NCBI GenBank assembly: GCA_025930755.1
Contig: JAICOJ010000010.1
Coordinates: 1-64,000 of the forward strand
Length of the DNA stretch: 64,000 nucleotides
DNA from: Gemmatimonadaceae bacterium
Lineage (GTDB): Bacteria > Gemmatimonadota > Gemmatimonadetes > Gemmatimonadales > Gemmatimonadaceae
Reading direction: 5' to 3'
Below are positions 1 through 64,000 of the stretch, one piece after another; position 1 is the first letter of the stretch, and each line of letters opens with the position of its first letter. The translations under genes were made by a program, and so were the position numbers. Under the pieces are notes generated by a model. It was not told the DNA's origin. It searched no databases and was given only the letters and a program-made list of their open reading frames with translations.

Positions 1-150
1 AAGGCGAAACGACGACGTTGGCGGATCCGAATGTCGTGGCCAGGCTCAAGGAACAGTACGAGGAGAAGGAATAGGAGTCAGGAGTCAGGGGTCAGGGGTC
101 AGGGGTGGAAAGGGCGGCGCGGCTTCGCCGCAGCCGCCTCATCAGATGAG

Positions 151-180
151 CAAACGGCGGCGCGAATGCGCCGCCGTTTG
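151..180. terminator. Perfect 13-bp hairpin in the centre of the palindrome
   Basis: CAAACGGCGGCGC at 151-163 pairs perfectly with 168-180 around a GAAT loop. It sits at the centre of the larger inverted repeat, 46 bases beyond the acs stop codon. A stem this stable could end transcription from either side, although neither flank has a long T run. Confidence 0.6.
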
Positions 181-226
181 CCTTTCCACCCCTGACCCCT
201 GACCCCTGACTCCTGACTCCTGACTC

Positions 227-2188
<1,962 letters not shown>

Positions 2189-2567
2189 GGAATTGCGCGG
2201 GGTGGGTAAGGAGGCCCCAATGTGGCGATTTTCCCGAAACGCCGCAAAGTGCACCGGGATCCGGGCGCGTCTCCGACGGGTGAGTGTTGGTTAAGTCTTT
2301 GTCAAACCTGCTGTTACACAGCGCTCAAATTCGTGGCACCACCTTCGCTTTACAGGGAGGCGACAACAGAACGTTGGATCACTCGATAATAGCACACCCG
2401 TCGTGAGGCGGGGCCGCAAAGCCAGGAGTCTCCAGGTGCCCTTTGGGCAGGAGATCGTCCGGTTGCCGAAGGTGACGAAGGTCGGGCTCCGTGCCCGATT
2501 CTCCGAGCGTGTTCATCGCCGGCTGCGCGCCCAGCTCCATCGACCGAAGGTGTCGAGGGCCAGGGAA
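2189..2567. other. Divergent intergenic region, acs / STAS gene
   Basis: No convincing gene. The plus strand has a possible -10 box GATAAT at 2385-2390, with only a weak -35 (GACAAC near 2362-2367), which could serve the STAS gene downstream. The open frame starting at 2403 on the plus strand runs into the STAS gene, but its first 55 residues are not family-like and are probably non-coding. Confidence 0.4.
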
Positions 2568-2873
2568 ATGAACACGATCAACGCCGAAAAGATTTTGACC
2601 GCTCCGAGTCGTCTCGTCGCCGAGACGCGCGCAGAGTTCCGCAACGCGGCGGTCAGCATGATAGAGTCGATGGGGCGGCAGGCGAAGACGATCACCCTCG
2701 ATCTCGCTGCGACGCACGAGATGGATGCGACCGGGCTCGGCACGCTGGTGGCGATTCAGAATCGCGCGAAGCAGGTGGGGATGACGGTGAGGCTGGTAAA
2801 CGTGACGGAAGACGTTCTGACACTTCTGGCGTTGACTGAGCTGCTGCACCTCTTCGTGGTCGAGAGCGCGTAA
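2568..2873 (+). CDS. STAS-domain anti-sigma factor antagonist
   Basis: A 101-residue single-domain protein of the SpoIIAA/RsbV type. In partner-switching systems these bind an anti-sigma kinase and release a sigma factor, and are switched off by phosphorylation. The phosphorylation loop reads HEMDATGLGTL, so the acceptor would be Thr in D-A-T-G rather than the usual Ser. ATG at 2568 was chosen because the STAS fold begins right after it and the upstream part of the frame looks random. No RsbW-like kinase or sigma factor is adjacent, so its partner must lie elsewhere. A strong hairpin follows the stop. Confidence 0.85.
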   Translation: MNTINAEKILTAPSRLVAETRAEFRNAAVSMIESMGRQAKTITLDLAATHEMDATGLGTLVAIQNRAKQVGMTVRLVNVTEDVLTLLALTELLHLFVVESA

Positions 2874-2951
2874 TCGAAGGCCGTTCGAGATGTGGGTGGG
2901 GGGCCGCGCCGTCGGGGGGCGGCGCGGAGTGGGGGGAGGGTGCTTCTGTGG

Positions 2952-2997
2952 GAACGAAAACGGTCGGCTGCGATGACGCAGCCGGCCGTTGTCGTTC
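2952..2997 (+). terminator. Hairpin terminator after the STAS gene
   Basis: A 21-bp stem (2952-2972 with 2977-2997, two mismatches) closes on an ATGA loop about 80 bases after the STAS stop codon. A second GC-rich hairpin (CCGCGCCG/CGGCGCGG) lies just before it, at about 2904-2927. There is no clear U tract. Confidence 0.7.
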
Positions 2998-3020
2998 TAC
3001 CTCTGCCGTTCCACGGCGGG

Positions 3021-3149
3021 AACGGTAAAGATGTCAAATGTCAGAATGCAGAATTCAGGATTCGGACAGGGTCCGCGAGGCAGTATTGGCTGTCCGTGGT
3101 CGCTTCTGAATTCTGTACTCTGTATCCTGACATCTGACATCTTGCCGTT
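3021..3149. repeat. AATTCAG-family palindrome, copy 1
   Basis: Left arm 3021-3060 and right arm 3105-3149 are imperfect reverse complements, sharing AACGG, AAGATGTCA, ATGTCA and CAGAATTCAG blocks. An inner perfect 7-bp stem (CGGACAG 3063-3069 with CTGTCCG 3090-3096) closes the tip. It lies between two plus-strand genes. The same arm sequence recurs at 6879-6977 and 41207-41328. Confidence 0.85.
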
Positions 3150-3193
3150 TGTACGCCTCCTGCTGGCGAACCGCCCGCCTCACTAGTTACCGT

Positions 3194-3571
3194 ATGGGCA
3201 TGCCTGACACTCTGACGCGCGTCATGTTCATCGAGGATGAAGCGACGTTGCGCAAGTCGTACGAACGGTTCTTCGCCGATCGATACAGCATGGAGTTCGC
3301 CGCCAGCGGCGCCGAGGCGGTGACCAAGGTTCGACCCTTCGCCCCGGAGGTCGTCGTGCTCGACCTGCGACTTCCCGACACCGACGGCATCGAGGTCATG
3401 CGCCAGGTGCGGGAAATCGATCCGCAGGTGCCGGTCATCATCACGACTGCGTATGTCAGCATGGGACCGCTCGTCTCCATGCTTGCGCTTGGCCGCACAT
3501 CGTTCATGACGAAGCCCTTCGATCTGAACGACCTCGCGCGCAAGATCGACGAAGCCTCGACCCTTCCCTGA
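3194..3571 (+). CDS. Stand-alone response regulator receiver protein
   Basis: A 125-residue CheY-like receiver with no output domain. The phosphoacceptor Asp is in VVVLDLRLPDTDG. An acidic pair sits in the N-terminal FIEDE, the switch Thr in IITTAY, and the conserved Lys in FMTKPF. Start is ATG at 3194; a second ATG at 3200 is equally possible, and neither has a strong ribosome site. It ends 12 bases before the recombinase-like gene, so the two are probably co-transcribed. The partner kinase and the target are unknown. Confidence 0.88.
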   Translation: MGMPDTLTRVMFIEDEATLRKSYERFFADRYSMEFAASGAEAVTKVRPFAPEVVVLDLRLPDTDGIEVMRQVREIDPQVPVIITTAYVSMGPLVSMLALGRTSFMTKPFDLNDLARKIDEASTLP

Positions 3572-3583
3572 GCGCCCGTCGTC

Positions 3584-4495
3584 GTGAGTGACCTTCCGGT
3601 CACGGCACAGCACCCCGAGGTCCACCCCGAGCCGAACTTCGACCCGGTGCATCGATTCAGTGCGTGGCTCGAGCGGATGGATCGCGCGGCCGCGACAATC
3701 GATGCGTATCATGCCGACGTCGCCGACCTCGTCCGCGCCTACGCGCCGCGTCCAGTCGAAGAGCTGTCGCCGCGCGACCTTCGCGAATACCTCTCCGCGC
3801 GCGTCGCGCACGACGAGTGGGCTCCACCGACCGTCCGCCGACACCTGCAGTCGATCAAGACCTTCTACCGCTATCTGATCGCCGAGGAGTCGCTGCGCGC
3901 GCCGGGGCCCGCGGAATCGCTGGATGAGCCGGTGCCCGAGCCGCGTGCGCCGCACGTCATTCCCGTCGCGCAGATCGACATGCTCTTCGAATGGCTCGCG
4001 AAGCGCGCGCGCGACGATGGGTCGGCGCGCATGGACCTGGCGCTGTACGGCCTGTGCTATCATGGAGCGCTGCTGGTCTCGGAAGCCGTGAACCTGACGA
4101 TCGATGCGGTGCGCGGTGGTCCACGCGTGATGCATCTCGAGGTGGTAGGCCGTCGAGGCGCGACGTCGACGGTCACGCTCGAGGGGGAGCCGGCCGCGTG
4201 GATGGCGCGCTGGCTGGCCGAGCGACCGGTGCCGAAGCGCGCGCATCACCGTCCCTTCGTGTTCATCCACCCTCGCACACAGCTCCACACCTCACGCCAG
4301 CGGGCGTGGGACCGACTCAAGCGCGTCGCGCGCGCCGCGGGGCTTCCCGCCGAGACGAGCGAGGCGATCGGTCCGCACTCCCTGCGGCATTCGCACGCCG
4401 CGCACCTCGCTGCCCGCGCGATCGCCGTCGCCGAGGTGCGCGAGGCACTGCGGCAGCGGAGTCCGCGGTACGCCTCGGTGTATTTCCGCGAGTGA
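3584..4495 (+). CDS. Tyrosine recombinase-fold protein lacking key catalytic residues
   Basis: A 303-residue XerC/XerD-like protein with an N-terminal SAM-like core-binding domain (about residues 20-110) and a C-terminal catalytic fold. The HxxR box (PHSLRHSHAAHLA) and a C-terminal Tyr (ASVYFRE) are present. Where active enzymes have GLRVSEL, this one has ALLVSEA, so the first catalytic Arg is Leu. The beta-hairpin Lys (GKGNK region) reads GRRGATS. The LGH position reads LRQ. Three of six catalytic positions therefore appear lost, suggesting a DNA-binding protein without recombination activity or a decaying gene. The frame is intact. Start is GTG at 3584; the TGA stop overlaps the GTG of the next gene. 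Confidence 0.82.
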   Translation: MSDLPVTAQHPEVHPEPNFDPVHRFSAWLERMDRAAATIDAYHADVADLVRAYAPRPVEELSPRDLREYLSARVAHDEWAPPTVRRHLQSIKTFYRYLIAEESLRAPGPAESLDEPVPEPRAPHVIPVAQIDMLFEWLAKRARDDGSARMDLALYGLCYHGALLVSEAVNLTIDAVRGGPRVMHLEVVGRRGATSTVTLEGEPAAWMARWLAERPVPKRAHHRPFVFIHPRTQLHTSRQRAWDRLKRVARAAGLPAETSEAIGPHSLRHSHAAHLAARAIAVAEVREALRQRSPRYASVYFRE

Positions 4496-6006
4496 CGCCC
4501 GGCATCGTCTACCTCGTGGGAGCCGGGCCCGGCGATCCAGGGCTGCTGACCATCCGGGGACGCGAGCTGCTCGCGTCGTGCGACGACGTCGTCTATGACG
4601 CGCTGGTCAGCGAGGAGCTTCTGGCGTCGGCGCTGAACGGTCGCGACGTCCGGCGCCATTTCGTCGGCAAACGCGGCGGTGACACCGGCTCGGCGCGACA
4701 ACAGGAGATCGAGGCACTGCTCGTTCGGTTGGCGCGCGATGGACGACGCGTTGTCCGACTCAAGGGTGGAGACCCGTTCGTGTTCGGCCGGGGCGGCGAG
4801 GAAGCCCAGGCGCTCGCGAGCGCGGGTATACCCTTCGAGGTCGTGCCCGGCGTGACTGCGGGCATCGCCGGTCCGGCGTACGCCGGGATTCCCGTCACGC
4901 ACCGCGGGGCGGCGACCGCCGTCACCTTCGCGACCGGGCACGAGGATCCGGAAAAGGGCGAGCGCGCCACCGATTGGGGCGCCCTCGCTCGGAGCGGTGG
5001 AACGCTCGTCCTGTACATGGGTGTGCGTACGCTCCCCGACGTTGTCAGTGCGCTGCTCGCAGAAGGGCGGGCTGCGGACACACCGGCTGCCGTGATCGAG
5101 CGCGCGACGTATCCGAGCCAGCGTGTCGTCACCGGCACGCTGGCGACGATAGCGGACCGCGCTCGTGAGGCGGCGGTGACGGCGCCCGCGATCACGATCA
5201 TTGGCGACGTGGTACTTCTGCGAGAGGAGATCGAATGGTTCGAGCGCCGTCCGCTGGCGGGACAGCGCATCGTCGTCACGCGCGCCCGGGCGCAGGCGTC
5301 CTCGCTGTCGGCACGGCTCCGCGAGCTCGGCGCGGAGGTGGTCGAAATGCCAGCGATCCGGGTGGAGCCCCTCGACCCAGGACCCCTCTACGACGCGCTC
5401 GACAGAGTGAACGATTACGACTGGCTGATGCTTACCAGCCAGAACGCCGTCGAGCTCGTATGGCGCGCGATGCGGGCGCGCGCACTCGATGCACGGGCGT
5501 TAGGACACACGCGAATCGCGGCCATCGGGCGAGCGACCGCGGATGCGCTGCTCGATCATGGGATCGCACCGGACGTCGTGCCGGAGCGGTTCGTCGCCGA
5601 ATCGTTGGTGGAGGCACTCGGCCGTCGGGATGATGTGGAGGGCCGGCGCGTCCTTCTCCCCCGAGCCACGGATGCGCGTGACGTGCTTCCGGACGGATTG
5701 CGCGCGCTCGGTGCACGCGTCGACGTCGTGTCGATCTATCGAACGGTGCTCGATGGGGATGGCGCAGCGCGTGCCCGCGACCGGCTGCGGGCAGGAGAGA
5801 TCGATCTCGTGACGCTGAGCTCGAGCTCGACCGCGCGCTTCTTCGTCGACGCCGTCGGCGCGGAGACGGCGCGAGCCGCGCCCGTGGCCTCGATCGGGCC
5901 GGTAACGTCTGCCGCGGCCAGAGCCCTTGGCCTCACCGTCGCAGTGGAGTCCGAGGCATCGACGATCGCCGCGCTCGTCGACGCCATCGTCGCCCGCCGT
6001 CGTTAG
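4492..6006 (+). CDS. cobA-hemD: Uroporphyrinogen-III C-methyltransferase / uroporphyrinogen-III synthase fusion
   Basis: A 504-residue bifunctional enzyme. Residues about 1-245 are a SAM-dependent SUMT, with VGAGPGDPGLLT near the N-terminus, RLKGGDPFVFGRGGEE, PGVTAGIAGPAYAGIPVTHR and LVLYMG. It methylates uroporphyrinogen III to precorrin-2. Residues about 255-504 are a HemD domain that cyclises hydroxymethylbilane to uroporphyrinogen III. Start GTG at 4492 overlaps the recombinase stop as GTGA, implying coupled translation. The frame is open for 167 codons upstream, but those overlap the recombinase and are not SUMT-like. Together with hemC and hemB downstream it covers 5-aminolevulinate to precorrin-2. 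Confidence 0.95.
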   Translation: MTPGIVYLVGAGPGDPGLLTIRGRELLASCDDVVYDALVSEELLASALNGRDVRRHFVGKRGGDTGSARQQEIEALLVRLARDGRRVVRLKGGDPFVFGRGGEEAQALASAGIPFEVVPGVTAGIAGPAYAGIPVTHRGAATAVTFATGHEDPEKGERATDWGALARSGGTLVLYMGVRTLPDVVSALLAEGRAADTPAAVIERATYPSQRVVTGTLATIADRAREAAVTAPAITIIGDVVLLREEIEWFERRPLAGQRIVVTRARAQASSLSARLRELGAEVVEMPAIRVEPLDPGPLYDALDRVNDYDWLMLTSQNAVELVWRAMRARALDARALGHTRIAAIGRATADALLDHGIAPDVVPERFVAESLVEALGRRDDVEGRRVLLPRATDARDVLPDGLRALGARVDVVSIYRTVLDGDGAARARDRLRAGEIDLVTLSSSSTARFFVDAVGAETARAAPVASIGPVTSAAARALGLTVAVESEASTIAALVDAIVARRR

Positions 6007-6404
6007 GATCGGGCGCTCTTCCCCTTCGGTTTGCCGGCTAGCTTCTCCAGGTTCTCCGTCGCCCGGAACTTCACGATCCTCGTGATCACGTCGAGAGGAA
6101 TCGGCTTGTCCAGGGGGAGTCGTATCGTGCCTCTCCCGGAGGCGTACGGCGCGAGCAGCTTCTTGAGCTCAGGGGCGTCGACGGGTGCCGGGTAAACCCC
6201 GACATGATGGGTGTGGCCGGCAAAGTACACGAGATACCGCCCGTGCAGCTTGAAGGTCGGGATGCGATAGCTGATGCTTTCCGTCGCATCGGGAGCGGCC
6301 TTTCTGATGGTCGCTCGCACCTGTTCCAGGATGCGCTGAACGTCGGGGGGAAAGCCCGCGATGTACGCGTCGATCGTTTTCGGGTGTGCAGGGCGGGTCT
6401 GCAT
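6003..6404 (-). CDS. DUF1801 / YdhG-like small protein
   Basis: A 133-residue cytoplasmic protein of the DUF1801 (YdhG, iron-chaperone fold) family. Typical features are the N-terminal TIDAYIAGFPPDVQ and the core SISYRIPTFKLHGRYLVYFAGH, plus a basic tail. Its biochemical role is not settled. It is convergent with cobA-hemD and the two stop codons overlap by four bases. Together with the next minus-strand gene it interrupts the tetrapyrrole gene series. Confidence 0.85.
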   Translation of the reverse strand: MQTRPAHPKTIDAYIAGFPPDVQRILEQVRATIRKAAPDATESISYRIPTFKLHGRYLVYFAGHTHHVGVYPAPVDAPELKKLLAPYASGRGTIRLPLDKPIPLDVITRIVKFRATENLEKLAGKPKGKSARS

Positions 6405-6467
6405 GGCGGTTGTCAGCCCGTCTCGAGCGCCTTTCCAGCGCTCCTCTTCTTCCCCGCTCGCTACCCG

Positions 6468-6764
6468 TTAGGCCTGGTAGTAATCCTCGATCGCCCAGCC
6501 GACGACCAGCTGCACCAGCGGCGGATATTCCGCGGCATTCAAATGCGGTCCGGCGTCCCGCTGGACGTGCGCCTTGAGCGACGCGATTACATCCTGGGGA
6601 GGTGTCATGGTGCGCTTCGCGGTGGCGACAAAGGTCGCAACGGCCTGACGAAGCTCGGCGCGCGGTGCGCCGGCCACGTGCGCGGCGAGTGCAACCGCCA
6701 GTCCTTCATCTATGACTTGTGCGCGAAGGCGCGCGCGATCGGTAGCGTTCAATTCGGTCATCAT
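6468..6764 (-). CDS. Hypothetical 98-residue protein
   Basis: A small, mostly helical, soluble protein of unrecognised family; it begins MMTELNATDRARLRAQ and ends VGWAIEDYYQA. ATG at 6764 (a second ATG follows at 6761) has a good GGGAGG ribosome site seven bases upstream, which decides the start over the longer frame. It lies 63 bases upstream of the DUF1801 gene on the same strand and may share its transcript. No signal peptide or membrane segment is seen. Confidence 0.7.
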   Translation of the reverse strand: MMTELNATDRARLRAQVIDEGLAVALAAHVAGAPRAELRQAVATFVATAKRTMTPPQDVIASLKAHVQRDAGPHLNAAEYPPLVQLVVGWAIEDYYQA

Positions 6765-6878
6765 TGGGGGGCCTCCCGCGAGCCGCAATCAGCTGCGTCG
6801 CCACGTGCGCTCAGCGTACAATGCGAACGTACCGTGCATGCAAAGAGGCGTCAATGGACCGGGGTCACAAACGGGTAA

Positions 6879-6977
6879 AACGGCAGAGATGACAGAATTC
6901 AGAGTACGCGATTCAGCATTCAGGTAGTTTGACTGAACTCCGAATCCTGTCTTCTGAATTCTGTCATCTTTGCCGTT
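6879..6977. repeat. AATTCAG-family palindrome, copy 2, in a divergent region
   Basis: Left arm 6879-6923 and right arm 6933-6977 pair closely. Both carry AACGGCA, GATGACAGAATTCAG and a second ATTC/TTCAG block. The arms match copies 1 and 3 in order and sequence. Here the flanking genes diverge (minus-strand start at 6764, plus-strand start at 7020), so the palindrome lies in the promoter region of both and is unlikely to be only a terminator. Confidence 0.85.
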
Positions 6978-7005
6978 GGCCCCTTAGCCGCCGCGCGCAC
7001 GGGCA

Positions 7006-7011
7006 TTAGAT
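7006..7011 (+). promoter_or_regulatory. Putative -10 box giving a near-leaderless transcript
   Basis: TTAGAT lies eight bases before the ATG at 7020, and no ribosome site precedes that ATG. A weak -35 (TTAGCC, 6984-6989) is 16 bases upstream. Transcription would start at or next to the start codon. The same spacing is seen at 48675-48689. Confidence 0.35.
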
Positions 7012-7019
7012 TGGCCTGC

Positions 7020-8150
7020 ATGACTGCCGAAACGACCGTCCGCGAAGCTCAGCCGGGACTTGGGGTTGCAGGCGACGACATTGACGCGCGCATCCTCAAC
7101 GAGATTCAGCGCGATTTCCCGCTCGTGCGGCGCCCGTTCGCCGCGCTCGGAACACGCCTTGGGATCGACGAGAACGACATGCTTGCCCGCGTGCGGCGGC
7201 TGCACGCCGGGGATGCGCCGGTCATTCGGCAGATCTCGGCCATCTTCGACACGCGAAAGCTCGGGTACGACTCGATGCTGGTCGCGTTCAAGGTGCCGCC
7301 CGACCAGCTCGAGAGCGCAGCGGCCGAGCTGAATCGGAACCCCGGGATCAGCCACAACTACGAGCGGTCCGGCCAGTTCAACATCTGGTTCACGATCGCG
7401 GTCCCCGCCGACGCCGTGCTCTCGCTCGAGGAGCAGGTCGCGCGCCTCGCCTGGAAGGTGCGCGCGGAGCATTACGCGCTGCTCCCCACGCTGGCGCTGT
7501 ACAAGATCGGCGTGCAGCTCGACGTCGAGCGCGGCGCGCAATCGGACGCGCGGACTGCGCCGCCGACCGCTCGCGGCGGAACCAAGGAGGAAGTCCTCGA
7601 GGTGCGCGCGTCGCGCATGCCGACCGCGCGCGACGTCGAGCTCATCCGCGTGCTGCAGCGCGACGTACCGCTCGTGCCGGAACCCTTCGTTCAGTGGGCG
7701 GAAGAAGCCTCGCTCCCATTCGGGGAGCTCATCGGCGAGGCGGAACGATTCATCGGAGAAGGGCGCATGCGCCGCTTCGCGGCGGTGCTTCGTCACCAGA
7801 AGGCCGGCTTCGTCTCGAACGGGATGGCGGTGTGGAAGGTGCCCCCCGAACGCGCCGAAGAAGTAGGCCGCGCGATGGCGAGCTTCCGCGCCGTGTCGCA
7901 CTGCTACAAGCGTCCGACGTATCCGCACTGGCCGTACTCGCACTTCACGATGATCCATGGGCGCAGCCAGGCAGAGGTCGAGGCGGTAGCGGACGCGATC
8001 GCGAGCGAGACCGGCGTCACCGAGCATCTCGTGCTCTACTCCCTGCGCGAATTCAAGAAGACACGCGTGCCCTACTTCGTGCCGGAGCACGCGGCGTGGG
8101 AACGCGATCTCATCGAGTCCACGCGCGATTGGCCCGGGACGCTGCCGTAA
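7020..8150 (+). CDS. ahbAB: Fused siroheme decarboxylase (AhbA-AhbB / NirDL type)
   Basis: A 376-residue protein made of two Lrp/AsnC-like siroheme decarboxylase halves. The first (about residues 20-170) has ISHNYERSGQFNIWFTIAV. The second (about 200-370) has VSHCYKRPTYPHWPYSHFT followed by MIHG. These are the substrate-pocket motifs of the AhbA/AhbB and NirD/NirL families, which remove two acetate carboxyls from siroheme to give 12,18-didecarboxysiroheme. That product leads to heme (via AhbC/D) or heme d1 (via Nir proteins). Neither downstream set is in the window. In many organisms the halves are separate genes. Its position directly before hemC and hemB supports the tetrapyrrole role over a transcription regulator. 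Confidence 0.9.
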   Translation: MTAETTVREAQPGLGVAGDDIDARILNEIQRDFPLVRRPFAALGTRLGIDENDMLARVRRLHAGDAPVIRQISAIFDTRKLGYDSMLVAFKVPPDQLESAAAELNRNPGISHNYERSGQFNIWFTIAVPADAVLSLEEQVARLAWKVRAEHYALLPTLALYKIGVQLDVERGAQSDARTAPPTARGGTKEEVLEVRASRMPTARDVELIRVLQRDVPLVPEPFVQWAEEASLPFGELIGEAERFIGEGRMRRFAAVLRHQKAGFVSNGMAVWKVPPERAEEVGRAMASFRAVSHCYKRPTYPHWPYSHFTMIHGRSQAEVEAVADAIASETGVTEHLVLYSLREFKKTRVPYFVPEHAAWERDLIESTRDWPGTLP

Positions 8151-9094
8151 TTCGCATTGGGACCCGCGCCTCCGAGCTGGCGCTCCGTCAGGCGCGCCAG
8201 GTGCAGGAGGCGCTCGCCGCGCGCGACGTGAAGTCCGAGCTCGTCACCTTCAAGACCGCCGGCGACAAACGCATTGACGAGCCATTGAGCGCGATCGGCG
8301 CCAAGGGGCTCTTCACCAAGGAGCTGGAGCACGCGCTCCGCTCCAAAAAGGTCGAGTGCTGCGTGCATTCCCTCAAGGATCTGCCCACGGAATTTCCGGA
8401 GGGCGTCGTGATCGCCGCCATTCTCGAGCGCGAGAATCCACGTGACGCGCTCGTCGTCAACGACTCTCTCGGGGTCGGTACCATCGATGAGCTTCCGCGT
8501 GGAAGCCGCGTCGGCACCTCGAGCCTTCGCCGGCGCGCGCTGCTGCTCGCCCGCCGATCGGATCTCGAGGTCGTCGACCTCCGCGGGAACGTGCCGACCC
8601 GACTGCGCAAGGTCGATGATGGTCAGGTGCACGCCGCCATCCTCGCCATTGCCGGGCTCAATCGCCTCGGCGTTCACCAACGGGTCGATGAAGTGCTCGA
8701 TCCGCCCGCCTGGCTTCCCGCGGCGGGGCAGGGTGCCATCGCCGTGCAGGCGCGCGGGGACGACGCTCGGCTGCGCGAGCTGCTCGCGCCGCTCGACCAC
8801 GCACCGACGGGAATCGCGGTGCGCGCCGAGCGCGCGTGTCTCGCGGAGATGGAGGGCGGATGCCAGGTGCCAATCGGCGCGCTGGCCATGACGGAAGCGG
8901 AGGGGCTCGTCCTGCACGCATTCATCTCGGACCCGCGCGGCGCCCATCTGATTCGCGGTCATGCGCCCGTCGACCCGGACAATCCGGAAGGCGCCGGACG
9001 CCGCGTTGCGTACGACATTTTGTCGCGGGGCGGACGGTACGTGCTGGAACGTCTGCGCGGAGAATCAAAGGTCCCGGTTCCCGCGCCTGAATAG
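8129..9094 (+). CDS. hemC: Hydroxymethylbilane synthase (porphobilinogen deaminase)
   Basis: Joins four porphobilinogen molecules into hydroxymethylbilane. The sequence [15 protein letters not shown] opens the fold, [11 protein letters not shown] holds the catalytic Asp loop, and [11 protein letters not shown] carries the Cys that anchors the dipyrromethane cofactor. From the TTG at 8129 the protein has 321 residues, the usual length. That start overlaps the end of the siroheme decarboxylase gene by 22 bases. No ATG or GTG fits the frame, so a non-standard ATT at 8150 is the alternative. Confidence 0.95.
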
Positions 9095-9105
9095 TCGCGC
9101 AGTCG

Positions 9106-10095
9106 ATGCCCCAGTATCCCCAATACCGGCCACGCCGGCTGCGTCGCACCGCCGCGCTCCGCGCGCTCGTTCGCGAGACGCATCTTCACCCGTCGCAGCT
9201 CGTGCTGCCGCTGTTCGCACGGTCAGGGAGCGGAGTGCGTCGCGACATCGCGGCAATGCCGGGCGTCGCTCAGAGCTCGGTGGACGAGCTGCTGCGCGAT
9301 GCGGAGCGCGCCGCTCGCGCGGGCGTCGGCGGCGTCATCCTCTTCGGAATCCCCGACGTCAAGGACGCATCCGGCTCTTCGGCGTGGGATGCGCACGGGC
9401 CGGTGCAGTCGGCGCTCCGCGCGCTGGCCCGCGAGATTCCCGACCTCGTGCGGATCGCCGACGTCTGCCTGTGCGAGTATACCGATCACGGCCACTGCGG
9501 CGTGCTGCGCGACGGCCACGTCGACAACGACGCGACGCTCCCCTTGCTCGCACGCTCGGCGGTTGCGTTCGCGGACGCAGGGGCGGACATCGTGGCGCCG
9601 AGCGACATGATGGACGGGCGGGTTCGCACCATTCGTGAGGCGCTCGACACGGCCGGCCACGTCGATACGGCGATTCTGTCATATGCCGCCAAGTTCGCCT
9701 CGGCGCTTTACGGACCGTTTCGTGAAGCCGCCGAGTCGACGCCCCAGAGCGGAGACCGCCGCGGCTACCAGATGGATTCCGCGAATGCAGCGGAGGCGGT
9801 GCGCGAGGCGCGTCTCGACATCGAAGAGGGCGCGGACATCGTCATGGTGAAGCCAGCCGGCCCGTATCTCGATATCGTGACGTCCGTGAAGCGAGACACG
9901 GGACATCCCGTCGCGGCGTATCAGGTGAGCGGCGAGTTCGCTATGATTAAGGCAGCCGCCGAGCGCGGATGGCTCGACGGCGATCGCGCGATGATGGAGT
10001 CGCTCCTCGGCATCCGGCGCGCTGGCGCCGACCTGATCGTGACATACTTTGCCGTCGATGCGGCGACCCGCCTGCGAGACGGTCACGCCGAATAA
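9106..10095 (+). CDS. hemB: Porphobilinogen synthase (5-aminolevulinate dehydratase)
   Basis: Condenses two 5-aminolevulinates to porphobilinogen. The 329-residue protein has the zinc-type metal site [14 protein letters not shown] and the two active-site Lys segments [14 protein letters not shown] and [10 protein letters not shown]. It therefore appears to be the Zn-dependent class rather than the Asp-rich Mg class. It starts 11 bases after hemC, so the two are almost certainly co-transcribed. Confidence 0.97.
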
Positions 10096-10102
10096 GAATC
10101 CA

Positions 10103-11137
10103 ATGCGCTATCGATCCTTCCCCGGCACGGACATCTCCGTCAGCGAGCTTGGCTTCGGCCTGTGGACGCTCTCCACTGGTTGGTGGGGCGACAAGTCCGA
10201 CGACGAAGCGGTGGCCATGCTGCGCGCCGCCCGGGACGACCATGGCATCACCTTCTTCGATGCGGCCGACACCTACGGCGATGGCCGGAGCGAGCGGCAG
10301 CTCGCCGAGGCGTTCCGTGGGCGCCGCGCCGACGTCGTCATCGGGACGAAGATCGGCTACGACATCTACAACGCCGCCGCGCGCGCCGAGCGTCGCGGTC
10401 AGAGCGAGCTCCCGCAGCGGTTCGACGCCGAGTACATGCGCTACGCCGTGGAGCAGTGTCTCCACCGGCTGGAGACGGACTACATCGATGTGCTCCAGCT
10501 GCACAATGTGAAGATGGAGCACGTGCGCGACGCGTCCATCTGGGAGACGCTGCGCGACCTGCGACGCGAAGGAAAGATTCGCGCGTGGGGTGCGGCATTC
10601 GGCCCGGCGATAGGCTGGCTGTACGAGGCGATCGAGCTGATCGAGCGCGAGCCCGACATCAACACGATCCAGATGATATGGAACATCCTCGAACAGCATC
10701 CGGGCACCGCCATGATCGAGGCGGCGCGCGCGCACGCGCCCGAGTGCGTGTTCAACATCCGCGTGACCCACGCCTCGGGCATGCTGGAAGGGAAATACTC
10801 CGAAGACACGGTGTTCCCCGCCAACGACCACCGGCGACACCGCCCGCGGTCGTGGCTCTTGAACGGCTTGAAGAAGATTCGCACGCTCGAGTTCCTCGCC
10901 GCGCGCATGACGCTTGGCCAGGCGGCGCTCAAGTGGCTGCTCGCGGAGCCGCGTGTGGTGACGACGCTGCCTAACATCTACGACGCGGAGCAGCTCGCGG
11001 AATTCGCCGAGGCCATCGATCTCGACGATCTGTCGGCCGAGGAGCTCGATCGCGTCGCGCGGCTGGCGAGCGAGAATTTCGGCGTTGCCGAGGAACCGAT
11101 GGTCTTCAAGGGGACGATGGAGCGCGTTACGACGTGA
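10103..11137 (+). CDS. Aldo/keto reductase
   Basis: A 344-residue NADPH-dependent oxidoreductase with a TIM-barrel fold. The catalytic tetrad is visible: Asp and Tyr in FDAADTYGDGRSE, Lys in GTKIGY, and His in LQLHNV. ATG at 10103 lies 7 bases after hemB; an earlier in-frame ATG inside hemB is less likely. The substrate cannot be told. Its position behind hemB and coupling to ppa suggest only shared transcription, not a role in heme synthesis. Confidence 0.92.
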   Translation: MRYRSFPGTDISVSELGFGLWTLSTGWWGDKSDDEAVAMLRAARDDHGITFFDAADTYGDGRSERQLAEAFRGRRADVVIGTKIGYDIYNAAARAERRGQSELPQRFDAEYMRYAVEQCLHRLETDYIDVLQLHNVKMEHVRDASIWETLRDLRREGKIRAWGAAFGPAIGWLYEAIELIEREPDINTIQMIWNILEQHPGTAMIEAARAHAPECVFNIRVTHASGMLEGKYSEDTVFPANDHRRHRPRSWLLNGLKKIRTLEFLAARMTLGQAALKWLLAEPRVVTTLPNIYDAEQLAEFAEAIDLDDLSAEELDRVARLASENFGVAEEPMVFKGTMERVTT

Positions 11138-11676
11138 TCCACCCGTGGCGGGACCTTCCGCCCGGCAGACACCCGCCGGAGGAAGTCACGGCGGTGATCG
11201 AGATCCCCTCCGGAAGCCGCAACAAGTACGAGCTCGACAAGGATTCGGGCCTGTTCCGCCTGGACCGCGTGCTCTACTCCGCGGTGCACTATCCCGGCGA
11301 CTACGGCTTCATCCCCCGAACGCTGCACGAGGATGGCGACCCGTGCGATATCCTCGTGCTCGTCAACGAGCCGACCTTTCCGGGATGTCAGATCGACGCG
11401 CGCCCGATCGGCGTGCTGATGATGCTCGACCGCGGCGAGCCTGACGACAAGATTCTCGCCGTCCCGAGCCACGATCCGTATTACTCGGAATACTTCGACA
11501 TCGCCGACATCCCGCAGCACTACCTCAAGGAGGTCGAGCACTTCTTTCACATCTACAAGGATCTCGAGGGGCGGCGGGTGCAAACGGTGGGATGGGAGAA
11601 GAGCGAGAAGGCGATGCGCGTGATCAGCGATTCGATCGCGCGGTATGCGAACGCCTATCTGTTGCAGGGACCGTGA
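11134..11676 (+). CDS. ppa: Inorganic pyrophosphatase (family I)
   Basis: Hydrolyses pyrophosphate in the cytoplasm and so pulls biosynthetic reactions forward. The 180-residue protein has the metal-binding signature EDGDPCDILVL, the N-terminal EIPSGSRNKYELDK and the HYPGDYGFIPRT segment. The GTG start overlaps the previous TGA stop as GTGA, so translation is probably coupled to the reductase gene. Confidence 0.96.
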   Translation: MIHPWRDLPPGRHPPEEVTAVIEIPSGSRNKYELDKDSGLFRLDRVLYSAVHYPGDYGFIPRTLHEDGDPCDILVLVNEPTFPGCQIDARPIGVLMMLDRGEPDDKILAVPSHDPYYSEYFDIADIPQHYLKEVEHFFHIYKDLEGRRVQTVGWEKSEKAMRVISDSIARYANAYLLQGP

Positions 11677-11971
11677 CCACGCCACTGCGGTAGCGTCCGA
11701 GCGGATCAGCACGAACCTCGATCTCGTTCCCGAACGCGGACTCATCGCCACCGTACTCGCGAACCTGGGGGAGGATCGCCGCGCAGAGCGCGCGCCTTCA
11801 CGGCCGCCGCGAGCAGGGGCGGGGAACCAAGAATCCACGACATTCTCTTTACCCCGGCTTACTTGCTGCTAACGCGCTCTTGACACGGATTTACGCGTCA
11901 GCAGTTTAGATGACCCCACCTTGCGGGAAAATCACACATCCCCGCTCCTCTCCCCTCTTCTCGGAGGTCCC
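11677..11971. other. Intergenic region before susC
   Basis: About 295 bases with no convincing gene. The second half carries the promoter described at 11880-11911. A TTG at 11921 opens the long susC frame, but the ribosome site and signal peptide favour the GTG at 11972. Confidence 0.5.
11880..11911 (+). promoter_or_regulatory. Putative susCD promoter
   Basis: A perfect -35 box TTGACA (11880-11885) is followed after 20 bases by TTAGAT (11906-11911), or after 19 bases by TTTAGA. The spacing is longer than ideal. It would give a leader of about 50 bases before the GGAGG and GTG start of susC. Confidence 0.45.
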
Positions 11972-14914
11972 GTGCTGAGAAGCACGTCAATCATCACACT
12001 CGCCGTGATGCTCGCGATGCCCCAGGCAGTACAGGCGCAGACACGCGAGATCACCGGCACCGTGACCGCAGCGGACGGTTCGACCCCGCTCGTCGGAGCA
12101 ACGGTCACGGTCGAAGGCACTACGCTCGGAACGTTGACAGGCCCCGAGGGACGGTTCCGCCTCACCATCCCCGCTGGGCAGCAGGTCGTGAGCGCGCGGT
12201 TCATTGGGTACCGGCGCGCGACGAGCACCGTGGCCTCCGACCGGAGCACCGTGGACTTCGCGCTCGAGCGCGACGTGCTGCAGCTCGAAGGCGTCGTCGT
12301 AACCGGCCAGGCCACGACGGTCGAGCGCCGCAGTGCCACGACCGCCATCGCCCACGTCTCGGGCGAAGCACTCAATACGGTCGCAGCGCCGACGATCGAG
12401 AACGCGCTCGCCGGCAAGATCACTGGTGTGAACCTCCAGTCGAATTCCGGGGCCCCCGGCGGCGGCATCCAGATGCAGATCCGGGGCAACAACACCATCC
12501 TCGGGGCGTTCGACCCGCTCTACGTCGTCGACGGCGTGATCTACTCGAACGATCGCATCGCGAGCGGCCGCGGAGTCATCAGCGCCGCTGCGTTCGCCAC
12601 GGCCGAGGACGATGCCGTCAATCGGGTCGCCGACATCAATCCGGCCGACATCGAGAGCATCGAGATTCTGAAGGGAGCCGCAGCGTCGTCGATCTACGGG
12701 TCGAAGGCCGCCAATGGCGTCGTCATCATCACGACCAAGCAGGGCCAGCGCGGACCCGCACGCGTAAACGTTAGGCAGCGGCTGGGTCGCTTCACCCGCG
12801 CCAAGGAGCTCGAGAGTCGGCGGTTTACGCAGGCTGAGGCGGTCACGAAGTATGGAGCGGGCGCGGCACAATGGTTCGCCAACAACCCGTCACCCTACTT
12901 CAACCATTTCGAGCAGGTGTACGGCAACGACGACCTGTCCTATGAGACGGCCGTCGATGTCAACGGAGGGAACGAGACGACCCGCTATTTCATTGGCGGC
13001 ACGTGGAAGCGTGATGCCGGCATCGAGCTGGGGACCGGATTCAGCCGCCAGGCGCTGCGTGCCAACTTCACGCAGCAGCTCGGCAGTCGCGTGGACGTCC
13101 GAGTGACGTCGGTCTTCAATCGCTCGGAGCACCAACGCGGCTGGAACAACAACTGTAACAACTACGCGTGCCACGGATACGCGTTCCCGTACACGCCGAG
13201 CTTCGTCGACCTGTCGAGGAAAGACGCGAACGGCAACTACTTGGCCCCCAACTGGGGAATTCAGGCCAATTCAATGCAGCTCACCGATTTGGCGGTGAAC
13301 GATGAAGAGACGAATCGGTTCACTGGCGGCGCCACCGTCAACTTCGACGCGATCGCATCCACCGACCATTCTCTGCGCCTGATCGGAGGCGCCGGCATCG
13401 ATGCGTTCCAGCAGAACAATGACCTTTGGGCTCCCAACGAGCTCTTCTCGGAGCGCACGCAGACGCTGCCTGGGGCGGCCATCGAAGGCGACGGGCTGAG
13501 CCAGCTGTTCAACTGGAATTTGAACGCCATCCACACGTATCGGCCGGCGGCATCCAACTGGTCGCTCCACACGTCGGTGGGGCTCCAGTACGAGGACCGG
13601 CAGCTCAAGGTGAGCCGCATCACGACGACGAACCTCCTTCCGGGGCAGCGCAACGTCGATCAGGGGACCAATACGATCGCCGCCGAGGAGCTCACGCAGG
13701 AGCGCACGTTCGCGATGTACGCCCAGGAGGAGATCCGCCTGCTCAACGAGCAGCTGCTGCTGCAAGGCGGGCTGCGCGCGGAGCGCAGCAGCATGAACGG
13801 CGACATCGACGAGTACCATATCTTCCCCAAGGTGTCCGGCTCCTACCGCATTCTTGGCGTGCTGGGTGAGGGCAGCGAGATCAAGCCGCGAATCGCGTAC
13901 GGAGAGACTGGCAACCTCCCGGTGTTCGGTCAGAAGTTCACGACCCTCGGCACGCCTGCGCTCGGTGGCATCACCGCCATCACCGTCGCCGGTGCCGCCG
14001 GGAACAAGGACGTCTCTCCCGAGCGTGTGAAGGAGATCGAGGTCGGTATCGATGGCATTGCGCTCAACGACCGGCTGACGTGGGAGCTGACGGGCTTCGA
14101 TCGGAATACGACGAACCTCCTCCTGCAGCGCGTTCCCGCGCCGTCGAGCGGGTTCACCACTCAGGTGTTCAATGGAGGCAAGATCCAGAACCGCGGCGTC
14201 GAGGCGGCGATCGGATTCACGCCCATCCAGACGCGAGACCTGTTGTGGGTGGCCCGCACCACCTACACGAAGTTCTGGAGCGAGGTGAAGGACCTAGCCG
14301 GGCTCCCGCCGTTCCGGCCGCCCCTCTCCGGATTCGGCGGTCTCGGAGTCACCTTCATTGAGGTTGGGAAACCGCTGACCCAACTCATCGGGCGCGCGTT
14401 CGACGCAAACGGCAATCGGACGACCAGGGACGTCCAGATCGGAAACACCGCCCCAGACTACCGCATGGGGTTCACGAACGACGTCTCCTACAAGGCGTTC
14501 AGCTTCAACGTCGTGCTCGACTATCAGCATGGCGGCGACATCATCAACCTGACACAGTTCCTGTACGATGATGCCGGGACGTCGCACGACTTCGGCTCGC
14601 CGGAGCACACAGCGCGCATGCGCGGGTACGACGAAGGCGTGATGACGCCCTACATCGAGGACGCCACCTTCCTGAAGCTGCGTGAGGTCAGTGTAGGTGT
14701 GGCGTTGCCCGATGCGTGGGTTGCGAGGACGCGCCTTGGTCTCCGGACTGCCAAAATCGCTCTCAGCGGGCGCAACCTGCTCACATACCAGAAGTACACA
14801 GGGCTGGATCCCGAGGTAGCCAACCTGGGCTCCGCAGCGGTGCGAAACAACCTGGACGTCGCGGCCTACCCACCCAGCCGCGCCTTCTTCCTCGACATCT
14901 CTCTGGGGTTCTGA
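11972..14914 (+). CDS. SusC/RagA-family TonB-linked outer membrane receptor
   Basis: A 980-residue outer-membrane importer working with its SusD partner, driven by TonB. After a signal peptide ending near QAVQAQ comes a CarboxypepD_reg-like beta-sandwich (about residues 25-105). The plug domain follows, with SusC features such as ENALAGKITGVNLQSNSGAP and DPLYVVDGVIYSN, then a long 22-strand-type barrel ending in F. GTG at 11972 is chosen because GGAGG sits four bases upstream and the signal peptide follows directly. The substrate is unknown: no glycoside hydrolase or peptidase lies in the operon. Confidence 0.93.
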   Translation: MLRSTSIITLAVMLAMPQAVQAQTREITGTVTAADGSTPLVGATVTVEGTTLGTLTGPEGRFRLTIPAGQQVVSARFIGYRRATSTVASDRSTVDFALERDVLQLEGVVVTGQATTVERRSATTAIAHVSGEALNTVAAPTIENALAGKITGVNLQSNSGAPGGGIQMQIRGNNTILGAFDPLYVVDGVIYSNDRIASGRGVISAAAFATAEDDAVNRVADINPADIESIEILKGAAASSIYGSKAANGVVIITTKQGQRGPARVNVRQRLGRFTRAKELESRRFTQAEAVTKYGAGAAQWFANNPSPYFNHFEQVYGNDDLSYETAVDVNGGNETTRYFIGGTWKRDAGIELGTGFSRQALRANFTQQLGSRVDVRVTSVFNRSEHQRGWNNNCNNYACHGYAFPYTPSFVDLSRKDANGNYLAPNWGIQANSMQLTDLAVNDEETNRFTGGATVNFDAIASTDHSLRLIGGAGIDAFQQNNDLWAPNELFSERTQTLPGAAIEGDGLSQLFNWNLNAIHTYRPAASNWSLHTSVGLQYEDRQLKVSRITTTNLLPGQRNVDQGTNTIAAEELTQERTFAMYAQEEIRLLNEQLLLQGGLRAERSSMNGDIDEYHIFPKVSGSYRILGVLGEGSEIKPRIAYGETGNLPVFGQKFTTLGTPALGGITAITVAGAAGNKDVSPERVKEIEVGIDGIALNDRLTWELTGFDRNTTNLLLQRVPAPSSGFTTQVFNGGKIQNRGVEAAIGFTPIQTRDLLWVARTTYTKFWSEVKDLAGLPPFRPPLSGFGGLGVTFIEVGKPLTQLIGRAFDANGNRTTRDVQIGNTAPDYRMGFTNDVSYKAFSFNVVLDYQHGGDIINLTQFLYDDAGTSHDFGSPEHTARMRGYDEGVMTPYIEDATFLKLREVSVGVALPDAWVARTRLGLRTAKIALSGRNLLTYQKYTGLDPEVANLGSAAVRNNLDVAAYPPSRAFFLDISLGF

Positions 14915-16389
14915 TGAATATCGACCTGAACATATTTCAAGGTGCGAGCGGGCGCCGCCCCGCGGCGCGTCTCGCACTGGCCGTGGCGGTCGTTGGCGCA
15001 ATCGCGCTGTCCGCGTGCCGCGACTTCGACGTCGAGAACCTGAACGCGCCCACTGACGATCAGCTGACGAATGCGCCTTCGAGAGCGGTCCTCGCCCGCA
15101 CCGCCATCGGCATCCAGATCGAGGCGTTCAATGACCTCGCTGGTGAGATCCAGCAGTGGGGGCTCTACGGCCGCGAGCTGTACAACTTGCTGGGGAACGA
15201 TCCGCGTGAGACCGGCGAGGAGTTGAGCGGCCCGCAGGATCCGGGCGGACGTGCCGGCGCTGGCTGGACCGGCAAGTACGGGGCGATTCGGACCATACAC
15301 ACGTATCTCTCGGTTCTGCGCACCTCACCGGACCTGACGGCGGAAGCCGAGCTGAGAGCATCGGAAGGCTTCGCCAAGACGATCAAGGCGTGGCACCTGC
15401 ACAAGCTGGCAATCCGCAGCGGCGCGACCGGCTTGCCGATCGACACTGACCAGCCCATCGAGGACCCGCCGGCCCCGCTGGTGACATCAGCCGCCGCTAT
15501 GGAAGCCGCCTCCGACCTGCTCGATGAGGCGCTGGCCGATCTCCAGGCCGGTGGCACCGCGTTTCCTTTTACCTTCGTTCCCGGATACACGGGCTTCACC
15601 ACGCCGGCCACGTTCGCGCAATTCAATCGAGCGCTGGCTGCGAAGGTGCTCGTCCACCGAGCCACGTTCCATGGCTGCACAACCTGTTGGACGGAGGCGG
15701 CCACGGCTCTGGCAGGATCCTTCGTGACTGACGCCGGACTTCCAGGGTCGCTTTCAACCGGCGTGTACTACGGCTACACGGGCACCGCCGGCGAGCTGAG
15801 CAACCCGATCACTGAGCCGCTGACGAGCCTTCGCTACTGGGTGCACCCATCGATCGTGACGGGAGTACAATTGCAGCCCGGTGGGCAGCCCGATCTGCGC
15901 CTGACACGCAAGGCGATTCGCCTGTCACGCACACTCGTTACCGGCGATACGGTGCGCACCCTCAACAATCTCGTGGGCACCTACAAGCCGATTCTGTACA
16001 ACAATGCCAACTTCTCAGCTAATACTGGCGCGGACATTCCCTGGATCACGAACGAGGAACTGCTGCTTCTCCGTGCCGAGATCCGCTGGAATACCGGGGA
16101 CAAGCTGGGGGCGATCTCCGACATCAACTTGATCCGGCAGCACGCCGGCGGACTCGCACCGTCGACGCTGACCATCGCGAGCTCGGACGATGCGTTCATC
16201 ACCGAGCTGCTCTACAACCGGCTCATGTCGCTCATGTTTTCCCAGGGGGTGCGCTGGGTCGATGCCCGGAGGTACAACCGGCTCGCCACGCTGCCACGCG
16301 ATCGAACTGGCGACGTGGTTCACCCGCACATGCTCATTCCCGCGAGCGAGTGCGACGCACGTGGCCTCACGCCGCCCTGCTCCATCTAA
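14914..16389 (+). CDS. SusD/RagB-family substrate-binding lipoprotein
   Basis: A 491-residue surface lipoprotein that caps the SusC channel and binds the nutrient. The signal sequence ends in a lipobox-like ALSAC, followed by DFDVENLNAPT, a common start of the family. The C-terminal half holds the typical RAEIRWNTGDKLGAISDIN and MFSQGVRWVDARRY segments. Its ATG shares a base with the susC stop (TGATG), so the pair is translationally coupled. Confidence 0.93.
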   Translation: MNIDLNIFQGASGRRPAARLALAVAVVGAIALSACRDFDVENLNAPTDDQLTNAPSRAVLARTAIGIQIEAFNDLAGEIQQWGLYGRELYNLLGNDPRETGEELSGPQDPGGRAGAGWTGKYGAIRTIHTYLSVLRTSPDLTAEAELRASEGFAKTIKAWHLHKLAIRSGATGLPIDTDQPIEDPPAPLVTSAAAMEAASDLLDEALADLQAGGTAFPFTFVPGYTGFTTPATFAQFNRALAAKVLVHRATFHGCTTCWTEAATALAGSFVTDAGLPGSLSTGVYYGYTGTAGELSNPITEPLTSLRYWVHPSIVTGVQLQPGGQPDLRLTRKAIRLSRTLVTGDTVRTLNNLVGTYKPILYNNANFSANTGADIPWITNEELLLLRAEIRWNTGDKLGAISDINLIRQHAGGLAPSTLTIASSDDAFITELLYNRLMSLMFSQGVRWVDARRYNRLATLPRDRTGDVVHPHMLIPASECDARGLTPPCSI

Positions 16390-16419
16390 AGGTCGGTCGT
16401 AGGGCAGCGTCGGAAAAAT

Positions 16420-16454
16420 GACAGAGCCGGCACTCATTGAGTGCCGGCTCTGTC
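16420..16454. terminator. Bidirectional intrinsic terminator
   Basis: A perfect 16-bp stem (16420-16435 with 16439-16454) with a 3-base ATT loop lies between two convergent stops (16389 plus, 16469 minus). It is preceded by AAAAAT, so the minus-strand transcript has a short U run after the stem. Unlike the repeat-built palindromes elsewhere, this is an ordinary terminator. Confidence 0.9.
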
Positions 16455-16468
16455 GTTACCCGCCACGC

Positions 16469-18238
16469 TTATCGAGCGAATGGCGCCGCTGCGTGTACGA
16501 CACGCCCGCCGACCACCGTCAACAGCACCTTCGCGTCCTTGATCTGCGCCGGTGGTATCGCGAAGAGATCGCGATCGATAATGACGAAGTCCGCCAACTT
16601 CCCCGGCGCGAGCGAGCCCTTGTCTGCCTCCTCCCCCTCCGCCCAGGCGTTGTTGATGGTGTAGCTCCGCAGGCTCGTCTCGAGGTCGAGTCGTTCCTCC
16701 GGGAACCATCCGCCTTCCGGCTTGCCGTCGACGGTCTGTCGCGTCACCGCCGCATAGAGGATGACCATCGGGTTCGCCGTGTACCAGCTCGCATTCGTCC
16801 CGGGCCAGTCGGAGCCGAACAGCAACGGCACGCCGGCGTCGCGGAAGGTGCGAAACGCGTACGCCCATCGCGCGCGCGCGCCGATGCGCTCCTCCATCCA
16901 TCGCATGTCATCGATGGCGTGGTACGGCTGGACCTCGGCGATGATGCCGAGCCGTTTGTAGCGCTCCGCGACCGCGGCGTTGCGGATCACCTGCGAATGG
17001 ATGATGCGCCAGCGCCGCTCCTTCGGACCGTTCGTTCTGATCACCTTCTCCATGATCGTGAGCAGCGTATCGATGGCTTCGTCACCGATCGCGTGAACGT
17101 TGGCCCACCATCCCGCCGAGTCGAGGCCGAAGAGCAGCCGTTCCATGTTGCCAGCGGGCTGCATGCCTGAGCCGGGACCGTCGGTCGCGCCAGTGTTGGT
17201 GCTGTCGCGCCATTCTCCGCGCTTCCCCGAGTGCAGCTGCGGCTCGTAGAATCTCGCCGTCGAGTTGCCCTGAATCCCGTCGACGAAACCCTTGAGCGCG
17301 CGCACTCGAATCCAGTCGTCGCCGAAGCCCGGGGAAATACCTGCGTAGGTGAGGTGTCTCCATTTGTCGAGCGTCGGGCGCGCGAACACCCGGACGGTCA
17401 GCTCGCCACGCTCCTTGAGCGCCGTGTAGACCGGAAGCTGAAACGGCGGCGTGATGTCGTGGATCGTCGTGACGCCGAGCTCCGCGAGGTGCTGTTGGGC
17501 GGCACGCGCCTCGCGCAGTCGCTGATCGAACGTCTTGGCGGCGATCGTTGCTCGCACGCGCGCCAACGCCGAGTCGGCGACGCGGCCCGTCGCGCGGCCG
17601 TTCACGCACTCCAGACCGCGAGCTGGTCGCTCACACGAGAGAGCCGCCCGCCTGAGCGCGTTGTCATTCGCGAGCCACGCGCTCCTGTCCCACCGGTTGA
17701 GGAGGATCGGCGTCGTGCCGCTGATCGAGTCGATCATCGTGCGATCGGGGGAGAACCGGCTGCGCCCAGGCGCGTTGGCGGACGCGGCTGGTCCGGTGCT
17801 GTTGGCCGACCAATCCTCGTACGCGCCCCAGTCGCCCCCCGTCAGCCACGCGCCCGGACTCATCCGCGCGACGGCCGCCTTCACGCGAGCTGCGAACGCG
17901 GCCGGCGAGCTGACGTCGAGCAGGTTCGCGCCGATGAGGAGCGCGCCCGCCTGGCTGAAGTGCGTGTGATCGTCGATGAAACCTGGCGTGACGAGTCGCC
18001 CGCCCGCGTCGATCACACGAGTTCGGGGTGACCGATACCGCTCGATGTCGACGTCAGCGCCGACTGCGATGAGCCGCTCCCCGCGGACGGCGAGTGCCTG
18101 TGCTCGCGGCCGCGCGGAGTCCCCAGTCCACACGTCTGCGTTGCGAACGATGAGGTCGGCATCCTGAGCGCTCAGCCGGGTGACCGACCAGACGATGAGG
18201 AGGACGGCCAGGGGGAAGGCTTTAGCGAAATTCGGCAC
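16469..18238 (-). CDS. Exported YtcJ-like metal-dependent amidohydrolase
   Basis: A 589-residue amidohydrolase (Amidohydro_3). A signal peptide (PLAVLLIVWSVTRLSAQ) sends it to the periplasm. GFIDDHTHF provides the HxH metal ligands, later histidines occur in ANVHAIGDEA and RIIHSQ, and LFGSDWPG holds the late Asp. Family members hydrolyse amides or amidine-like bonds, with poorly known substrates. Start is GTG at 18238, overlapping the upstream lipoprotein gene by 17 bases, so the two probably form one transcript. Confidence 0.9.
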   Translation of the reverse strand: MPNFAKAFPLAVLLIVWSVTRLSAQDADLIVRNADVWTGDSARPRAQALAVRGERLIAVGADVDIERYRSPRTRVIDAGGRLVTPGFIDDHTHFSQAGALLIGANLLDVSSPAAFAARVKAAVARMSPGAWLTGGDWGAYEDWSANSTGPAASANAPGRSRFSPDRTMIDSISGTTPILLNRWDRSAWLANDNALRRAALSCERPARGLECVNGRATGRVADSALARVRATIAAKTFDQRLREARAAQQHLAELGVTTIHDITPPFQLPVYTALKERGELTVRVFARPTLDKWRHLTYAGISPGFGDDWIRVRALKGFVDGIQGNSTARFYEPQLHSGKRGEWRDSTNTGATDGPGSGMQPAGNMERLLFGLDSAGWWANVHAIGDEAIDTLLTIMEKVIRTNGPKERRWRIIHSQVIRNAAVAERYKRLGIIAEVQPYHAIDDMRWMEERIGARARWAYAFRTFRDAGVPLLFGSDWPGTNASWYTANPMVILYAAVTRQTVDGKPEGGWFPEERLDLETSLRSYTINNAWAEGEEADKGSLAPGKLADFVIIDRDLFAIPPAQIKDAKVLLTVVGGRVVHAAAPFAR

Positions 18239-18815
18239 GCGGTCGAATCTGGATCGCGACCAGGAAGCAGGGGAGGTCGAGGCGAGCGAGAATCTCCTCC
18301 AGACGCGTCCGCGCCCCCTCGTCGATGACCCCGTACTCGATCCGGTTGCGCGCCTCCTGGATGTCGCTGAAGCTCATCCCGTCCGCCACCGACGTATGTG
18401 GCGCCAGGTAGCGATACCAGTCGTAAAGTTGCGCGAAATCCCAGCGCCCCTGTTTGACCCGTGTCGTGGAGCCCAGCGGGAACCCCTCGGCCGCCAGGAC
18501 CGCGATGGCCGTCTCCTTTAGCGCCGGATCGACCAGGTAGATCGTCGGCACTCCATCCTCGAGAAAAAAGCCGCCCCATCCACCCGGCACACGACGGGCG
18601 AGCGCGGCCCACCGCGCGTTCACATCCCACTCCGGTGAACGCGGCGCCACTGATTCCCGTGCGTCGGCGCTCAGGCTCGCAGCGGGCGCATCGGCGGTGC
18701 AAGCCCTCCCGAGCGACGCCCATCGCGCTTCCGACTCAGGAAGGGTGGTCGGTGCCGATGGAGCGCCGCAGCCCGCGGCGATGGCGAGGCCGACGATCGC
18801 GACAAAGGGCTTCAC
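18222..18815 (-). CDS. Hypothetical lipoprotein
   Basis: A 197-residue protein starting at GTG 18815, with an excellent GGGAGG site five bases upstream. The N-terminus MKPFVAIVGLAIAAGCGAPS is a lipoprotein signal with Cys at the cleavage site. The rest is soluble, with a central region (about residues 75-165) ending DGMSFSDIQEARNRIEYG. I do not recognise the family. It precedes the amidohydrolase and may anchor or assist an envelope function. Confidence 0.78.
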   Translation of the reverse strand: MKPFVAIVGLAIAAGCGAPSAPTTLPESEARWASLGRACTADAPAASLSADARESVAPRSPEWDVNARWAALARRVPGGWGGFFLEDGVPTIYLVDPALKETAIAVLAAEGFPLGSTTRVKQGRWDFAQLYDWYRYLAPHTSVADGMSFSDIQEARNRIEYGVIDEGARTRLEEILARLDLPCFLVAIQIRPRAEFR

Positions 18816-18892
18816 AGGGACCTCCCAGCGAAACGTCCGGATGGGAGACCCGATGGCCGGGGGCTCCGTCACGGCACGGCATCCCGGCAAAG

Positions 18893-20689
18893 TTAACGCT
18901 CCGGAAAGGTCTCGACGACCCGCTGCTCCAATGCTGCGACTTCCCGCTCCGCTTGCCGCAGCTCCTCGAGTCCGCTCTCGAGCTTCGCCCGCTCGGTCTC
19001 GAGGAAGCGCTCGTAAGGCGCGACGACCTCGAGGAGCTGCCGCTCGTACCGCGTGAGCTGCTCCTCGAACTTGGTGCTGAGCAGCGCACCGAGATCCTCG
19101 TTGAGCTTCTCGATCTTCGCCTCGAATTCCGCGACCAGCTTTCGCCGGCGCGCGGGAATGATCAGCCAGCCGGCGATGGCGAAAATGGTCGCGGTGAGAA
19201 CGCCCGTGACGTCGAGCGCGGCCGTCGTGAAAGCGGCGACGAGCACGCCCCCAAGCCCGAGGGCGAGCACGTTCACACCGAGCGCAGCCGTGACCGCCTC
19301 CTTCACCGAGTCGACGATCTGGCGCGCCTCCCGTTCGGTGTCGAATTCGCCGAGCCGCCGTTCGACGGGCTCGCGCAGACGCGCGAACAGCTCTTCCCGG
19401 TTGTACTGGAACTCGGTATCGCCGTGCGGTGCCAGCGCCCCGGATTCGCGAAGCCGCGCCGTGTGCGCGTCCAGCTCGGCGAACACGCTGCTCCAGAGCT
19501 TCAGGTTGCGCTGTACCGTCCAGTCCACCATGCGGTGCACGACGCCTTCGATGGCCTGCGGCGCATCCTGAACGACGTCCGCCCGGAAGCGGTTCTCCAC
19601 CGCATCCCTGTTGCGGAGGAAGTTGACATTGCCGATGCGGATGGTTCGCTCGAACCACGATCGCCCGCGGCGCTCCATCTCGTAGAGCACGTTGCGCACT
19701 TCGAGGAGGTAGCGCTCGGCGTCCGTCCGCATCTCCTTCGAGTACGCCTCGAGCTGCTCGCGAATGGAGCGCAGGACGCGCGCGTCCTCGTGCACGACGA
19801 CGAGGCGACTGTCGAGCCCGGCCACGTTCCGTTTCAGCAGATTCCGGAGAACGCCCAGCGGTGTGAGCAGCTTGAGGCGGACGCGCTCGGTCTCGCGCAG
19901 GGTCTTCAAGACGTAGCGCTCGAGGGCAGGATACTCGTTCCGCGGATCCTCGGCGACGGCAACGGGCGAGGCGTCCGAGGAACCCTGGCCCGGTGCGCCC
20001 CGGCGGGAGCCGACCTTCATTCGGAGCGATTGCAGCGCGCTGATGAAATACAGCGTCGGCGTGGCAGCGCCGAGTCGCGTTTGAATCTCGCGCGTGAGAT
20101 ACTCGCGTACGCGATCGATCTGCTCGTCCGAGTTTCGTCGATCCACGCCATTCACGATGAAGACCACCTTCTTCCCCCACTCGCGAATGTGGGCGAGGAA
20201 GTCCAGCTCGCTCGCCGTGAGCGGCTGCAGAAGGCTGGTGACGAAGAGCACGAGATCGGCGCGCGGCACGAACTCGCGGGTGAGCGCCTCCTCCATGCGC
20301 TCGATGGAATTGGTGCCGGGCGTATCGACGATGTGAAGGTCGCGCAGCAGGTCGAGCGGGTACTGGTACAGGTACATGTTGTCGCCGATCGCTTCCGGCG
20401 CCGCCGCCTCGCCGTAGCGAAGGATCGAGATCGCGCGCGTCGTCGGAAGATCCCCCATCGCGAACACCTCGTCGCCGAGCAGCGCGTTGATGAAGGTGCT
20501 CTTGCCGCTGTTGTACTCGCCGACGACGACGAGGAGGAACAGCTCGTCCATCTCGCCCACCAGCGATGCCAGACGGTCGAGATCCGCCCGCGCGCCATCG
20601 GCGCGCGCGAGCGCATCCCGCACGCGCAGCACCAGCTGTCGCTCCAGTGCGACGAGCTCGCCCTGCTGTCGAGTGAGAACCTGTTCCAA
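18893..20689 (-). CDS. Bacterial dynamin-like GTPase
   Basis: A 598-residue membrane-remodelling GTPase. The P-loop is VVGEYNSGKSTFINALLG, switch regions include LPTTRAISI and DTPGTNSIE, and the G4 motif is atypical (NGVDRR in place of NKxD). Long helical regions follow, then a hydrophobic hairpin around residues 470-515 (VLALGLGGVLVAAF and TIFAIAGWLII) that would insert into the membrane as the paddle. The C-terminus is coiled coil. The only reasonable start is TTG at 20689. Many such proteins come as adjacent pairs; only one copy is here. Confidence 0.92.
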   Translation of the reverse strand: MEQVLTRQQGELVALERQLVLRVRDALARADGARADLDRLASLVGEMDELFLLVVVGEYNSGKSTFINALLGDEVFAMGDLPTTRAISILRYGEAAAPEAIGDNMYLYQYPLDLLRDLHIVDTPGTNSIERMEEALTREFVPRADLVLFVTSLLQPLTASELDFLAHIREWGKKVVFIVNGVDRRNSDEQIDRVREYLTREIQTRLGAATPTLYFISALQSLRMKVGSRRGAPGQGSSDASPVAVAEDPRNEYPALERYVLKTLRETERVRLKLLTPLGVLRNLLKRNVAGLDSRLVVVHEDARVLRSIREQLEAYSKEMRTDAERYLLEVRNVLYEMERRGRSWFERTIRIGNVNFLRNRDAVENRFRADVVQDAPQAIEGVVHRMVDWTVQRNLKLWSSVFAELDAHTARLRESGALAPHGDTEFQYNREELFARLREPVERRLGEFDTEREARQIVDSVKEAVTAALGVNVLALGLGGVLVAAFTTAALDVTGVLTATIFAIAGWLIIPARRRKLVAEFEAKIEKLNEDLGALLSTKFEEQLTRYERQLLEVVAPYERFLETERAKLESGLEELRQAEREVAALEQRVVETFPER

Positions 20690-20880
20690 GGTCAGCCGCG
20701 CGTCGGGTGAAGGAGAGCACGCCGGACCGCTCTCCCGATGAGGATCACGTAATCCAGTGCAACTCGCATGCTTCGGGCGTCAAGGCGGTATGTGCGACCG
20801 GGATGTCGATTTCAGCGCGAGTCGTTCGACGTGTGAATAGAGAGGCGATTCACGGGCACGTTCGACGACAGGAGATCAAG

Positions 20881-22191
20881 ATGCTACGCAGCGCCGCGCT
20901 TTCCGCCACCCGCCCTCGACCGGTTGATCGGCTGATCGAGGAGATCGAGGGTGACGTCCTCCTTCCGACGCACGCCGAGTTCGATCGTGCGCGCCGCGTC
21001 TTCAACGGCGCGATCGACCGGATGCCGCACGCGATCGTCCGCGTGCGAAACGAGCGGGACATCGTGAACAGCGTGTCGTATGCGCGGAGCAATGGGCTGC
21101 CGCTGACGGTGCGCGGCGGAGGTCATCATTTCGCGGGCGACGCAGTCATCGACGGCGGCATCACGATCGACCTGGCGCTCATGCGCCAGGTTCACGTCGA
21201 CCCGAAACAGAGGATTGCGCGAGTACAGGGTGGCGCCACGTGGAGTGACGTCGACCGCGCCACTCAGCGGTACCACTTCGCGATTCCCGGCGGCACGGTC
21301 TCGAGCGTGGGGGTTGGCGGGTTCACGCTGGGAGGGGGCATCGGCCGGCTCACACGAGCGTACGGGCTCGCCGCCGACAATCTGCTGTCCGCCACGATCG
21401 TGACGGCTGACGGGCGCCTCGTTACGGCGAGCGAGGGCGAGAACGACTCGCTGTTTTGGGCGATTCGCGGTGGCGGGGGCGGCTTCGGGGTCGTGACGTC
21501 GCTCGATTTTCGGATGCACTATCTCAGCCCAGTCGTGTGGGGCGGCGCGATCGGCTTTCGCCTGGAGGATGCGCCGCGGGTGCTCCGCATCATGCGTGAC
21601 CTGATGCTGTCACCGTCCCGTGCGCTCAGCGCGTCGGCGGCAATCGTACGCAATGGCGGTCGTCCTCTGCTCGTTATGAATGCGTTCTGGATCGGTGATC
21701 CCGCGGCGGGCGACTCGGCTGTTCGGCCACTGCGCGAGGCGGCGACGCCGGTGATGGATCGGTACGCGCCCACGTCATATCTCGCGCTACAGTCGGCGGA
21801 CGTTCCCGGTGGTCGCCGCGGCTGGGAGACGAGCGCGTTCCTCGACCAGATGTTCGACGACACGATCGACGCCATTGTCGACTATGCGGCCGACGCGACG
21901 CTCGCCGCCCCGCGTATCGCGCTCTTGCCACTGGGAGGGGCGGTGAACGACGTCGCGTGCTCGGACTCGGCCTTCGGTGGACGCGGGGCGGAGTGGTTGG
22001 TGCAGGCGGGAGCCTCGTGGGATGACGAGGGGCAGGACGCGGAGGCGACGGACTGGATCGATCGCTTGCATACCGTCGTCGCCGACGACGCGACCGGCGT
22101 GGGCTACGTCAACATGATTGCCGGCGAGCGCCCGGCGCACTCGGAGTGGACGCGCGCGAGACTGCGGGCGGTTCGGGAGCAGTGGGCCTGA
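20881..22191 (+). CDS. Covalent-FAD oxidoreductase (BBE family)
   Basis: A 436-residue FAD-linked oxidase of the vanillyl-alcohol-oxidase fold. RGGGHHFAGDAV supplies the His that carries FAD covalently. GGFTLGGGIGRL is the second FAD loop. At the place where bicovalent enzymes have Cys this one has Ser (GTVSSVGVGG), so attachment should be through His only. The start is ATG 20881 with AGGAG six bases upstream; the longer open frame before it is not family-like. The substrate is unknown. It is divergent from the dynamin gene. Confidence 0.9.
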   Translation: MLRSAALSATRPRPVDRLIEEIEGDVLLPTHAEFDRARRVFNGAIDRMPHAIVRVRNERDIVNSVSYARSNGLPLTVRGGGHHFAGDAVIDGGITIDLALMRQVHVDPKQRIARVQGGATWSDVDRATQRYHFAIPGGTVSSVGVGGFTLGGGIGRLTRAYGLAADNLLSATIVTADGRLVTASEGENDSLFWAIRGGGGGFGVVTSLDFRMHYLSPVVWGGAIGFRLEDAPRVLRIMRDLMLSPSRALSASAAIVRNGGRPLLVMNAFWIGDPAAGDSAVRPLREAATPVMDRYAPTSYLALQSADVPGGRRGWETSAFLDQMFDDTIDAIVDYAADATLAAPRIALLPLGGAVNDVACSDSAFGGRGAEWLVQAGASWDDEGQDAEATDWIDRLHTVVADDATGVGYVNMIAGERPAHSEWTRARLRAVREQWA

Positions 22192-22210
22192 TCCAGCTAC
22201 CTGGGGACCG

Positions 22211-22918
22211 TTACAGCGGATCTACCGGCCCATGCTCGACCGGCTCGACCGGATGCCGCATGAGCACCCACTCGTACAGCTGCGCCGCGATGATCGCGCC
22301 GACGATCGGGCCGACCCAGTAGATCAGGTGACCCTCCCAGATATTCGTCGCGATCGCCGGTCCGAATGAGCGCGCGGGATTCATCGACGCACCCGTAAAG
22401 GGCCCGATGGCCAGAATGTCGGCGGCGATCGTGAGGCCGATCGCGAAGCCGCCGACGCGCGGTGCCTTGGGATCGACCGCGGTGCCGAAGATCACGAACA
22501 CCAGAAAGAACGTCGCGATCGCCTCGAGCAGGAAGGCCTGCCCGGTGGTAATGTCGAGCGACACCGCCTGCCCGCCGCCACGCGCTGCCTCGAACAACAT
22601 CTCCGGCGTTCCAGCCTTGAGGGCGTACGCGGCCACCATCGCCCCCAACAGCTGCGCGAGCACGTACACCCCGGCCATGAATGACCCGATACGCCGTGTG
22701 GTGAGAAACGCGATCGTGACCGCGGGATTGAAGTGGCCCGAGATCCGCATCAGCGCGGTCACCATGACCGCCAGAATGATTCCATGCGCGAGGGCGACCT
22801 CTACCAATCCCACGTTCGACCCTGGCATCTTTGAGAGCACGATCGCCCCGCCGCCGATGAAGACGAGCGCGAACGTACCGACGAACTCGGCGACGAAGTG
22901 GCGGATCGGGTCTTTCAT
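22211..22918 (-). CDS. Aquaporin / MIP-family channel
   Basis: A 235-residue inner-membrane channel with six predicted transmembrane segments and two half-helix loops, GHFNPAVT and GASMNPARSFGP, both keeping the NPA motif. It could carry water or small neutral solutes. GAGGAAG lies just before the ATG. It is convergent with the FAD oxidase (19-base gap) and divergent from the DHH gene. Confidence 0.93.
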   Translation of the reverse strand: MKDPIRHFVAEFVGTFALVFIGGGAIVLSKMPGSNVGLVEVALAHGIILAVMVTALMRISGHFNPAVTIAFLTTRRIGSFMAGVYVLAQLLGAMVAAYALKAGTPEMLFEAARGGGQAVSLDITTGQAFLLEAIATFFLVFVIFGTAVDPKAPRVGGFAIGLTIAADILAIGPFTGASMNPARSFGPAIATNIWEGHLIYWVGPIVGAIIAAQLYEWVLMRHPVEPVEHGPVDPL

Positions 22919-22989
22919 GCTGATCTTCCTCGGTAGATTGGGTCGGCGGCCAAGCTAGGTCTCACCGTTTCTCTCGGCAAGGCGCGCGC

Positions 22990-24402
22990 ATGGCGGTTCG
23001 GGGTCCCGTTCTCCTCATCTCAGACCAGCCCGCACGCTTTCTGGCGTTGCGGCGGAGTGCGCTCGCCGGACGGCGCGTTCACCTGTGGCTCACCAATGGT
23101 GCGTCCGCGCCGCGCTGGTGCGTAGGCCTGCGCGGCGACCCCACGGTGCCCGCGACCTACGATGCCGTCCGTGCGCGCGACGTGACGGTCGTCGTCGACC
23201 TCGGCGATGAGGAGCAGGCGAAGCGTGTCGCGAGCGCCGTTCATCGCCAGCTTCCCAAAGCGCCGGTGCTCGTCATCGACCGGGTGCGGGGCCGACGCCG
23301 CACGGGTGTGCGCGGCGGCATCGCCTGGATCGACGAGGGCGAGCTGCTCGCCGCCGCGGTCGAGAACGTGCTCGAGCGCGTGATCGCGCGTCGGAAGGCC
23401 GAGCGGTTTCGGCGCGCGTTGCGCGGCGCTCGGTCGTGCGCATTCCTGCTTCAGCACGATCCCGACCCCGATGCGATCGCGTCGGCGCTCGCTCTGCGCA
23501 CCGTACTTGGCGCTGGCGCCGCCGAGGCGCCCATCATGACCTGTGGTCGCGTGACGCGGCCCGAGAATCGGCGGCTGATCGATGAGCTGGGCATTCGCAT
23601 CGAGCACATCTCGGCGCGATCGCTCGAGAAGCACGAAAACCTCATTCTCGTCGATGTGCAGCCGCCGTACTTCGATGGTCACGTCTCGGACGTGGCGGCC
23701 GTCATCGACCACCATCCGCCGTCGGGCACCTTTCGAGCGCGCTTCAAGGATGTCCGGCCCTGGTACGGGGCGAGTGCGACGATCGCCGCCGAGTATCTGC
23801 TCGCGGACGGCGATGAGCCGCTCACGCGGGAGCTGGCGACGGCGCTGCTCTATGGGATCATCACCGATACGAAGTCGCTCTCCCGAGCCGCGAGCGACGA
23901 TGACCTCGAGATGTTCGCGTACCTCTTCCCGCGCGCCGACCATTCGCTGCTGCGACGTATTCAGCATCCGTCCTATTCGGCGGCGACCCTGCGACGTTTT
24001 GGCCTCGCGCTCCAGCACGCACACGTCGCGCGGGGCCTCGCGCACGTGCACCTGGGCCGCTTGCCGGAGGATCAGGAGCACATCGTCGCGCAGCTCGCCG
24101 AGTTCTGTCTCGGGATCGAAGGTGCCAACATCGGCGTCGTCTCCGGCGTCTTTCACGATCGCGTGGTGATGAGTGCTCGGGCGCTCTGGCCGGGCGCGAA
24201 GCTGGGCGATCGTCTTCGCGACGCGTTCGACCGCTATGGGAGTGCAGGTGGCCACGCGGTCATGGCCAAGGCGGTCGTTCGGCTGGTCGATTGGCGGCGC
24301 ACCCACGAGGCGCACGGCGACCGTGGACTGGAGATGAGCATCGCGCGCGCGATTCGTCGCGCGCTTGCGCCCGCATCCCGCGCCCGCCGACCGCGCACGT
24401 GA
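22990..24402 (+). CDS. DHH-family phosphoesterase with N-terminal sensor-like domain
   Basis: A 470-residue protein. The N-terminal about 130 residues look like a Rossmann/TrkA-N-type region (VLLISDQPARFLALRR, VTVVVDLGDEEQA). The catalytic DHH core follows: HDPDPDAIASALAL, ILVDVQPP and AAVIDHHPP provide the Mn ligands. The DHHA1 part has GSAGGHAVMAKA. Relatives hydrolyse nanoRNA or cyclic dinucleotides. The stop overlaps the start of the aldolase gene (GTGA). Confidence 0.88.
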   Translation: MAVRGPVLLISDQPARFLALRRSALAGRRVHLWLTNGASAPRWCVGLRGDPTVPATYDAVRARDVTVVVDLGDEEQAKRVASAVHRQLPKAPVLVIDRVRGRRRTGVRGGIAWIDEGELLAAAVENVLERVIARRKAERFRRALRGARSCAFLLQHDPDPDAIASALALRTVLGAGAAEAPIMTCGRVTRPENRRLIDELGIRIEHISARSLEKHENLILVDVQPPYFDGHVSDVAAVIDHHPPSGTFRARFKDVRPWYGASATIAAEYLLADGDEPLTRELATALLYGIITDTKSLSRAASDDDLEMFAYLFPRADHSLLRRIQHPSYSAATLRRFGLALQHAHVARGLAHVHLGRLPEDQEHIVAQLAEFCLGIEGANIGVVSGVFHDRVVMSARALWPGAKLGDRLRDAFDRYGSAGGHAVMAKAVVRLVDWRRTHEAHGDRGLEMSIARAIRRALAPASRARRPRT

Positions 24403-25673
24403 CATCGCGCGATCGCCAGTCCCTCGAGGCGGCGAACGACGAGTACGTGAGACGGCACCCTGGCGAACGTCCGGAACGCCAGCCGGTGCAATCGTTCATC
24501 GAAGGGGCACAGCACTTCCGCGCTGACACGATCTCATCGATCCAGCGGCGCGCGCTCGACGCGCTGGAGGCTTTTGCTCCGGACGGTGACGCGATCGCGC
24601 GCGCCATGATGTTCAGCGGGCGGGAGCGCGCATTTGCCGATGACGTCCACCGCCGCGTCCGACGGAAGCTCGAGACCGAGCCGCTCGAGGACTATCGAAT
24701 CGACTTCGAGGACGGATTCGGCACGCATCCCGACGCGGTGGAAGACGCCGAGGCTCTGCGATGTGCGGACGCGACCGCCGCGGCGATGAAGGCTGGCGCA
24801 CTGCCGCCCGCATTCGGAATTCGCGTCAAGCCGCTGACGCGCGAGCTCGCCGGCCGCGCGCTGCAGACCACCGACCTCTTCATCCAGAGGGTTCTGGCTG
24901 AGGGTGGAGCGGTGCCCGCGAGCTTCATGGTGACGCTCGCGAAGGTGACCGTCACCGAGCAGGTCGCGTATTTCGCCGCTCATCTCGAGGCGATGGAGCA
25001 GCGGATCGGGCTCGATGCGGGAACCCTTCGCATCGAGATCATGGTCGAGACACCGCGGGCGATCATGGACTGGGACGGTCGCTGTCCGCTACCGGGCTAC
25101 GTCGACGCCGCCCGGGGCCGTCTCGCGGCGGCCTCGCTCGGCACGTACGACTACACGGCGGCGCTCGGCATCACCGCGGCGCAGCAGCGGCAGCGACATC
25201 CAGCCTGTGAGCACGCGCGGCTCGTCATGCAGGCGGCGCTCGCCGGCACCGGTGTGCGCGTGAGCGATGGATCCACGGCGATTCTTCCAGTCGAGCCCGT
25301 GGGGCGTGTTCACGAAGCCTGGCGCCTTCACCATGGCGACGTGAAGCACGCGTTGAAGCTGGGGATCTACTCCGGGTGGGACCTTCATCCCGCCCAGCTC
25401 GTGAGCCGCTATGCCGCGCTGTACGCGTTCTATCTCACCGGGCTCGACGCGGCGTCGCATCGCCTCGCGACGTTTCTCGAGGCGGTCACGGAGGGAGGCG
25501 TGCCTCGCGACATCGCGGATGACGTCGCCACCGGTCAGGCGCTGCTCAACTTCCTGCTTCGTGCGATCGCGTGCGGCGCGGGGGATCGAGCGGCGATCGC
25601 GGCGCAAACGGGGATGAGCGAGCACCTCCTCGATGGTCGCTCCTTTCGGCGGGTGCTGGAGGCGCTGGAATAG
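24399..25673 (+). CDS. HpcH/HpaI-like aldolase (DUF6986 type)
   Basis: A 424-residue TIM-barrel enzyme of the PEP-utilising aldolase/citrate-lyase-beta superfamily. Visible signatures are DFEDGFGTHPDAVEDAE, GIRVKPLTREL and RIEIMVETPRAIMDWDG, with acidic Mg-ligand candidates. To my knowledge this type often lies beside urate-degradation genes, and here it faces the urate oxidase gene across an 84-base palindrome. Its reaction is not established; acting on a glyoxylate-type product of ureide breakdown is a reasonable guess. Start GTG at 24399 is coupled to the DHH gene. The last codons (LEALE, TAG) are the template of the tandem repeat that follows. Confidence 0.8.
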   Translation: MTSRDRQSLEAANDEYVRRHPGERPERQPVQSFIEGAQHFRADTISSIQRRALDALEAFAPDGDAIARAMMFSGRERAFADDVHRRVRRKLETEPLEDYRIDFEDGFGTHPDAVEDAEALRCADATAAAMKAGALPPAFGIRVKPLTRELAGRALQTTDLFIQRVLAEGGAVPASFMVTLAKVTVTEQVAYFAAHLEAMEQRIGLDAGTLRIEIMVETPRAIMDWDGRCPLPGYVDAARGRLAAASLGTYDYTAALGITAAQQRQRHPACEHARLVMQAALAGTGVRVSDGSTAILPVEPVGRVHEAWRLHHGDVKHALKLGIYSGWDLHPAQLVSRYAALYAFYLTGLDAASHRLATFLEAVTEGGVPRDIADDVATGQALLNFLLRAIACGAGDRAAIAAQTGMSEHLLDGRSFRRVLEALE

Positions 25674-25757
25674 CGCTGCGGGCGCTGGAACAGCGCTGGG
25701 GGCGGTGGAACAGCAGCGCCTTTCCAGCGCCCTCATGCAGCGCTACTCCAGCGCCTC
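25661..25757. repeat. 20-bp tandem repeat and palindrome derived from the gene's own 3' end
   Basis: Three direct units of 20 bases start at 25661, 25681 and 25701, each reading GGCGSTGGAAYAGC plus variable bases. The first unit is coding: it holds the last codons and the TAG stop of the aldolase gene. In the next units the TAG has become CAG. The bases 25717-25757 contain the same unit in reverse orientation, making a palindrome that ends exactly at the urate oxidase stop codon. Confidence 0.9.
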
Positions 25758-26597
25758 CTATCTCCGTACAATCGCCTCGATGAGGCCGTACGGTTCTTCG
25801 GTTGCCACGAAGATCTCGTTTGGATTATCCAGTCCGAACGGCGCAAGGTCGACGAGGAGATGGTGCTTGTTCGGCAGCGAGAACGCGATCGCATCGATCT
25901 CCGGACAGCGCTCGAGCACTGCCTCACCCATCGCGTAGGCCGTGTGCTGTACGCTGCGACTGTCGTGATCGGCGAACGTCTCGAGCATGATCTCGCGTGC
26001 GCGCGTACGGATCTCGCTGTGTGAGATCTCGCTGAGCCCGTACGTCCAGCGCACGCGCATCGCCGTCGCCAGCACCCGGTCCGATGTCTCACGCAGCGTC
26101 GTGTAGCGATTTCGAGGGTATCCCTCGAATCCCGAGCCGGTGGTCTTGAGCACTCGGAGCTCGTCGATGCCACTCTCGACGCGCACGTCATCGCCCTCGG
26201 CGGTCACCGTCGCGACATCCAGCTCGTCCGACCCGCGCACGAATGCATGTGGATGCGCGCGTCCTCCCACCGGAATGCGATTCCACGCCTGCTCGCGAAC
26301 GGTCACCCGCGCCCGATTGACCACCGGATTCTCCGGCGGAAAGTGCGTGGCGAGTGCGCGCGCAAAGTCCTCGATCGCATCGATCTCGATCTGGCGAGCG
26401 AGCGCGTAGACGGTGTTCTTCATCGTGTCGGTCGGGAGGACGTCGCGATTGTCCCCGCGCACGTGAGCCTCCTCGAAATCGCCCTCGAGCCGGATGGAGA
26501 CGGTGAGATCGCGCAGCTCGTGGCGTCCCTCGCGCCGGCTCACCTTCACGAGCCGCACCCGCGATTTTCCGTAGCCGTTCTCGCCGAGTTGTGCCAT
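25758..26597 (-). CDS. uox: Urate oxidase (uricase)
   Basis: Cofactor-free T-fold enzyme that oxidises urate to 5-hydroxyisourate. The 279-residue protein has GKSRVRLVKV with the catalytic Lys, LPTDTMKNTVYAL with the catalytic Thr, VLKTTGSGFEGY, and the C-terminal LPNKHHLLVDL with the catalytic His. It is the last gene of the purine operon, two bases after the HIU hydrolase stop. The stop codon touches the palindrome. Confidence 0.97.
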   Translation of the reverse strand: MAQLGENGYGKSRVRLVKVSRREGRHELRDLTVSIRLEGDFEEAHVRGDNRDVLPTDTMKNTVYALARQIEIDAIEDFARALATHFPPENPVVNRARVTVREQAWNRIPVGGRAHPHAFVRGSDELDVATVTAEGDDVRVESGIDELRVLKTTGSGFEGYPRNRYTTLRETSDRVLATAMRVRWTYGLSEISHSEIRTRAREIMLETFADHDSRSVQHTAYAMGEAVLERCPEIDAIAFSLPNKHHLLVDLAPFGLDNPNEIFVATEEPYGLIEAIVRR

Positions 26598-26599
26598 GG

Positions 26600-26938
26600 T
26601 CAGCTCCCGCGGTAGGTGGAGTACCCGAACGGGCTGATCAAAAGGGGAACGTGATGGTGTTGGGCAGGGTCGCGCACCTCGAATTCGACCACGACGCGCG
26701 GGTAGAACGCGTCGATTCCCGCGGCGGCGAAGTACGACCCCACCTCGAAGGTGAGGCGATAGGTGCCGGCCTGCAGTGAGGGCGCCGGCGCAAAGGACTT
26801 GACGCGCCCATCGGCGTCGGTGCTCGCGCGCGACTCCGCGCTCCGTGGCGGCGCGCTGACCCGTTCCAGCACGACGGCGATGCCCGCTGCCGGCCGACCG
26901 CGCGAGACGTCGAGCACGTGTGTGGTGATGGCGCTCAT
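26600..26938 (-). CDS. hiuH: 5-hydroxyisourate hydrolase
   Basis: Transthyretin-fold enzyme that opens 5-hydroxyisourate to OHCU. The 112-residue protein starts ITTHVLDVSRGRPAAGI, has the conserved HHHVPLLISPFGYSTYRGS end with the diagnostic YRGS tetrapeptide, and the active-site His and Arg positions. ATG 26938 overlaps the upstream stop (ATGA). Confidence 0.97.
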   Translation of the reverse strand: MSAITTHVLDVSRGRPAAGIAVVLERVSAPPRSAESRASTDADGRVKSFAPAPSLQAGTYRLTFEVGSYFAAAGIDAFYPRVVVEFEVRDPAQHHHVPLLISPFGYSTYRGS

Positions 26939-27441
26939 ATGTCGAGGAGCTTTCGCAGTCGCAGATGGGTGATGAGCCGTTGTTCCTCCGCCGCGATGCG
27001 CAGCTCGGTTTCCGGATCGTTGTCGAGTCGCTCGCGCGCGATGTCCAGAATCTGATCCGCCGTCCTGCCCGTCGCGCAAATCAGGAACACATGCCCGAAC
27101 CGATCCTCGTACTCGGCGTTGACCTCGGCGAGCTCGGCGAGCGTGGCGGCGCTGCCCGAGCGCGCGCGGGCCTGCTCCCGCTCCGACCAGTGTTCCGACG
27201 TATTCCGCGCCGAGGCCGAGCTATCGCCGATACGTGGGTGACGCGAGAACGCCTCGCGCCAATCGTCAGGCGTCAGGTGCCACCAGACGCGGTCCGACGC
27301 GGCGAGGAGCTCGTCGAAGGTGTAGTAGGGCCGCGCGGCAGCGACACCGCGCGCCCACGCTCTCGACCCGCAGCAGGCGAGGAGACGCCGCTCCGCCTGC
27401 AATTCGTGCAGCAGGTTGAGCTGCTCGAGCGTGAGGCTCAT
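26935..27441 (-). CDS. uraD: OHCU decarboxylase
   Basis: Converts 2-oxo-4-hydroxy-4-carboxy-5-ureidoimidazoline stereospecifically to (S)-allantoin. The 168-residue helical protein has the catalytic FSRHPRIGD and the substrate-binding EYEDRFGHVFLICATGR. It overlaps both neighbours by four bases, so the three urate genes uraD-hiuH-uox form the contiguous urate-to-allantoin path. Confidence 0.96.
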   Translation of the reverse strand: MSLTLEQLNLLHELQAERRLLACCGSRAWARGVAAARPYYTFDELLAASDRVWWHLTPDDWREAFSRHPRIGDSSASARNTSEHWSEREQARARSGSAATLAELAEVNAEYEDRFGHVFLICATGRTADQILDIARERLDNDPETELRIAAEEQRLITHLRLRKLLDI

Positions 27442-28442
27442 GCGCTGTCCGCCGGGCGACCGAACACGCGCAACCGCGCGACGCCGCCATCGGGATAGAT
27501 GTCGAGACGAACGTGCGTCGCCCCCTCGGCCGCGCGAAGCTCCCGCTCGAAGCAATGTCGTGCGTGCGGCTCGAGATCGGTTCGTGGCAACAGCTCTCGC
27601 CACTCGACGACGGCCGATGCGGCCAGCGCCTCGGCGCTCGCGCCCGGGGCGCGGGACCAGGAGATCGAGCACGCCCCGGGTGCGTTCCCCTTGAAGTGAT
27701 CGGTATCGATCTCCACGCGGCGAACCGACCCGGCACGTCCGAGCCTGACGACGGTCCAGTCGTTGCCCGGCCCGCGGCGCCGGCGCGTCTCCCATCCATC
27801 GCCCATGTGCGTCGACCGCCCGGGAAGGATGAGGTTCTGCCGGTGGCCGAAGAACATGTCGCTGCACACTACCACCCAGCCGCCGTTCTCCATCGCCGCC
27901 AGGTCGACATCGCCGCGGCGAATGAGCGCCGGCCAATCGGGCGTGACCTCGCCGTGGACGCGAAGGCGCGCCACCCCGCCATCGGGAAAGATGTTGAGGC
28001 GCACGTGCGTGAGTCGCGCGTCGTGTGTCACCTCGATGGGGTTGCGCGTATCGCCCTGGAGCGCCGTCCTGGGAAGGATCTCGCGCCAACATGCATCACG
28101 GGCGAGGGCCTCCGCCGGCGGCGTGCCGTCGACGGCGCATCCGTCGAGCGAGCACTGCTCGGGGTAGTTCCCGCGAAAGAAGCTCGTGTCGACGACGACC
28201 CCGCGTACGATTCCGGGGAGTCCAAGCCTGATGATGCACCAGTCGTGTCCGGGGGAGCGGCGCCGACGCGTCTCCCACCCATCCATCCATTTCCCGCGCT
28301 CGGTGTAGACCCCTTCGCGCCACTCAGCCGGTGACGCGCGAAGCAGATTCTCCTTCGCGGCGAAGAACTCATCGTTCGCGACCACCGCGGCACCGCCTAA
28401 CCGCTCGGCCGCGAGATCGGGCAGCTCGAGGAAATCGGTCAT
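27438..28442 (-). CDS. alc: Allantoicase
   Basis: Splits allantoate to ureidoglycolate and urea. The 334-residue protein shows the internal duplication of the family: GKWMDGWETRRRRSPGHDW in the first half and MGDGWETRRRRGPGNDW in the second, each followed by a beta-sandwich ending RLNIFPDGGVARLRV or RLDIYPDGGVARLRV. ATG 28442 overlaps the allB stop. The longer upstream frame is the shadow of allB. No ureidoglycolate lyase or urease is in the window. Confidence 0.95.
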   Translation of the reverse strand: MTDFLELPDLAAERLGGAAVVANDEFFAAKENLLRASPAEWREGVYTERGKWMDGWETRRRRSPGHDWCIIRLGLPGIVRGVVVDTSFFRGNYPEQCSLDGCAVDGTPPAEALARDACWREILPRTALQGDTRNPIEVTHDARLTHVRLNIFPDGGVARLRVHGEVTPDWPALIRRGDVDLAAMENGGWVVVCSDMFFGHRQNLILPGRSTHMGDGWETRRRRGPGNDWTVVRLGRAGSVRRVEIDTDHFKGNAPGACSISWSRAPGASAEALAASAVVEWRELLPRTDLEPHARHCFERELRAAEGATHVRLDIYPDGGVARLRVFGRPADSA

Positions 28443-29800
28443 GTCGCGGTCGCGCTCAGCAGACGACCCCGCGGCTCGTGCACGAAGTGCCCGCGATTGT
28501 ACACTCGTTCGCCACGCAGCCACGTCTCGTGGACCACCCCGCGAAGGCGCATACCCTCGTACGGAGTCACCTTGTGCCGGTGCTGGAGTGCATGTGCCTC
28601 GACCGTGAGCTCGGCATCGGGGTCCCACACCACGAGGTCGGCGTCACGTCCCGGCTCGAGCGCCCCCTTGCGCGTGTCGAGCCCCACGAGGCGCGCGGGG
28701 CGCTCGCTCATCCACCGCGCGACGTCGGCGACCGTCGCGCCATGCGCGGGTGCATTCGACCACACCGCGGCCAGCGAGAGCTGTAGCGAGGCGATGCCCC
28801 CCCAGGCGCGCAGGCAGTCGCCCTCCGCGGGGAGCTTGAGTGCGGGCGGGCAAGGGGAATGGTCGGATGCGATCATGTCGAGGTCACCGCTGCGAAGCGC
28901 GGCCCAGAGCGCCTCCTGGTGCGCTCTCTCGCGGATCGGGGGCGCACACTTGAAGCGCGTCGCTCCATCAGGGATCGATTCGGCACTGAACACGAGATAG
29001 TGTGGACATGTCTCGGCCGAAAGCGTAAGCCCCTCTGCCCGGGCCCGTCGGAGAATCGGGATGGCCCCAGCCGCGGCGACGTGAACCACATGGACGTGCG
29101 CGCCGGTCTCACGGGCCAGGGCGACGAGGAGGGTGATCGCCTGCTCCTCCGCCTCGGGCGGGCGGGTGCGTAACCAGGTCGCGTGACACCGGGGATCGGC
29201 CGACGGATCGAGCGCGGTCACGGCGCGCGAGATCGGGGCGGGAAGCTCCGCGTGCGCCATCAGCACGCGCCCTAACGAGGCCACGATCGGCATGGACTCG
29301 CGGAGCTGTGTCTCGTCGACCTGCGCGAACTCCTTCACGCCCGAGTCGATGAGGAAGCACTTGAAGGCCAGCACGCCCGCCTCGGCGAGCGGCGCGATGT
29401 CGGACGCGTTTCCGGGAACGACGCCGCCGATGAAGCCGACGTCCACGTGACACCGCGCGCGCGCGATCGCTCGCTTCTGCTCGAGCGCGTCGACGGTGGT
29501 GGTTGCGGGAATGCTGTTGAGGGGCATGTCGAGGATGGTCGTCACGCCTCCGGCGGCGGCCGCCCGCGTCGCGGTCTCGAAGCCTTCCCATTCGCCCCGG
29601 CCCGGCTCGTTGACGTGGACGTGTGTATCGACGAGGCCGGCCATGACGACATCGGACCCGGCGTCGTGCACCGCGATCCCCGATCCAACATCGGCCGGCT
29701 CGCCGATCGCGACGATTCGCCCGTCTCGAATCTGAATCGCGGCCGAGCGAAGCACTCCGTCGATGAGCACCCGCTCGCCGCGCACGACGAGCTCGCTCAC
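28439..29800 (-). CDS. allB: Allantoinase
   Basis: Binuclear-metal amidohydrolase that opens allantoin to allantoate. The 453-residue protein has GLVDTHVHVNEPGR (metal His pair), AFKCFL with the Lys that becomes carboxylated, and later His/Asp ligands in VHVVHVAAAGA and DMIASDHSPCP. It overlaps both the FAD subunit of xanthine dehydrogenase and allantoicase by four bases. Confidence 0.96.
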   Translation of the reverse strand: MSELVVRGERVLIDGVLRSAAIQIRDGRIVAIGEPADVGSGIAVHDAGSDVVMAGLVDTHVHVNEPGRGEWEGFETATRAAAAGGVTTILDMPLNSIPATTTVDALEQKRAIARARCHVDVGFIGGVVPGNASDIAPLAEAGVLAFKCFLIDSGVKEFAQVDETQLRESMPIVASLGRVLMAHAELPAPISRAVTALDPSADPRCHATWLRTRPPEAEEQAITLLVALARETGAHVHVVHVAAAGAIPILRRARAEGLTLSAETCPHYLVFSAESIPDGATRFKCAPPIRERAHQEALWAALRSGDLDMIASDHSPCPPALKLPAEGDCLRAWGGIASLQLSLAAVWSNAPAHGATVADVARWMSERPARLVGLDTRKGALEPGRDADLVVWDPDAELTVEAHALQHRHKVTPYEGMRLRGVVHETWLRGERVYNRGHFVHEPRGRLLSATAT

Positions 29801-30621
29801 CGCCCGGTATCCGCGCCGAACCGACGCAACAGGTTGCCGCAGACGCGTCGCCGGTAGCTCGCCGTGGACCGGATGTCGTCGATGGGCTGCACCTCCGCTT
29901 CGAGGATGTGCGACGCTTCATCGAACGTCGCGCCACCGGCAATGGCGGCCTCCGTTTTCGTGCATCGAATGACGGTCGGTCCCACGCTCCCCACCGCAAT
30001 GCGCGGGCGCTCGCCACCGACGACCGCCATGACCACCTTGGAGATCGCCTGCGCGGCCCGGGTGCCGACCTTTCGAAACCATTGCACATCGACGATCGGC
30101 GGAAGCTCGAACGCGACGATCAGCTCGTCAGGCCGACGCACCGTCGTGCGGTACCCTGTGAAAAAGGCGTTGAAGGGCACGCGTCGCTCGCCCGAGGCGC
30201 TGCGCAGCACGACGACCGCGTCGGCCACGGCGAGCACCGGCAGCGTGTCCCCCGCCGGTGACCCGTTCGCGACGTTGCCGCCGAGCGTCCCGCGATTCTG
30301 GATCTGGATTCCTCCGATCTCGCGGCACGCGGCGGCGAGAATGGGAATCCGACTCGTCACGGCGGCCGATTCCTGAATCATCGCGTGGGTAGCCAGGGCG
30401 CCGATCGCGATCGCGCCATTGCGAATCCCGATCTCGCGCAGCTCCTCGAGTGGCCAGAGATCGAGAAATCGCGTACCCGGAAAGGTGCCAGCGTTCAAGC
30501 CGACGAAGACGTCGGTGCAGCCCGCGATGGGAACCAGCGAAGGGTCATCCGCCATCGCGCGCAGCGCCTGCTCGACCGACTTCGGTCGCACGAGGTCGAG
30601 CGCGGCCGCCGCTGTCCTCAT
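29797..30621 (-). CDS. Xanthine dehydrogenase, FAD-binding subunit
   Basis: A 274-residue medium subunit of the molybdenum hydroxylase family. The FAD loops are PIAGCTDVFVGLNAGTFPG and IQNRGTLGGNVANGSPAGD; the C-terminal CO-dehydrogenase flavoprotein domain follows. It hands electrons from the Fe-S subunit to the acceptor. ATG 30621 overlaps the Fe-S subunit stop. Confidence 0.95.
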   Translation of the reverse strand: MRTAAAALDLVRPKSVEQALRAMADDPSLVPIAGCTDVFVGLNAGTFPGTRFLDLWPLEELREIGIRNGAIAIGALATHAMIQESAAVTSRIPILAAACREIGGIQIQNRGTLGGNVANGSPAGDTLPVLAVADAVVVLRSASGERRVPFNAFFTGYRTTVRRPDELIVAFELPPIVDVQWFRKVGTRAAQAISKVVMAVVGGERPRIAVGSVGPTVIRCTKTEAAIAGGATFDEASHILEAEVQPIDDIRSTASYRRRVCGNLLRRFGADTGR

Positions 30622-31040
30622 GCGCGCAGGATCGCGCGGTAGATGGCGTGATAGCCCGTGCAGCGACAGATGTTGCCGGCGAGCGCGACGCGGACATCGT
30701 CGAGCGAGGGAGACGAAGGCAACGCGAGGGCGGCCATGATCATCCCCGGCGTGCAGATGCCGCACTGCGCGGCGCCGTGCTCGGCGAACGCGCGCTGCAA
30801 TCGATGGTCGCCGCCGAGCCCTTCGATGGTGGTGACCTCGGCGCCGTCGGCGTGGGCGACGGGCACGAGACAGGAGCACACCGGCTCGCCGTCGACGAGG
30901 ACGGTGCACGCTCCGCATTCCCCTTCACCACATCCTTCCTTCGTTCCGGGAAGCTCGCATTGGACGCGGAGCACATCGAGCAGACGAGCCATCGGCGGCG
31001 CGTCGACCTCCCAATCGCGCCCGTTCACGCGGAGACGCAC
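30618..31040 (-). CDS. Xanthine dehydrogenase, 2Fe-2S subunit
   Basis: A 140-residue small subunit with two [2Fe-2S] centres. The plant-type cluster Cys are in GCGEGECGACTV and further on in EPVCSCLVP; the second cluster Cys are in QCGICTPGM and NICRCTGYH. It carries electrons from the molybdenum site to FAD. The gene overlaps the large-subunit gene by 16 bases. Confidence 0.96.
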   Translation of the reverse strand: MRLRVNGRDWEVDAPPMARLLDVLRVQCELPGTKEGCGEGECGACTVLVDGEPVCSCLVPVAHADGAEVTTIEGLGGDHRLQRAFAEHGAAQCGICTPGMIMAALALPSSPSLDDVRVALAGNICRCTGYHAIYRAILRA

Positions 31041-33133
31041 GCCGCCTCCGCGATGCGCTCGGGTGTCGCCGGAATCTGCCGGATGTCGAGACCGAGATGG
31101 CGAATCGCGTTCACGATCGCCGGCGCCGGCCCGTCGATCGGCATCTCACCCACCCCCTTTGCCCCGAAGGGTCCATGATGGCTGGGCGTTTCGACGATGA
31201 CCACGTCCATCGTCGGGGTGTCGAGCGTGGTGGGCACCAGGTAGTTGGTCATCTGCGCGTTGGCCATCGCGCCTTCACGCATAACGACTTCCTCGATGAG
31301 CGCATAGCCGATCCCCTGCGCCGTTCCTCCTTCGATCTGGCCGGCCACCAGCACCGGATGAATCGCCTTCCCGATGTCCTGGACGGCGGTGAAGTGGATG
31401 GGACGAATCTCGTAGGTGTCGGGATCCATCTCGACCTCCGCGACGTCGCACGCCCAGGCGTACGTCGCGTAGGCGTCGCCGCGGTAGGTGTCGTCATCCC
31501 ACGCGATGCCGTGTGGCGGCTCGTATTCTTTCGTCACGACGGTCGCCCCATGCTTCGTGAAATGCTCCCGCGGGTGCATGTCTCCTATCCGCTCGCGGAG
31601 GTCGGAGGCGCACCGCTGAAGAATTCCGCCCACGACCATGCACGTCCGCGACGCGACCGTTGGGCCACTGTCCGGGACGTTGGACGTGTCGGGCAGGCCG
31701 GTCTCGACATCCTCGTACGGGATGCCCAACGAGTCCGCGACGATCTGCGCGTGCATCGTGCGCGTTCCCTGACCGATTTCGGCGCTTCCCACGAGAATGC
31801 GCACGCCCCGCTCGGTTGTGCACAGCGCGGCGCGAGACGCAAGCTTGACTTCACCGCTGCCAGTGAAGCCCGCACCGTGAAAGAAGAGCGAGAGCCCGAT
31901 GCCGCGATTGGTGCCGGCGTAGCGCTCCCGCTTGCCATGAAAGTCCGACCGCTCGACCGCCTGCTGGAGCACCTGGAGCGCCGAGCAGTCGGCTTCGACG
32001 CGCTGACCGGTGGCGGTCGTGTCACCGGGTCGAAGCGCATTCAGCTCGCGAAGCCGGGCCGGGTCCATCGACAGCGCTTCGGCGATCCGCTCCATCTGCA
32101 CCTCGACCGCGAACTGCGTTTGCGGCGCACCGAATCCGCGAAAGGCGCCGTTCGGCGGGGTGTTCGTACCGACCGCGCGCGCCTCGATCCGTACGTGATC
32201 GCAGCGGTAGGGCCCGGCGGCGTGGATGGCGCCGCGTGACAGTACGACGGGACTCAACGTGACGTACGCACCGCCATCCATCAAAACCTCGATGTCCATG
32301 GCCACGAGACGCCCGTCCCGCGTGACCCCGGTGCGATGCCTCACGATCGACGGGTGGCGCTTGGTGGTCGCGAGCATGTCCTCGAGCCGGTCGTAGATCA
32401 GCTTCACCGGTCGCTTCGCCTTGAGCGCCAGCAGCGCCGCATGGGCCGCGATGACCGAGGGGTATTCTTCCTTGCCGCCGAATCCACCACCGGTCTCGGT
32501 CTGTACGACACGAATGCGGTCGTCGGGAAGGCCTAACGCGATGCGCAGCGCCTTGTGTACATAGAAGGGGCACTGCAGCGAGCCATGGACCGTGACGCCG
32601 CCATTCTCGGGTACGGCGATCACTCCGTTGGGCTCGATATAGAGCTGCTCCTGGTGTCCCGTTCGATATTCCCCTTCGACCACGACCTCGGCACCGGCGA
32701 GGGCTTGCTCGACATCGCCTTTGACGATGCGCAGATCCTTGAGGAGCTGCGTGGAGCGCGTCGGATCGAAGAGGGGCTCCAGGGGCTCGTAGTCGATGTC
32801 GACACGCGCGCGCCGGAGCGTGTCGAGGTCCTCGTGAGCAAGCAGCAGGATCGGCTCCGCCACGTGCCGAATCTCGCGCTCGGCGAGCAGTGGCTGGTCG
32901 TCCTCGATCAGCGCAACGACGTTGCGGCCGGTGACATCGCGGTGATCGATGATCGTGAATCCCGCGCGATCGAACGAGAGGCGCACGTCACGAATGCGCC
33001 CACGCGGGATCGTCGAGCGAATGGTGCGGGCGTGGAGCATCCCGGGGAAGACGAGGTCGTCGACGTACCGGGCGGTGCCGGTGACTTTCTCGGTGGAGTC
33101 CTTGCGGGGGACATTCGTACCGACGGCGGGCAT
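31025..33133 (-). CDS. Xanthine dehydrogenase, molybdenum-binding subunit
   Basis: A 702-residue large subunit. Family signatures are TETGGGFGGKEEY, GAFRGFGAPQ and the C-terminal GAKGVGEMPIDGP with the catalytic Glu. It hydroxylates purines at the Mo centre; its place at the head of a urate-degradation operon makes xanthine or hypoxanthine the expected substrate. No XdhC-type maturation gene is next to it. It begins only 48 bases after the ketosynthase stop on the same strand, with no obvious terminator between. Confidence 0.93.
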   Translation of the reverse strand: MPAVGTNVPRKDSTEKVTGTARYVDDLVFPGMLHARTIRSTIPRGRIRDVRLSFDRAGFTIIDHRDVTGRNVVALIEDDQPLLAEREIRHVAEPILLLAHEDLDTLRRARVDIDYEPLEPLFDPTRSTQLLKDLRIVKGDVEQALAGAEVVVEGEYRTGHQEQLYIEPNGVIAVPENGGVTVHGSLQCPFYVHKALRIALGLPDDRIRVVQTETGGGFGGKEEYPSVIAAHAALLALKAKRPVKLIYDRLEDMLATTKRHPSIVRHRTGVTRDGRLVAMDIEVLMDGGAYVTLSPVVLSRGAIHAAGPYRCDHVRIEARAVGTNTPPNGAFRGFGAPQTQFAVEVQMERIAEALSMDPARLRELNALRPGDTTATGQRVEADCSALQVLQQAVERSDFHGKRERYAGTNRGIGLSLFFHGAGFTGSGEVKLASRAALCTTERGVRILVGSAEIGQGTRTMHAQIVADSLGIPYEDVETGLPDTSNVPDSGPTVASRTCMVVGGILQRCASDLRERIGDMHPREHFTKHGATVVTKEYEPPHGIAWDDDTYRGDAYATYAWACDVAEVEMDPDTYEIRPIHFTAVQDIGKAIHPVLVAGQIEGGTAQGIGYALIEEVVMREGAMANAQMTNYLVPTTLDTPTMDVVIVETPSHHGPFGAKGVGEMPIDGPAPAIVNAIRHLGLDIRQIPATPERIAEAACVSA

Positions 33134-33181
33134 CCGGGGAGGATGGAGGCTTGGGAAGGGCGGGGCAAGAAGGTAATCCCC

Positions 33182-34426
33182 TCAGCTCGCCCTGCGCATG
33201 ACGAGCGACGCGTTCACCCCTCCAAACCCAAACGAATTACTCAAGATGTGCTCGATCCGCGCCGGTCGTCCCGACGTCGGGATGTAGTCGAGATCGCATC
33301 CATCATCCGGCGTGGTGAGGTTCACCGTCGGGGGGAGCCAGTCGTTCGCGAGCGCCATGGAGCAGATCGCGGCCTCGATGGCGCCGGACGCGCCGAGGGC
33401 GTGGCCGTAGTAGCCCTTCGTACCGCTCACCTGGAGGCGATAGGCGTGATCGCCGAAGACCTGCTTGATCGCAAGCGTCTCCGTGCTGTCGTTGAGCGGC
33501 GTCGAGCTGCCGTGCGCGTTCACGTACTGGATCTCGCCGGCGGTGAGTCCGGCGTCGTCGATCGCGCGGCGCATCGTCCGCGCGGCCTGCGAGCCATCGG
33601 GTCGCGGGGCGGTCATGTGGTATGCGTCGTTCGAGAGACCGTACCCGCAGATCTCGCCGTAGATGTGCGCACCGCGCGCGACGGCGCGTCCCCACTCCTC
33701 GAGCACGAGGACGGCGGCCCCCTCTCCCATCACGAAACCGTCCCGATCCTTGTCGAACGGTCGTGAGGCGCTCGCGGGGTCGTCGTTGCGGGTCGACATG
33801 GCGCGAATGATCGCGAACGCGCCATAACACAACGGCCACAGCGGCGCTTCGGATCCGCCGCACAGCATCACATCGGCATAGCCGTCGCGAATCTGACGGA
33901 AGCCCTCGCCGATGGCGATCGTGCCTGACGCGCAGCTCATCGCGTTGGTGTGGTTCGGCCCCTGCACGCCGAACTCGATGGCGATGTTGCAGCTCGCCGC
34001 CCCGCCGAACACCGTGAGCGCCAGCGACGCGTCCACGTCCTTGAGCCCGCGCGTCAGATAGATGCCGAGCTGCTCCTCGGCGTTCCCCACACCGCCGAGC
34101 GCCGTTCCCATCATCGACCCGATGCGCTCGCGATCCTCGGCGGCCAGATCGATCCCCGAATCGTCGAGGGCCAGGCGAGCGCTGGCGACGGAGAACTGGC
34201 CAAAACGGTCGAGCCGCCGCGCGCGTTTGCGCTCGATGAAATCGGTCGGATCGAACGCGTCCACTTCCCCGGCGATGTGGCTGCGGAACGGGCTCGGGTC
34301 GAAGCGCGAAATCGTTCGGACGGCCGAGCGCTGCTTCTGAAGCCCCTGCCAGAACCCGGTCGTGCCGGTGCCGATGGGTGTGATGGCTCCGATGCCCGTG
34401 ACCGCGACGCGCCGCATCTGCTTCAC
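33182..34426 (-). CDS. Beta-ketoacyl-ACP synthase (FabF-like)
   Basis: A 414-residue condensing enzyme of the KAS II/KSalpha type. The Cys nucleophile is in NAMSCASGT, the two His in NAHGSSTPLND and GYYGHALGASG, with PFDKDRDGFVMGEGA before them. GTG 34426 is preferred because GGAGGAAGG lies five bases upstream and it overlaps the previous stop; ATG 34417 is the alternative. No acyl-carrier protein, chain-length factor or ketoreductase is nearby, so it is probably a dedicated enzyme of this cluster rather than the housekeeping FabF. Confidence 0.92.
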   Translation of the reverse strand: MKQMRRVAVTGIGAITPIGTGTTGFWQGLQKQRSAVRTISRFDPSPFRSHIAGEVDAFDPTDFIERKRARRLDRFGQFSVASARLALDDSGIDLAAEDRERIGSMMGTALGGVGNAEEQLGIYLTRGLKDVDASLALTVFGGAASCNIAIEFGVQGPNHTNAMSCASGTIAIGEGFRQIRDGYADVMLCGGSEAPLWPLCYGAFAIIRAMSTRNDDPASASRPFDKDRDGFVMGEGAAVLVLEEWGRAVARGAHIYGEICGYGLSNDAYHMTAPRPDGSQAARTMRRAIDDAGLTAGEIQYVNAHGSSTPLNDSTETLAIKQVFGDHAYRLQVSGTKGYYGHALGASGAIEAAICSMALANDWLPPTVNLTTPDDGCDLDYIPTSGRPARIEHILSNSFGFGGVNASLVMRRAS

Positions 34427-34989
34427 GACGACCTTCCTCCGGAAGATTGAGCTGCTGGTGGATGATGACCGGCGTGCACGCCCGACGCTACCCGTTCGGC
34501 GGCCGCGGCGAGACCGGCGAGGGTCCGCGACGCGATGCCGTGAATGAAGATGGGCCCGATGACGGCCGTGGCCGCGACCACGCCGATGAGCGGCCAGCGC
34601 GGGCCATCCCAGACGTGCAGCAACCGCACGTGCGTGCCGTCGCGCACTTCCTCGAAGGCCCATTCGACATCCATCGCCGTGGTGACGCCGCCAATGTGAC
34701 GAAAACGGATCGCGGGCCGGGCCTCGTCCACGCTCATCTCGGACAGCCACCAGGTGGGCCACCGAACGACGCCGAACGGCCGCCACGCGGCCATCTCGAC
34801 GATGCCGCCGCCATCCGGTGCGCGGTCGCGAAAGCGCACCCAGCGATAGTGCGCCAAATGCGCCGGCCAATGCTCGACGTCGCGCGCGATCGCGAACATG
34901 GTCCGCAACGGCGCGCGCACGATGCGCTCGTCGAGCGTTTCCATTGGTCGGCCCCGTGGCATGGGCGGCAGTGACAGCGGTTCTTTCAC
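34423..34989 (-). CDS. SRPBCC / polyketide cyclase-like protein
   Basis: A START-fold (SRPBCC) protein. The domain begins METLDERIVRAPLRTMFAIARDVEHWPAHLAHYRWV and continues through a typical antiparallel sheet (MDVEWAFEEVRDGTHVRLLH) and a long C-terminal helix. Such proteins bind hydrophobic ligands; some are polyketide aromatases/cyclases, and the coupling (GTGA) to a ketosynthase favours that here. The start is uncertain: GTG 34989 gives 188 residues, ATG 34962 or 34944 shorter forms. Confidence 0.78.
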   Translation of the reverse strand: MKEPLSLPPMPRGRPMETLDERIVRAPLRTMFAIARDVEHWPAHLAHYRWVRFRDRAPDGGGIVEMAAWRPFGVVRWPTWWLSEMSVDEARPAIRFRHIGGVTTAMDVEWAFEEVRDGTHVRLLHVWDGPRWPLIGVVAATAVIGPIFIHGIASRTLAGLAAAAERVASGVHAGHHPPAAQSSGGRSS

Positions 34990-35207
34990 GGTTAGTCGAC
35001 CCCGGGCATGAGGCAGCCAGATTCAAGCGAGACGCGGATCGCCGCGGAACATTGCGGATTGTTCCTGGCGCCGATCACCTTCGTCTCGCGACAACAGGAA
35101 AAGGCCCTTTTGCGGGTGAGGCAGAAAGCTCAATGCGCTTCGAGCGCTCCGGCCGTTTCCGCGGACCCGCGTAATTCGCCTCTCAACTCTGAACCTGGAT
35201 GCCAGCC

Positions 35208-35927
35208 TCAAAGCGTTGAAGACGACCTTTCCGGAGCCCATGAGGCAGCGACCCGAAACCCGCGGTGCCGTCGGACACGTGGAGTGATGCCGACGGCCGC
35301 GTGCACGAGCGCCCCGAGCTCCTCGGGAATGAAGCCACGCAGAACCGAGACCACTCCGTCGTGCCGGCTTACTGGGTGAAATCGCAGCGGCCATGAGGCA
35401 AGCCAGATTCCGGCGGCGGCGAGCCAGCTGCGGCGAATGTCGCTCACGATCACGCGACGGCGCGCGACGCGATCGAGCTCGCGGAGCAGCGCGATCCCGT
35501 CATCGCGTCGGAAGTGGTGGAGCACCTGGGAACAGATCACCACGTCGAACGCGCGATCGGCAATCGGCAGCCGTCGCGCATCGGCGCGGAGCATCGGGAG
35601 TCTGGCATCGTGGGCGGCAACGGCCAACGCCTCGCTCGTATCGAGCCCCACGGTGCACACCGTGACGCCTTGCGCCGCGGCTCGCGTACGAACGCGCGCC
35701 GGGATGTCGCCTAGCCCGGTTCCCACATCGAGGAGCGAGAACGTGCGGGTGCCCTCGGCACCGGGGCGGAGGAGATCGTCGAGCTCCGCCACCACGGCAT
35801 GCGCGCCACCGAAGAGAGCGTTCGAGCGCGCGACGTCACCCATCGATCGTGCCGCAACATGCGCTCCGACGGCGGGATCGTCGAGGTATTCGTGGCCGTA
35901 GCGACGGCGTGGCGTCAACAGCGCCAC
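35208..35927 (-). CDS. Class I SAM-dependent methyltransferase
   Basis: A 239-residue methyltransferase. Motif I is FSLLDVGTGLGDIP, the acidic residue after beta-2 is in TVGLDTSEAL, and post-motif I is FDVVICSQVLHHF. It starts at GTG 35927, one base after the flavin reductase stop. The 218 bases after its stop, before the SRPBCC gene, hold no gene I can support and may contain a separate start of transcription. Substrate unknown. Confidence 0.85.
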   Translation of the reverse strand: MALLTPRRRYGHEYLDDPAVGAHVAARSMGDVARSNALFGGAHAVVAELDDLLRPGAEGTRTFSLLDVGTGLGDIPARVRTRAAAQGVTVCTVGLDTSEALAVAAHDARLPMLRADARRLPIADRAFDVVICSQVLHHFRRDDGIALLRELDRVARRRVIVSDIRRSWLAAAGIWLASWPLRFHPVSRHDGVVSVLRGFIPEELGALVHAAVGITPRVRRHRGFRVAASWAPERSSSTL

Positions 35928-35928
35928 G

Positions 35929-36405
35929 TTACCGTGCCAGATGCGCGTAGCCGCCGCGGTAGTACAGGAGCGGCTCGTCCATCGTCGCCGACGCCGCCAG
36001 CACCTCCGCGACGAAGATCGTATGATCCCCGCCCGGGTGGCGGTGAATCACACGTCCCTCGACGACCGCGAGCGCGCCATCGATGAGCGGAGCACCGGTC
36101 ACGCCGCGCGTGAACCCGACGCCGTCGAAGCGATTGTCGAGCTTCTCCGCGAACCGCCGGGCGATCGCCTCCTGCGAGGCGGTGAGGATGCTCACCGCCA
36201 TCTCTTCCTGCTCGAGAAGCACCGGGTGCAGCGTGGCATCGTGCGCGATCGACACGAGCACGAGCGGTGGATCGAGGCTCACCGAGCAGAAGGCGCTCGC
36301 CGTCATTCCGTGGTCGACCCCGGCCTCATCGCGTGCGGTCACGATGGTGACGCCCGAGACGAAGCGTCCCAGCACGCTTCGGAACGTGGCGCTGTCGATC
36401 GACAT
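35929..36405 (-). CDS. Flavin reductase domain protein
   Basis: A 158-residue FMN-binding split-barrel protein of the flavin reductase-like family. SGVTIVTARD, GMTASAFCSVSLDPPLVLVSI and the C-terminal GGDHTIFVAEV with LLYYRGGY are characteristic. It would supply reduced flavin to an oxygenase or reductase. Being placed between a methyltransferase and a FAD-dependent enzyme suggests it serves the latter. It starts at ATG 36405, five bases after its neighbour's stop. Confidence 0.9.
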   Translation of the reverse strand: MSIDSATFRSVLGRFVSGVTIVTARDEAGVDHGMTASAFCSVSLDPPLVLVSIAHDATLHPVLLEQEEMAVSILTASQEAIARRFAEKLDNRFDGVGFTRGVTGAPLIDGALAVVEGRVIHRHPGGDHTIFVAEVLAASATMDEPLLYYRGGYAHLAR

Positions 36406-36410
36406 GTCGG

Positions 36411-37676
36411 TCAGCTCTCGTGCGCGGGTACGTGGGATCGCTCTGCGCCGGCCGCGGCCAGCGATGGGAAAAGCAACGCCAGGAGGTACGATGGACGCAA
36501 TACCTCGCGCGCGGGGACGAAGTCGCCGGTCACACCGATGAACAGATCGGCCAGGTCCTTGCGACGCGACAGCGTCGCGGCCGCGCGCTCGATGAGTGCG
36601 GGGAAGGCCACCGCCGCCCCGACAAGCCGCTCCACGCGCCATTTGCCGCGAAACTCGGCGCGACGCGTCCGCTCGTACTCCCGCAGCGCGTCGTCACTCG
36701 AGGCATGCGCGAGGGTGGCGAGCGCGGCCGCGGCAGCCATCTCTCCACCGCGGAGGGCGGCGTAGATCCCTTCACCCGTGAACGGATCGAAAAAGTCCGC
36801 CGCGTCACCGACGAGAAGGGCGCCCGGCGCCCATGCGCGCCGAGCCCGTACGTTGAAGGGGCCGGTCGCAACCACGGGTGACTGCCGCACCGCGCGAGCG
36901 AACCGCCTGGCGAGATGAGGGCGGCGGGCCAGCCAGGCCGAGACATATTCTCCTCGATCGGCGCCGATGGCGTGCGCTCGTGAGGCGGGAATGACGATGG
37001 CGACATTCACCAGCCCAGCGTCGACTGGCGCCACCCCGACGTAGCCGTCGCGCTCGACGTGCATCTCCCCGTACTCGCCTACGTCCGCGATGCCGCGCCA
37101 ATGCGATACCAGCGCGATGCGTCGCGGGAATCGCCCGGCGCGAATGAGCCCCAATCGCCGCCCCACGATGCTGCGCAGGCCGTCGGCGCCGACGAGGACG
37201 GGCGCGGTGAGCTCACGCGCGCCGGCGTCGTTGGTGACGGCGACGCCGCGAACGCGGCCGCCCGCGTCGCGCAGCACGTCGGTGACACGAGTCTGCTCCA
37301 TGACTCGCGCGCCCGCCCGCCGTGCCGCGCCGAGCAGTATGTCGTCCAGCACGCGGCGCCGCATCGCGAGCCCCCGATCGCGAAATCCTCGAAAGCCGTG
37401 TTGGGCGGCGAAGTCCCCGCGCAGCTGCCGGCCGGACGGCGCCCGCACGATCATCCCCGCGAGATGCGACGGCCCGCGCGATTCCAGCTCGGCGAGGACA
37501 CCCATGTCATGTAACACGCGCGACGCCTGCGGGCTCAGATACTCCGCGCACGGCTTGTCGCGCGGAAACCGCTCGCGATCGACGACGACCACCTTCACGC
37601 CGGCAGTGGCGAGGGCGAAGGCGGTGGATGCGCCCGCTGGCCCTCCACCGACGACGAGGACGTCGGCGTCGTTCAC
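36411..37676 (-). CDS. Geranylgeranyl reductase-family FAD-dependent oxidoreductase
   Basis: A 421-residue FAD enzyme. The dinucleotide fold is DVLVVGGGPAGASTA, the family box is PRDKPCAEYLSP, and the second FAD motif is LLVGDAADFFDPFTGEGI. Homologues reduce double bonds of isoprenoid chains or hydroxylate ring compounds. The last about 90 residues are helical and would pack on a membrane. GTG 37676 overlaps the radical SAM stop. Confidence 0.88.
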   Translation of the reverse strand: MNDADVLVVGGGPAGASTAFALATAGVKVVVVDRERFPRDKPCAEYLSPQASRVLHDMGVLAELESRGPSHLAGMIVRAPSGRQLRGDFAAQHGFRGFRDRGLAMRRRVLDDILLGAARRAGARVMEQTRVTDVLRDAGGRVRGVAVTNDAGARELTAPVLVGADGLRSIVGRRLGLIRAGRFPRRIALVSHWRGIADVGEYGEMHVERDGYVGVAPVDAGLVNVAIVIPASRAHAIGADRGEYVSAWLARRPHLARRFARAVRQSPVVATGPFNVRARRAWAPGALLVGDAADFFDPFTGEGIYAALRGGEMAAAAALATLAHASSDDALREYERTRRAEFRGKWRVERLVGAAVAFPALIERAAATLSRRKDLADLFIGVTGDFVPAREVLRPSYLLALLFPSLAAAGAERSHVPAHES

Positions 37677-39142
37677 GCGGGAACGCGCTCGGACCGCCAG
37701 ATGCGCCCGCTGGCGCGTGCGAGGCGCTGAAAGGTTCCCATGTAGCGCCAATGGGGCCCGGGCAGGCGCAGGAGTGACGCGAGGCGCGTCAGGTAGGGCA
37801 GGAGCGAGGAGCGCGAATCCGCCGAAAACATGAAGCGAGGATGCGCGCGTGCGAAATCGCGAAGGCGCGCGACGGCGGCATCGCGATCGAGCGCGGGCGA
37901 GAAGTAGAACGCGGGCGCGAGCAGCGGATCGCCTCCTTCGATCACGCCTTCATCGGCCGCAATCCGTTGCAGTGTCGTCCCCGGATAGATGCGCACGCCC
38001 ACGGTGAGGTAGACCGCGTCCCCCCGCGACAGTCGCCAGTCGGCGAAGCGCAGCGTTTCGTCGAGCGTTTCCGGCGTCTCGCCCGGTCCACCAACGAGGA
38101 AGATCCAGAGGACCTTCATGCCCGCGCGTTCCACGCGCTCCGCGACGCTGCGCACCTGGTGTGCGTCGAACCCCTTCTCGAGGCGTGCGAGCACCTCATC
38201 GCTCGCGCTCTCGGCGGTGATGCCGAGCCATCGAAAGCCGGCGGGGCCCATCGCAGCCAGCAGCTCCGGCGTCGCCGAGGCGGGCGTGAAGTTCGTCGTA
38301 TCGAGGTGGACGCGGAGGCCTCGGCGGACGATGGCCTCGCACACTGCGGTCGCATGTCGAGGCGGCGAGTTGAACGTCGAATCGACGAACTCGAAACGCC
38401 GCACCCCTCGCTCGCGCGCCAGGGAGGCGATCTCGTCGGCGACGGAGTCGGGGTCGCGAAGCCGATAGCCCCACCCTTCGACGTTCAGGTACGTACAGTA
38501 GACGCACTTGAAGACGCACCCACGCTTGGTTTGAATCGGCACGGTCGCGCCGTGTCGCTGGTACGCGCGAAGGTCGATCCAGTCCTGCACGCGCATCTCG
38601 GGGAGCGTATCGAGACCGGCTTCGCCGCCGGGGGGGACCAGTCGCGTGCCGTCCGCATCGCGCCTGACGAGTCCCGGCACCATGCCGGGGTCCCGGTCCG
38701 CGGCGAGCGCGTCGATGAGCGCGACCGTGGCCCGCTCGCCGTCGCCCGCGACCGCCCAGTCGACGCCCAGGGTGTCAGTGAGTGCCGCGGGCGCGACACC
38801 AAAGGCCGCCCCGCCGGCGATGACGCTCGCCCGGGGGGCAGCCGCGCGAAGCGCCTGCGTGACCGCTGCCGCCTCGGGCGTGTAATGGCGAAGTGCGATG
38901 AGATCACTGTTGTCGATGTTCCGGACGGAGACCCCGATGACGTCCGGCTCGAAGCCGCGCGCGGTCTCGCGGGCGGTCCGGATGGGATCGACCGCGAAGC
39001 ACAGGTCGAGCACGCGCACGTCGTGACCCGCATGCCTGAGCGCCGAAGCGACGCAGGCCACGCCGTTAGGCACGACAGGCTGTGGCGCATGTTCGCGATT
39101 CGTGCTCACGAGCAGCACCCGCGGCTTCGTCGATACCGGCAT
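37673..39142 (-). CDS. B12-binding-domain radical SAM enzyme
   Basis: A 489-residue enzyme. The N-terminal cobalamin-binding region (about 1-150) has GVACVASALRHAGHDVRVLD, SVRNIDNSD and AVAGDGERA, but no DxHxxG. The [4Fe-4S] site is KRGCVFKCVYCTYL (CxxxCxxC), followed by a TIM barrel. Relatives methylate or ring-rearrange lipids and tetrapyrroles. The C-terminal about 120 residues form a family-specific extension. ATG 39142 overlaps the stop of the small upstream gene. Confidence 0.9.
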   Translation of the reverse strand: MPVSTKPRVLLVSTNREHAPQPVVPNGVACVASALRHAGHDVRVLDLCFAVDPIRTARETARGFEPDVIGVSVRNIDNSDLIALRHYTPEAAAVTQALRAAAPRASVIAGGAAFGVAPAALTDTLGVDWAVAGDGERATVALIDALAADRDPGMVPGLVRRDADGTRLVPPGGEAGLDTLPEMRVQDWIDLRAYQRHGATVPIQTKRGCVFKCVYCTYLNVEGWGYRLRDPDSVADEIASLARERGVRRFEFVDSTFNSPPRHATAVCEAIVRRGLRVHLDTTNFTPASATPELLAAMGPAGFRWLGITAESASDEVLARLEKGFDAHQVRSVAERVERAGMKVLWIFLVGGPGETPETLDETLRFADWRLSRGDAVYLTVGVRIYPGTTLQRIAADEGVIEGGDPLLAPAFYFSPALDRDAAVARLRDFARAHPRFMFSADSRSSLLPYLTRLASLLRLPGPHWRYMGTFQRLARASGRIWRSERVPA

Positions 39143-39405
39143 CAGGCGACGCGCACGAAGTCGCGCCCGTCGAGGCTGAGCACGCTCCCGAAGACCGAGA
39201 CGCCGAAGCGGGACGTCCCCGGATCGGGCGAGCGAAAGGTGATCAGGGTGTCGGGGAGGACGACCACCCCCGTCCACATGCCGACGAGGGAGTCGTGGTA
39301 CGAGCCGGAGCCGGTCCCGGTCCCGACCTGTATGCCGGGGCCGATCCGCATGTCGACGTTCTTACACGCCGTCGCGGCCGCGGCCCGCGCCACGGCCACC
39401 GCCAT
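39142..39405 (-). CDS. Hypothetical 87-residue protein
   Basis: A small gene held between two translationally coupled neighbours: its ATG shares its A with the DUF92 stop, and its stop overlaps the radical SAM ATG. The N-terminus MAVAVARAAAATACKNVD resembles a short lipoprotein signal with Cys 14, but the hydrophobic stretch is weak. The rest is Gly/Ser-rich, then beta-strand-like (WTGVVVLPDTLITFRS, VFGSVLSLDGRDFVRVA). No family is recognised. The exact overlaps are the main evidence that it is real. Confidence 0.6.
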   Translation of the reverse strand: MAVAVARAAAATACKNVDMRIGPGIQVGTGTGSGSYHDSLVGMWTGVVVLPDTLITFRSPDPGTSRFGVSVFGSVLSLDGRDFVRVA

Positions 39406-40202
39406 CACCCCTGCTGGAGCGCGCGTGCGACGACGAGAGCCGACGCTGCGCCGGCGACGCCGCACAGGAAGTTCACCACATCGTTGGTCATCCATGATGC
39501 ACCCCCCGCATGGACCGTGTGTGCTCCGCATGAATGAATCGCGCGTTCCGTGAAGGCGTCGCACGAAGCACACCGCCGTCGCGCCTGCACCATCGCCCCG
39601 AGGAGCGAGTCTGCGAGCGCTCCGGCAACACCGCCGACGAACGCCGCAACGACAACGTGTCGGGGCCACACGGCGGCGACCATCCCCACTGTCAGAAACG
39701 CACTTCCCAGCAGCATCCCGATCGTGCCGGGCAGCGACACCGCGCCCGAGGTGCCGGCAGGCGACGGGCGCCACGTCGTGATGAGGCGAGGGACACCCCT
39801 GGCCAACGTTCCGATCTCGGTGGCCCACGTGTCGGCCGTCGCCGCCGCGAGTGCGCCGCCACCCGCCGCCATCCACGCATCCCCGGGCAGGGCGGCATGT
39901 CCCAGCGCCGCGGCGGCGAACACGCCGCCGTTGGCGAGCACCTGCACCGCGTCACGCGCGCCCCCCTTCTCCAGGATGCCGGCCGTGCGCTGACGCTTGA
40001 TGTCTATGCCGATGCGCGAGAGCGCGCTAGACGACAGGAAGAACGCGAGGAGCAGAGCGCCCCACGACCAGCCAGCGGCGATGCTCGCCGCGCCGACGAT
40101 CGTCGCGGCGATCGCACCGTCGGTCGTGAGCGTGCGTCCCGCTCGCGCCGCCATCGCGATGACCGCGGCGAGCGCGATCCCCGCGGCGGCACGCTCGATC
40201 AC
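39405..40202 (-). CDS. DUF92 membrane protein
   Basis: A 265-residue integral membrane protein with about six hydrophobic segments. DUF92 hallmarks are KGGARDAVQVLANGG, ATADTWATEIG, TSGAVSLPGTIGM and GALADSLLGAMVQ. The family includes plant VTE6 phytyl-phosphate kinase, so a role in isoprenoid-alcohol phosphorylation is possible but unproven here. GTG 40202 overlaps the anti-sigma gene stop. Confidence 0.9.
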   Translation of the reverse strand: MIERAAAGIALAAVIAMAARAGRTLTTDGAIAATIVGAASIAAGWSWGALLLAFFLSSSALSRIGIDIKRQRTAGILEKGGARDAVQVLANGGVFAAAALGHAALPGDAWMAAGGGALAAATADTWATEIGTLARGVPRLITTWRPSPAGTSGAVSLPGTIGMLLGSAFLTVGMVAAVWPRHVVVAAFVGGVAGALADSLLGAMVQARRRCASCDAFTERAIHSCGAHTVHAGGASWMTNDVVNFLCGVAGAASALVVARALQQG

Positions 40203-40471
40203 GGCTCGTCGCGGTCGATCTCGTCGTCGAGAAGCTTCTGGAAGATGCGGCGGCGAAGGGAGGGCGGTGCCTTCTCGATCTGCGCGCGTTGCTCCAGAAA
40301 GCGGAGGAACACCTCTTCATGCCGAAAGTGCGGATAGCACGTTCGGCACTTGCCGAGGTGGTCGCGGATCTTCGCGTCCACCTCGCTCGTCAGCTCGCCA
40401 TCCAGGAACTCATAGATGCGCTCGATGACAGCGTCGCACGGCAGTTCGTCGCCGTAGTTCGGGCCACTCAT
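40199..40471 (-). CDS. Zinc-finger (zf-HC2) anti-sigma factor-like protein
   Basis: A 90-residue soluble protein with the ZAS-type HxxxCxxC motif (HLGKCRTC) after LCD-like CDAVIERIYEFLDGEL. Such domains bind ECF sigma factors, often releasing them upon thiol oxidation. No ECF sigma gene lies beside it. It is the first gene of the coupled leftward cluster, with its stop overlapping the DUF92 start. Confidence 0.85.
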   Translation of the reverse strand: MSGPNYGDELPCDAVIERIYEFLDGELTSEVDAKIRDHLGKCRTCYPHFRHEEVFLRFLEQRAQIEKAPPSLRRRIFQKLLDDEIDRDEP

Positions 40472-40594
40472 GGCTCGGCTCTTACGCTCACGATCATAGA
40501 AGATGCGAAACAGCGTCCGGGTTCCCGCCACGTCGGCTTGAAGCAGGAATCGGGCGAGGCTAGCTTCCCTGACCCTCCCTTCACCTCGCCGCAC
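40472..40594. promoter_or_regulatory. Divergent promoter region with possible ECF-type promoter
   Basis: On the minus strand GGAACC (40525-40520) is followed after 19 bases by TCTATG (40500-40495), about 25 bases before the anti-sigma ATG. This resembles an ECF sigma promoter, though the spacer is longer than usual. It would fit a cluster headed by an anti-sigma factor. Confidence 0.3.
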
Positions 40595-41200
40595 GTGCCT
40601 ACGGTCGACCCGCTGCTGCCACTGAGTCTGCTCCACGCGGTCCGGAACGTCGATACCCCCGATGATCTCGAAGCCGAGCTGGTCCACGAGCTCCGCAACA
40701 AGCGGCTCGGGCTGAGCGAGACCGTCTACACGCAAATCCGGCGATACACCGATGCGGCGAAGCGGAACCAGCGCCCCGATCAGGAGGAGGCGGTGGGCCT
40801 CGCGCGCCTCATCGGTCGCCGCACCGACGCCGAGGCGGTGTTCCGGGCGGCCGGCCAGTATCTGGCTCGTGAGGCCTACCTCACGATTCCGGGGATGACG
40901 CGAAAGCTGGCGCGCGGCCTCCCCTCGTTCCTCGCGCGGCCGATCGTCCTCCGCCGCGTCCGCAAGATCGCCGATCGTTACCTGAACGCCGACGTCCGCC
41001 GCGTCGGCGGCTTCATCCGCCTCGAGGTCAGCGACTCGGTGACACTGAAGACGGCACCGAACAGCGTCGGGTGCGCATTCTACGAAGCGTCGTTGCGCGA
41101 GCTGCTCCGGCTCCTGGTCGGGACCGTCGGGGGAATCGAGCACGTGCAGTGTAAAGCCAGGGGGGAAGGGACATGCGAGTGGCGGGCGGAGTGGCGGTGA
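40595..41200 (+). CDS. V4R / BchJ-like domain protein
   Basis: A 201-residue protein starting at GTG 40595 (MPTVDPLLPLSLLHAV). The middle holds AVFRAAGQYLAREAYLTIPG and ARGLPSFLARPIVLR; the end holds CAFYEASLRELLRLLVG and VQCKARGEGTCEWRAEW. The spaced Cys near the C-terminus and the overall order match the 4-vinyl-reductase (V4R) domain found in BchJ and in several regulators that bind small hydrophobic ligands. It diverges from the anti-sigma gene. No chlorophyll-synthesis core genes are in the window, so a sensor role is as likely. The longer open frame upstream overlaps the anti-sigma gene. Confidence 0.6.
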   Translation: MPTVDPLLPLSLLHAVRNVDTPDDLEAELVHELRNKRLGLSETVYTQIRRYTDAAKRNQRPDQEEAVGLARLIGRRTDAEAVFRAAGQYLAREAYLTIPGMTRKLARGLPSFLARPIVLRRVRKIADRYLNADVRRVGGFIRLEVSDSVTLKTAPNSVGCAFYEASLRELLRLLVGTVGGIEHVQCKARGEGTCEWRAEWR

Positions 41201-41206
41201 ACGAAC

Positions 41207-41328
41207 GGCAAAGACGTCAGATGTCAGAATACAGAATTCAGAATTCAGACAAATCAAACGGGGAGCCGAAGCTTGGGCTCCCCGTGGCCGTTCTTGAATT
41301 CTGAATTCTGACATCCGACGTCTCTGCC
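41207..41328. repeat. AATTCAG-family palindrome, copy 3, with inner hairpin
   Basis: Left arm 41207-41250 and right arm 41296-41328 are near-perfect reverse complements (GGCAAAGACGTCAGATGTCA, CAGAATTCAGAATTCAG). Inside lies a perfect 10-bp stem (ACGGGGAGCC 41258-41267 with 41276-41285). The element fills nearly the whole gap between convergent stops at 41200 and 41334. Confidence 0.9.
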
Positions 41329-41333
41329 CTCCT

Positions 41334-42227
41334 TCAACGAGCACTCCAGATAAGTCGAACGGCCAGAACCACGATTGCTAGTACAAGCAGTCTTATGATC
41401 TTCGCTCCTTTCATGCGGTGCGATACCCGAGCTCCGACCTGCGCGCCGACGATCACGCCCGCCCCGATCCCAGCAGCGAGCGGCCAGACGACATGGCCCC
41501 CGGACGCGTACTTCGCCACTCCCGCCGCCGCGGTGAACGCAAGCACGAATTGCGACGTCGCCGTCGCCACGTGCACCGGGAAGCCCATCAGGTGGATCAG
41601 CGCCGGCACGTGCACGATGCCGCCGCCGATCCCGAGCATGCTCGACAGGATCCCGACCGCGAACGACAGCACCAGGGCGAGCACGACGTCGAACTCGTAG
41701 TCCACGGCCGCCCCGGAGCTGTCGCGGAAGCTTCGCCGAATTCGCCACAGCCCTTTGCGCGGCGGGACCCCGGGGGCAGCCGCCGGCCGCTCGGGTCGAA
41801 AGAAGAGCAGCGCCGCCATCACGAGCAGAAAGAGGCCGAATCCGATCTTGAAGGCGCGCTCCGGAATCCGCTCCGCCAGCTCGGGGCCGATGAAATACGC
41901 TCCCGGTACGGTGGCAGCCGCGAGCAACAGGCCGGTGCGAATGTCGACGCGCCCGCGCCGCACGTACGTCACCGATCCGCTCGCCGAGTTGAGCAACACC
42001 ACCACCAGTGAGGTTGCGGCGGCGGCCGCCGGGGGCAACTTATAGATGATCAACAACAGCGGCACGACGAGAAAGCCGCCACCGACACCTACGAGCGTAC
42101 CGTAGGTCCCGACGACGACGCCGAGCAGCGCGAGGAGGACGATTTCGAGCGCGGAGATGGCGTCTCCGGAGTTACTTTGGACACGACCACCGGTCGGCGA
42201 GACCGGGCGAGGCCGCCAAGGTACCAC
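41334..42227 (-). CDS. TauE/SafE-family membrane permease
   Basis: An integral membrane transporter of about 275-297 residues with about eight hydrophobic segments. The duplicated family motif appears as GTLVGVGGGFLVVPLLL and SMLGIGGGIVHVPALI. Family members export sulfite, sulfonates or related anions. The start is unclear: GTG 42227 is the only usual start codon near the first membrane segment and lies 13 bases from the divergent peptidase ATG. The alternative is a non-standard start just before ISALEIVLLALLG. Confidence 0.87.
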   Translation of the reverse strand: MVPWRPRPVSPTGGRVQSNSGDAISALEIVLLALLGVVVGTYGTLVGVGGGFLVVPLLLIIYKLPPAAAAATSLVVVLLNSASGSVTYVRRGRVDIRTGLLLAAATVPGAYFIGPELAERIPERAFKIGFGLFLLVMAALLFFRPERPAAAPGVPPRKGLWRIRRSFRDSSGAAVDYEFDVVLALVLSFAVGILSSMLGIGGGIVHVPALIHLMGFPVHVATATSQFVLAFTAAAGVAKYASGGHVVWPLAAGIGAGVIVGAQVGARVSHRMKGAKIIRLLVLAIVVLAVRLIWSAR

Positions 42228-42240
42228 TTTCCCGAACTCG

Positions 42241-43416
42241 ATGCTCACCCCGGCCACCTTACCCACCGTACAGCGCACGCTCACCGATGCAGGGCTCGAC
42301 GGCTGGCTGCTCTTCGATTTCCGCGGGACCAACCCTATCGCCTCGACCATCATCGGGCTCAAGGGAATGGTGTCGCGACGCGTGTTCGCGTGGATCCCGC
42401 GTGAGGGTACACCCATCGGCGTGAGTCACGCCATTGAGCAGGGTCCCTGGCGCGACTGGCCCTCGGCGTGGGGACGAGAAGTGTACGCATCGTGGCGCAC
42501 CCTCGAGGCGACGATCGCGCGGCTCGTCGGAGGCAAGCGCATCGCCATGGAGTATTCGCCCGGCGACGCCGTTCCGTATCTCGACCGGGTGCCGGCGGGC
42601 GTGCTCGATCTCGTCCGGGCCGCGGGGGCGACCGTCGTTCCGTCCGGCGAGCTCGTCACGCGCTTTTACGCAGTGTGGAGCGATGAGCAGCTCGCGTCAC
42701 ACCTGCGCGCGGCGGAGATCGTTGCACAGGTGGCTCGCGACGCGATGGACGAGGCGAAGGCGGCCCACGCCCGCGGTGCGGTCCTTCACGAGCACGAGCT
42801 GCGCGACTGGATCGTCGCGCGATTCGAGCGCGCCGGGCTCGAGACGCATGACCCACCGATCGTCGCGGCGGGAGCGAACGCGGCCAACCCGCATTACGAG
42901 CCGTCGCCCAAACGCCCGCGCGCGATTCAGGAAGGAGAGCTCCTCCTCATCGATCTGTGGGCGCGCGAGCGCAACGGCGTCTGGGCCGATCAAACCTGGA
43001 TGGGGAGCGTCGGCACGCCATCCCCGCGCGCCGTCGAAGTGTGGGAAGCGGTGCGCGATGCCCGAGACGCGGCGATTGCGCTCCTGCGCGAGCGTGGCAC
43101 GAACGGCGGGCTGCGCGGCGGCGATCTCGACATCGCCGCACGGCGCGTGATCACCGATCGGGGGCTTGGCGACTACTTCGTCCACCGCACGGGGCATTCG
43201 ATCGACCCGCGCGATCTCCACGGATCGGGACCGCACATCGACGATTTCGAGACGCGGGAGGAGCGGCTGCTTCTCCCGGGCGTCGGCTTCTCCATCGAGC
43301 CGGGCGTCTACCTGCCCGGCGAGCTCGGCGTGCGAAGCGAAGTGAACGCCTTCGTTGGCGAGCGTGGTGTGACCATCACACCGGAGAAGTATCAACGCGA
43401 GCTCCTCGTTCTGTGA
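42241..43416 (+). CDS. M24-family aminopeptidase (Xaa-Pro peptidase type)
   Basis: A 391-residue pita-bread metallopeptidase. All five metal ligands are visible: Asp in LLIDLWARE, Asp in GVWADQTWMG, His in HRTGHSIDPRDLHG, Glu in FSIEPGVYLPG and Glu in VRSEVNAF. The N-terminal about 150 residues form a creatinase-like domain. ATG 42241 fits better than the earlier in-frame codon within the TauE region. The stop overlaps the next start (GTGA). Confidence 0.93.
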   Translation: MLTPATLPTVQRTLTDAGLDGWLLFDFRGTNPIASTIIGLKGMVSRRVFAWIPREGTPIGVSHAIEQGPWRDWPSAWGREVYASWRTLEATIARLVGGKRIAMEYSPGDAVPYLDRVPAGVLDLVRAAGATVVPSGELVTRFYAVWSDEQLASHLRAAEIVAQVARDAMDEAKAAHARGAVLHEHELRDWIVARFERAGLETHDPPIVAAGANAANPHYEPSPKRPRAIQEGELLLIDLWARERNGVWADQTWMGSVGTPSPRAVEVWEAVRDARDAAIALLRERGTNGGLRGGDLDIAARRVITDRGLGDYFVHRTGHSIDPRDLHGSGPHIDDFETREERLLLPGVGFSIEPGVYLPGELGVRSEVNAFVGERGVTITPEKYQRELLVL

Positions 43417-44201
43417 CGCAAGGACGGCTCGCGATCGTTTTCCTCGTCACCACTCTCGGGGCGTGCGGGCGCGGGGAGAATGGTAATGCGGCGCGCGACG
43501 CGAGCGCCGACACCATCGCGGAAGCGGCGTTCACATCGCGCCCGGGACTCTCACCCTATCGAGAGATCGAGCTCCGCGAGAGCGGCCGCCTCGAGGGCGA
43601 CGTCCGCCTCGAGAGCTCGGCACGCGATACGCTCGTCGTCGTCACTCGGAACGCCGATCTCTGTGGCGACCGCATTCCCGAGGGCGCGATCGTCGCCCCA
43701 CAGGGCGGGCTCATGAACGTCGTCGTGTGGCTGAGCGATGCGCGGGAAGGGAAGAGGCTCCCCGACAGCCGTCGCTTCGAGGTGACGAACTCGCGTTGCC
43801 GCCTCGATCCCCGCGTCCAGGGCGTGATCGTCGGGGGTACCCTCAACGTGAAGAGCGCCGATCCCGTCGTGCACGAGACCGTCATTCGCGTGAGCGGTGT
43901 GACCGAGGTGCTGGAGACGGTCACCCAGAACGGCGACGGGCAGGTCGTCCCGCTGGAGCAGGTGCTCGCGCGTCCGCTCCGCCTGGAGCTGAGCTGCCGG
44001 ACGCACCCCTGGACCCAGGGCTGGATCCACGTCTTCGATCATCCCTACTTCGTCGTGTCCGCGCCTAACGGCCGATTCGTGCTCGATTCGATTCCGCCCG
44101 GCGAGTACACGATGCGAACCTGGCATGAGAGGCTGGGGGGAACGACGCGCGAGATACGGGTCGAGAGTGGGGGGATTACGCGAGTCGAGGTGAAGTACTG
44201 A
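43413..44201 (+). CDS. Lipoprotein with cupredoxin/carboxypeptidase-regulatory-like domain
   Basis: A 262-residue exported protein. The signal IVFLVTTLGAC ends in a lipobox. A first beta-rich region carries GGLMNVVVWLSD; the second has ELSCRTHPWTQGWIHVFDHP and FVLDSIPPGEYTMRTWHE. This CxxHPWM-like segment is common in periplasmic plastocyanin-like proteins, where the Cys/His may bind copper. Function unknown. GTG 43413 is coupled to the peptidase. Confidence 0.83.
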   Translation: MTQGRLAIVFLVTTLGACGRGENGNAARDASADTIAEAAFTSRPGLSPYREIELRESGRLEGDVRLESSARDTLVVVTRNADLCGDRIPEGAIVAPQGGLMNVVVWLSDAREGKRLPDSRRFEVTNSRCRLDPRVQGVIVGGTLNVKSADPVVHETVIRVSGVTEVLETVTQNGDGQVVPLEQVLARPLRLELSCRTHPWTQGWIHVFDHPYFVVSAPNGRFVLDSIPPGEYTMRTWHERLGGTTREIRVESGGITRVEVKY

Positions 44202-44203
44202 CT

Positions 44204-44327
44204 GGGGGTCAGGAGTCAGGAGTCAGGGATCAGGGGGTGTCAGGGAGTAGGTGTCGGGAGGGAACGGCCTCACCTCTCCCGGTCCTTTCTCCCTGACACC
44301 CCCTGACTCCTGACTCCTGATCCCTGG
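44204..44327. repeat. GGAGTCA-family palindrome between convergent genes
   Basis: Left arm 44204-44246 and right arm 44290-44327 pair over GTCAGGAGTCAGGAGTCAG and TCAGGGGGTGTCAGGGA blocks. An inner CGGGAG/CTCCCG stem closes the tip. It fills the gap between stops at 44201 and 44330. The units match those at 75-113 and 57525-57580. Confidence 0.9.
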
Positions 44328-44329
44328 TT

Positions 44330-46159
44330 TCATACCATTTCGAAATACTGGCCCTTGTACAGCTTCGCGTACACTCCGCCCTCCGCGAGCAGATCCGCGT
44401 GCCGGCCCTCCTCCACGACCCGCCCGTGGTCGAGCACCACCACTCGGTCCGCGCGGCGCACCGTGCTCAGCCGGTGCGCGATGATCAGGGTCGAGCGGCC
44501 ACGCAGGAGCTCCTCCATCGCCTCGCCGACGAGGCGCTCGCTCTCGCTGTCCAGGCTCGATGTCGCCTCATCGAGGATCACGATCGCGGGGTCCTTCAGA
44601 AAGACGCGAGCGATCGCGAGACGCTGCCGCTGCCCCCCGGAGAGCTTCACGCCACGCTCGCCGACGCGCGTATCGAGGCCCTGCGGAAGTCGCTCGATGA
44701 ACTCCATGGCATGGGCGGCGCGGGCGGCCGCGGCGATCTCGGTCTCCGTTGCGTCGGGCCGAGCGTAGGCGATGTTCTCGCGGACGGTGCCGCTGAACAA
44801 GGTCGGTTCCTGCGGGACGATGCCGATGGCGCCGCGGAGCTCCTCGAGCGCGAGATCGCGCACGTCGATCCCCTCGACGAGGATGCGCCCCGCATTCACA
44901 TCCCAGAAGCGAGGCAGCAGCGCGGCGACCGTCGTCTTGCCGGCACCCGAGGGACCGACGAGCGCCACGGTCTCGCCTGGTGCGATGCGGAAGGAGACGT
45001 CGTGCAGCGCCTCGGGGTGCTCGGGCGCGTACCGGAAAGTGACGCGCTCGATGCGCACGTCCGCCCCGGACGCGCGCCGGGCCGGTGCTCGGGGCAAGCG
45101 CTTCGGATGCTCGGGCTCCGCCACCGTCGGCCGCTCGCCGAGCAGCTCGAAGACGCGCTTTGCAGCGCCCACGGCGTCCTGATAGCTGCCGAACAGTGAT
45201 GCGAGCGCGCCGACGGCGGCGGCGACGGTGATCGCGTAGAGCAGAAAGGACACGAGGGCGCCGGGGGTGAGCGCACCACCGAGCACCAGGCGGCCGCCCT
45301 GCCAGAGCACGGCGACGATTCCCCCGAACGAGAAGAAGGTGATGACCCCGAAGAACGCGCCGCGGATGCGCGCGCGACGGATCGCCGCCGTCACGACATC
45401 GACGAGGTGCGCGCGGTAGCGATCGCTCTCGAGGCCTTCCCGCGTGAAGCCCTGCACCGTGCGAATCTGCGAGAACGCCTCTTCGGCGCTGGCCGTCGCC
45501 TCGGCCACCCGATCCTGAACGCCGGTGCTCGCCTTTCGCAGCTGTCGGCCGAAGACCCACGCCGCACCCACCACGATCGGGACGACGGCCAGCGTCGTCG
45601 CGGTGAGACGCGGATGCGTCAGCATCAGCATCGCGATGCCGCCGACGAGAAACAGCGATTGCCGCGCGAACTCGCTCACCTGATGACTCATCACCGACTG
45701 AAGCATTGCCACGTCGGCGCTCAACCGACTGATGAGCTCCCCCGTGCGCCGCTCGGTGAAGAAGCCCGGCGACAGCCTGACGAGGTGCGCAAACAGATCC
45801 TGGCGAAGGGTGGCAACGACGCGCTCGCCGGTCGCGCTCAGCAGATACACCTGGGCGGCATTGAGGACGCCCTGGATCGCGAAGAGGACGAGCAGGCCGA
45901 TGGCGATGCGATCGAGCCCGCGCGCGTTGCCCGAGATGAATGCGGCATCGAGCAGGTACTGCACGATGCGCGGAAAGGCGAGCCCCACCGCGGCACTGAG
46001 CACGAGACACACGGCGGCGAGTGACAGCGCACGCGCATGCGGCCGAAGGCGCGGCAGCAGCGGACCGAAGATCTTCGGCGATGGAAGACGCCGCGTGCGA
46101 TCCTTCGTCTCGATGGCGGGAACCGCCGGAGGCGTGGGACGGGGAGCGGGAAGCGTCAC
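44330..46159 (-). CDS. ABC exporter (MsbA/multidrug type, fused TMD-NBD)
   Basis: A 609-residue half-transporter. Six transmembrane helices (about residues 45-335) precede the nucleotide-binding domain: Walker A GPSGAGKTT, Q-loop VPQEPTLFSG, signature LSGGQRQR, Walker B AIVILDEATSSLDSES and the H-loop IIAHRLSTV. It would work as a homodimer exporting lipid or hydrophobic compounds. GTG 46159 overlaps the small upstream gene. Confidence 0.95.
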   Translation of the reverse strand: MTLPAPRPTPPAVPAIETKDRTRRLPSPKIFGPLLPRLRPHARALSLAAVCLVLSAAVGLAFPRIVQYLLDAAFISGNARGLDRIAIGLLVLFAIQGVLNAAQVYLLSATGERVVATLRQDLFAHLVRLSPGFFTERRTGELISRLSADVAMLQSVMSHQVSEFARQSLFLVGGIAMLMLTHPRLTATTLAVVPIVVGAAWVFGRQLRKASTGVQDRVAEATASAEEAFSQIRTVQGFTREGLESDRYRAHLVDVVTAAIRRARIRGAFFGVITFFSFGGIVAVLWQGGRLVLGGALTPGALVSFLLYAITVAAAVGALASLFGSYQDAVGAAKRVFELLGERPTVAEPEHPKRLPRAPARRASGADVRIERVTFRYAPEHPEALHDVSFRIAPGETVALVGPSGAGKTTVAALLPRFWDVNAGRILVEGIDVRDLALEELRGAIGIVPQEPTLFSGTVRENIAYARPDATETEIAAAARAAHAMEFIERLPQGLDTRVGERGVKLSGGQRQRLAIARVFLKDPAIVILDEATSSLDSESERLVGEAMEELLRGRSTLIIAHRLSTVRRADRVVVLDHGRVVEEGRHADLLAEGGVYAKLYKGQYFEMV

Positions 46160-46422
46160 GGGCGACCCTCGAGCCACGCGCGGATGCGCAGACTGTCCTC
46201 GCTCACCTGCCGGCCTTCCTTGCGCGCACGATCGAATCGCTCGAGCAGCTCCTCGCACGACGGCTCGCTCTCGCGCGCGGGGAGCGTCCACTCTCCGTCT
46301 CGCCATTCACGCGCACGAACGCGGCCTCCTCGAGGTCGCTCGAGCTCGACGATCGACGGCGGCTTCCCCTCCGGTCCCGCGATCTGCACGACGAGCGTGT
46401 CGCGCCACTCGGACGCCGTCAT
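46156..46422 (-). CDS. Hypothetical 88-residue protein
   Basis: A small, charged, soluble protein (MTASEWRDTLVVQIAGPEG to IRAWLEGRP). Its ATG shares a base with the ctaB stop and its stop overlaps the ABC gene start, so it is coupled on both sides. The family is not recognised; a C-terminal helical part (EELLERFDRARKEGRQ) is the most regular region. Confidence 0.65.
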   Translation of the reverse strand: MTASEWRDTLVVQIAGPEGKPPSIVELERPRGGRVRAREWRDGEWTLPARESEPSCEELLERFDRARKEGRQVSEDSLRIRAWLEGRP

Positions 46423-47315
46423 CAGGGCGCGATGCGCCGGTCCACGACCATCGCCACAAAAAGCAGCGCGAGGTAGAGGAGTGAAAAGCGGTACGACCAC
46501 CAGGCCGGCTGCGTCCATGCGCTCGCGCGCACGGTACGCACGATGCTCCACAGCATGACGAGGCCGAGCACCGCGGCCGACCCGAGATAGATCATCCCGA
46601 AGGCGCCGAAGGTCACCGGCAAAAGCGTGAGCGGGATGAGAATCGCCATGTACCAGAGCATCTGATGCATGGTCTCGCGCTCCCCCCACACGAGCGGCGC
46701 CATTGGGACGCCCGCGCGACCGTAATCCGTCTGCTTGAGGAGCGCGAGCGCCCAGAAGTGCGGCGGCGTCCAGTAAAAGACGATGAGAAAGAGGTACAGG
46801 GCCGTGAGGTCGAGCGACCCGGTGACTGCGGCCCACCCCACGAGGGGAGGGAAGGCGCCCGCGGCACCGCCGATGACGATGTTCTGCGGCGTGCTCCGCT
46901 TGAGCCACCGCGAGTAGACGAACACGTAGAAATAGAACCCGGCCACGGCGAGCGCCGCCGACAGGAGATTCACGAACATGGCCAGCAGCGCTGTCGCCGC
47001 CGTCGCCAGGGCGACGCCGAACGCGAGCACTGCCACCGCGTCCATCCGCCCACTGGGGATGGGACGCAGTCGCGTGCGCGCCATGCGATCGTCGATGTCG
47101 CGGTCGATGTACATGTTGACCGCGTTCGCGCCGCCCGCCATGAGATACCCCCCGATCGCCACCGCGAGGACCAGCGCCAGGCTCGGCGTTCCCGCCACGA
47201 ACATCGGAGCGATCGTCGTGACGAGCAGCAGCGAGATGATTCGCGGCTTCGTCAGCATGACGAGATCGCGGAGGAGCGTCGAGCTCCCGCCGGCTACGGC
47301 AGCGCCGCTGCTCAT
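46422..47315 (-). CDS. ctaB: Protoheme IX farnesyltransferase (heme O synthase)
   Basis: UbiA-family membrane enzyme that adds a farnesyl chain to protoheme. The 297-residue protein has about nine membrane helices, the diphosphate-binding NMYIDRDIDDRMARTRLRP and the conserved GGAAGAFPPLVGW and YWTPPHFWALAL loops. Its ATG overlaps the ctaA stop. Presence implies protoheme is made and heme A or O oxidases are used. Confidence 0.96.
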   Translation of the reverse strand: MSSGAAVAGGSSTLLRDLVMLTKPRIISLLLVTTIAPMFVAGTPSLALVLAVAIGGYLMAGGANAVNMYIDRDIDDRMARTRLRPIPSGRMDAVAVLAFGVALATAATALLAMFVNLLSAALAVAGFYFYVFVYSRWLKRSTPQNIVIGGAAGAFPPLVGWAAVTGSLDLTALYLFLIVFYWTPPHFWALALLKQTDYGRAGVPMAPLVWGERETMHQMLWYMAILIPLTLLPVTFGAFGMIYLGSAAVLGLVMLWSIVRTVRASAWTQPAWWSYRFSLLYLALLFVAMVVDRRIAP

Positions 47316-48325
47316 GAGGTCGACGAGGGTGTCGCGGTGGTCCAGGGTGTCGAGATCGAGGATGTCGAGGTGCGAGGGCGCTCGCCTCGATCCCCTGGAC
47401 CTCGATTCCCTCGACGAGCGATGCCGGCAACCACGACCGCACTCAGCCAAACGACCGTTCCCACCGCCTGATGCAGCGACTGCAGCGCGGGCGGCAGGTG
47501 CGTCGACACGAGCACCGCGGCGATCACGATCTGGAGGGCGATCACACCGAGGAGCACTGTCGCCGCCCGGCGCATGACGCGGCTTTCGCGCTTCCACGCC
47601 GCCGCCGTCATCCCGACGGCGTGAAGCGTGAGAAGAAAAGCCAGCACGCGGTGCGTCCAGTGAATCGTCTGCGCGGTACCCTCCGTGACGACCGCACCGT
47701 TGCACAACGGAAATCCCTGGCACGCCGGCGCCGCGCCGGGAATGTTGGCGGTGAAGCCGCCGAGGATGACCACGACGAACGCGAGCGTCGCGGCGGCGAA
47801 CGCGGCGCGCATCGCCCGGGGGGCCACGCCCTCCCGTTCGGCCGCCGACGCGCCGAATCCGCCGGCGCGCATCACGGTCACCGCCAACACCGCGAGCAGC
47901 GCCATCGCGAGCGCGAGATGCACGACAACGACCAGCGGCGGGAGCTCGAGCCACACGGTGATGGCGCCGAGGATCGCCGGGGCGAGCCACAGTCCCGCCG
48001 CGAGCGAGGCCGCGCGCAACACCCCCCCGCGACCACCGATGCGCGGCTGATCGCGGTGCAGATACGCCGTCGCAGCGAGCGCCAACGTCGCAACCAGCAG
48101 CGCCGCCGCGATCCACCGGTGCGTGATCTCGATGATCAGCTCGGTGTTGTCGAGCGGGGGAAACCACAGACCGTTGCACTTCGGCCAGTGGTCGCCGCAC
48201 CCCATCCCCGAATCGGTGATGCGCACGACCGCGCCGAACACGATCTGCGCGTAGGCGAGGAAGAGGGCGAGGTACGCCAGGCGGCGGGTCACCGTCATCG
48301 GCTGCTCATGAAGCGTGAGCTCCAT
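47312..48325 (-). CDS. ctaA: Heme A synthase
   Basis: Oxidises heme O to heme A. The 337-residue protein has eight membrane helices in two similar halves. Heme-ligand His occur in EITHRW and IHWTHR, with partners in VVHLAL and SLHQAV. Loop Cys pairs are GMGCGDHWPKCNG and ACQGFPLCNG. The last about 30 residues (from about GNRGPGDRGE) are low-complexity Thr/Ser-rich and are encoded by a palindromic repeat, so they are probably a recent addition. The start is 48325 or ATG 48298. Confidence 0.94.
   Translation of the reverse strand: MELTLHEQPMTVTRRLAYLALFLAYAQIVFGAVVRITDSGMGCGDHWPKCNGLWFPPLDNTELIIEITHRWIAAALLVATLALAATAYLHRDQPRIGGRGGVLRAASLAAGLWLAPAILGAITVWLELPPLVVVVHLALAMALLAVLAVTVMRAGGFGASAAEREGVAPRAMRAAFAAATLAFVVVILGGFTANIPGAAPACQGFPLCNGAVVTEGTAQTIHWTHRVLAFLLTLHAVGMTAAAWKRESRVMRRAATVLLGVIALQIVIAAVLVSTHLPPALQSLHQAVGTVVWLSAVVVAGIARRGNRGPGDRGERPRTSTSSISTPWTTATPSSTS
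47319..47420. repeat. Palindromic repeat inside the ctaA 3' coding end
   Basis: GTCGAG/GAGGTC-type short units occupy 47319-47375 and recur inverted at 47381-47420, sharing CGAGGG, GGTCCAGGG and TCGAG blocks in mirror order. The element reads through as the tail of CtaA and ends next to the ctaB start. It has the architecture of the intergenic palindromes but lies within a gene. Confidence 0.75.
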
Positions 48326-48575
48326 GCCCGTGGTGCTCGTGGAGCTCCGGAGGAGGAGGCGCCTCGGCGCGAGCCTCCTGCCAGGTCATCCACAAAACGA
48401 ACACGAGGGCGACCGCCGGCAGCACCGCCCACGCCACCTCGGTGGCTCGGCGCGGACTCGGCAGATGCCTACCCGCACGCGCGACGACCGCGGTCCCGAG
48501 CGCCGAACGGAGAATGAACAGCTGCGCGACAACGATGGACGCGACGCAGCCGACGAGCAGAATCGTAGAGAGCAC
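48306..48575 (-). CDS. Small membrane protein resembling a cytochrome oxidase subunit II anchor
   Basis: An 89-residue protein with two transmembrane helices (LSTILLVGCVASIVVAQLF and VAWAVLPAVALVFVLWMTW) and a His-rich tail (ELHEHHGHGAHAS). The second helix with its preceding TE resembles the membrane hairpin of oxidase subunit II, but the CuA domain is absent. It precedes and overlaps ctaA, so a role in oxidase assembly is plausible. The His tail might bind copper. Confidence 0.6.
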   Translation of the reverse strand: MLSTILLVGCVASIVVAQLFILRSALGTAVVARAGRHLPSPRRATEVAWAVLPAVALVFVLWMTWQEARAEAPPPPELHEHHGHGAHAS

Positions 48576-48650
48576 GCGCGTAATCTAACGCGACTTGCAT
48601 CGCCTGCGGGGGATGATCGTCCCTCATGAGACCCGTTTCACCCCTGGCTC

Positions 48651-48680
48651 TAGACCCCCGCCCGGTCTCTCACGTACTAT
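48651..48680 (+). promoter_or_regulatory. Putative promoter giving a leaderless permease transcript
   Basis: TACTAT (48675-48680) lies eight bases before the ATG at 48689, and TAGACC (48651-48656) 18 bases upstream matches four of six -35 positions. No ribosome site precedes the ATG. Confidence 0.4.
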
Positions 48681-48688
48681 CAGCCCCC

Positions 48689-50053
48689 ATGCGCAACGAA
48701 CTTCCGCGCCGACTCGGCCTCTTCAGCGCCATCGCGGTGCTCGTCGGCTCGACCATTGGCTCGGGCATTTTCCGGTCGCCCGCGGTCATCGCCGACCGAC
48801 TCCCTGGTCCGTTGCCGATGCTCTCGGTGTGGGTTGCCGGGGGGCTCCTCGCGCTGTGCGGCGCGCTCACCCTCGCCGAAGTCGCGGGCGCCTATCCGCG
48901 CACCGGCGGACTCTTCGTCTTCATCAGGGAAGGGTGGGGCCGTCTGCCGGCCTTTCTGTTCGGCTGGGCGGAGCTGGTGCTCATCCGCGCCGCGTCGTTA
49001 GGCGCGATCTCGACCACGTTCGCCGAGTATTTCTTTCGGGCGATTGGGCGCGAGCCCAGTGTGGCGCCGTACGACGATTACGTGCACTACCTGGCGGCGG
49101 TCGCCATCATCGTCACCGCGGCCTTCAACTACGTCGGAGTGCGATGGGGCGCGCTGGTGCAGAATCTCACGACGCTGGCGAAGTACGGCGGCCTGCTGTT
49201 CATCGTGCTGTTCGCGCTGGCCGTCGGGCTTCCAGAGGGTGCGGCGAACTTTACGCCCGCCGTCCCGCCGGGAAGCTTCACCATCTCGGCGTTCGGGTTG
49301 GCGCTGGTATCGGTCCTCTGGGCGTTCGATGGCTGGGCCGATCTCAGCTTCGTCGCCGGCGAGGTGAAAGATCCTCGACGGAACGTGCCGCGCGCGCTCA
49401 TCCTCGGCGTCACGTCGGTCATCGTGATCTACCTGCTCGCGAACGTCGCGTATCTGGCGATCTTCCCGATCGATCAGCTCCGGCAGTCGCCGCGCATCGC
49501 GGCCGACGTCGCGATGCAGCTCATCGGCACGGCGGGTGTGGTCTTCGTCGGCGTGACGGTAATGCTGTCGACGTTCGGTACGCTGAACGGTACGCTGCTG
49601 ACGTCCCCCCGCATCTTCTTCGCGATGGCGGACGACGGACTGTTTTTCCGCAAAGTCGCGGCGGTGCACCCACGCTATGAGACGCCATACGTCGCGATCG
49701 CGATGACGGCCGCCCTTGGGGTCATCTTTGTGCTCTTCCGTACCTTCGAGCAGCTCGCCGACACGTTCGTGACGGCGATCGTCCCCTTCTACGCACTCGC
49801 GGTGGCGTCCGTCTTCACCCTGCGGAAGCGAGCCGACTGGGATCCGCCGTTCCGCACGCCGCTGTATCCCATCGTCCCGCTCCTGTTCGTGCTGGCGACG
49901 ATCTTCATTCTGGTGAACGCGATCGCCGATCCGACCAGCCGCTGGCCGACGGTGGCGGTGCTTGGGATCATTCTGGTTGGCGTGCCCGTGTATTACTTCA
50001 CGGTCGGAAAGCGCGCGGCCGGGAACACCCCAGAAGATCTGGGACGGGTTTAA
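48689..50053 (+). CDS. APC-family amino acid permease
   Basis: A 454-residue inner-membrane transporter with about twelve membrane helices. The N-terminal signature is VLVGSTIGSGIFRSPAVIA; the helix 6 region reads LWAFDGWADLSFVAGEVK. Substrate unknown, probably an amino acid taken up by exchange or proton symport. ATG 48689 was chosen since the transport fold begins there; the frame is open 21 codons further upstream. Confidence 0.93.
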   Translation: MRNELPRRLGLFSAIAVLVGSTIGSGIFRSPAVIADRLPGPLPMLSVWVAGGLLALCGALTLAEVAGAYPRTGGLFVFIREGWGRLPAFLFGWAELVLIRAASLGAISTTFAEYFFRAIGREPSVAPYDDYVHYLAAVAIIVTAAFNYVGVRWGALVQNLTTLAKYGGLLFIVLFALAVGLPEGAANFTPAVPPGSFTISAFGLALVSVLWAFDGWADLSFVAGEVKDPRRNVPRALILGVTSVIVIYLLANVAYLAIFPIDQLRQSPRIAADVAMQLIGTAGVVFVGVTVMLSTFGTLNGTLLTSPRIFFAMADDGLFFRKVAAVHPRYETPYVAIAMTAALGVIFVLFRTFEQLADTFVTAIVPFYALAVASVFTLRKRADWDPPFRTPLYPIVPLLFVLATIFILVNAIADPTSRWPTVAVLGIILVGVPVYYFTVGKRAAGNTPEDLGRV

Positions 50054-50145
50054 GGCCTGGAGTAACGCGCCGGTCACCCGTGCCGCGTTCCCCCTGGCCT
50101 TGGCTCGACCCCGCAAACATCTTGGGGACTCCTCATCCCCAACGC

Positions 50146-52032
50146 ATGGCGATTTTCTCCTCCCGGCAGGTCGTAGCTCGCAGTTCGCGGTTCGCAACCC
50201 TCGCCCTGATCATCGCGCTCTCGAGTTGCGACGAAGCCGCCGCCCCTGTAGGCAATCCAGGCGATCTCACCGTCGCCGCGTACATCGACAACGACGCGTC
50301 CGGAACCCTGACCGCGGGCGACACGCCGATCCCCGGGCTCGAGGTCGCCGTGCTCGATGGCACGCGCGAGGTGACGTCGGGCCAAACGGGCGCCGACGGC
50401 CGCGTCACGTTCGCCGACCTGCCCCCCGGCAGCTATCGCCTCGAAGCCAGTGGAACGCCGCCCGCGGGCGCGATGCTCACGTCGAACCCCTCGCCCTCGG
50501 CGGTCATCGATTTTCGCGGCCGCTCGGTCTCGGTCGATTTCCGCTACGCGATGTTCCCCGGTGTCATCACCGGGCGTGTGTTTCGCGACGAGAATGCCAA
50601 CGGCACCTTCGAGCCGGCGACGGACATCCCGGGGCCAGGTCTCTGGGTTTTCCTCCGTGCAGACACCGGCGCGATGGGCGCAAAGCTCGATTCCGTGCGC
50701 ACCGACTCGCTTGGCGCGTACCGGTTCGGTCTCGTCGCGCCGGGAAGCTACTTCCTCGAGTTCGAGCAGTTAGGCGCGATCAACTACGGCGCGAGCGGTG
50801 CGACGCGTCAGGTCACCGTCGTCGGTGCGGCGACCTCGACACAGAACGTCCTGTTCACCGGATCGATCTTTGTCACCATCGCGCAGGCGCGCGCCACGCC
50901 GGTCGATACGACGGTGGCGGTCGTCGGAGACATCACCGTGCCCGCCGGTGTCTTCAACGGGACCAACCCGGGAGCGAACTCCGAGATCTGGGTTCAGGAT
51001 TCCACCGGCGGGATCGCGGTGTTCTCCGTGCCCACGGCGGATTCGGCGGTCTACCGGCTGGGGACCCGCGTCGAGGTGGTCGGCTCGATCGGGCTGTTCA
51101 ACGGTCAGAAGCAGATCAGTCGCACGAGCATTCGTGTGCGGCCGGGCGGTTCGGTCGTCGCGCCGAAGGCCAATACGGTTCCCGTGGCGCGCGCGCTCAC
51201 CGACGAGGGTGAGCTCATTGTCGTATCAGGACTGCGGATCGTCACCGTCGGTGGCGGAACGAGCAACGCCTTCAACGTGACGGCCGTCTCGAGCGCAAAC
51301 GACACGCTGACGGTGCGCGTCAACGGAGCGGCGACCGGCCTGACGAGAGCGAGCTTCATCGTCGGCGAGCGGTACAACATCACGGGCATTCTGACGCAGT
51401 TCAACGGCGCGGCTCAGCTGAAGCCCCGATTCCCCAGCGATGTCCAGCAGATCGTCGCGACGCCAGTGGCTCGCATCATCATCAACGAGTTCATCGCCAA
51501 TCCCAACGCGGTCTTCGACTCGAGAGGGGAGTACATCGAGCTGCACAACTGGGGCACGGCACCGGCGAACATCCAGAACTGGACGATCGAGGATGCCGCG
51601 GCCAACAAGGATACGATCAACATCTCGCTGGTCGTGCCGGCGGGGGGCTACGTCCTCCTCGCGATCAACGACAGCACGTCCGTGAACGGACTGCCGGTGG
51701 ACTGGGCGTGGGAGCGGTTCTCTCTCAACAACACGGGAACACCGGCGGACCGCATCGTTCTGAAAGATGCGTCCGGCGCGACCGTCGACTCTGTCTCGTA
51801 CGCGGTCGGCCAGGCGCAGGCAGGCGTTGCCGTCGGAGTGCGGGATCCCTCGGCGGAGAACGCCGATGCGACGGGGAGCAATTGGGTAGCGCAGACCTCG
51901 ACCTACGGGCCGGGCGCCACGCCCGATCGCGGCACGCCACGCGCCCAGAACGATGGGTACATCGCACCAACACCGCCGACGCCGCTCGTTCGCGGTGGAA
52001 ACTCCATGGCGCCACTCACCAAGAAGCAATGA
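50146..52032 (+). CDS. Multidomain lipoprotein: SdrD-like repeats, OB fold and lamin-tail domain
   Basis: A 628-residue secreted lipoprotein (lipobox IIALSSC). Two prealbumin-like modules (about residues 40-120 and 135-230) have DNDASGTLTAGDTPIPG and DENANGTFEPATDIPG. An OB-fold region of the type seen in secreted nucleases follows (TIAQARATPVDTTVAVVGDI, IWVQDSTGGIAVF; about 240-420). A lamin-tail domain (INEFIANPNAVFDSRGEYIEL; about 430-560) ends the protein. The latter two often accompany extracellular nucleases, yet no nuclease domain is present here. Coupled by ATGA to the next gene. Confidence 0.82.
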   Translation: MAIFSSRQVVARSSRFATLALIIALSSCDEAAAPVGNPGDLTVAAYIDNDASGTLTAGDTPIPGLEVAVLDGTREVTSGQTGADGRVTFADLPPGSYRLEASGTPPAGAMLTSNPSPSAVIDFRGRSVSVDFRYAMFPGVITGRVFRDENANGTFEPATDIPGPGLWVFLRADTGAMGAKLDSVRTDSLGAYRFGLVAPGSYFLEFEQLGAINYGASGATRQVTVVGAATSTQNVLFTGSIFVTIAQARATPVDTTVAVVGDITVPAGVFNGTNPGANSEIWVQDSTGGIAVFSVPTADSAVYRLGTRVEVVGSIGLFNGQKQISRTSIRVRPGGSVVAPKANTVPVARALTDEGELIVVSGLRIVTVGGGTSNAFNVTAVSSANDTLTVRVNGAATGLTRASFIVGERYNITGILTQFNGAAQLKPRFPSDVQQIVATPVARIIINEFIANPNAVFDSRGEYIELHNWGTAPANIQNWTIEDAAANKDTINISLVVPAGGYVLLAINDSTSVNGLPVDWAWERFSLNNTGTPADRIVLKDASGATVDSVSYAVGQAQAGVAVGVRDPSAENADATGSNWVAQTSTYGPGATPDRGTPRAQNDGYIAPTPPTPLVRGGNSMAPLTKKQ

Positions 52033-53021
52033 TGAGAGCTCAATTCTTCCCGACGCTCGCGCTCGGCGCGATCCTCGCGGGTGCGTGCGCCGACGATCCC
52101 GAGCCGCCGTTCGCGGTCGAGGGAACGGGCCGCGTCACCGGCCAGCTGTTCTTCGACGCCGACAACAACGGGCTCTTCACGCCGTTAGGCGGGGATACGC
52201 TGTTGCGCAACGTCGCGGTGGAGCTTCGCGAGCGCGGCTCGTCGGTGGCGATCGACGAAACGACCACCGACGCGGCCGGGGCATTCGCGTTCGACGGAAT
52301 CCCGCCAGGGACGCACGACGTCTTTCTGGTGCAGGACACGGCCGTCATCAAGAATCTCGTGTTCTGCGTGAATCCGCTGCGTGCGTCCGTGTACCGCGAC
52401 GAAACGGCGTTCATCACGGCACCGGCCAAGCGCGGGTGCGTCGTGCGGATCAACGTGGCCGAGGCGCTTCCGCTGGGGGCGCCGGTCACCATTGCCGGTA
52501 TTGTCACTGCCCGCCAGGGCACCTATCGCAATGACAATACGTACATCCAGGATCCCACCGGCGGTATGCAGATCTTCGGGTTGCCGGGGCTGAACCTCCA
52601 GATCGGAGACAGCATCGAGGTGTCCGGCGTGATTGGGCAGTTCGGTGGCGAGCTGCAGGTGATCAGCCCGATCGTGGCCCCGAATCGGACCGCGACGACG
52701 GCGCCGGCGCCGCTCGAGAGGACGACCGGCGCTGTTGCGACAGCCGTTGCTGCCCTCGGCGCCCGGGAGCCCGACGTAGGACGGCTGCTGGTCGTCAGGC
52801 GTGCCACCGTCGGAACGTTTGCGTCCGGTAACGCCATCCTCAATGATGGGTCGGGCGCGATCCAGATCCGGCTCGACAACAACGCTTCCAGCGCGATCCC
52901 GACCAGTACCTTCGTGGCCGGGCGGTGCTATGACATCGTCGGCATTCTCGGATTCTTCAATGGCACTCCCCAAATCAAACCGCGCATGCTCGCTGACGTG
53001 ACGGAGGTCTCGTGTCCGTGA
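52029..53021 (+). CDS. OB-fold lipoprotein
   Basis: A 330-residue lipoprotein (lipobox ILAGACADD). One SdrD-like module (DADNNGLFTPLGGDTLLRN) is followed by two OB-fold segments with TIAGIVTARQGTYRNDNTYI, QDPTGGMQIFGL and ILNDGSGAIQIRLDN. It resembles a shortened paralogue of the preceding protein without the lamin-tail domain. It overlaps both neighbours, so the three genes are one translational unit. Confidence 0.82.
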   Translation: MMRAQFFPTLALGAILAGACADDPEPPFAVEGTGRVTGQLFFDADNNGLFTPLGGDTLLRNVAVELRERGSSVAIDETTTDAAGAFAFDGIPPGTHDVFLVQDTAVIKNLVFCVNPLRASVYRDETAFITAPAKRGCVVRINVAEALPLGAPVTIAGIVTARQGTYRNDNTYIQDPTGGMQIFGLPGLNLQIGDSIEVSGVIGQFGGELQVISPIVAPNRTATTAPAPLERTTGAVATAVAALGAREPDVGRLLVVRRATVGTFASGNAILNDGSGAIQIRLDNNASSAIPTSTFVAGRCYDIVGILGFFNGTPQIKPRMLADVTEVSCP

Positions 53022-56000
53022 TCCGCCACGCCCGCATCGCGACGCTCGCCTGCGCACTCCTCGCGGGCTCCGTGTCACTGGCCGCCGCGCAGGCCTCGAC
53101 CACGACCGGTAATATCCGCGGCCGTGTCATCGATGAGGCAGGGAATCCACTCCCCGCCGCCACCGTGGTCGCGACGAACGAAGAGACCGGCTTCCAGCGC
53201 GGAACGCAGACGGACGACGACGGCGTTTACGTCGTTCGCTTCCTGCCGCCGGGGAGCTATCGCGTCGCCGCGCGCCGTATCGGGCAACAACAGGCGGAGC
53301 TGCCCGGCATTCGCGTCACCGTCGGCAGCACCGCCCCCGCGAACTTCACCCTGCGCACGGCGGCGGTTCAGCTCACCGGCGTCGAGGTGACCGCGAACGC
53401 GCGTGAGATCGACGTCGCGGACGCCGGCGTGAAGCAGACGGTGTCCCAGGAGGAGATCGCGGAGCTGCCGTCGTTAGGGCGCGACTTCACCGACTTCATT
53501 GCGCTGTCGGGTCTGGTCAGCCCAGCCCCCGAGGTTACCACCGGGGGCCAGTTCGCCATCGCCGGCCAGCGTCCGTCGCAGACGAGCATTCAGATCGACG
53601 GCGTCGACGCCAACAATGCGTTCTTCGGCGAGAACCGCGGGGGGAGCCGCATTCCCTTCGCCTTCTCGCTCGAGTCGATCCGTGAGTTCCAGATCATCAC
53701 CAACGGCTTCGACGTCGAGTTCGGCAACTACTCCGGCGGCGTCATCAACATCGTGACCCAGGGCGGAACCAACGACTTCCGCGCCTCACTCTACGGCAAC
53801 TACCGCGACAAGTCGCTGACCCGCGAAGACTTCGACGGAAATCCGCCGAACAACTTCTCGGTCCAGCAGTACGCGGGCAAGCTGTCTGGCCCGATCGTTC
53901 GCGATCAGCTGCACTATCTCGTCTCGGTCGACGGTCAGCGGAGGCGGGAGCCGTTCCGCTCGATCACGCCCGCCTTCCTGCGCGCCAGTGGCGACGCCGC
54001 CGATGCGGCGAGCGCCGACAGCCTCGAGCGGTTCTTCGATGTCCTCGAGAGCGAGTACGGTGTCGCGGGTGCTGCCTCGCAGTACGGCGAGTGGGAGATC
54101 TCGAACGACGTCCTCACGATCTTCGGTCGCGTCGACTGGACGCTCAACGACCGTCACCGCCTGTCGGTGCGCAACAACTTCTCCGATCACAAGAACCTCG
54201 ACGAGGCGGGCAGCTTTGCGTTCCCCGCCGGCCGCTCGCAGGCCGAGTCCTTCAAGGATCGCGCGAACTCCCTGGTGGGGGAGCTCACCAGCGTCATCAC
54301 GCCCAGCATCTTCAACGTGCTCCGCGTCCAGTATGCGACCGAGGAGCGCCCGCGCATCGGGAACAACCTGAAGCCGGAGCTGCGCGTTCGTCTCGACGCG
54401 AACGAGACGGTGGAGTACGGCGGAGCCTTCATCTCGTTCCGCAACTTCCTCGACGAGACGAAGTTCCAGGTGGTCGACAACGTCACGCTCGCGCTCGGCA
54501 ACCACTCGATCAAGCTCGGCACCAACAACACCTTCACGTCGATCGAGAACATTTTCTGGCTCAACGGCTCGGGTGGCTTCGAGTTCAACTCCCTCGCCGA
54601 CTTCGAGGCGTTCCGCCCATCGCGCTTCAACCGGAACGTGCGGGCGGATTCCGTCACGCCGAACGCCACCTTCGACGTGCAGGAATATTCCCTCTACGCG
54701 CAGGACGAATGGCGCATCACGCCGAAGCTGCTTGGCGTCTTCGGCGTTCGGTACGACGTCCAGCGCTATGGTGATCGGCCGGGACGCGTCGTGGACGCTG
54801 AGCGCGCGTTCGGCCTCGAGACGGGGATCGCGCCCATCGACGACAACAATATCTCGCCGCGCGTCTCGTTCACCTACGACCTGAAGGGTGACGCGACGCA
54901 GCTCATCCGCCTGGGTGCCGGACTCTTCTACGGACGGGTGCCCTTTGTCATGGGCAGCAACGTCGCGAGCACCGACACGCCCCTTCTCGTGGTGGAGTGT
55001 CGCGGCTCACTCGCGGAAGTGCCGACGCCGCCCGACGTGCCGCCCGACGTGAGCAGCTATCCGGATTGGGCCGCGAGTGGAGAGGACAATCCATTCGGCT
55101 GCGGCGGCGCCGGCGGAGTCGGCGGCGTCCCGGAGTACGCCTTCTGGAACAGCGGCTTCGAGATTCCTGAAACCCTCAAGGCGAACATCGGCTACGAGCG
55201 GCAGCTGCGCCCGGGAACGCTCGCGTCGATCGACCTGCTCTTCTCCGAGTCGAGCAAGCTGTACACCGTGCGCAACATCAACCTGCGCGATCCGCAGTTC
55301 CAGCTCGCCGGCGAGGGGGGCCGCCGGGTCTTCGTTCCGGCCGGGCGCTTTTCGCCCAGTAGTGCGGCGGGGACCGACCGGTTCCGCAACGCGGACTTCG
55401 CGAGCGTGTACGTCAACTACAACGACGGCATCGCCCGCTCCTTCGCCGCTTCGCTGAACATCGATCACCGGCTCGGCGACTCCGCGGCGGTGCGCGCGTC
55501 GTACACGTACACGCGTGCCTACGACAACTCGACGTACTCGTGCTGCACGGCCAACGAGGGCTTCACCGGCCAGCGCTACGGCGCGCTCGGGCCGAACGTG
55601 ATCGGAGGCATTGGCGACGAGTCCACCGGATGGGGCCCGAGCAACTTCAACCGTGAGCACACGATCGTGCTCTCGGGCACGTTCCGCCTGCCCTACGGAA
55701 TTCGCGTCAGCCCGAAGTGGAGCATCCGGAGCGGAACGCCGTGGGGACCGGAAGTCAGCGGGGACATCAACGCCGACGGCGTGAACTTCAACGACCGTCC
55801 GTACATCTTCCGTCCCGAAGAGCTGCCCGTGTTCGTGCCGCCGTCGGCAAGCAATCGGGACTCCGTCGTCGCCGCCGCCCGCGCTCGCTACTCGGATTTT
55901 CTCGGGAAGCACGACTGCGTGGGCGATTACGTCGGCCAGATCATTCCGCGCAATACCTGTCGCCAGCCGTGGTTCAATCAGCTCGACATGACCATCCGCA

Positions 56001-56260
56001 AGCGCTTCGAGACGGCGGGTGACCAGGCCGCCGAAGTGCACATCGATCTGTTCAACGTGTTGAATGGGCTGAACAGCGACTGGGGCCGGAACGTCTCGGT
56101 CACCGCGGCGCGCCGCAACCTGCTGCTCGCCCAGGACTACGATGCCGCGAACGGCCAGGTGCGCTACACGGTCCCCGCGCGCTTCGCCGACCGCACGCAG
56201 GTCGGATCGAACCTGCTGCTACAGTTCTCGGCGCAGATCGGGGTGCGGTACTACTTCTAG
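53012..56260 (+). CDS. TonB-dependent receptor with N-terminal carboxypeptidase-regulatory domain
   Basis: A 1082-residue outer-membrane transporter of the Oar/CirA-like type, not SusC. Signal peptide ending SLAAAQ; CarboxypepD_reg domain about residues 30-115 (GRVIDEAGNPLPAATVVA); plug with SQTSIQIDGVDANNAFFGE and GFDVEFGNYSGGVINIVTQG; large barrel ending in the aromatic RYYF. Start is GTG 53012 (GGAGG four bases upstream) or GTG 53018, which overlaps the previous stop. Lying directly after two OB-fold lipoproteins, it may import what they bind. Confidence 0.92.
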   Translation: MSVIRHARIATLACALLAGSVSLAAAQASTTTGNIRGRVIDEAGNPLPAATVVATNEETGFQRGTQTDDDGVYVVRFLPPGSYRVAARRIGQQQAELPGIRVTVGSTAPANFTLRTAAVQLTGVEVTANAREIDVADAGVKQTVSQEEIAELPSLGRDFTDFIALSGLVSPAPEVTTGGQFAIAGQRPSQTSIQIDGVDANNAFFGENRGGSRIPFAFSLESIREFQIITNGFDVEFGNYSGGVINIVTQGGTNDFRASLYGNYRDKSLTREDFDGNPPNNFSVQQYAGKLSGPIVRDQLHYLVSVDGQRRREPFRSITPAFLRASGDAADAASADSLERFFDVLESEYGVAGAASQYGEWEISNDVLTIFGRVDWTLNDRHRLSVRNNFSDHKNLDEAGSFAFPAGRSQAESFKDRANSLVGELTSVITPSIFNVLRVQYATEERPRIGNNLKPELRVRLDANETVEYGGAFISFRNFLDETKFQVVDNVTLALGNHSIKLGTNNTFTSIENIFWLNGSGGFEFNSLADFEAFRPSRFNRNVRADSVTPNATFDVQEYSLYAQDEWRITPKLLGVFGVRYDVQRYGDRPGRVVDAERAFGLETGIAPIDDNNISPRVSFTYDLKGDATQLIRLGAGLFYGRVPFVMGSNVASTDTPLLVVECRGSLAEVPTPPDVPPDVSSYPDWAASGEDNPFGCGGAGGVGGVPEYAFWNSGFEIPETLKANIGYERQLRPGTLASIDLLFSESSKLYTVRNINLRDPQFQLAGEGGRRVFVPAGRFSPSSAAGTDRFRNADFASVYVNYNDGIARSFAASLNIDHRLGDSAAVRASYTYTRAYDNSTYSCCTANEGFTGQRYGALGPNVIGGIGDESTGWGPSNFNREHTIVLSGTFRLPYGIRVSPKWSIRSGTPWGPEVSGDINADGVNFNDRPYIFRPEELPVFVPPSASNRDSVVAAARARYSDFLGKHDCVGDYVGQIIPRNTCRQPWFNQLDMTIRKRFETAGDQAAEVHIDLFNVLNGLNSDWGRNVSVTAARRNLLLAQDYDAANGQVRYTVPARFADRTQVGSNLLLQFSAQIGVRYYF

Positions 56261-56369
56261 GGTCCTCTGGGTCCTCGGGGTCCTCAGGGTTCTCAGGGTG
56301 CGAGGTGCTCAGGGTTTCGCACCCCGAGGACCCCGAGGACCCTGAGGACCCTGAGGACCCCGAGGACCC
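56261..56369. repeat. GAGGACCCT tandem-repeat palindrome filling a convergent gap
   Basis: Bases 56261-56304 carry GGGTCCTCN units and 56319-56369 the reverse-complement units (C/T)GAGGACCC about six times. The element starts on the base after the receptor's TAG and ends on the base before the endonuclease stop codon, leaving no other intergenic sequence. Confidence 0.92.
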
Positions 56370-57494
56370 TCAGTTATTCGGCCAATCCCCAACCGCTGCC
56401 ACGAACTCCGGCCGGTCCACGAACGGATTTCGGTTCCCCTGCGCTCGGAACGCCAGTGAGTTTCGCTGCCGCTCGAAGGCATCCGGCGGATCGGCGTTGT
56501 GCCACTCGATGAGAGTCGCCTCCTCATCGTTGAAGTTGGTGAGCGAGAAGTTGTCGGTGGGACGCAGGTTGTAGCGCGTGTAGAAGTAGAAGATGGCGCG
56601 CGCGATGTCGCCCTTCTTCGCGTTGCGCGGCTCGAACACCGGGTCGCCGGCCGCGTTGAGACCCTGCTTGCTCACATCCCCATCGTTGTCGGGGTCGGGG
56701 CTGGTCCACGTCGGCGTGCCGACCACGACGCCAAACGGAAGGTTCGAGCGACGCGAGTTCGCCGTCTCGTCCGACGGGAAGAGGTGGTGGATGTCGCTCA
56801 TCGCCGGATCGTCTTCCGCGCCGCGGCTCTGCGGCCACGAGTGCTCGGTGTTGAAGTTCGCCGTCACCGCCGTCGCGCGAGAATTCACGGTCGCGACACG
56901 GCCGACGTAGATGTCGGCGAGCAGGTCGTCGTCGTCTGGATCCTCGACGAACGAGTACATCGAGTCGCGCGCATTGTCGTAGCCGAGCACCCGCGCCCGA
57001 CAGACGATGCGGTCGAGGGCGGCGAGGAGCGCCGCTCCGGTCTTCCCCTCGGCGGCGCTGTAATAGCCCGCGGGCAGCGCGGTGTCGGCGCTGAAGGCGG
57101 GCGGTGCACATGCCACCGGTTCCACTGGGGTGCACTGCACCAGCGCGGTGCTCCAGCATCCGCCATACGGACCAGCTCCGCTCACGGCGCGAATCTCGGC
57201 GCGATAGGTCTGGCCCGCGATCGCATCGAAGGTGACGCGCTCGCAATGGTCCGGGGTCGCAGACGACTGCCCGGCCACCGTAAGGTCGAAGTTGAAGCCT
57301 TCCTCGGCGCAAATGGCCACCGTGGTCGGTCCTGAGCGCCCCGGAACGAAGCTCAGTGTGTCGACTTCATTGGCGACCAGCGTGTCGCTGAAGACACCGG
57401 TGAGTGGAAAGCGCGGGTCGACAGGGGAAGTGAAGTCGTCTTCGCAGGCGGCGACCGCGACGAGAATCAAGACAAGTGAAAGCGCACGACGCAT
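56370..57494 (-). CDS. Secreted endonuclease I-family lipoprotein
   Basis: A 374-residue exported nuclease. The signal ends in a lipobox (LVAVAAC). A beta-rich region (about 20-110) precedes the EndA/NucM catalytic domain with FNTEHSWPQSRG, DIHHLFPSDETANSRRSNLP, FEPRNAKKGDIARAIFYFY and NPFVDRPEFV. It would degrade DNA or RNA outside the cell. ATG 57494 is preferred to the upstream one because the lipoprotein signal begins there. It is convergent with the TonB receptor unit. Confidence 0.92.
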   Translation of the reverse strand: MRRALSLVLILVAVAACEDDFTSPVDPRFPLTGVFSDTLVANEVDTLSFVPGRSGPTTVAICAEEGFNFDLTVAGQSSATPDHCERVTFDAIAGQTYRAEIRAVSGAGPYGGCWSTALVQCTPVEPVACAPPAFSADTALPAGYYSAAEGKTGAALLAALDRIVCRARVLGYDNARDSMYSFVEDPDDDDLLADIYVGRVATVNSRATAVTANFNTEHSWPQSRGAEDDPAMSDIHHLFPSDETANSRRSNLPFGVVVGTPTWTSPDPDNDGDVSKQGLNAAGDPVFEPRNAKKGDIARAIFYFYTRYNLRPTDNFSLTNFNDEEATLIEWHNADPPDAFERQRNSLAFRAQGNRNPFVDRPEFVAAVGDWPNN

Positions 57495-57524
57495 GGGGAA
57501 ACTCGTGTTGATTAAAGGCGACAA

Positions 57525-57675
<151 letters not shown>

Positions 57676-57679
<4 letters not shown>

Positions 57680-58560
57680 AAGATCTCGAGGTTTATATAC
57701 TTCCGCGGGTTCTTCTTGAAATCGGCCGTCAACGAATCTACTCGCTGCACCAGCGCGCGCACGTCGTTGTAGAGACCTGGGTCGTTCAGCAGCTTTCCGG
57801 CGCTGCCCTCGCCGCTCTCGAGCTTCGTGAGCAGCGCGCTCATGCGCTCACGCGTGTCCTGAAAGTCGGCCGACAGCTGCGCAAGGTTGGCCGTGGTCGC
57901 CCTGATGTTGCGCATGGTCGAGTCCACCACCGAGGAGTCGATCGCGGTGACGGTGCGGTTGAGGTTTCGCGTGAGGCGGGACAGCTCGCGGGACTGCTCG
58001 TCGGCGATCTGGCTGATCTGCCTCACGAGACGGTTCGTCGATGAGATCGTTCCCTTGAGGTCCTCGATCCCGCCTTCGCGCACCATCTGGATCTCGAAGG
58101 CCTGCGCGACGTCGGAGACGCCGCGGCTCACCGAGTCGAGCCGCGAGAGCAGCGCATCCATCGTCGGTGGGGGCGGCGCGGCGGGAATCGTGTCGCCGGG
58201 TCGCACGCTCGACCGGAAGTTGAGCGGCGGCTCGAGATTGATCGCCATGTCGCCGAAGAACGAGGCGGTCTTCAGCTGCGCGATCACCCCCTCCGGGACC
58301 GGATACTTCTCTTCGACCGCCATCCACACATCGAGCCATCCGTCAGGGCGCAGCTCGACCCGGTCCACCGTACCGACCGCGAATCCCGCCAGCCAGACCT
58401 CCTGCCCCTGCTTGAGGTTCGCGCCCCACCGGAACCGCGTATACAGCGGGTACGTGTCGGAAAGCAGGCCGCTCCGTGACAGCCAGAGCGTTCCGAGAAT
58501 CCCGACGATCAGCGCAACGGTCACGAACACACCAACCAACACTTCGTTGCGTCGCTTCAT
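57676..58560 (-). CDS. mlaD: MlaD-like MCE-domain lipid transport protein
   Basis: A 294-residue protein with one N-terminal membrane helix (VLVGVFVTVALIVGILGTLWL) and an MCE domain (about residues 40-120; LKQGQEVWLAGFAVGTVDRV). A long helical/coiled-coil tail follows (SRELSRLTRNLNRTVTAI). It would carry phospholipid across the periplasm with the MlaE permease, whose gene overlaps it upstream. No MlaF ATPase gene is adjacent. Confidence 0.92.
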
Positions 58561-59423
58561 GACTGGAGGTATTGAGCGAGATACACGGCGGTGAGCGCGT
58601 CCAGCAGGAGAATCATCACCGAGGAGATGACGACGGTGCGGGCCGTCGAGCGGCCCACCCCCTCCGCGCCGGCCTCGGTAATGTAGCCCTCGTACGTGCC
58701 GATCAGCGAGATCGCCGCGCCGAACAAGGTCGCCTTGATGAGGCCGTAGACCACCTGAAACCGGTCGAACGTGAGGCGGAGGCCGCTCACGAAGTCGTTG
58801 TGGGTGACGTCAGTCGCCGCGATCGAGATCAGGTATCCGGCCGCGATCCCGGTGGCGTTGGCGATGATCGTCAGCAACGGCAGCATCAGCATCGCCGCCA
58901 CGAACCGCGGCACGACCAGGTAGGCCACCGGATCGTACGCGAGCGTCTCCAGCGCATCGATCTGCTCCGTCACGCGCATCGTACCGATCTCGGCGGTCAT
59001 CCGCGCGCCCACGCGACCGGCCAGCACGAGCGCGGTCAGCAACGGGCCGAGCTCCAGCACGATGCTCTGACGGGTGATCCACGCGACCGCCGAGAGCTGC
59101 GCACCGGGGAAGAGCTGATAGAAGGTCTGGAATGCGGTCACCGCACCGATGAACGCCGAGACCGTGAACACCAGCGGCAGCGAATCGACGCCAATGTTCC
59201 GGGCCTGGTGCAGCGTGAGCGGGAGCCAGGTCTGCCACTCGCGAAAGGCCCGGATCATGTCGCGCGTGAAGAAGGTGCGCGACCCGATGCTGCGAAAGAA
59301 TCCGCGAGTCGATCGGGAGACCTGCCGGAAGACGATGATCCCCGCCCGTTGCGGGATGGGAAACGTCGCCGTGCGCCGTACGCCCGGGCCGGTGTCGGCG
59401 TCCGTTCCCTGCGGGAACGTCAC
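58557..59423 (-). CDS. mlaE: MlaE-like ABC permease
   Basis: A 288-residue inner-membrane permease of a lipid-transport ABC system. Family motifs are ELGPLLTALVLAGRVGARM and AEIGTMRVTEQIDALETL, with five or so membrane helices. The N-terminal about 50 residues are a hydrophilic extension. GTG 59423 overlaps the lptG stop, putting lipid and LPS transport genes in one transcript. Confidence 0.94.
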   Translation of the reverse strand: MTFPQGTDADTGPGVRRTATFPIPQRAGIIVFRQVSRSTRGFFRSIGSRTFFTRDMIRAFREWQTWLPLTLHQARNIGVDSLPLVFTVSAFIGAVTAFQTFYQLFPGAQLSAVAWITRQSIVLELGPLLTALVLAGRVGARMTAEIGTMRVTEQIDALETLAYDPVAYLVVPRFVAAMLMLPLLTIIANATGIAAGYLISIAATDVTHNDFVSGLRLTFDRFQVVYGLIKATLFGAAISLIGTYEGYITEAGAEGVGRSTARTVVISSVMILLLDALTAVYLAQYLQS

Positions 59424-60508
59424 GTGCGCGTACGTGCGAGCAGAAAGGCCCCGGTGAGGCCGAAGACGGTATTGGGCATCCATGCCGCCACGTTCGGGGG
59501 CAGGAGGCCGCCACCGCCGATCGCTTTCGTCAGCTGAATCAGCATGAGGAAGATGACCGTCACTCCGAGCGACACGCCGATACCGTACGCGGCGCCGCCG
59601 CGCTGCGTCGTCGTCGCCAGCGGAGCACCAAAGATCGCAATGATCAAACAGGTCACGGGAATCGCGATGCGCAACGCCTTCTCCACCTTGAAGCGATTCA
59701 CTTCACTCGACCCGGACCGCTCGAGCGCCGTGATGAAGCGGCTCAGCTCCTGGTACCGCATCTCCTGCGACGTTTTGGGAGCGGCCATGAGCTCGCGTGG
59801 TGCTTCGACGAAGTGATGGTCGGCGAGGCTGTCGAACTGGATCGCCATGCTCGTGCTGTCGGTCGGCACAATATGCATCTGGCCGTCGCGAAGCAGCCAG
59901 TGGCGAGCGGTGTCGCTCCACCGCGCTCCGCGTGCGGTGACGATGGTCGTCGGATATGCCGGCCCGTTCCCCTTTCGCTCCATCTCGAGGAAGTCGATCG
60001 CGCCGTTTCCCACGTTGAGCGCCTGAATCTTGTAGACGCGACCCTCCTCGCCCGCGTAGGTGAAGTTGAAGCGATCGTTGCTGCCGCTGAACTTCTTCTC
60101 CTCGAGAATCGTGTTGCGCTTCTCGTTCGCCACCGGCACGATCTCGCCGAGCACGCCGGCGAGGACCGCGACGGTGGCGGCCCCGAGAAAAATGGGCAGC
60201 GTCAGGCGGTGGAAGCTGATGCCGGAGGCCTTGGCCGCGGTGATCTCGGAATGGCGCGTCAGCGCGCCGATGGAGAACACGGTGGCGAACAGCACCGCCG
60301 CCGGAAGCGCCAGGAACATCGACTCGGGAATCCAGTACAGGTAGCTCAACAGGATCTGTCCGCGCGCCAGGTTGCGGTTGAGGTACGTGTCGAGCTTCTC
60401 GGTGAGGTCGATGATGATGACCAGCAGCGGGAACCCCACCGCGGTGGCGGCGAAGATCTTCCAGAACTCCCTGAGCACGTAGCGGTCGAGCGGGACGAAG
60501 AGTCTCAC
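59420..60508 (-). CDS. lptG: LPS export permease LptG (YjgQ)
   Basis: A 362-residue YjgP/YjgQ-family protein: six membrane helices, three at each end, around a periplasmic beta-jellyroll (about residues 115-255). It begins LDRYVLREFWKIFAAT and has the coupling-helix region LTRHSEITAAKASGIS. With LptF and LptB it extracts LPS from the inner membrane. It supports a diderm, LPS-making cell. GTG 60508 overlaps the lptF stop. Confidence 0.93.
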   Translation of the reverse strand: MRLFVPLDRYVLREFWKIFAATAVGFPLLVIIIDLTEKLDTYLNRNLARGQILLSYLYWIPESMFLALPAAVLFATVFSIGALTRHSEITAAKASGISFHRLTLPIFLGAATVAVLAGVLGEIVPVANEKRNTILEEKKFSGSNDRFNFTYAGEEGRVYKIQALNVGNGAIDFLEMERKGNGPAYPTTIVTARGARWSDTARHWLLRDGQMHIVPTDSTSMAIQFDSLADHHFVEAPRELMAAPKTSQEMRYQELSRFITALERSGSSEVNRFKVEKALRIAIPVTCLIIAIFGAPLATTTQRGGAAYGIGVSLGVTVIFLMLIQLTKAIGGGGLLPPNVAAWMPNTVFGLTGAFLLARTRT

Positions 60509-62205
60509 TTCGTGCGTCTCCGCTCGAGCGGAATCCCCACGCGGCGCGCCTGCCGCGCGAACCAGGCGCGCAGCGCGTCCCACGCTTCGGACATGTCGCC
60601 CCCGCGAGCCGTCGCGCCTTCCTTCCCCATCCGCGACAGGAGCAGCGCCGCGATGCCGAGAAAGAGAATGTTGGTGAGCCACATGGCCAGGAACGGCTCC
60701 ATGATCAGCCGGTCGGCGAGCGCCTCGCCGCCCACGAGGCCAATGTAGTAGAGCGCAAAGATCCCGACGCTCGCGCCGATGACCAGCCCCACACCGCCGC
60801 GGGGGAATCGCAGCGCGATCGGCGCCCCGATCATCACGAACACGATGCACGCGAAGGCAAGCGCGAATTTCTTCTGAATCTCGACGTCGTACCGGTTCAT
60901 CACCTGCCGCGAATCCCGCATCCGGGCCGACATGAGCTCGAGCTGCCCGATGAAGGGATCGAGCGACTCGCCCGCACCGAGGTGCAGGGTCGATGCGCTG
61001 TAGGTGCCCGCCGACGGGGGATACCCGGCGGATGGCGCGATGCCTAACGACCGCTGGCGCGCGCGCCGGCGGTCCGTGACTCCCGCCGTCTCGACGACGA
61101 CCGAATCCGGTTGCCGGCGCGCCGTCTGCTGCGCCGGTCGTCGCGAGCCGGGCGTGCGGACCACGGAGTCGAGCTGCGGCATCTGCTGGGTCGCCGCCAG
61201 CGCGCTATCGGGCTGGATCAGCCGCGTGACCGCCGCGACCGCATCGCAGTAGAGCCGGCCGAGTCCGAACGGCTCGTGGGTTTCCAGCCCCTCCGGAACG
61301 GCCGTCGGACCGGGAGGCTCTCCCGTGGCCGCCCGCCGCGCCGAGGCGGCCAGCGCCTCCTCGAAATGAAAGCGCGCGTTCTCGAACTCATGGGCCGCCT
61401 GCGAGACCTGCTCCTGCATCTCGCACACGGACATCTCGCGGTCGCTCTTGTACGCATCCTCTTCCGTTCGCTGGAGCGTATCGGCGACGCCCCGCACGCG
61501 AATGAAATCCACGTTGAAGAACAGCCGCTGCAGCTTCCCGGGCTCCTCCTTGGGGATCTCCTGGGAGTATCCGTCGTAAAGCGTCAGCTCCAGGTCGCTC
61601 ATGTTCGTGCTCATTCCCATGCGCCCGCTGTCGGCGTGAATCGTGCGCCTGCGAAGCGGGTCGCTCAGGTCGATGATCATGACGTCGCGCATCAAGTCAT
61701 CCGATCCATCGATCTTCATCGTGCGCAGAAACAGCTTCCCCGGAGAGACTTCATTGATGACCTGCTCGCGCAGCGCGAACGTCGGCTTCTTGCGCGCGAT
61801 GTCCGTCTGCAGCTTGCGCAGCCGGTGATTCGTTCGCGGCAGCACCTGGTCGTTGAAGGCGACCATGAGCATGGCGAAGAAGGCGCCAGCGAAGATCACC
61901 GGCAGGAGGATGCGTGTCATCCCGACGCCGCTGGCGCGGAGCGCGGTGATCTCGTTTTCGGCGGCGAGGCGGCTGAAGGCGTAGAGCGTCGCGATGAGCA
62001 CCGCCATGGGCGTCGTCATCGCGATGATGAATGGGATGGAGAGCGCGAAGAACTCGCCGATGATGGCACCGCCCAGCCCCTTGCCCACGAGGTCGCCGAA
62101 GTGGCGCGCGACCTGGTTGAGGAGAAAGAGCGAAGTGAGCGTCGCGAGCGCGAAGAAGAAGGGGCCCGCGTGCTCCCGCAGTACGTAGTGACGGAGGATC
62201 TTCAC
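60505..62205 (-). CDS. lptF: LPS export permease LptF (YjgP) with large insertion
   Basis: A 566-residue YjgP/YjgQ protein, about 180 residues longer than usual. The N-terminal helices and coupling segment LAAENEITALRASGVGM, and the C-terminal helices (KKFALAFACIVFVMIGAPIAL), are normal. Between about residues 260 and 450 the periplasmic domain carries a helical, then Gln/Arg/Ser-rich low-complexity insertion. Divergent from the SprA-like gene. Confidence 0.92.
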   Translation of the reverse strand: MKILRHYVLREHAGPFFFALATLTSLFLLNQVARHFGDLVGKGLGGAIIGEFFALSIPFIIAMTTPMAVLIATLYAFSRLAAENEITALRASGVGMTRILLPVIFAGAFFAMLMVAFNDQVLPRTNHRLRKLQTDIARKKPTFALREQVINEVSPGKLFLRTMKIDGSDDLMRDVMIIDLSDPLRRRTIHADSGRMGMSTNMSDLELTLYDGYSQEIPKEEPGKLQRLFFNVDFIRVRGVADTLQRTEEDAYKSDREMSVCEMQEQVSQAAHEFENARFHFEEALAASARRAATGEPPGPTAVPEGLETHEPFGLGRLYCDAVAAVTRLIQPDSALAATQQMPQLDSVVRTPGSRRPAQQTARRQPDSVVVETAGVTDRRRARQRSLGIAPSAGYPPSAGTYSASTLHLGAGESLDPFIGQLELMSARMRDSRQVMNRYDVEIQKKFALAFACIVFVMIGAPIALRFPRGGVGLVIGASVGIFALYYIGLVGGEALADRLIMEPFLAMWLTNILFLGIAALLLSRMGKEGATARGGDMSEAWDALRAWFARQARRVGIPLERRRTK

Positions 62206-62268
62206 GCCGGGTATCTCAAGCGAGACCGTGTGTCACGCGTCAACAGCTCCTGCCAGCTCGCGGAGGAA

Positions 62269-62315
62269 CAAGGAATGAGGCGTGAGGAAGTCGATTTCCT
62301 CGCCGCTCATTCCTC
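62269..62315. repeat. Short GAGGAA-type palindrome in a divergent region
   Basis: CAAGGAATGAGGCGTGAGGAA (62269-62289, imperfect) pairs with TTCCTCGCCGCTCATTCCTC at 62296-62315. It lies between the divergent starts of lptF (62205) and the SprA-like gene (62423). Confidence 0.7.
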
Positions 62316-62422
62316 TTTTCTCATCCAGTTGGGATATTATCGTGGTGGGACACGTCAATTTACGTTCCCGGCGCCCCGCGGGCGAACGGGAGCGTGCATG
62401 GCTCCCCGCTGCCGGTGATCGG

Positions 62423-64000
62423 GTGCGCCTTCTCCGTCTCTTATTCCCCGCCGCCCTCTCGATCGTTCCCGCACTCGGCGCACAGGAGCCGGCCCGGCCT
62501 CCGGCCGCCGATTCCGCGGTACGTCCGGGCATCGGGGTCCGCCTGCGGTTTCCCAACGATTCGCTCGTGCTCGAGCGCCCACCGGCCCTGGGGCCGTTCG
62601 GGCGGCTCGCACCCGCGCGCGACAGCGGCACGACGATCGCCGATCGTCAGGTGGCGGCCCTGGTACAGATGACCGAGGTCGCCCGCGCCGCCCGGTGGGG
62701 CGAGGCGGTTGTGGCGCTATTCACCGATTCCGCTCGGGCACCCGCCGCAGACCTCGGGGATTCCCTCGCAGTTCGCCCTGCCCAAGGGGCGCAGTCCGCA
62801 GCCGACACAACGCGTCGCCAGGGGATCTTCGGCGAATATGCCGACCTCGGCCTCCATCTCACGTCGCGCATCGAAACCAAGATCGAGCGCGACCGCAACG
62901 AGCGATGCCGCTCGAGCGATCTGCTCACGCCGTTCGCCAACTGCGTGGGCACGCTGCAGCCGCAGATGGACTTTCAGTTCAACGTGCAGACGGGTGGGGT
63001 CGTCGCCGATCGGATCCATGTCAACGTCGACTACGACTCGGAGCGCGAGTTCGACGCCTCGAACAACATCTCGGTCTACTATCAAGGCAAGCCTGACGAG
63101 CTGCTGCACCGCCTCGAGGTCGGCAACGTCTCGTTCGCGGCGCCGCAGTCCCGCTTCATGACCGCCGGCATCCCCAGTGGCAACTACGGGCTTCAGGCGG
63201 TCGGCCAGATCGGGCCCATGCAGTTCCGCTCGATCATGGCGCAGCAGAAGGGAAACATGGTCCGCGACAAGGTCTTCACGATGGGCGATCGCTCGGTGCA
63301 GACGATCGAGCGCGACATCGAAGACTTCCTGGTCGAGCGCGGACGCTTCTTCTGGGTGATCGATCCGCGCCGCGCATTCGCCGGCCGCTTTCCCAACGTC
63401 GACATTCTCGGCCGCGACCTGGAGGCGCTCGCCGCCGCGATCCCGCTCGGGGAACGGCCCCGCCGCGTGCTGGTCTATCGCTACCGCCCGCCCACGCCCG
63501 GCGGCTCCGTCTCGCGCGACATCAACGGCCCCTACGCCGTCACTCGTTATGCCCGGAACACCAACGAGATCGGGCCGTTCGACGTGCTCCAGGAGGGCAT
63601 CGACTACTACATCGATCCGACGAATCTCTGGATCACGCTGGTGAATCCCGTGCAGCGCGGCGAGCGGCTCGCGGTCTCGTACACCGTGAGCAGCCCCACG
63701 GGCGATGAGATCGTTCTCGGGAGCGTGGGGGGCACCTTTCCGACGTCGCGCGGTCCCGCCGGGCGTGACACGATCAACCTCCTCTGGGATGCCGAGGTGC
63801 TGCCCGGCGACGTCGTCTTCGACCAGGAGATCCGCTCGGTGTATCGACTGGGCGGTGAGGATCTCCGGCGCGAGACGGTGCAGCTCAAGATCGTCGTCGG
63901 CGCCGGAGGCGATCAGGAGCGCCCCGTCGGCACCCCGTTCGAGACCTTCCTGCAGATGTTCGGCATGTCGCAGCCGGTGAACCCCTCGGCGTTCGACATC
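62423..64000 (+). CDS. SprA-like cell-surface/secretion protein (partial, 5' end)
   Basis: The first 526 residues of a large exported protein that runs off the window. GTG 62423 gives a clean signal peptide (MRLLRLLFPAALSIVPALGA). Beta-rich segments follow: TAGIPSGNYGLQAVGQIGP, DKVFTMGDRSVQTIERDIE and DINGPYAVTRYARNTNEIG. This pattern matches the N-terminal repeats of SprA, the very large outer-membrane translocon of the type IX secretion system. A related Gemmatimonadota surface protein is the alternative. The frame is open to position 64000. Confidence 0.72.
   Translation, partial: MRLLRLLFPAALSIVPALGAQEPARPPAADSAVRPGIGVRLRFPNDSLVLERPPALGPFGRLAPARDSGTTIADRQVAALVQMTEVARAARWGEAVVALFTDSARAPAADLGDSLAVRPAQGAQSAADTTRRQGIFGEYADLGLHLTSRIETKIERDRNERCRSSDLLTPFANCVGTLQPQMDFQFNVQTGGVVADRIHVNVDYDSEREFDASNNISVYYQGKPDELLHRLEVGNVSFAAPQSRFMTAGIPSGNYGLQAVGQIGPMQFRSIMAQQKGNMVRDKVFTMGDRSVQTIERDIEDFLVERGRFFWVIDPRRAFAGRFPNVDILGRDLEALAAAIPLGERPRRVLVYRYRPPTPGGSVSRDINGPYAVTRYARNTNEIGPFDVLQEGIDYYIDPTNLWITLVNPVQRGERLAVSYTVSSPTGDEIVLGSVGGTFPTSRGPAGRDTINLLWDAEVLPGDVVFDQEIRSVYRLGGEDLRRETVQLKIVVGAGGDQERPVGTPFETFLQMFGMSQPVNPSAFDI

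Follow-up and report, generated by a model that had tools for sequence, protein, structure and literature searches.

The gap between two convergent genes in the stretch of DNA analysed here (the window, 64,000 nt of a Gemmatimonadaceae genome) is filled by a long inverted repeat with tandemly repeated arms. We interpret it, with moderate confidence, as one copy of a dispersed, species-specific, REP/BIME-like family that would provide the end hairpin of both neighbouring mRNAs and that undergoes homogenisation within, and replacement between, species. The evidence comprises the copy number of the element, a core common to many copies, the placement at stop codons, a periodicity of 7 or 9, the pairing of arrays into palindromes, a shift of the repeated unit between two congeners and replacement at orthologous junctions. 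The two genomes compared are the source genome of the window (G000) and a congener (G001) with a median protein identity of ~86-87%; the statistics given below come from 648 kb of G000, in stretches mostly picked for carrying the 9-mer family of the window, and from 1.15 Mb of G001. The junction comprises the following features (coordinates are those of the window):

53012-56260, + strand: gene for a TonB/carboxypeptidase-regulatory-like outer-membrane receptor, 1082 aa, ending RYYF-TAG (TAG at 56258-56260)
56259-56296, + strand: left arm, tandem (R)GGGTCCTC 9-mers; the first unit overlaps the AG of the TAG stop
56297-56323, + strand: core GGTGCGAGGTGCTCAGGGTTTCGCACC, 27 nt, non-tandem; intact or degenerate in many other copies
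56324-56370, + strand: right arm, tandem GAGGACCC(Y) 9-mers; the last unit overlaps the T of TCA
56370-57524, - strand: gene of the Endonuclease I family, 384 aa (PF04231, E 7e-41); its TGA reads TCA at 56370-56372

The receptor gene carries the Pfam domains OMP_b-brl_4, CarboxypepD_reg and TonB_dep_Rec_b-barrel, and the gap between the two stops spans 56261-56369 (109 nt). The first-pass annotation had described a palindrome that exactly fills this gap, with tandem 9-base units on both arms and nothing but repeat between the genes. The gap is indeed filled, but the arms run two bases into one stop codon and one base into the other; direct 9-mer arrays were recovered on both sides (4.6 copies at 56259-56299 and 5.4 copies at 56321-56369); and the palindrome extends throughout, although its core is not tandem. 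The arms are up to 41-47 nt long and ~90% complementary, the right one being longer by one unit. Such an inverted repeat is far beyond chance: GAGGACCCT occurs in the window four times against 0.43 expected, all four within the gap, and the RNA folds with ~-96 kcal/mol on both strands (z = -9.1 and -10.3), a stability reached by none of 200 shuffles. Within the core there is one GAGGTGCTC, which belongs to the unit type of the congener and is possibly a relic.

A strong hairpin on both strands, sitting between two stops, could also be read as a two-way terminator that was selected locally and expanded at the site through duplication of its own units, and a sister family with GAACTGC arms (L068:4230, L072:8681, L074:12211, L091:3831) does possess a core, AAAACCCTCGGG...CCCGAGGGTTTT, whose sequence resembles a two-way intrinsic terminator. 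We regard growth in place as improbable. A search of G000 (4.27 Mb in 275 contigs) for the window 9-mer family gave 87 matches that merge to ~38 places, all with the one unit, and the core of the window element is common to many of 32 sampled copies, intact or degenerate and in either orientation, which argues for copying of the whole element rather than independent origin and already weakens the notion of a local structure. The unit has also shifted in concert in G001 (see below), and no T-tract is present at the window element: 0 terminator-like sites were predicted at 55800-58000, a U-tract follows neither arm of the palindrome, and in the class at large only 6 of 209 ends show at least six T in ten positions. 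Rho is encoded in G000, and from its position a bidirectional terminator at 56261-56369 is plausible as a prediction.

In the copies of the window 9-mer family the number of units per arm is mostly 3-5 (range 1-10), and in 24 of 30 copies the two arms differ in unit number, an outcome expected from slippage; the slippage that the first-pass annotation had called likely is plausible given these figures. Tandem units on both arms and such unequal lengths might also suggest a VNTR whose main property is fast length change, i.e. contingency or phase variation of the neighbouring genes, but this seems very improbable, as the unit numbers cluster at 3-5 and the arrays occur almost only as inverted pairs, behind genes rather than inside or before them.

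Among 151 genomes drawn from the order, the exact three-unit pattern GGGTCCTCR of the window 9-mer family was found in G000 only. Among named genomes the array was found in one Gemmatimonadetes MAG (JACQVF), which shares genes with G000 at ~73% DNA identity; there, a perfect GGACCCTGA array occupies two contig ends (L010:685-749 and L034:1-72), and the gene preceding the array ends GGA CCC TGA, with the stop codon inside the first unit. The presence of the array in this MAG is suggestive, though no proof, of the phylum to which the window belongs. An origin of the unit by duplication of these last codons was considered and rejected, the sequence being absent from the end of the matching G000 gene (~73% DNA identity). 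Exact array matches in 42 named-genome and 13 viral stretches were likewise discarded as related elements, as they lack nearby inverse units, save in the JACQVF MAG; one match (L046) has a single inverse unit nearby. Most of the matches outside this MAG sit in long open frames, and these matches as a whole are therefore read as coding repeats. Horizontal spread was rejected as well, with no plasmid or phage match.

The window carries further palindromes with tandem arms, none of them assigned to a strand:

57526-57655: 7-mer CAGGAGT-family palindrome, tandem-armed, at the other end of the endonuclease gene
44205-44326: CAGGAGT-family palindrome between convergent genes
41207-41328: CAGAATT-family palindrome, with more copies at 3028-3143 and 6879-6977
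25658-25758: GGCGCTGRA-family 9-mer palindrome between convergent genes

In the 648-kb sample of G000 we found 106 such palindromes, and none in shuffled controls. Sorting by motif counts yielded about nine unit families, namely GAGGACCCY, CAGGAGT, CAGAATT, GAACGAG, GAACTGC, CACAGAGG, GGCGCTGRA, TCGAGGTSR and GCGGATT. The period is 7 in 61 palindromes, 9 in 40 and some other value in five. Non-coding tandem arrays of G000 follow the same pattern, with 93 arrays of period 7, 73 of period 9 and 0-2 at periods 5, 6, 8, 10 and 11, and 151 of the 166 non-coding arrays of period 7 or 9 (~90%) lie inside a palindrome; in G001 the counts are 54 for period 7, 72 for period 9, 10 for period 8 and 1-5 elsewhere. 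The confinement to periods 7 and 9 stands out as a clean regularity. The elements of the class are ~57-198 bp long (~111 bp for the window copy), and their density is ~9 per 100 kb in the window together with the stretches that were not chosen for the window 9-mer family. Sampling of five further genomes from the family or order gave few or no elements, excepting G017 (5 elements in 20 kb, periods 7, 8 and 12), and the distribution of the class is thus patchy. In another genome of the same order (G148), the CAGGAGT pattern reversed as a control (GGACTGAGGACTGAGGACT) matched 50 times, which suggests that a GAGGACT tandem family exists in that genome. Besides, G001 possesses another dispersed family of palindromes of ~196-200 bp that start with GCATCCAAGTTCAAAGG and have GCGGATGCA 9-mer arms (L138:1342-1540, 3492-3689 and 9631-9826; L170:13419-13618).

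Three contig ends of G000 (window 2-299, L068:8917-9298 and L075:14390-14711) fold back, with ~105-148 bp of flank repeated inversely around a CAGGAGT-armed palindrome, and are probably assembly fold-backs at the hairpin. These palindrome-centred ends raise the question whether the element at 56261-56369 could itself be an assembly artefact of this kind, an idea that can practically be discounted: the copy lies inside a 65.7-kb contig, its two arms are unlike in both unit number and sequence, and a comparable palindrome occupies the corresponding junction in the separate genome of the congener.

The class is placed in a characteristic way with respect to genes, which were called with a home-made hexamer caller, so that some elements are absorbed into spurious ORFs and starts are approximate. 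Between convergent genes in G000 and G001 the median distance from the element edge to the stop is 5.5 nt. In tandem gaps the edge lies a median of 7 nt from the upstream stop vs 35 nt (G000) or 65 nt (G001) from the downstream start, a bias significant in sign tests (p = 0.003 and 6e-8). An element edge falls within 20 nt after the stop in 97 of 611 G000 genes and within 20 nt before the start in 22 of 611. Abutment to stop codons is hence usual for the class in G000 and not peculiar to 56261-56369; the exact filling seen there is the usual geometry. Among gaps of at least 60 nt, elements occupy 30 of 46 convergent ones in G000 (65%) and 28 of 65 in G001, vs 12 of 62 and 10 of 110 divergent ones, respectively. 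The scarcity in divergent gaps, and edges that hug stops instead of lying anywhere in long gaps, count against the possibility that we are dealing with purely selfish or neutral palindromic DNA, which disperses by copying, has no RNA role and survives where it is least harmful, behind stops. The argument is weak, as purging from promoters could give the same picture. That long near-complementary stems are kept despite the change of the unit also speaks against selfish DNA. For it speak several other observations (junctions that are empty in one species with both genes intact, different families at one site between species, the patchy occurrence in the bacterial family and the missing U-tract), and we consider it possible but doubtful.

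Orthologous junctions were compared between the two genomes. At the junction of the element at 56261-56369, G001 (L130/L150) has the same gene pair and a 108-nt palindrome between the stops, built of the 9-mer GGGATCGAG, i.e. with a different unit and a different core, and this palindrome folds with z = -7.7. The junction 44202-44329 has the CAGGAGT unit in G000 vs GCGGATT arms in G001, other co-occupied junctions show GGGTCCTC vs GCGGATGCA and GAACGAG vs GCGGATT, and the junction of the 25658-25758 palindrome has no gap in G001. Other co-occupied sites keep the family, with the unit shifted across its copies: for GGTCCTC:GGTGCTC we counted 214:19 in G000 vs 13:122 in G001, and a similar difference between the two genomes is seen in the GAGGAAC family. 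The change of unit is thus concerted, and elements are replaced site by site between species. Some junctions are filled in one species and near-empty in the other with both genes intact (e.g. 72 vs 6 nt), so that a given site can do without an element and any function it has must be dispensable there. Among 146 gene pairs conserved between G000 and G001, co-occupancy is above chance for tandem pairs (p = 3e-4) and not above chance for convergent pairs (2 of 15 sites, a small sample).

Both genomes have a core CTCATCWGATGAG that is accompanied by two side hairpins (window 138, inside 73-228; L064:14038; L140:4168; L145:908; L156:9613; L173:15580). In G000 its arms are of the CAGGAGT type in six of six copies; in G001 most of 13 copies have arms of GGGCCAR or GGGATCGAR, and some carry a different unit on either side. 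The different arms of this core in the two species hint at interchangeable modules. As a tentative extension, which we hold to be rather unlikely, the elements could represent a distinct class of modular 3'-end elements, in which a core hairpin is capped by interchangeable inverted 7- or 9-mer arrays and the arms are rewritten genome-wide in concert by a process that sets the period to 7 or 9; sister species would then retain site, length and fold, and exchange sequence.

By position and dispersal the elements resemble and work like REP/BIME sequences (GTAG and CGTC superfamilies, PMC3733652), i.e. dispersed intergenic palindromes with many copies and several families per genome, some of them species-specific. 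For REPs, a location no more than 20 bp from the 3' ends of convergent genes has been reported (PMC3733652), and here too the elements lie mostly between convergent or same-direction genes and up to 20 bp from 3' ends, are rare between divergent genes, and may supply part of the stop codon. On the other hand, they are ~100 bp long vs 20-40 bp for REPs, their arms are tandem 7- or 9-mers, the unit at one junction is replaced between congeners, and there is neither a consistent GTAG/CGTC tag nor a linked RAYT. GTAG is found at 6.1% and 2.7% of element ends vs a background of 1.4% and 1.3%, with a contribution from TAG stops, and CGTC lies below background. Mobilisation of the RAYT/IS200 type was rejected: the single Y1_Tnp (RAYT-like) gene of G000 (L132:1402-2148) is not flanked by any palindrome of these families, and no such gene was detected in G001 (81% complete). 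No mobilising enzyme for the elements was found in G000 or G001.

Among other known systems, the heptameric repeats of Xanthomonas and Nostoc (GGGNATC type, PMC4692102) are similar in their 7-base units and intergenic location, often within 50 bp of a stop, and are under-represented between divergent genes; however, they have been described as direct, G-quadruplex-forming arrays, whereas the arrays found here are almost always inverted pairs, i.e. hairpins, and include 9-mers besides 7-mers. Bidirectional intrinsic terminators have in common with the window element a strong G+C-rich hairpin on both strands between convergent stops, but the present elements lack a U-tract, are dispersed with a common unit and core and have a stem of ~40 bp. 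MITEs are likewise dispersed, non-coding, ~100 bp long and equipped with inverted arms; unlike them, the elements analysed here have tandem arms, a strict placement at stop codons and no identified parent transposon or target-site duplication (by eye, none is clear at filled vs empty junctions). Without REP tags, a linked RAYT or a U-tract, the elements can be classed neither with the tagged REPs nor with ordinary intrinsic terminators. In Rfam no match scored above the gathering threshold, those below it being mostly to microRNA-precursor hairpin models, and we found no description of such tandem-armed palindromes in the open literature searched.

The RNA function and the mode of dispersal that we infer for a REP/BIME-like family of this kind are as follows. 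Each copy consists of a short core flanked by inverted arrays of 9-base units and is lodged directly behind stop codons; a transcript from either gene would form a ~40-bp stem starting at the stop codon. This stem most likely fixes and protects the 3' ends of both convergent mRNAs after Rho-dependent termination, and most likely limits antisense read-through. A translational effect of stop-adjacent elements is a further possibility by analogy with REPs, which, when located up to 15 nt from the stop, have been reported to reduce translation and stall ribosomes (PMC12306157). The elements would spread by whole-element copying or by gene conversion among copies, and their arms would lengthen and shorten by slippage of units; together, these processes would leave the unit homogenised within a species and replaced between species.

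The usual view is that slowly evolving hairpins, or else Rho, mark the ends of bacterial genes. In the present case, long palindromes occupy a large proportion of convergent junctions, and from one congener to the other their sequence at a site is exchanged, with architecture and position retained; contig ends that are broken or folded back in these genomes coincide with the elements as well. The exchange between congeners amounts to a set of natural replicates with which one can ask whether selection acts on the fold rather than on the sequence, and it also allows one to ask how dispersed bacterial repeats evolve in concert.
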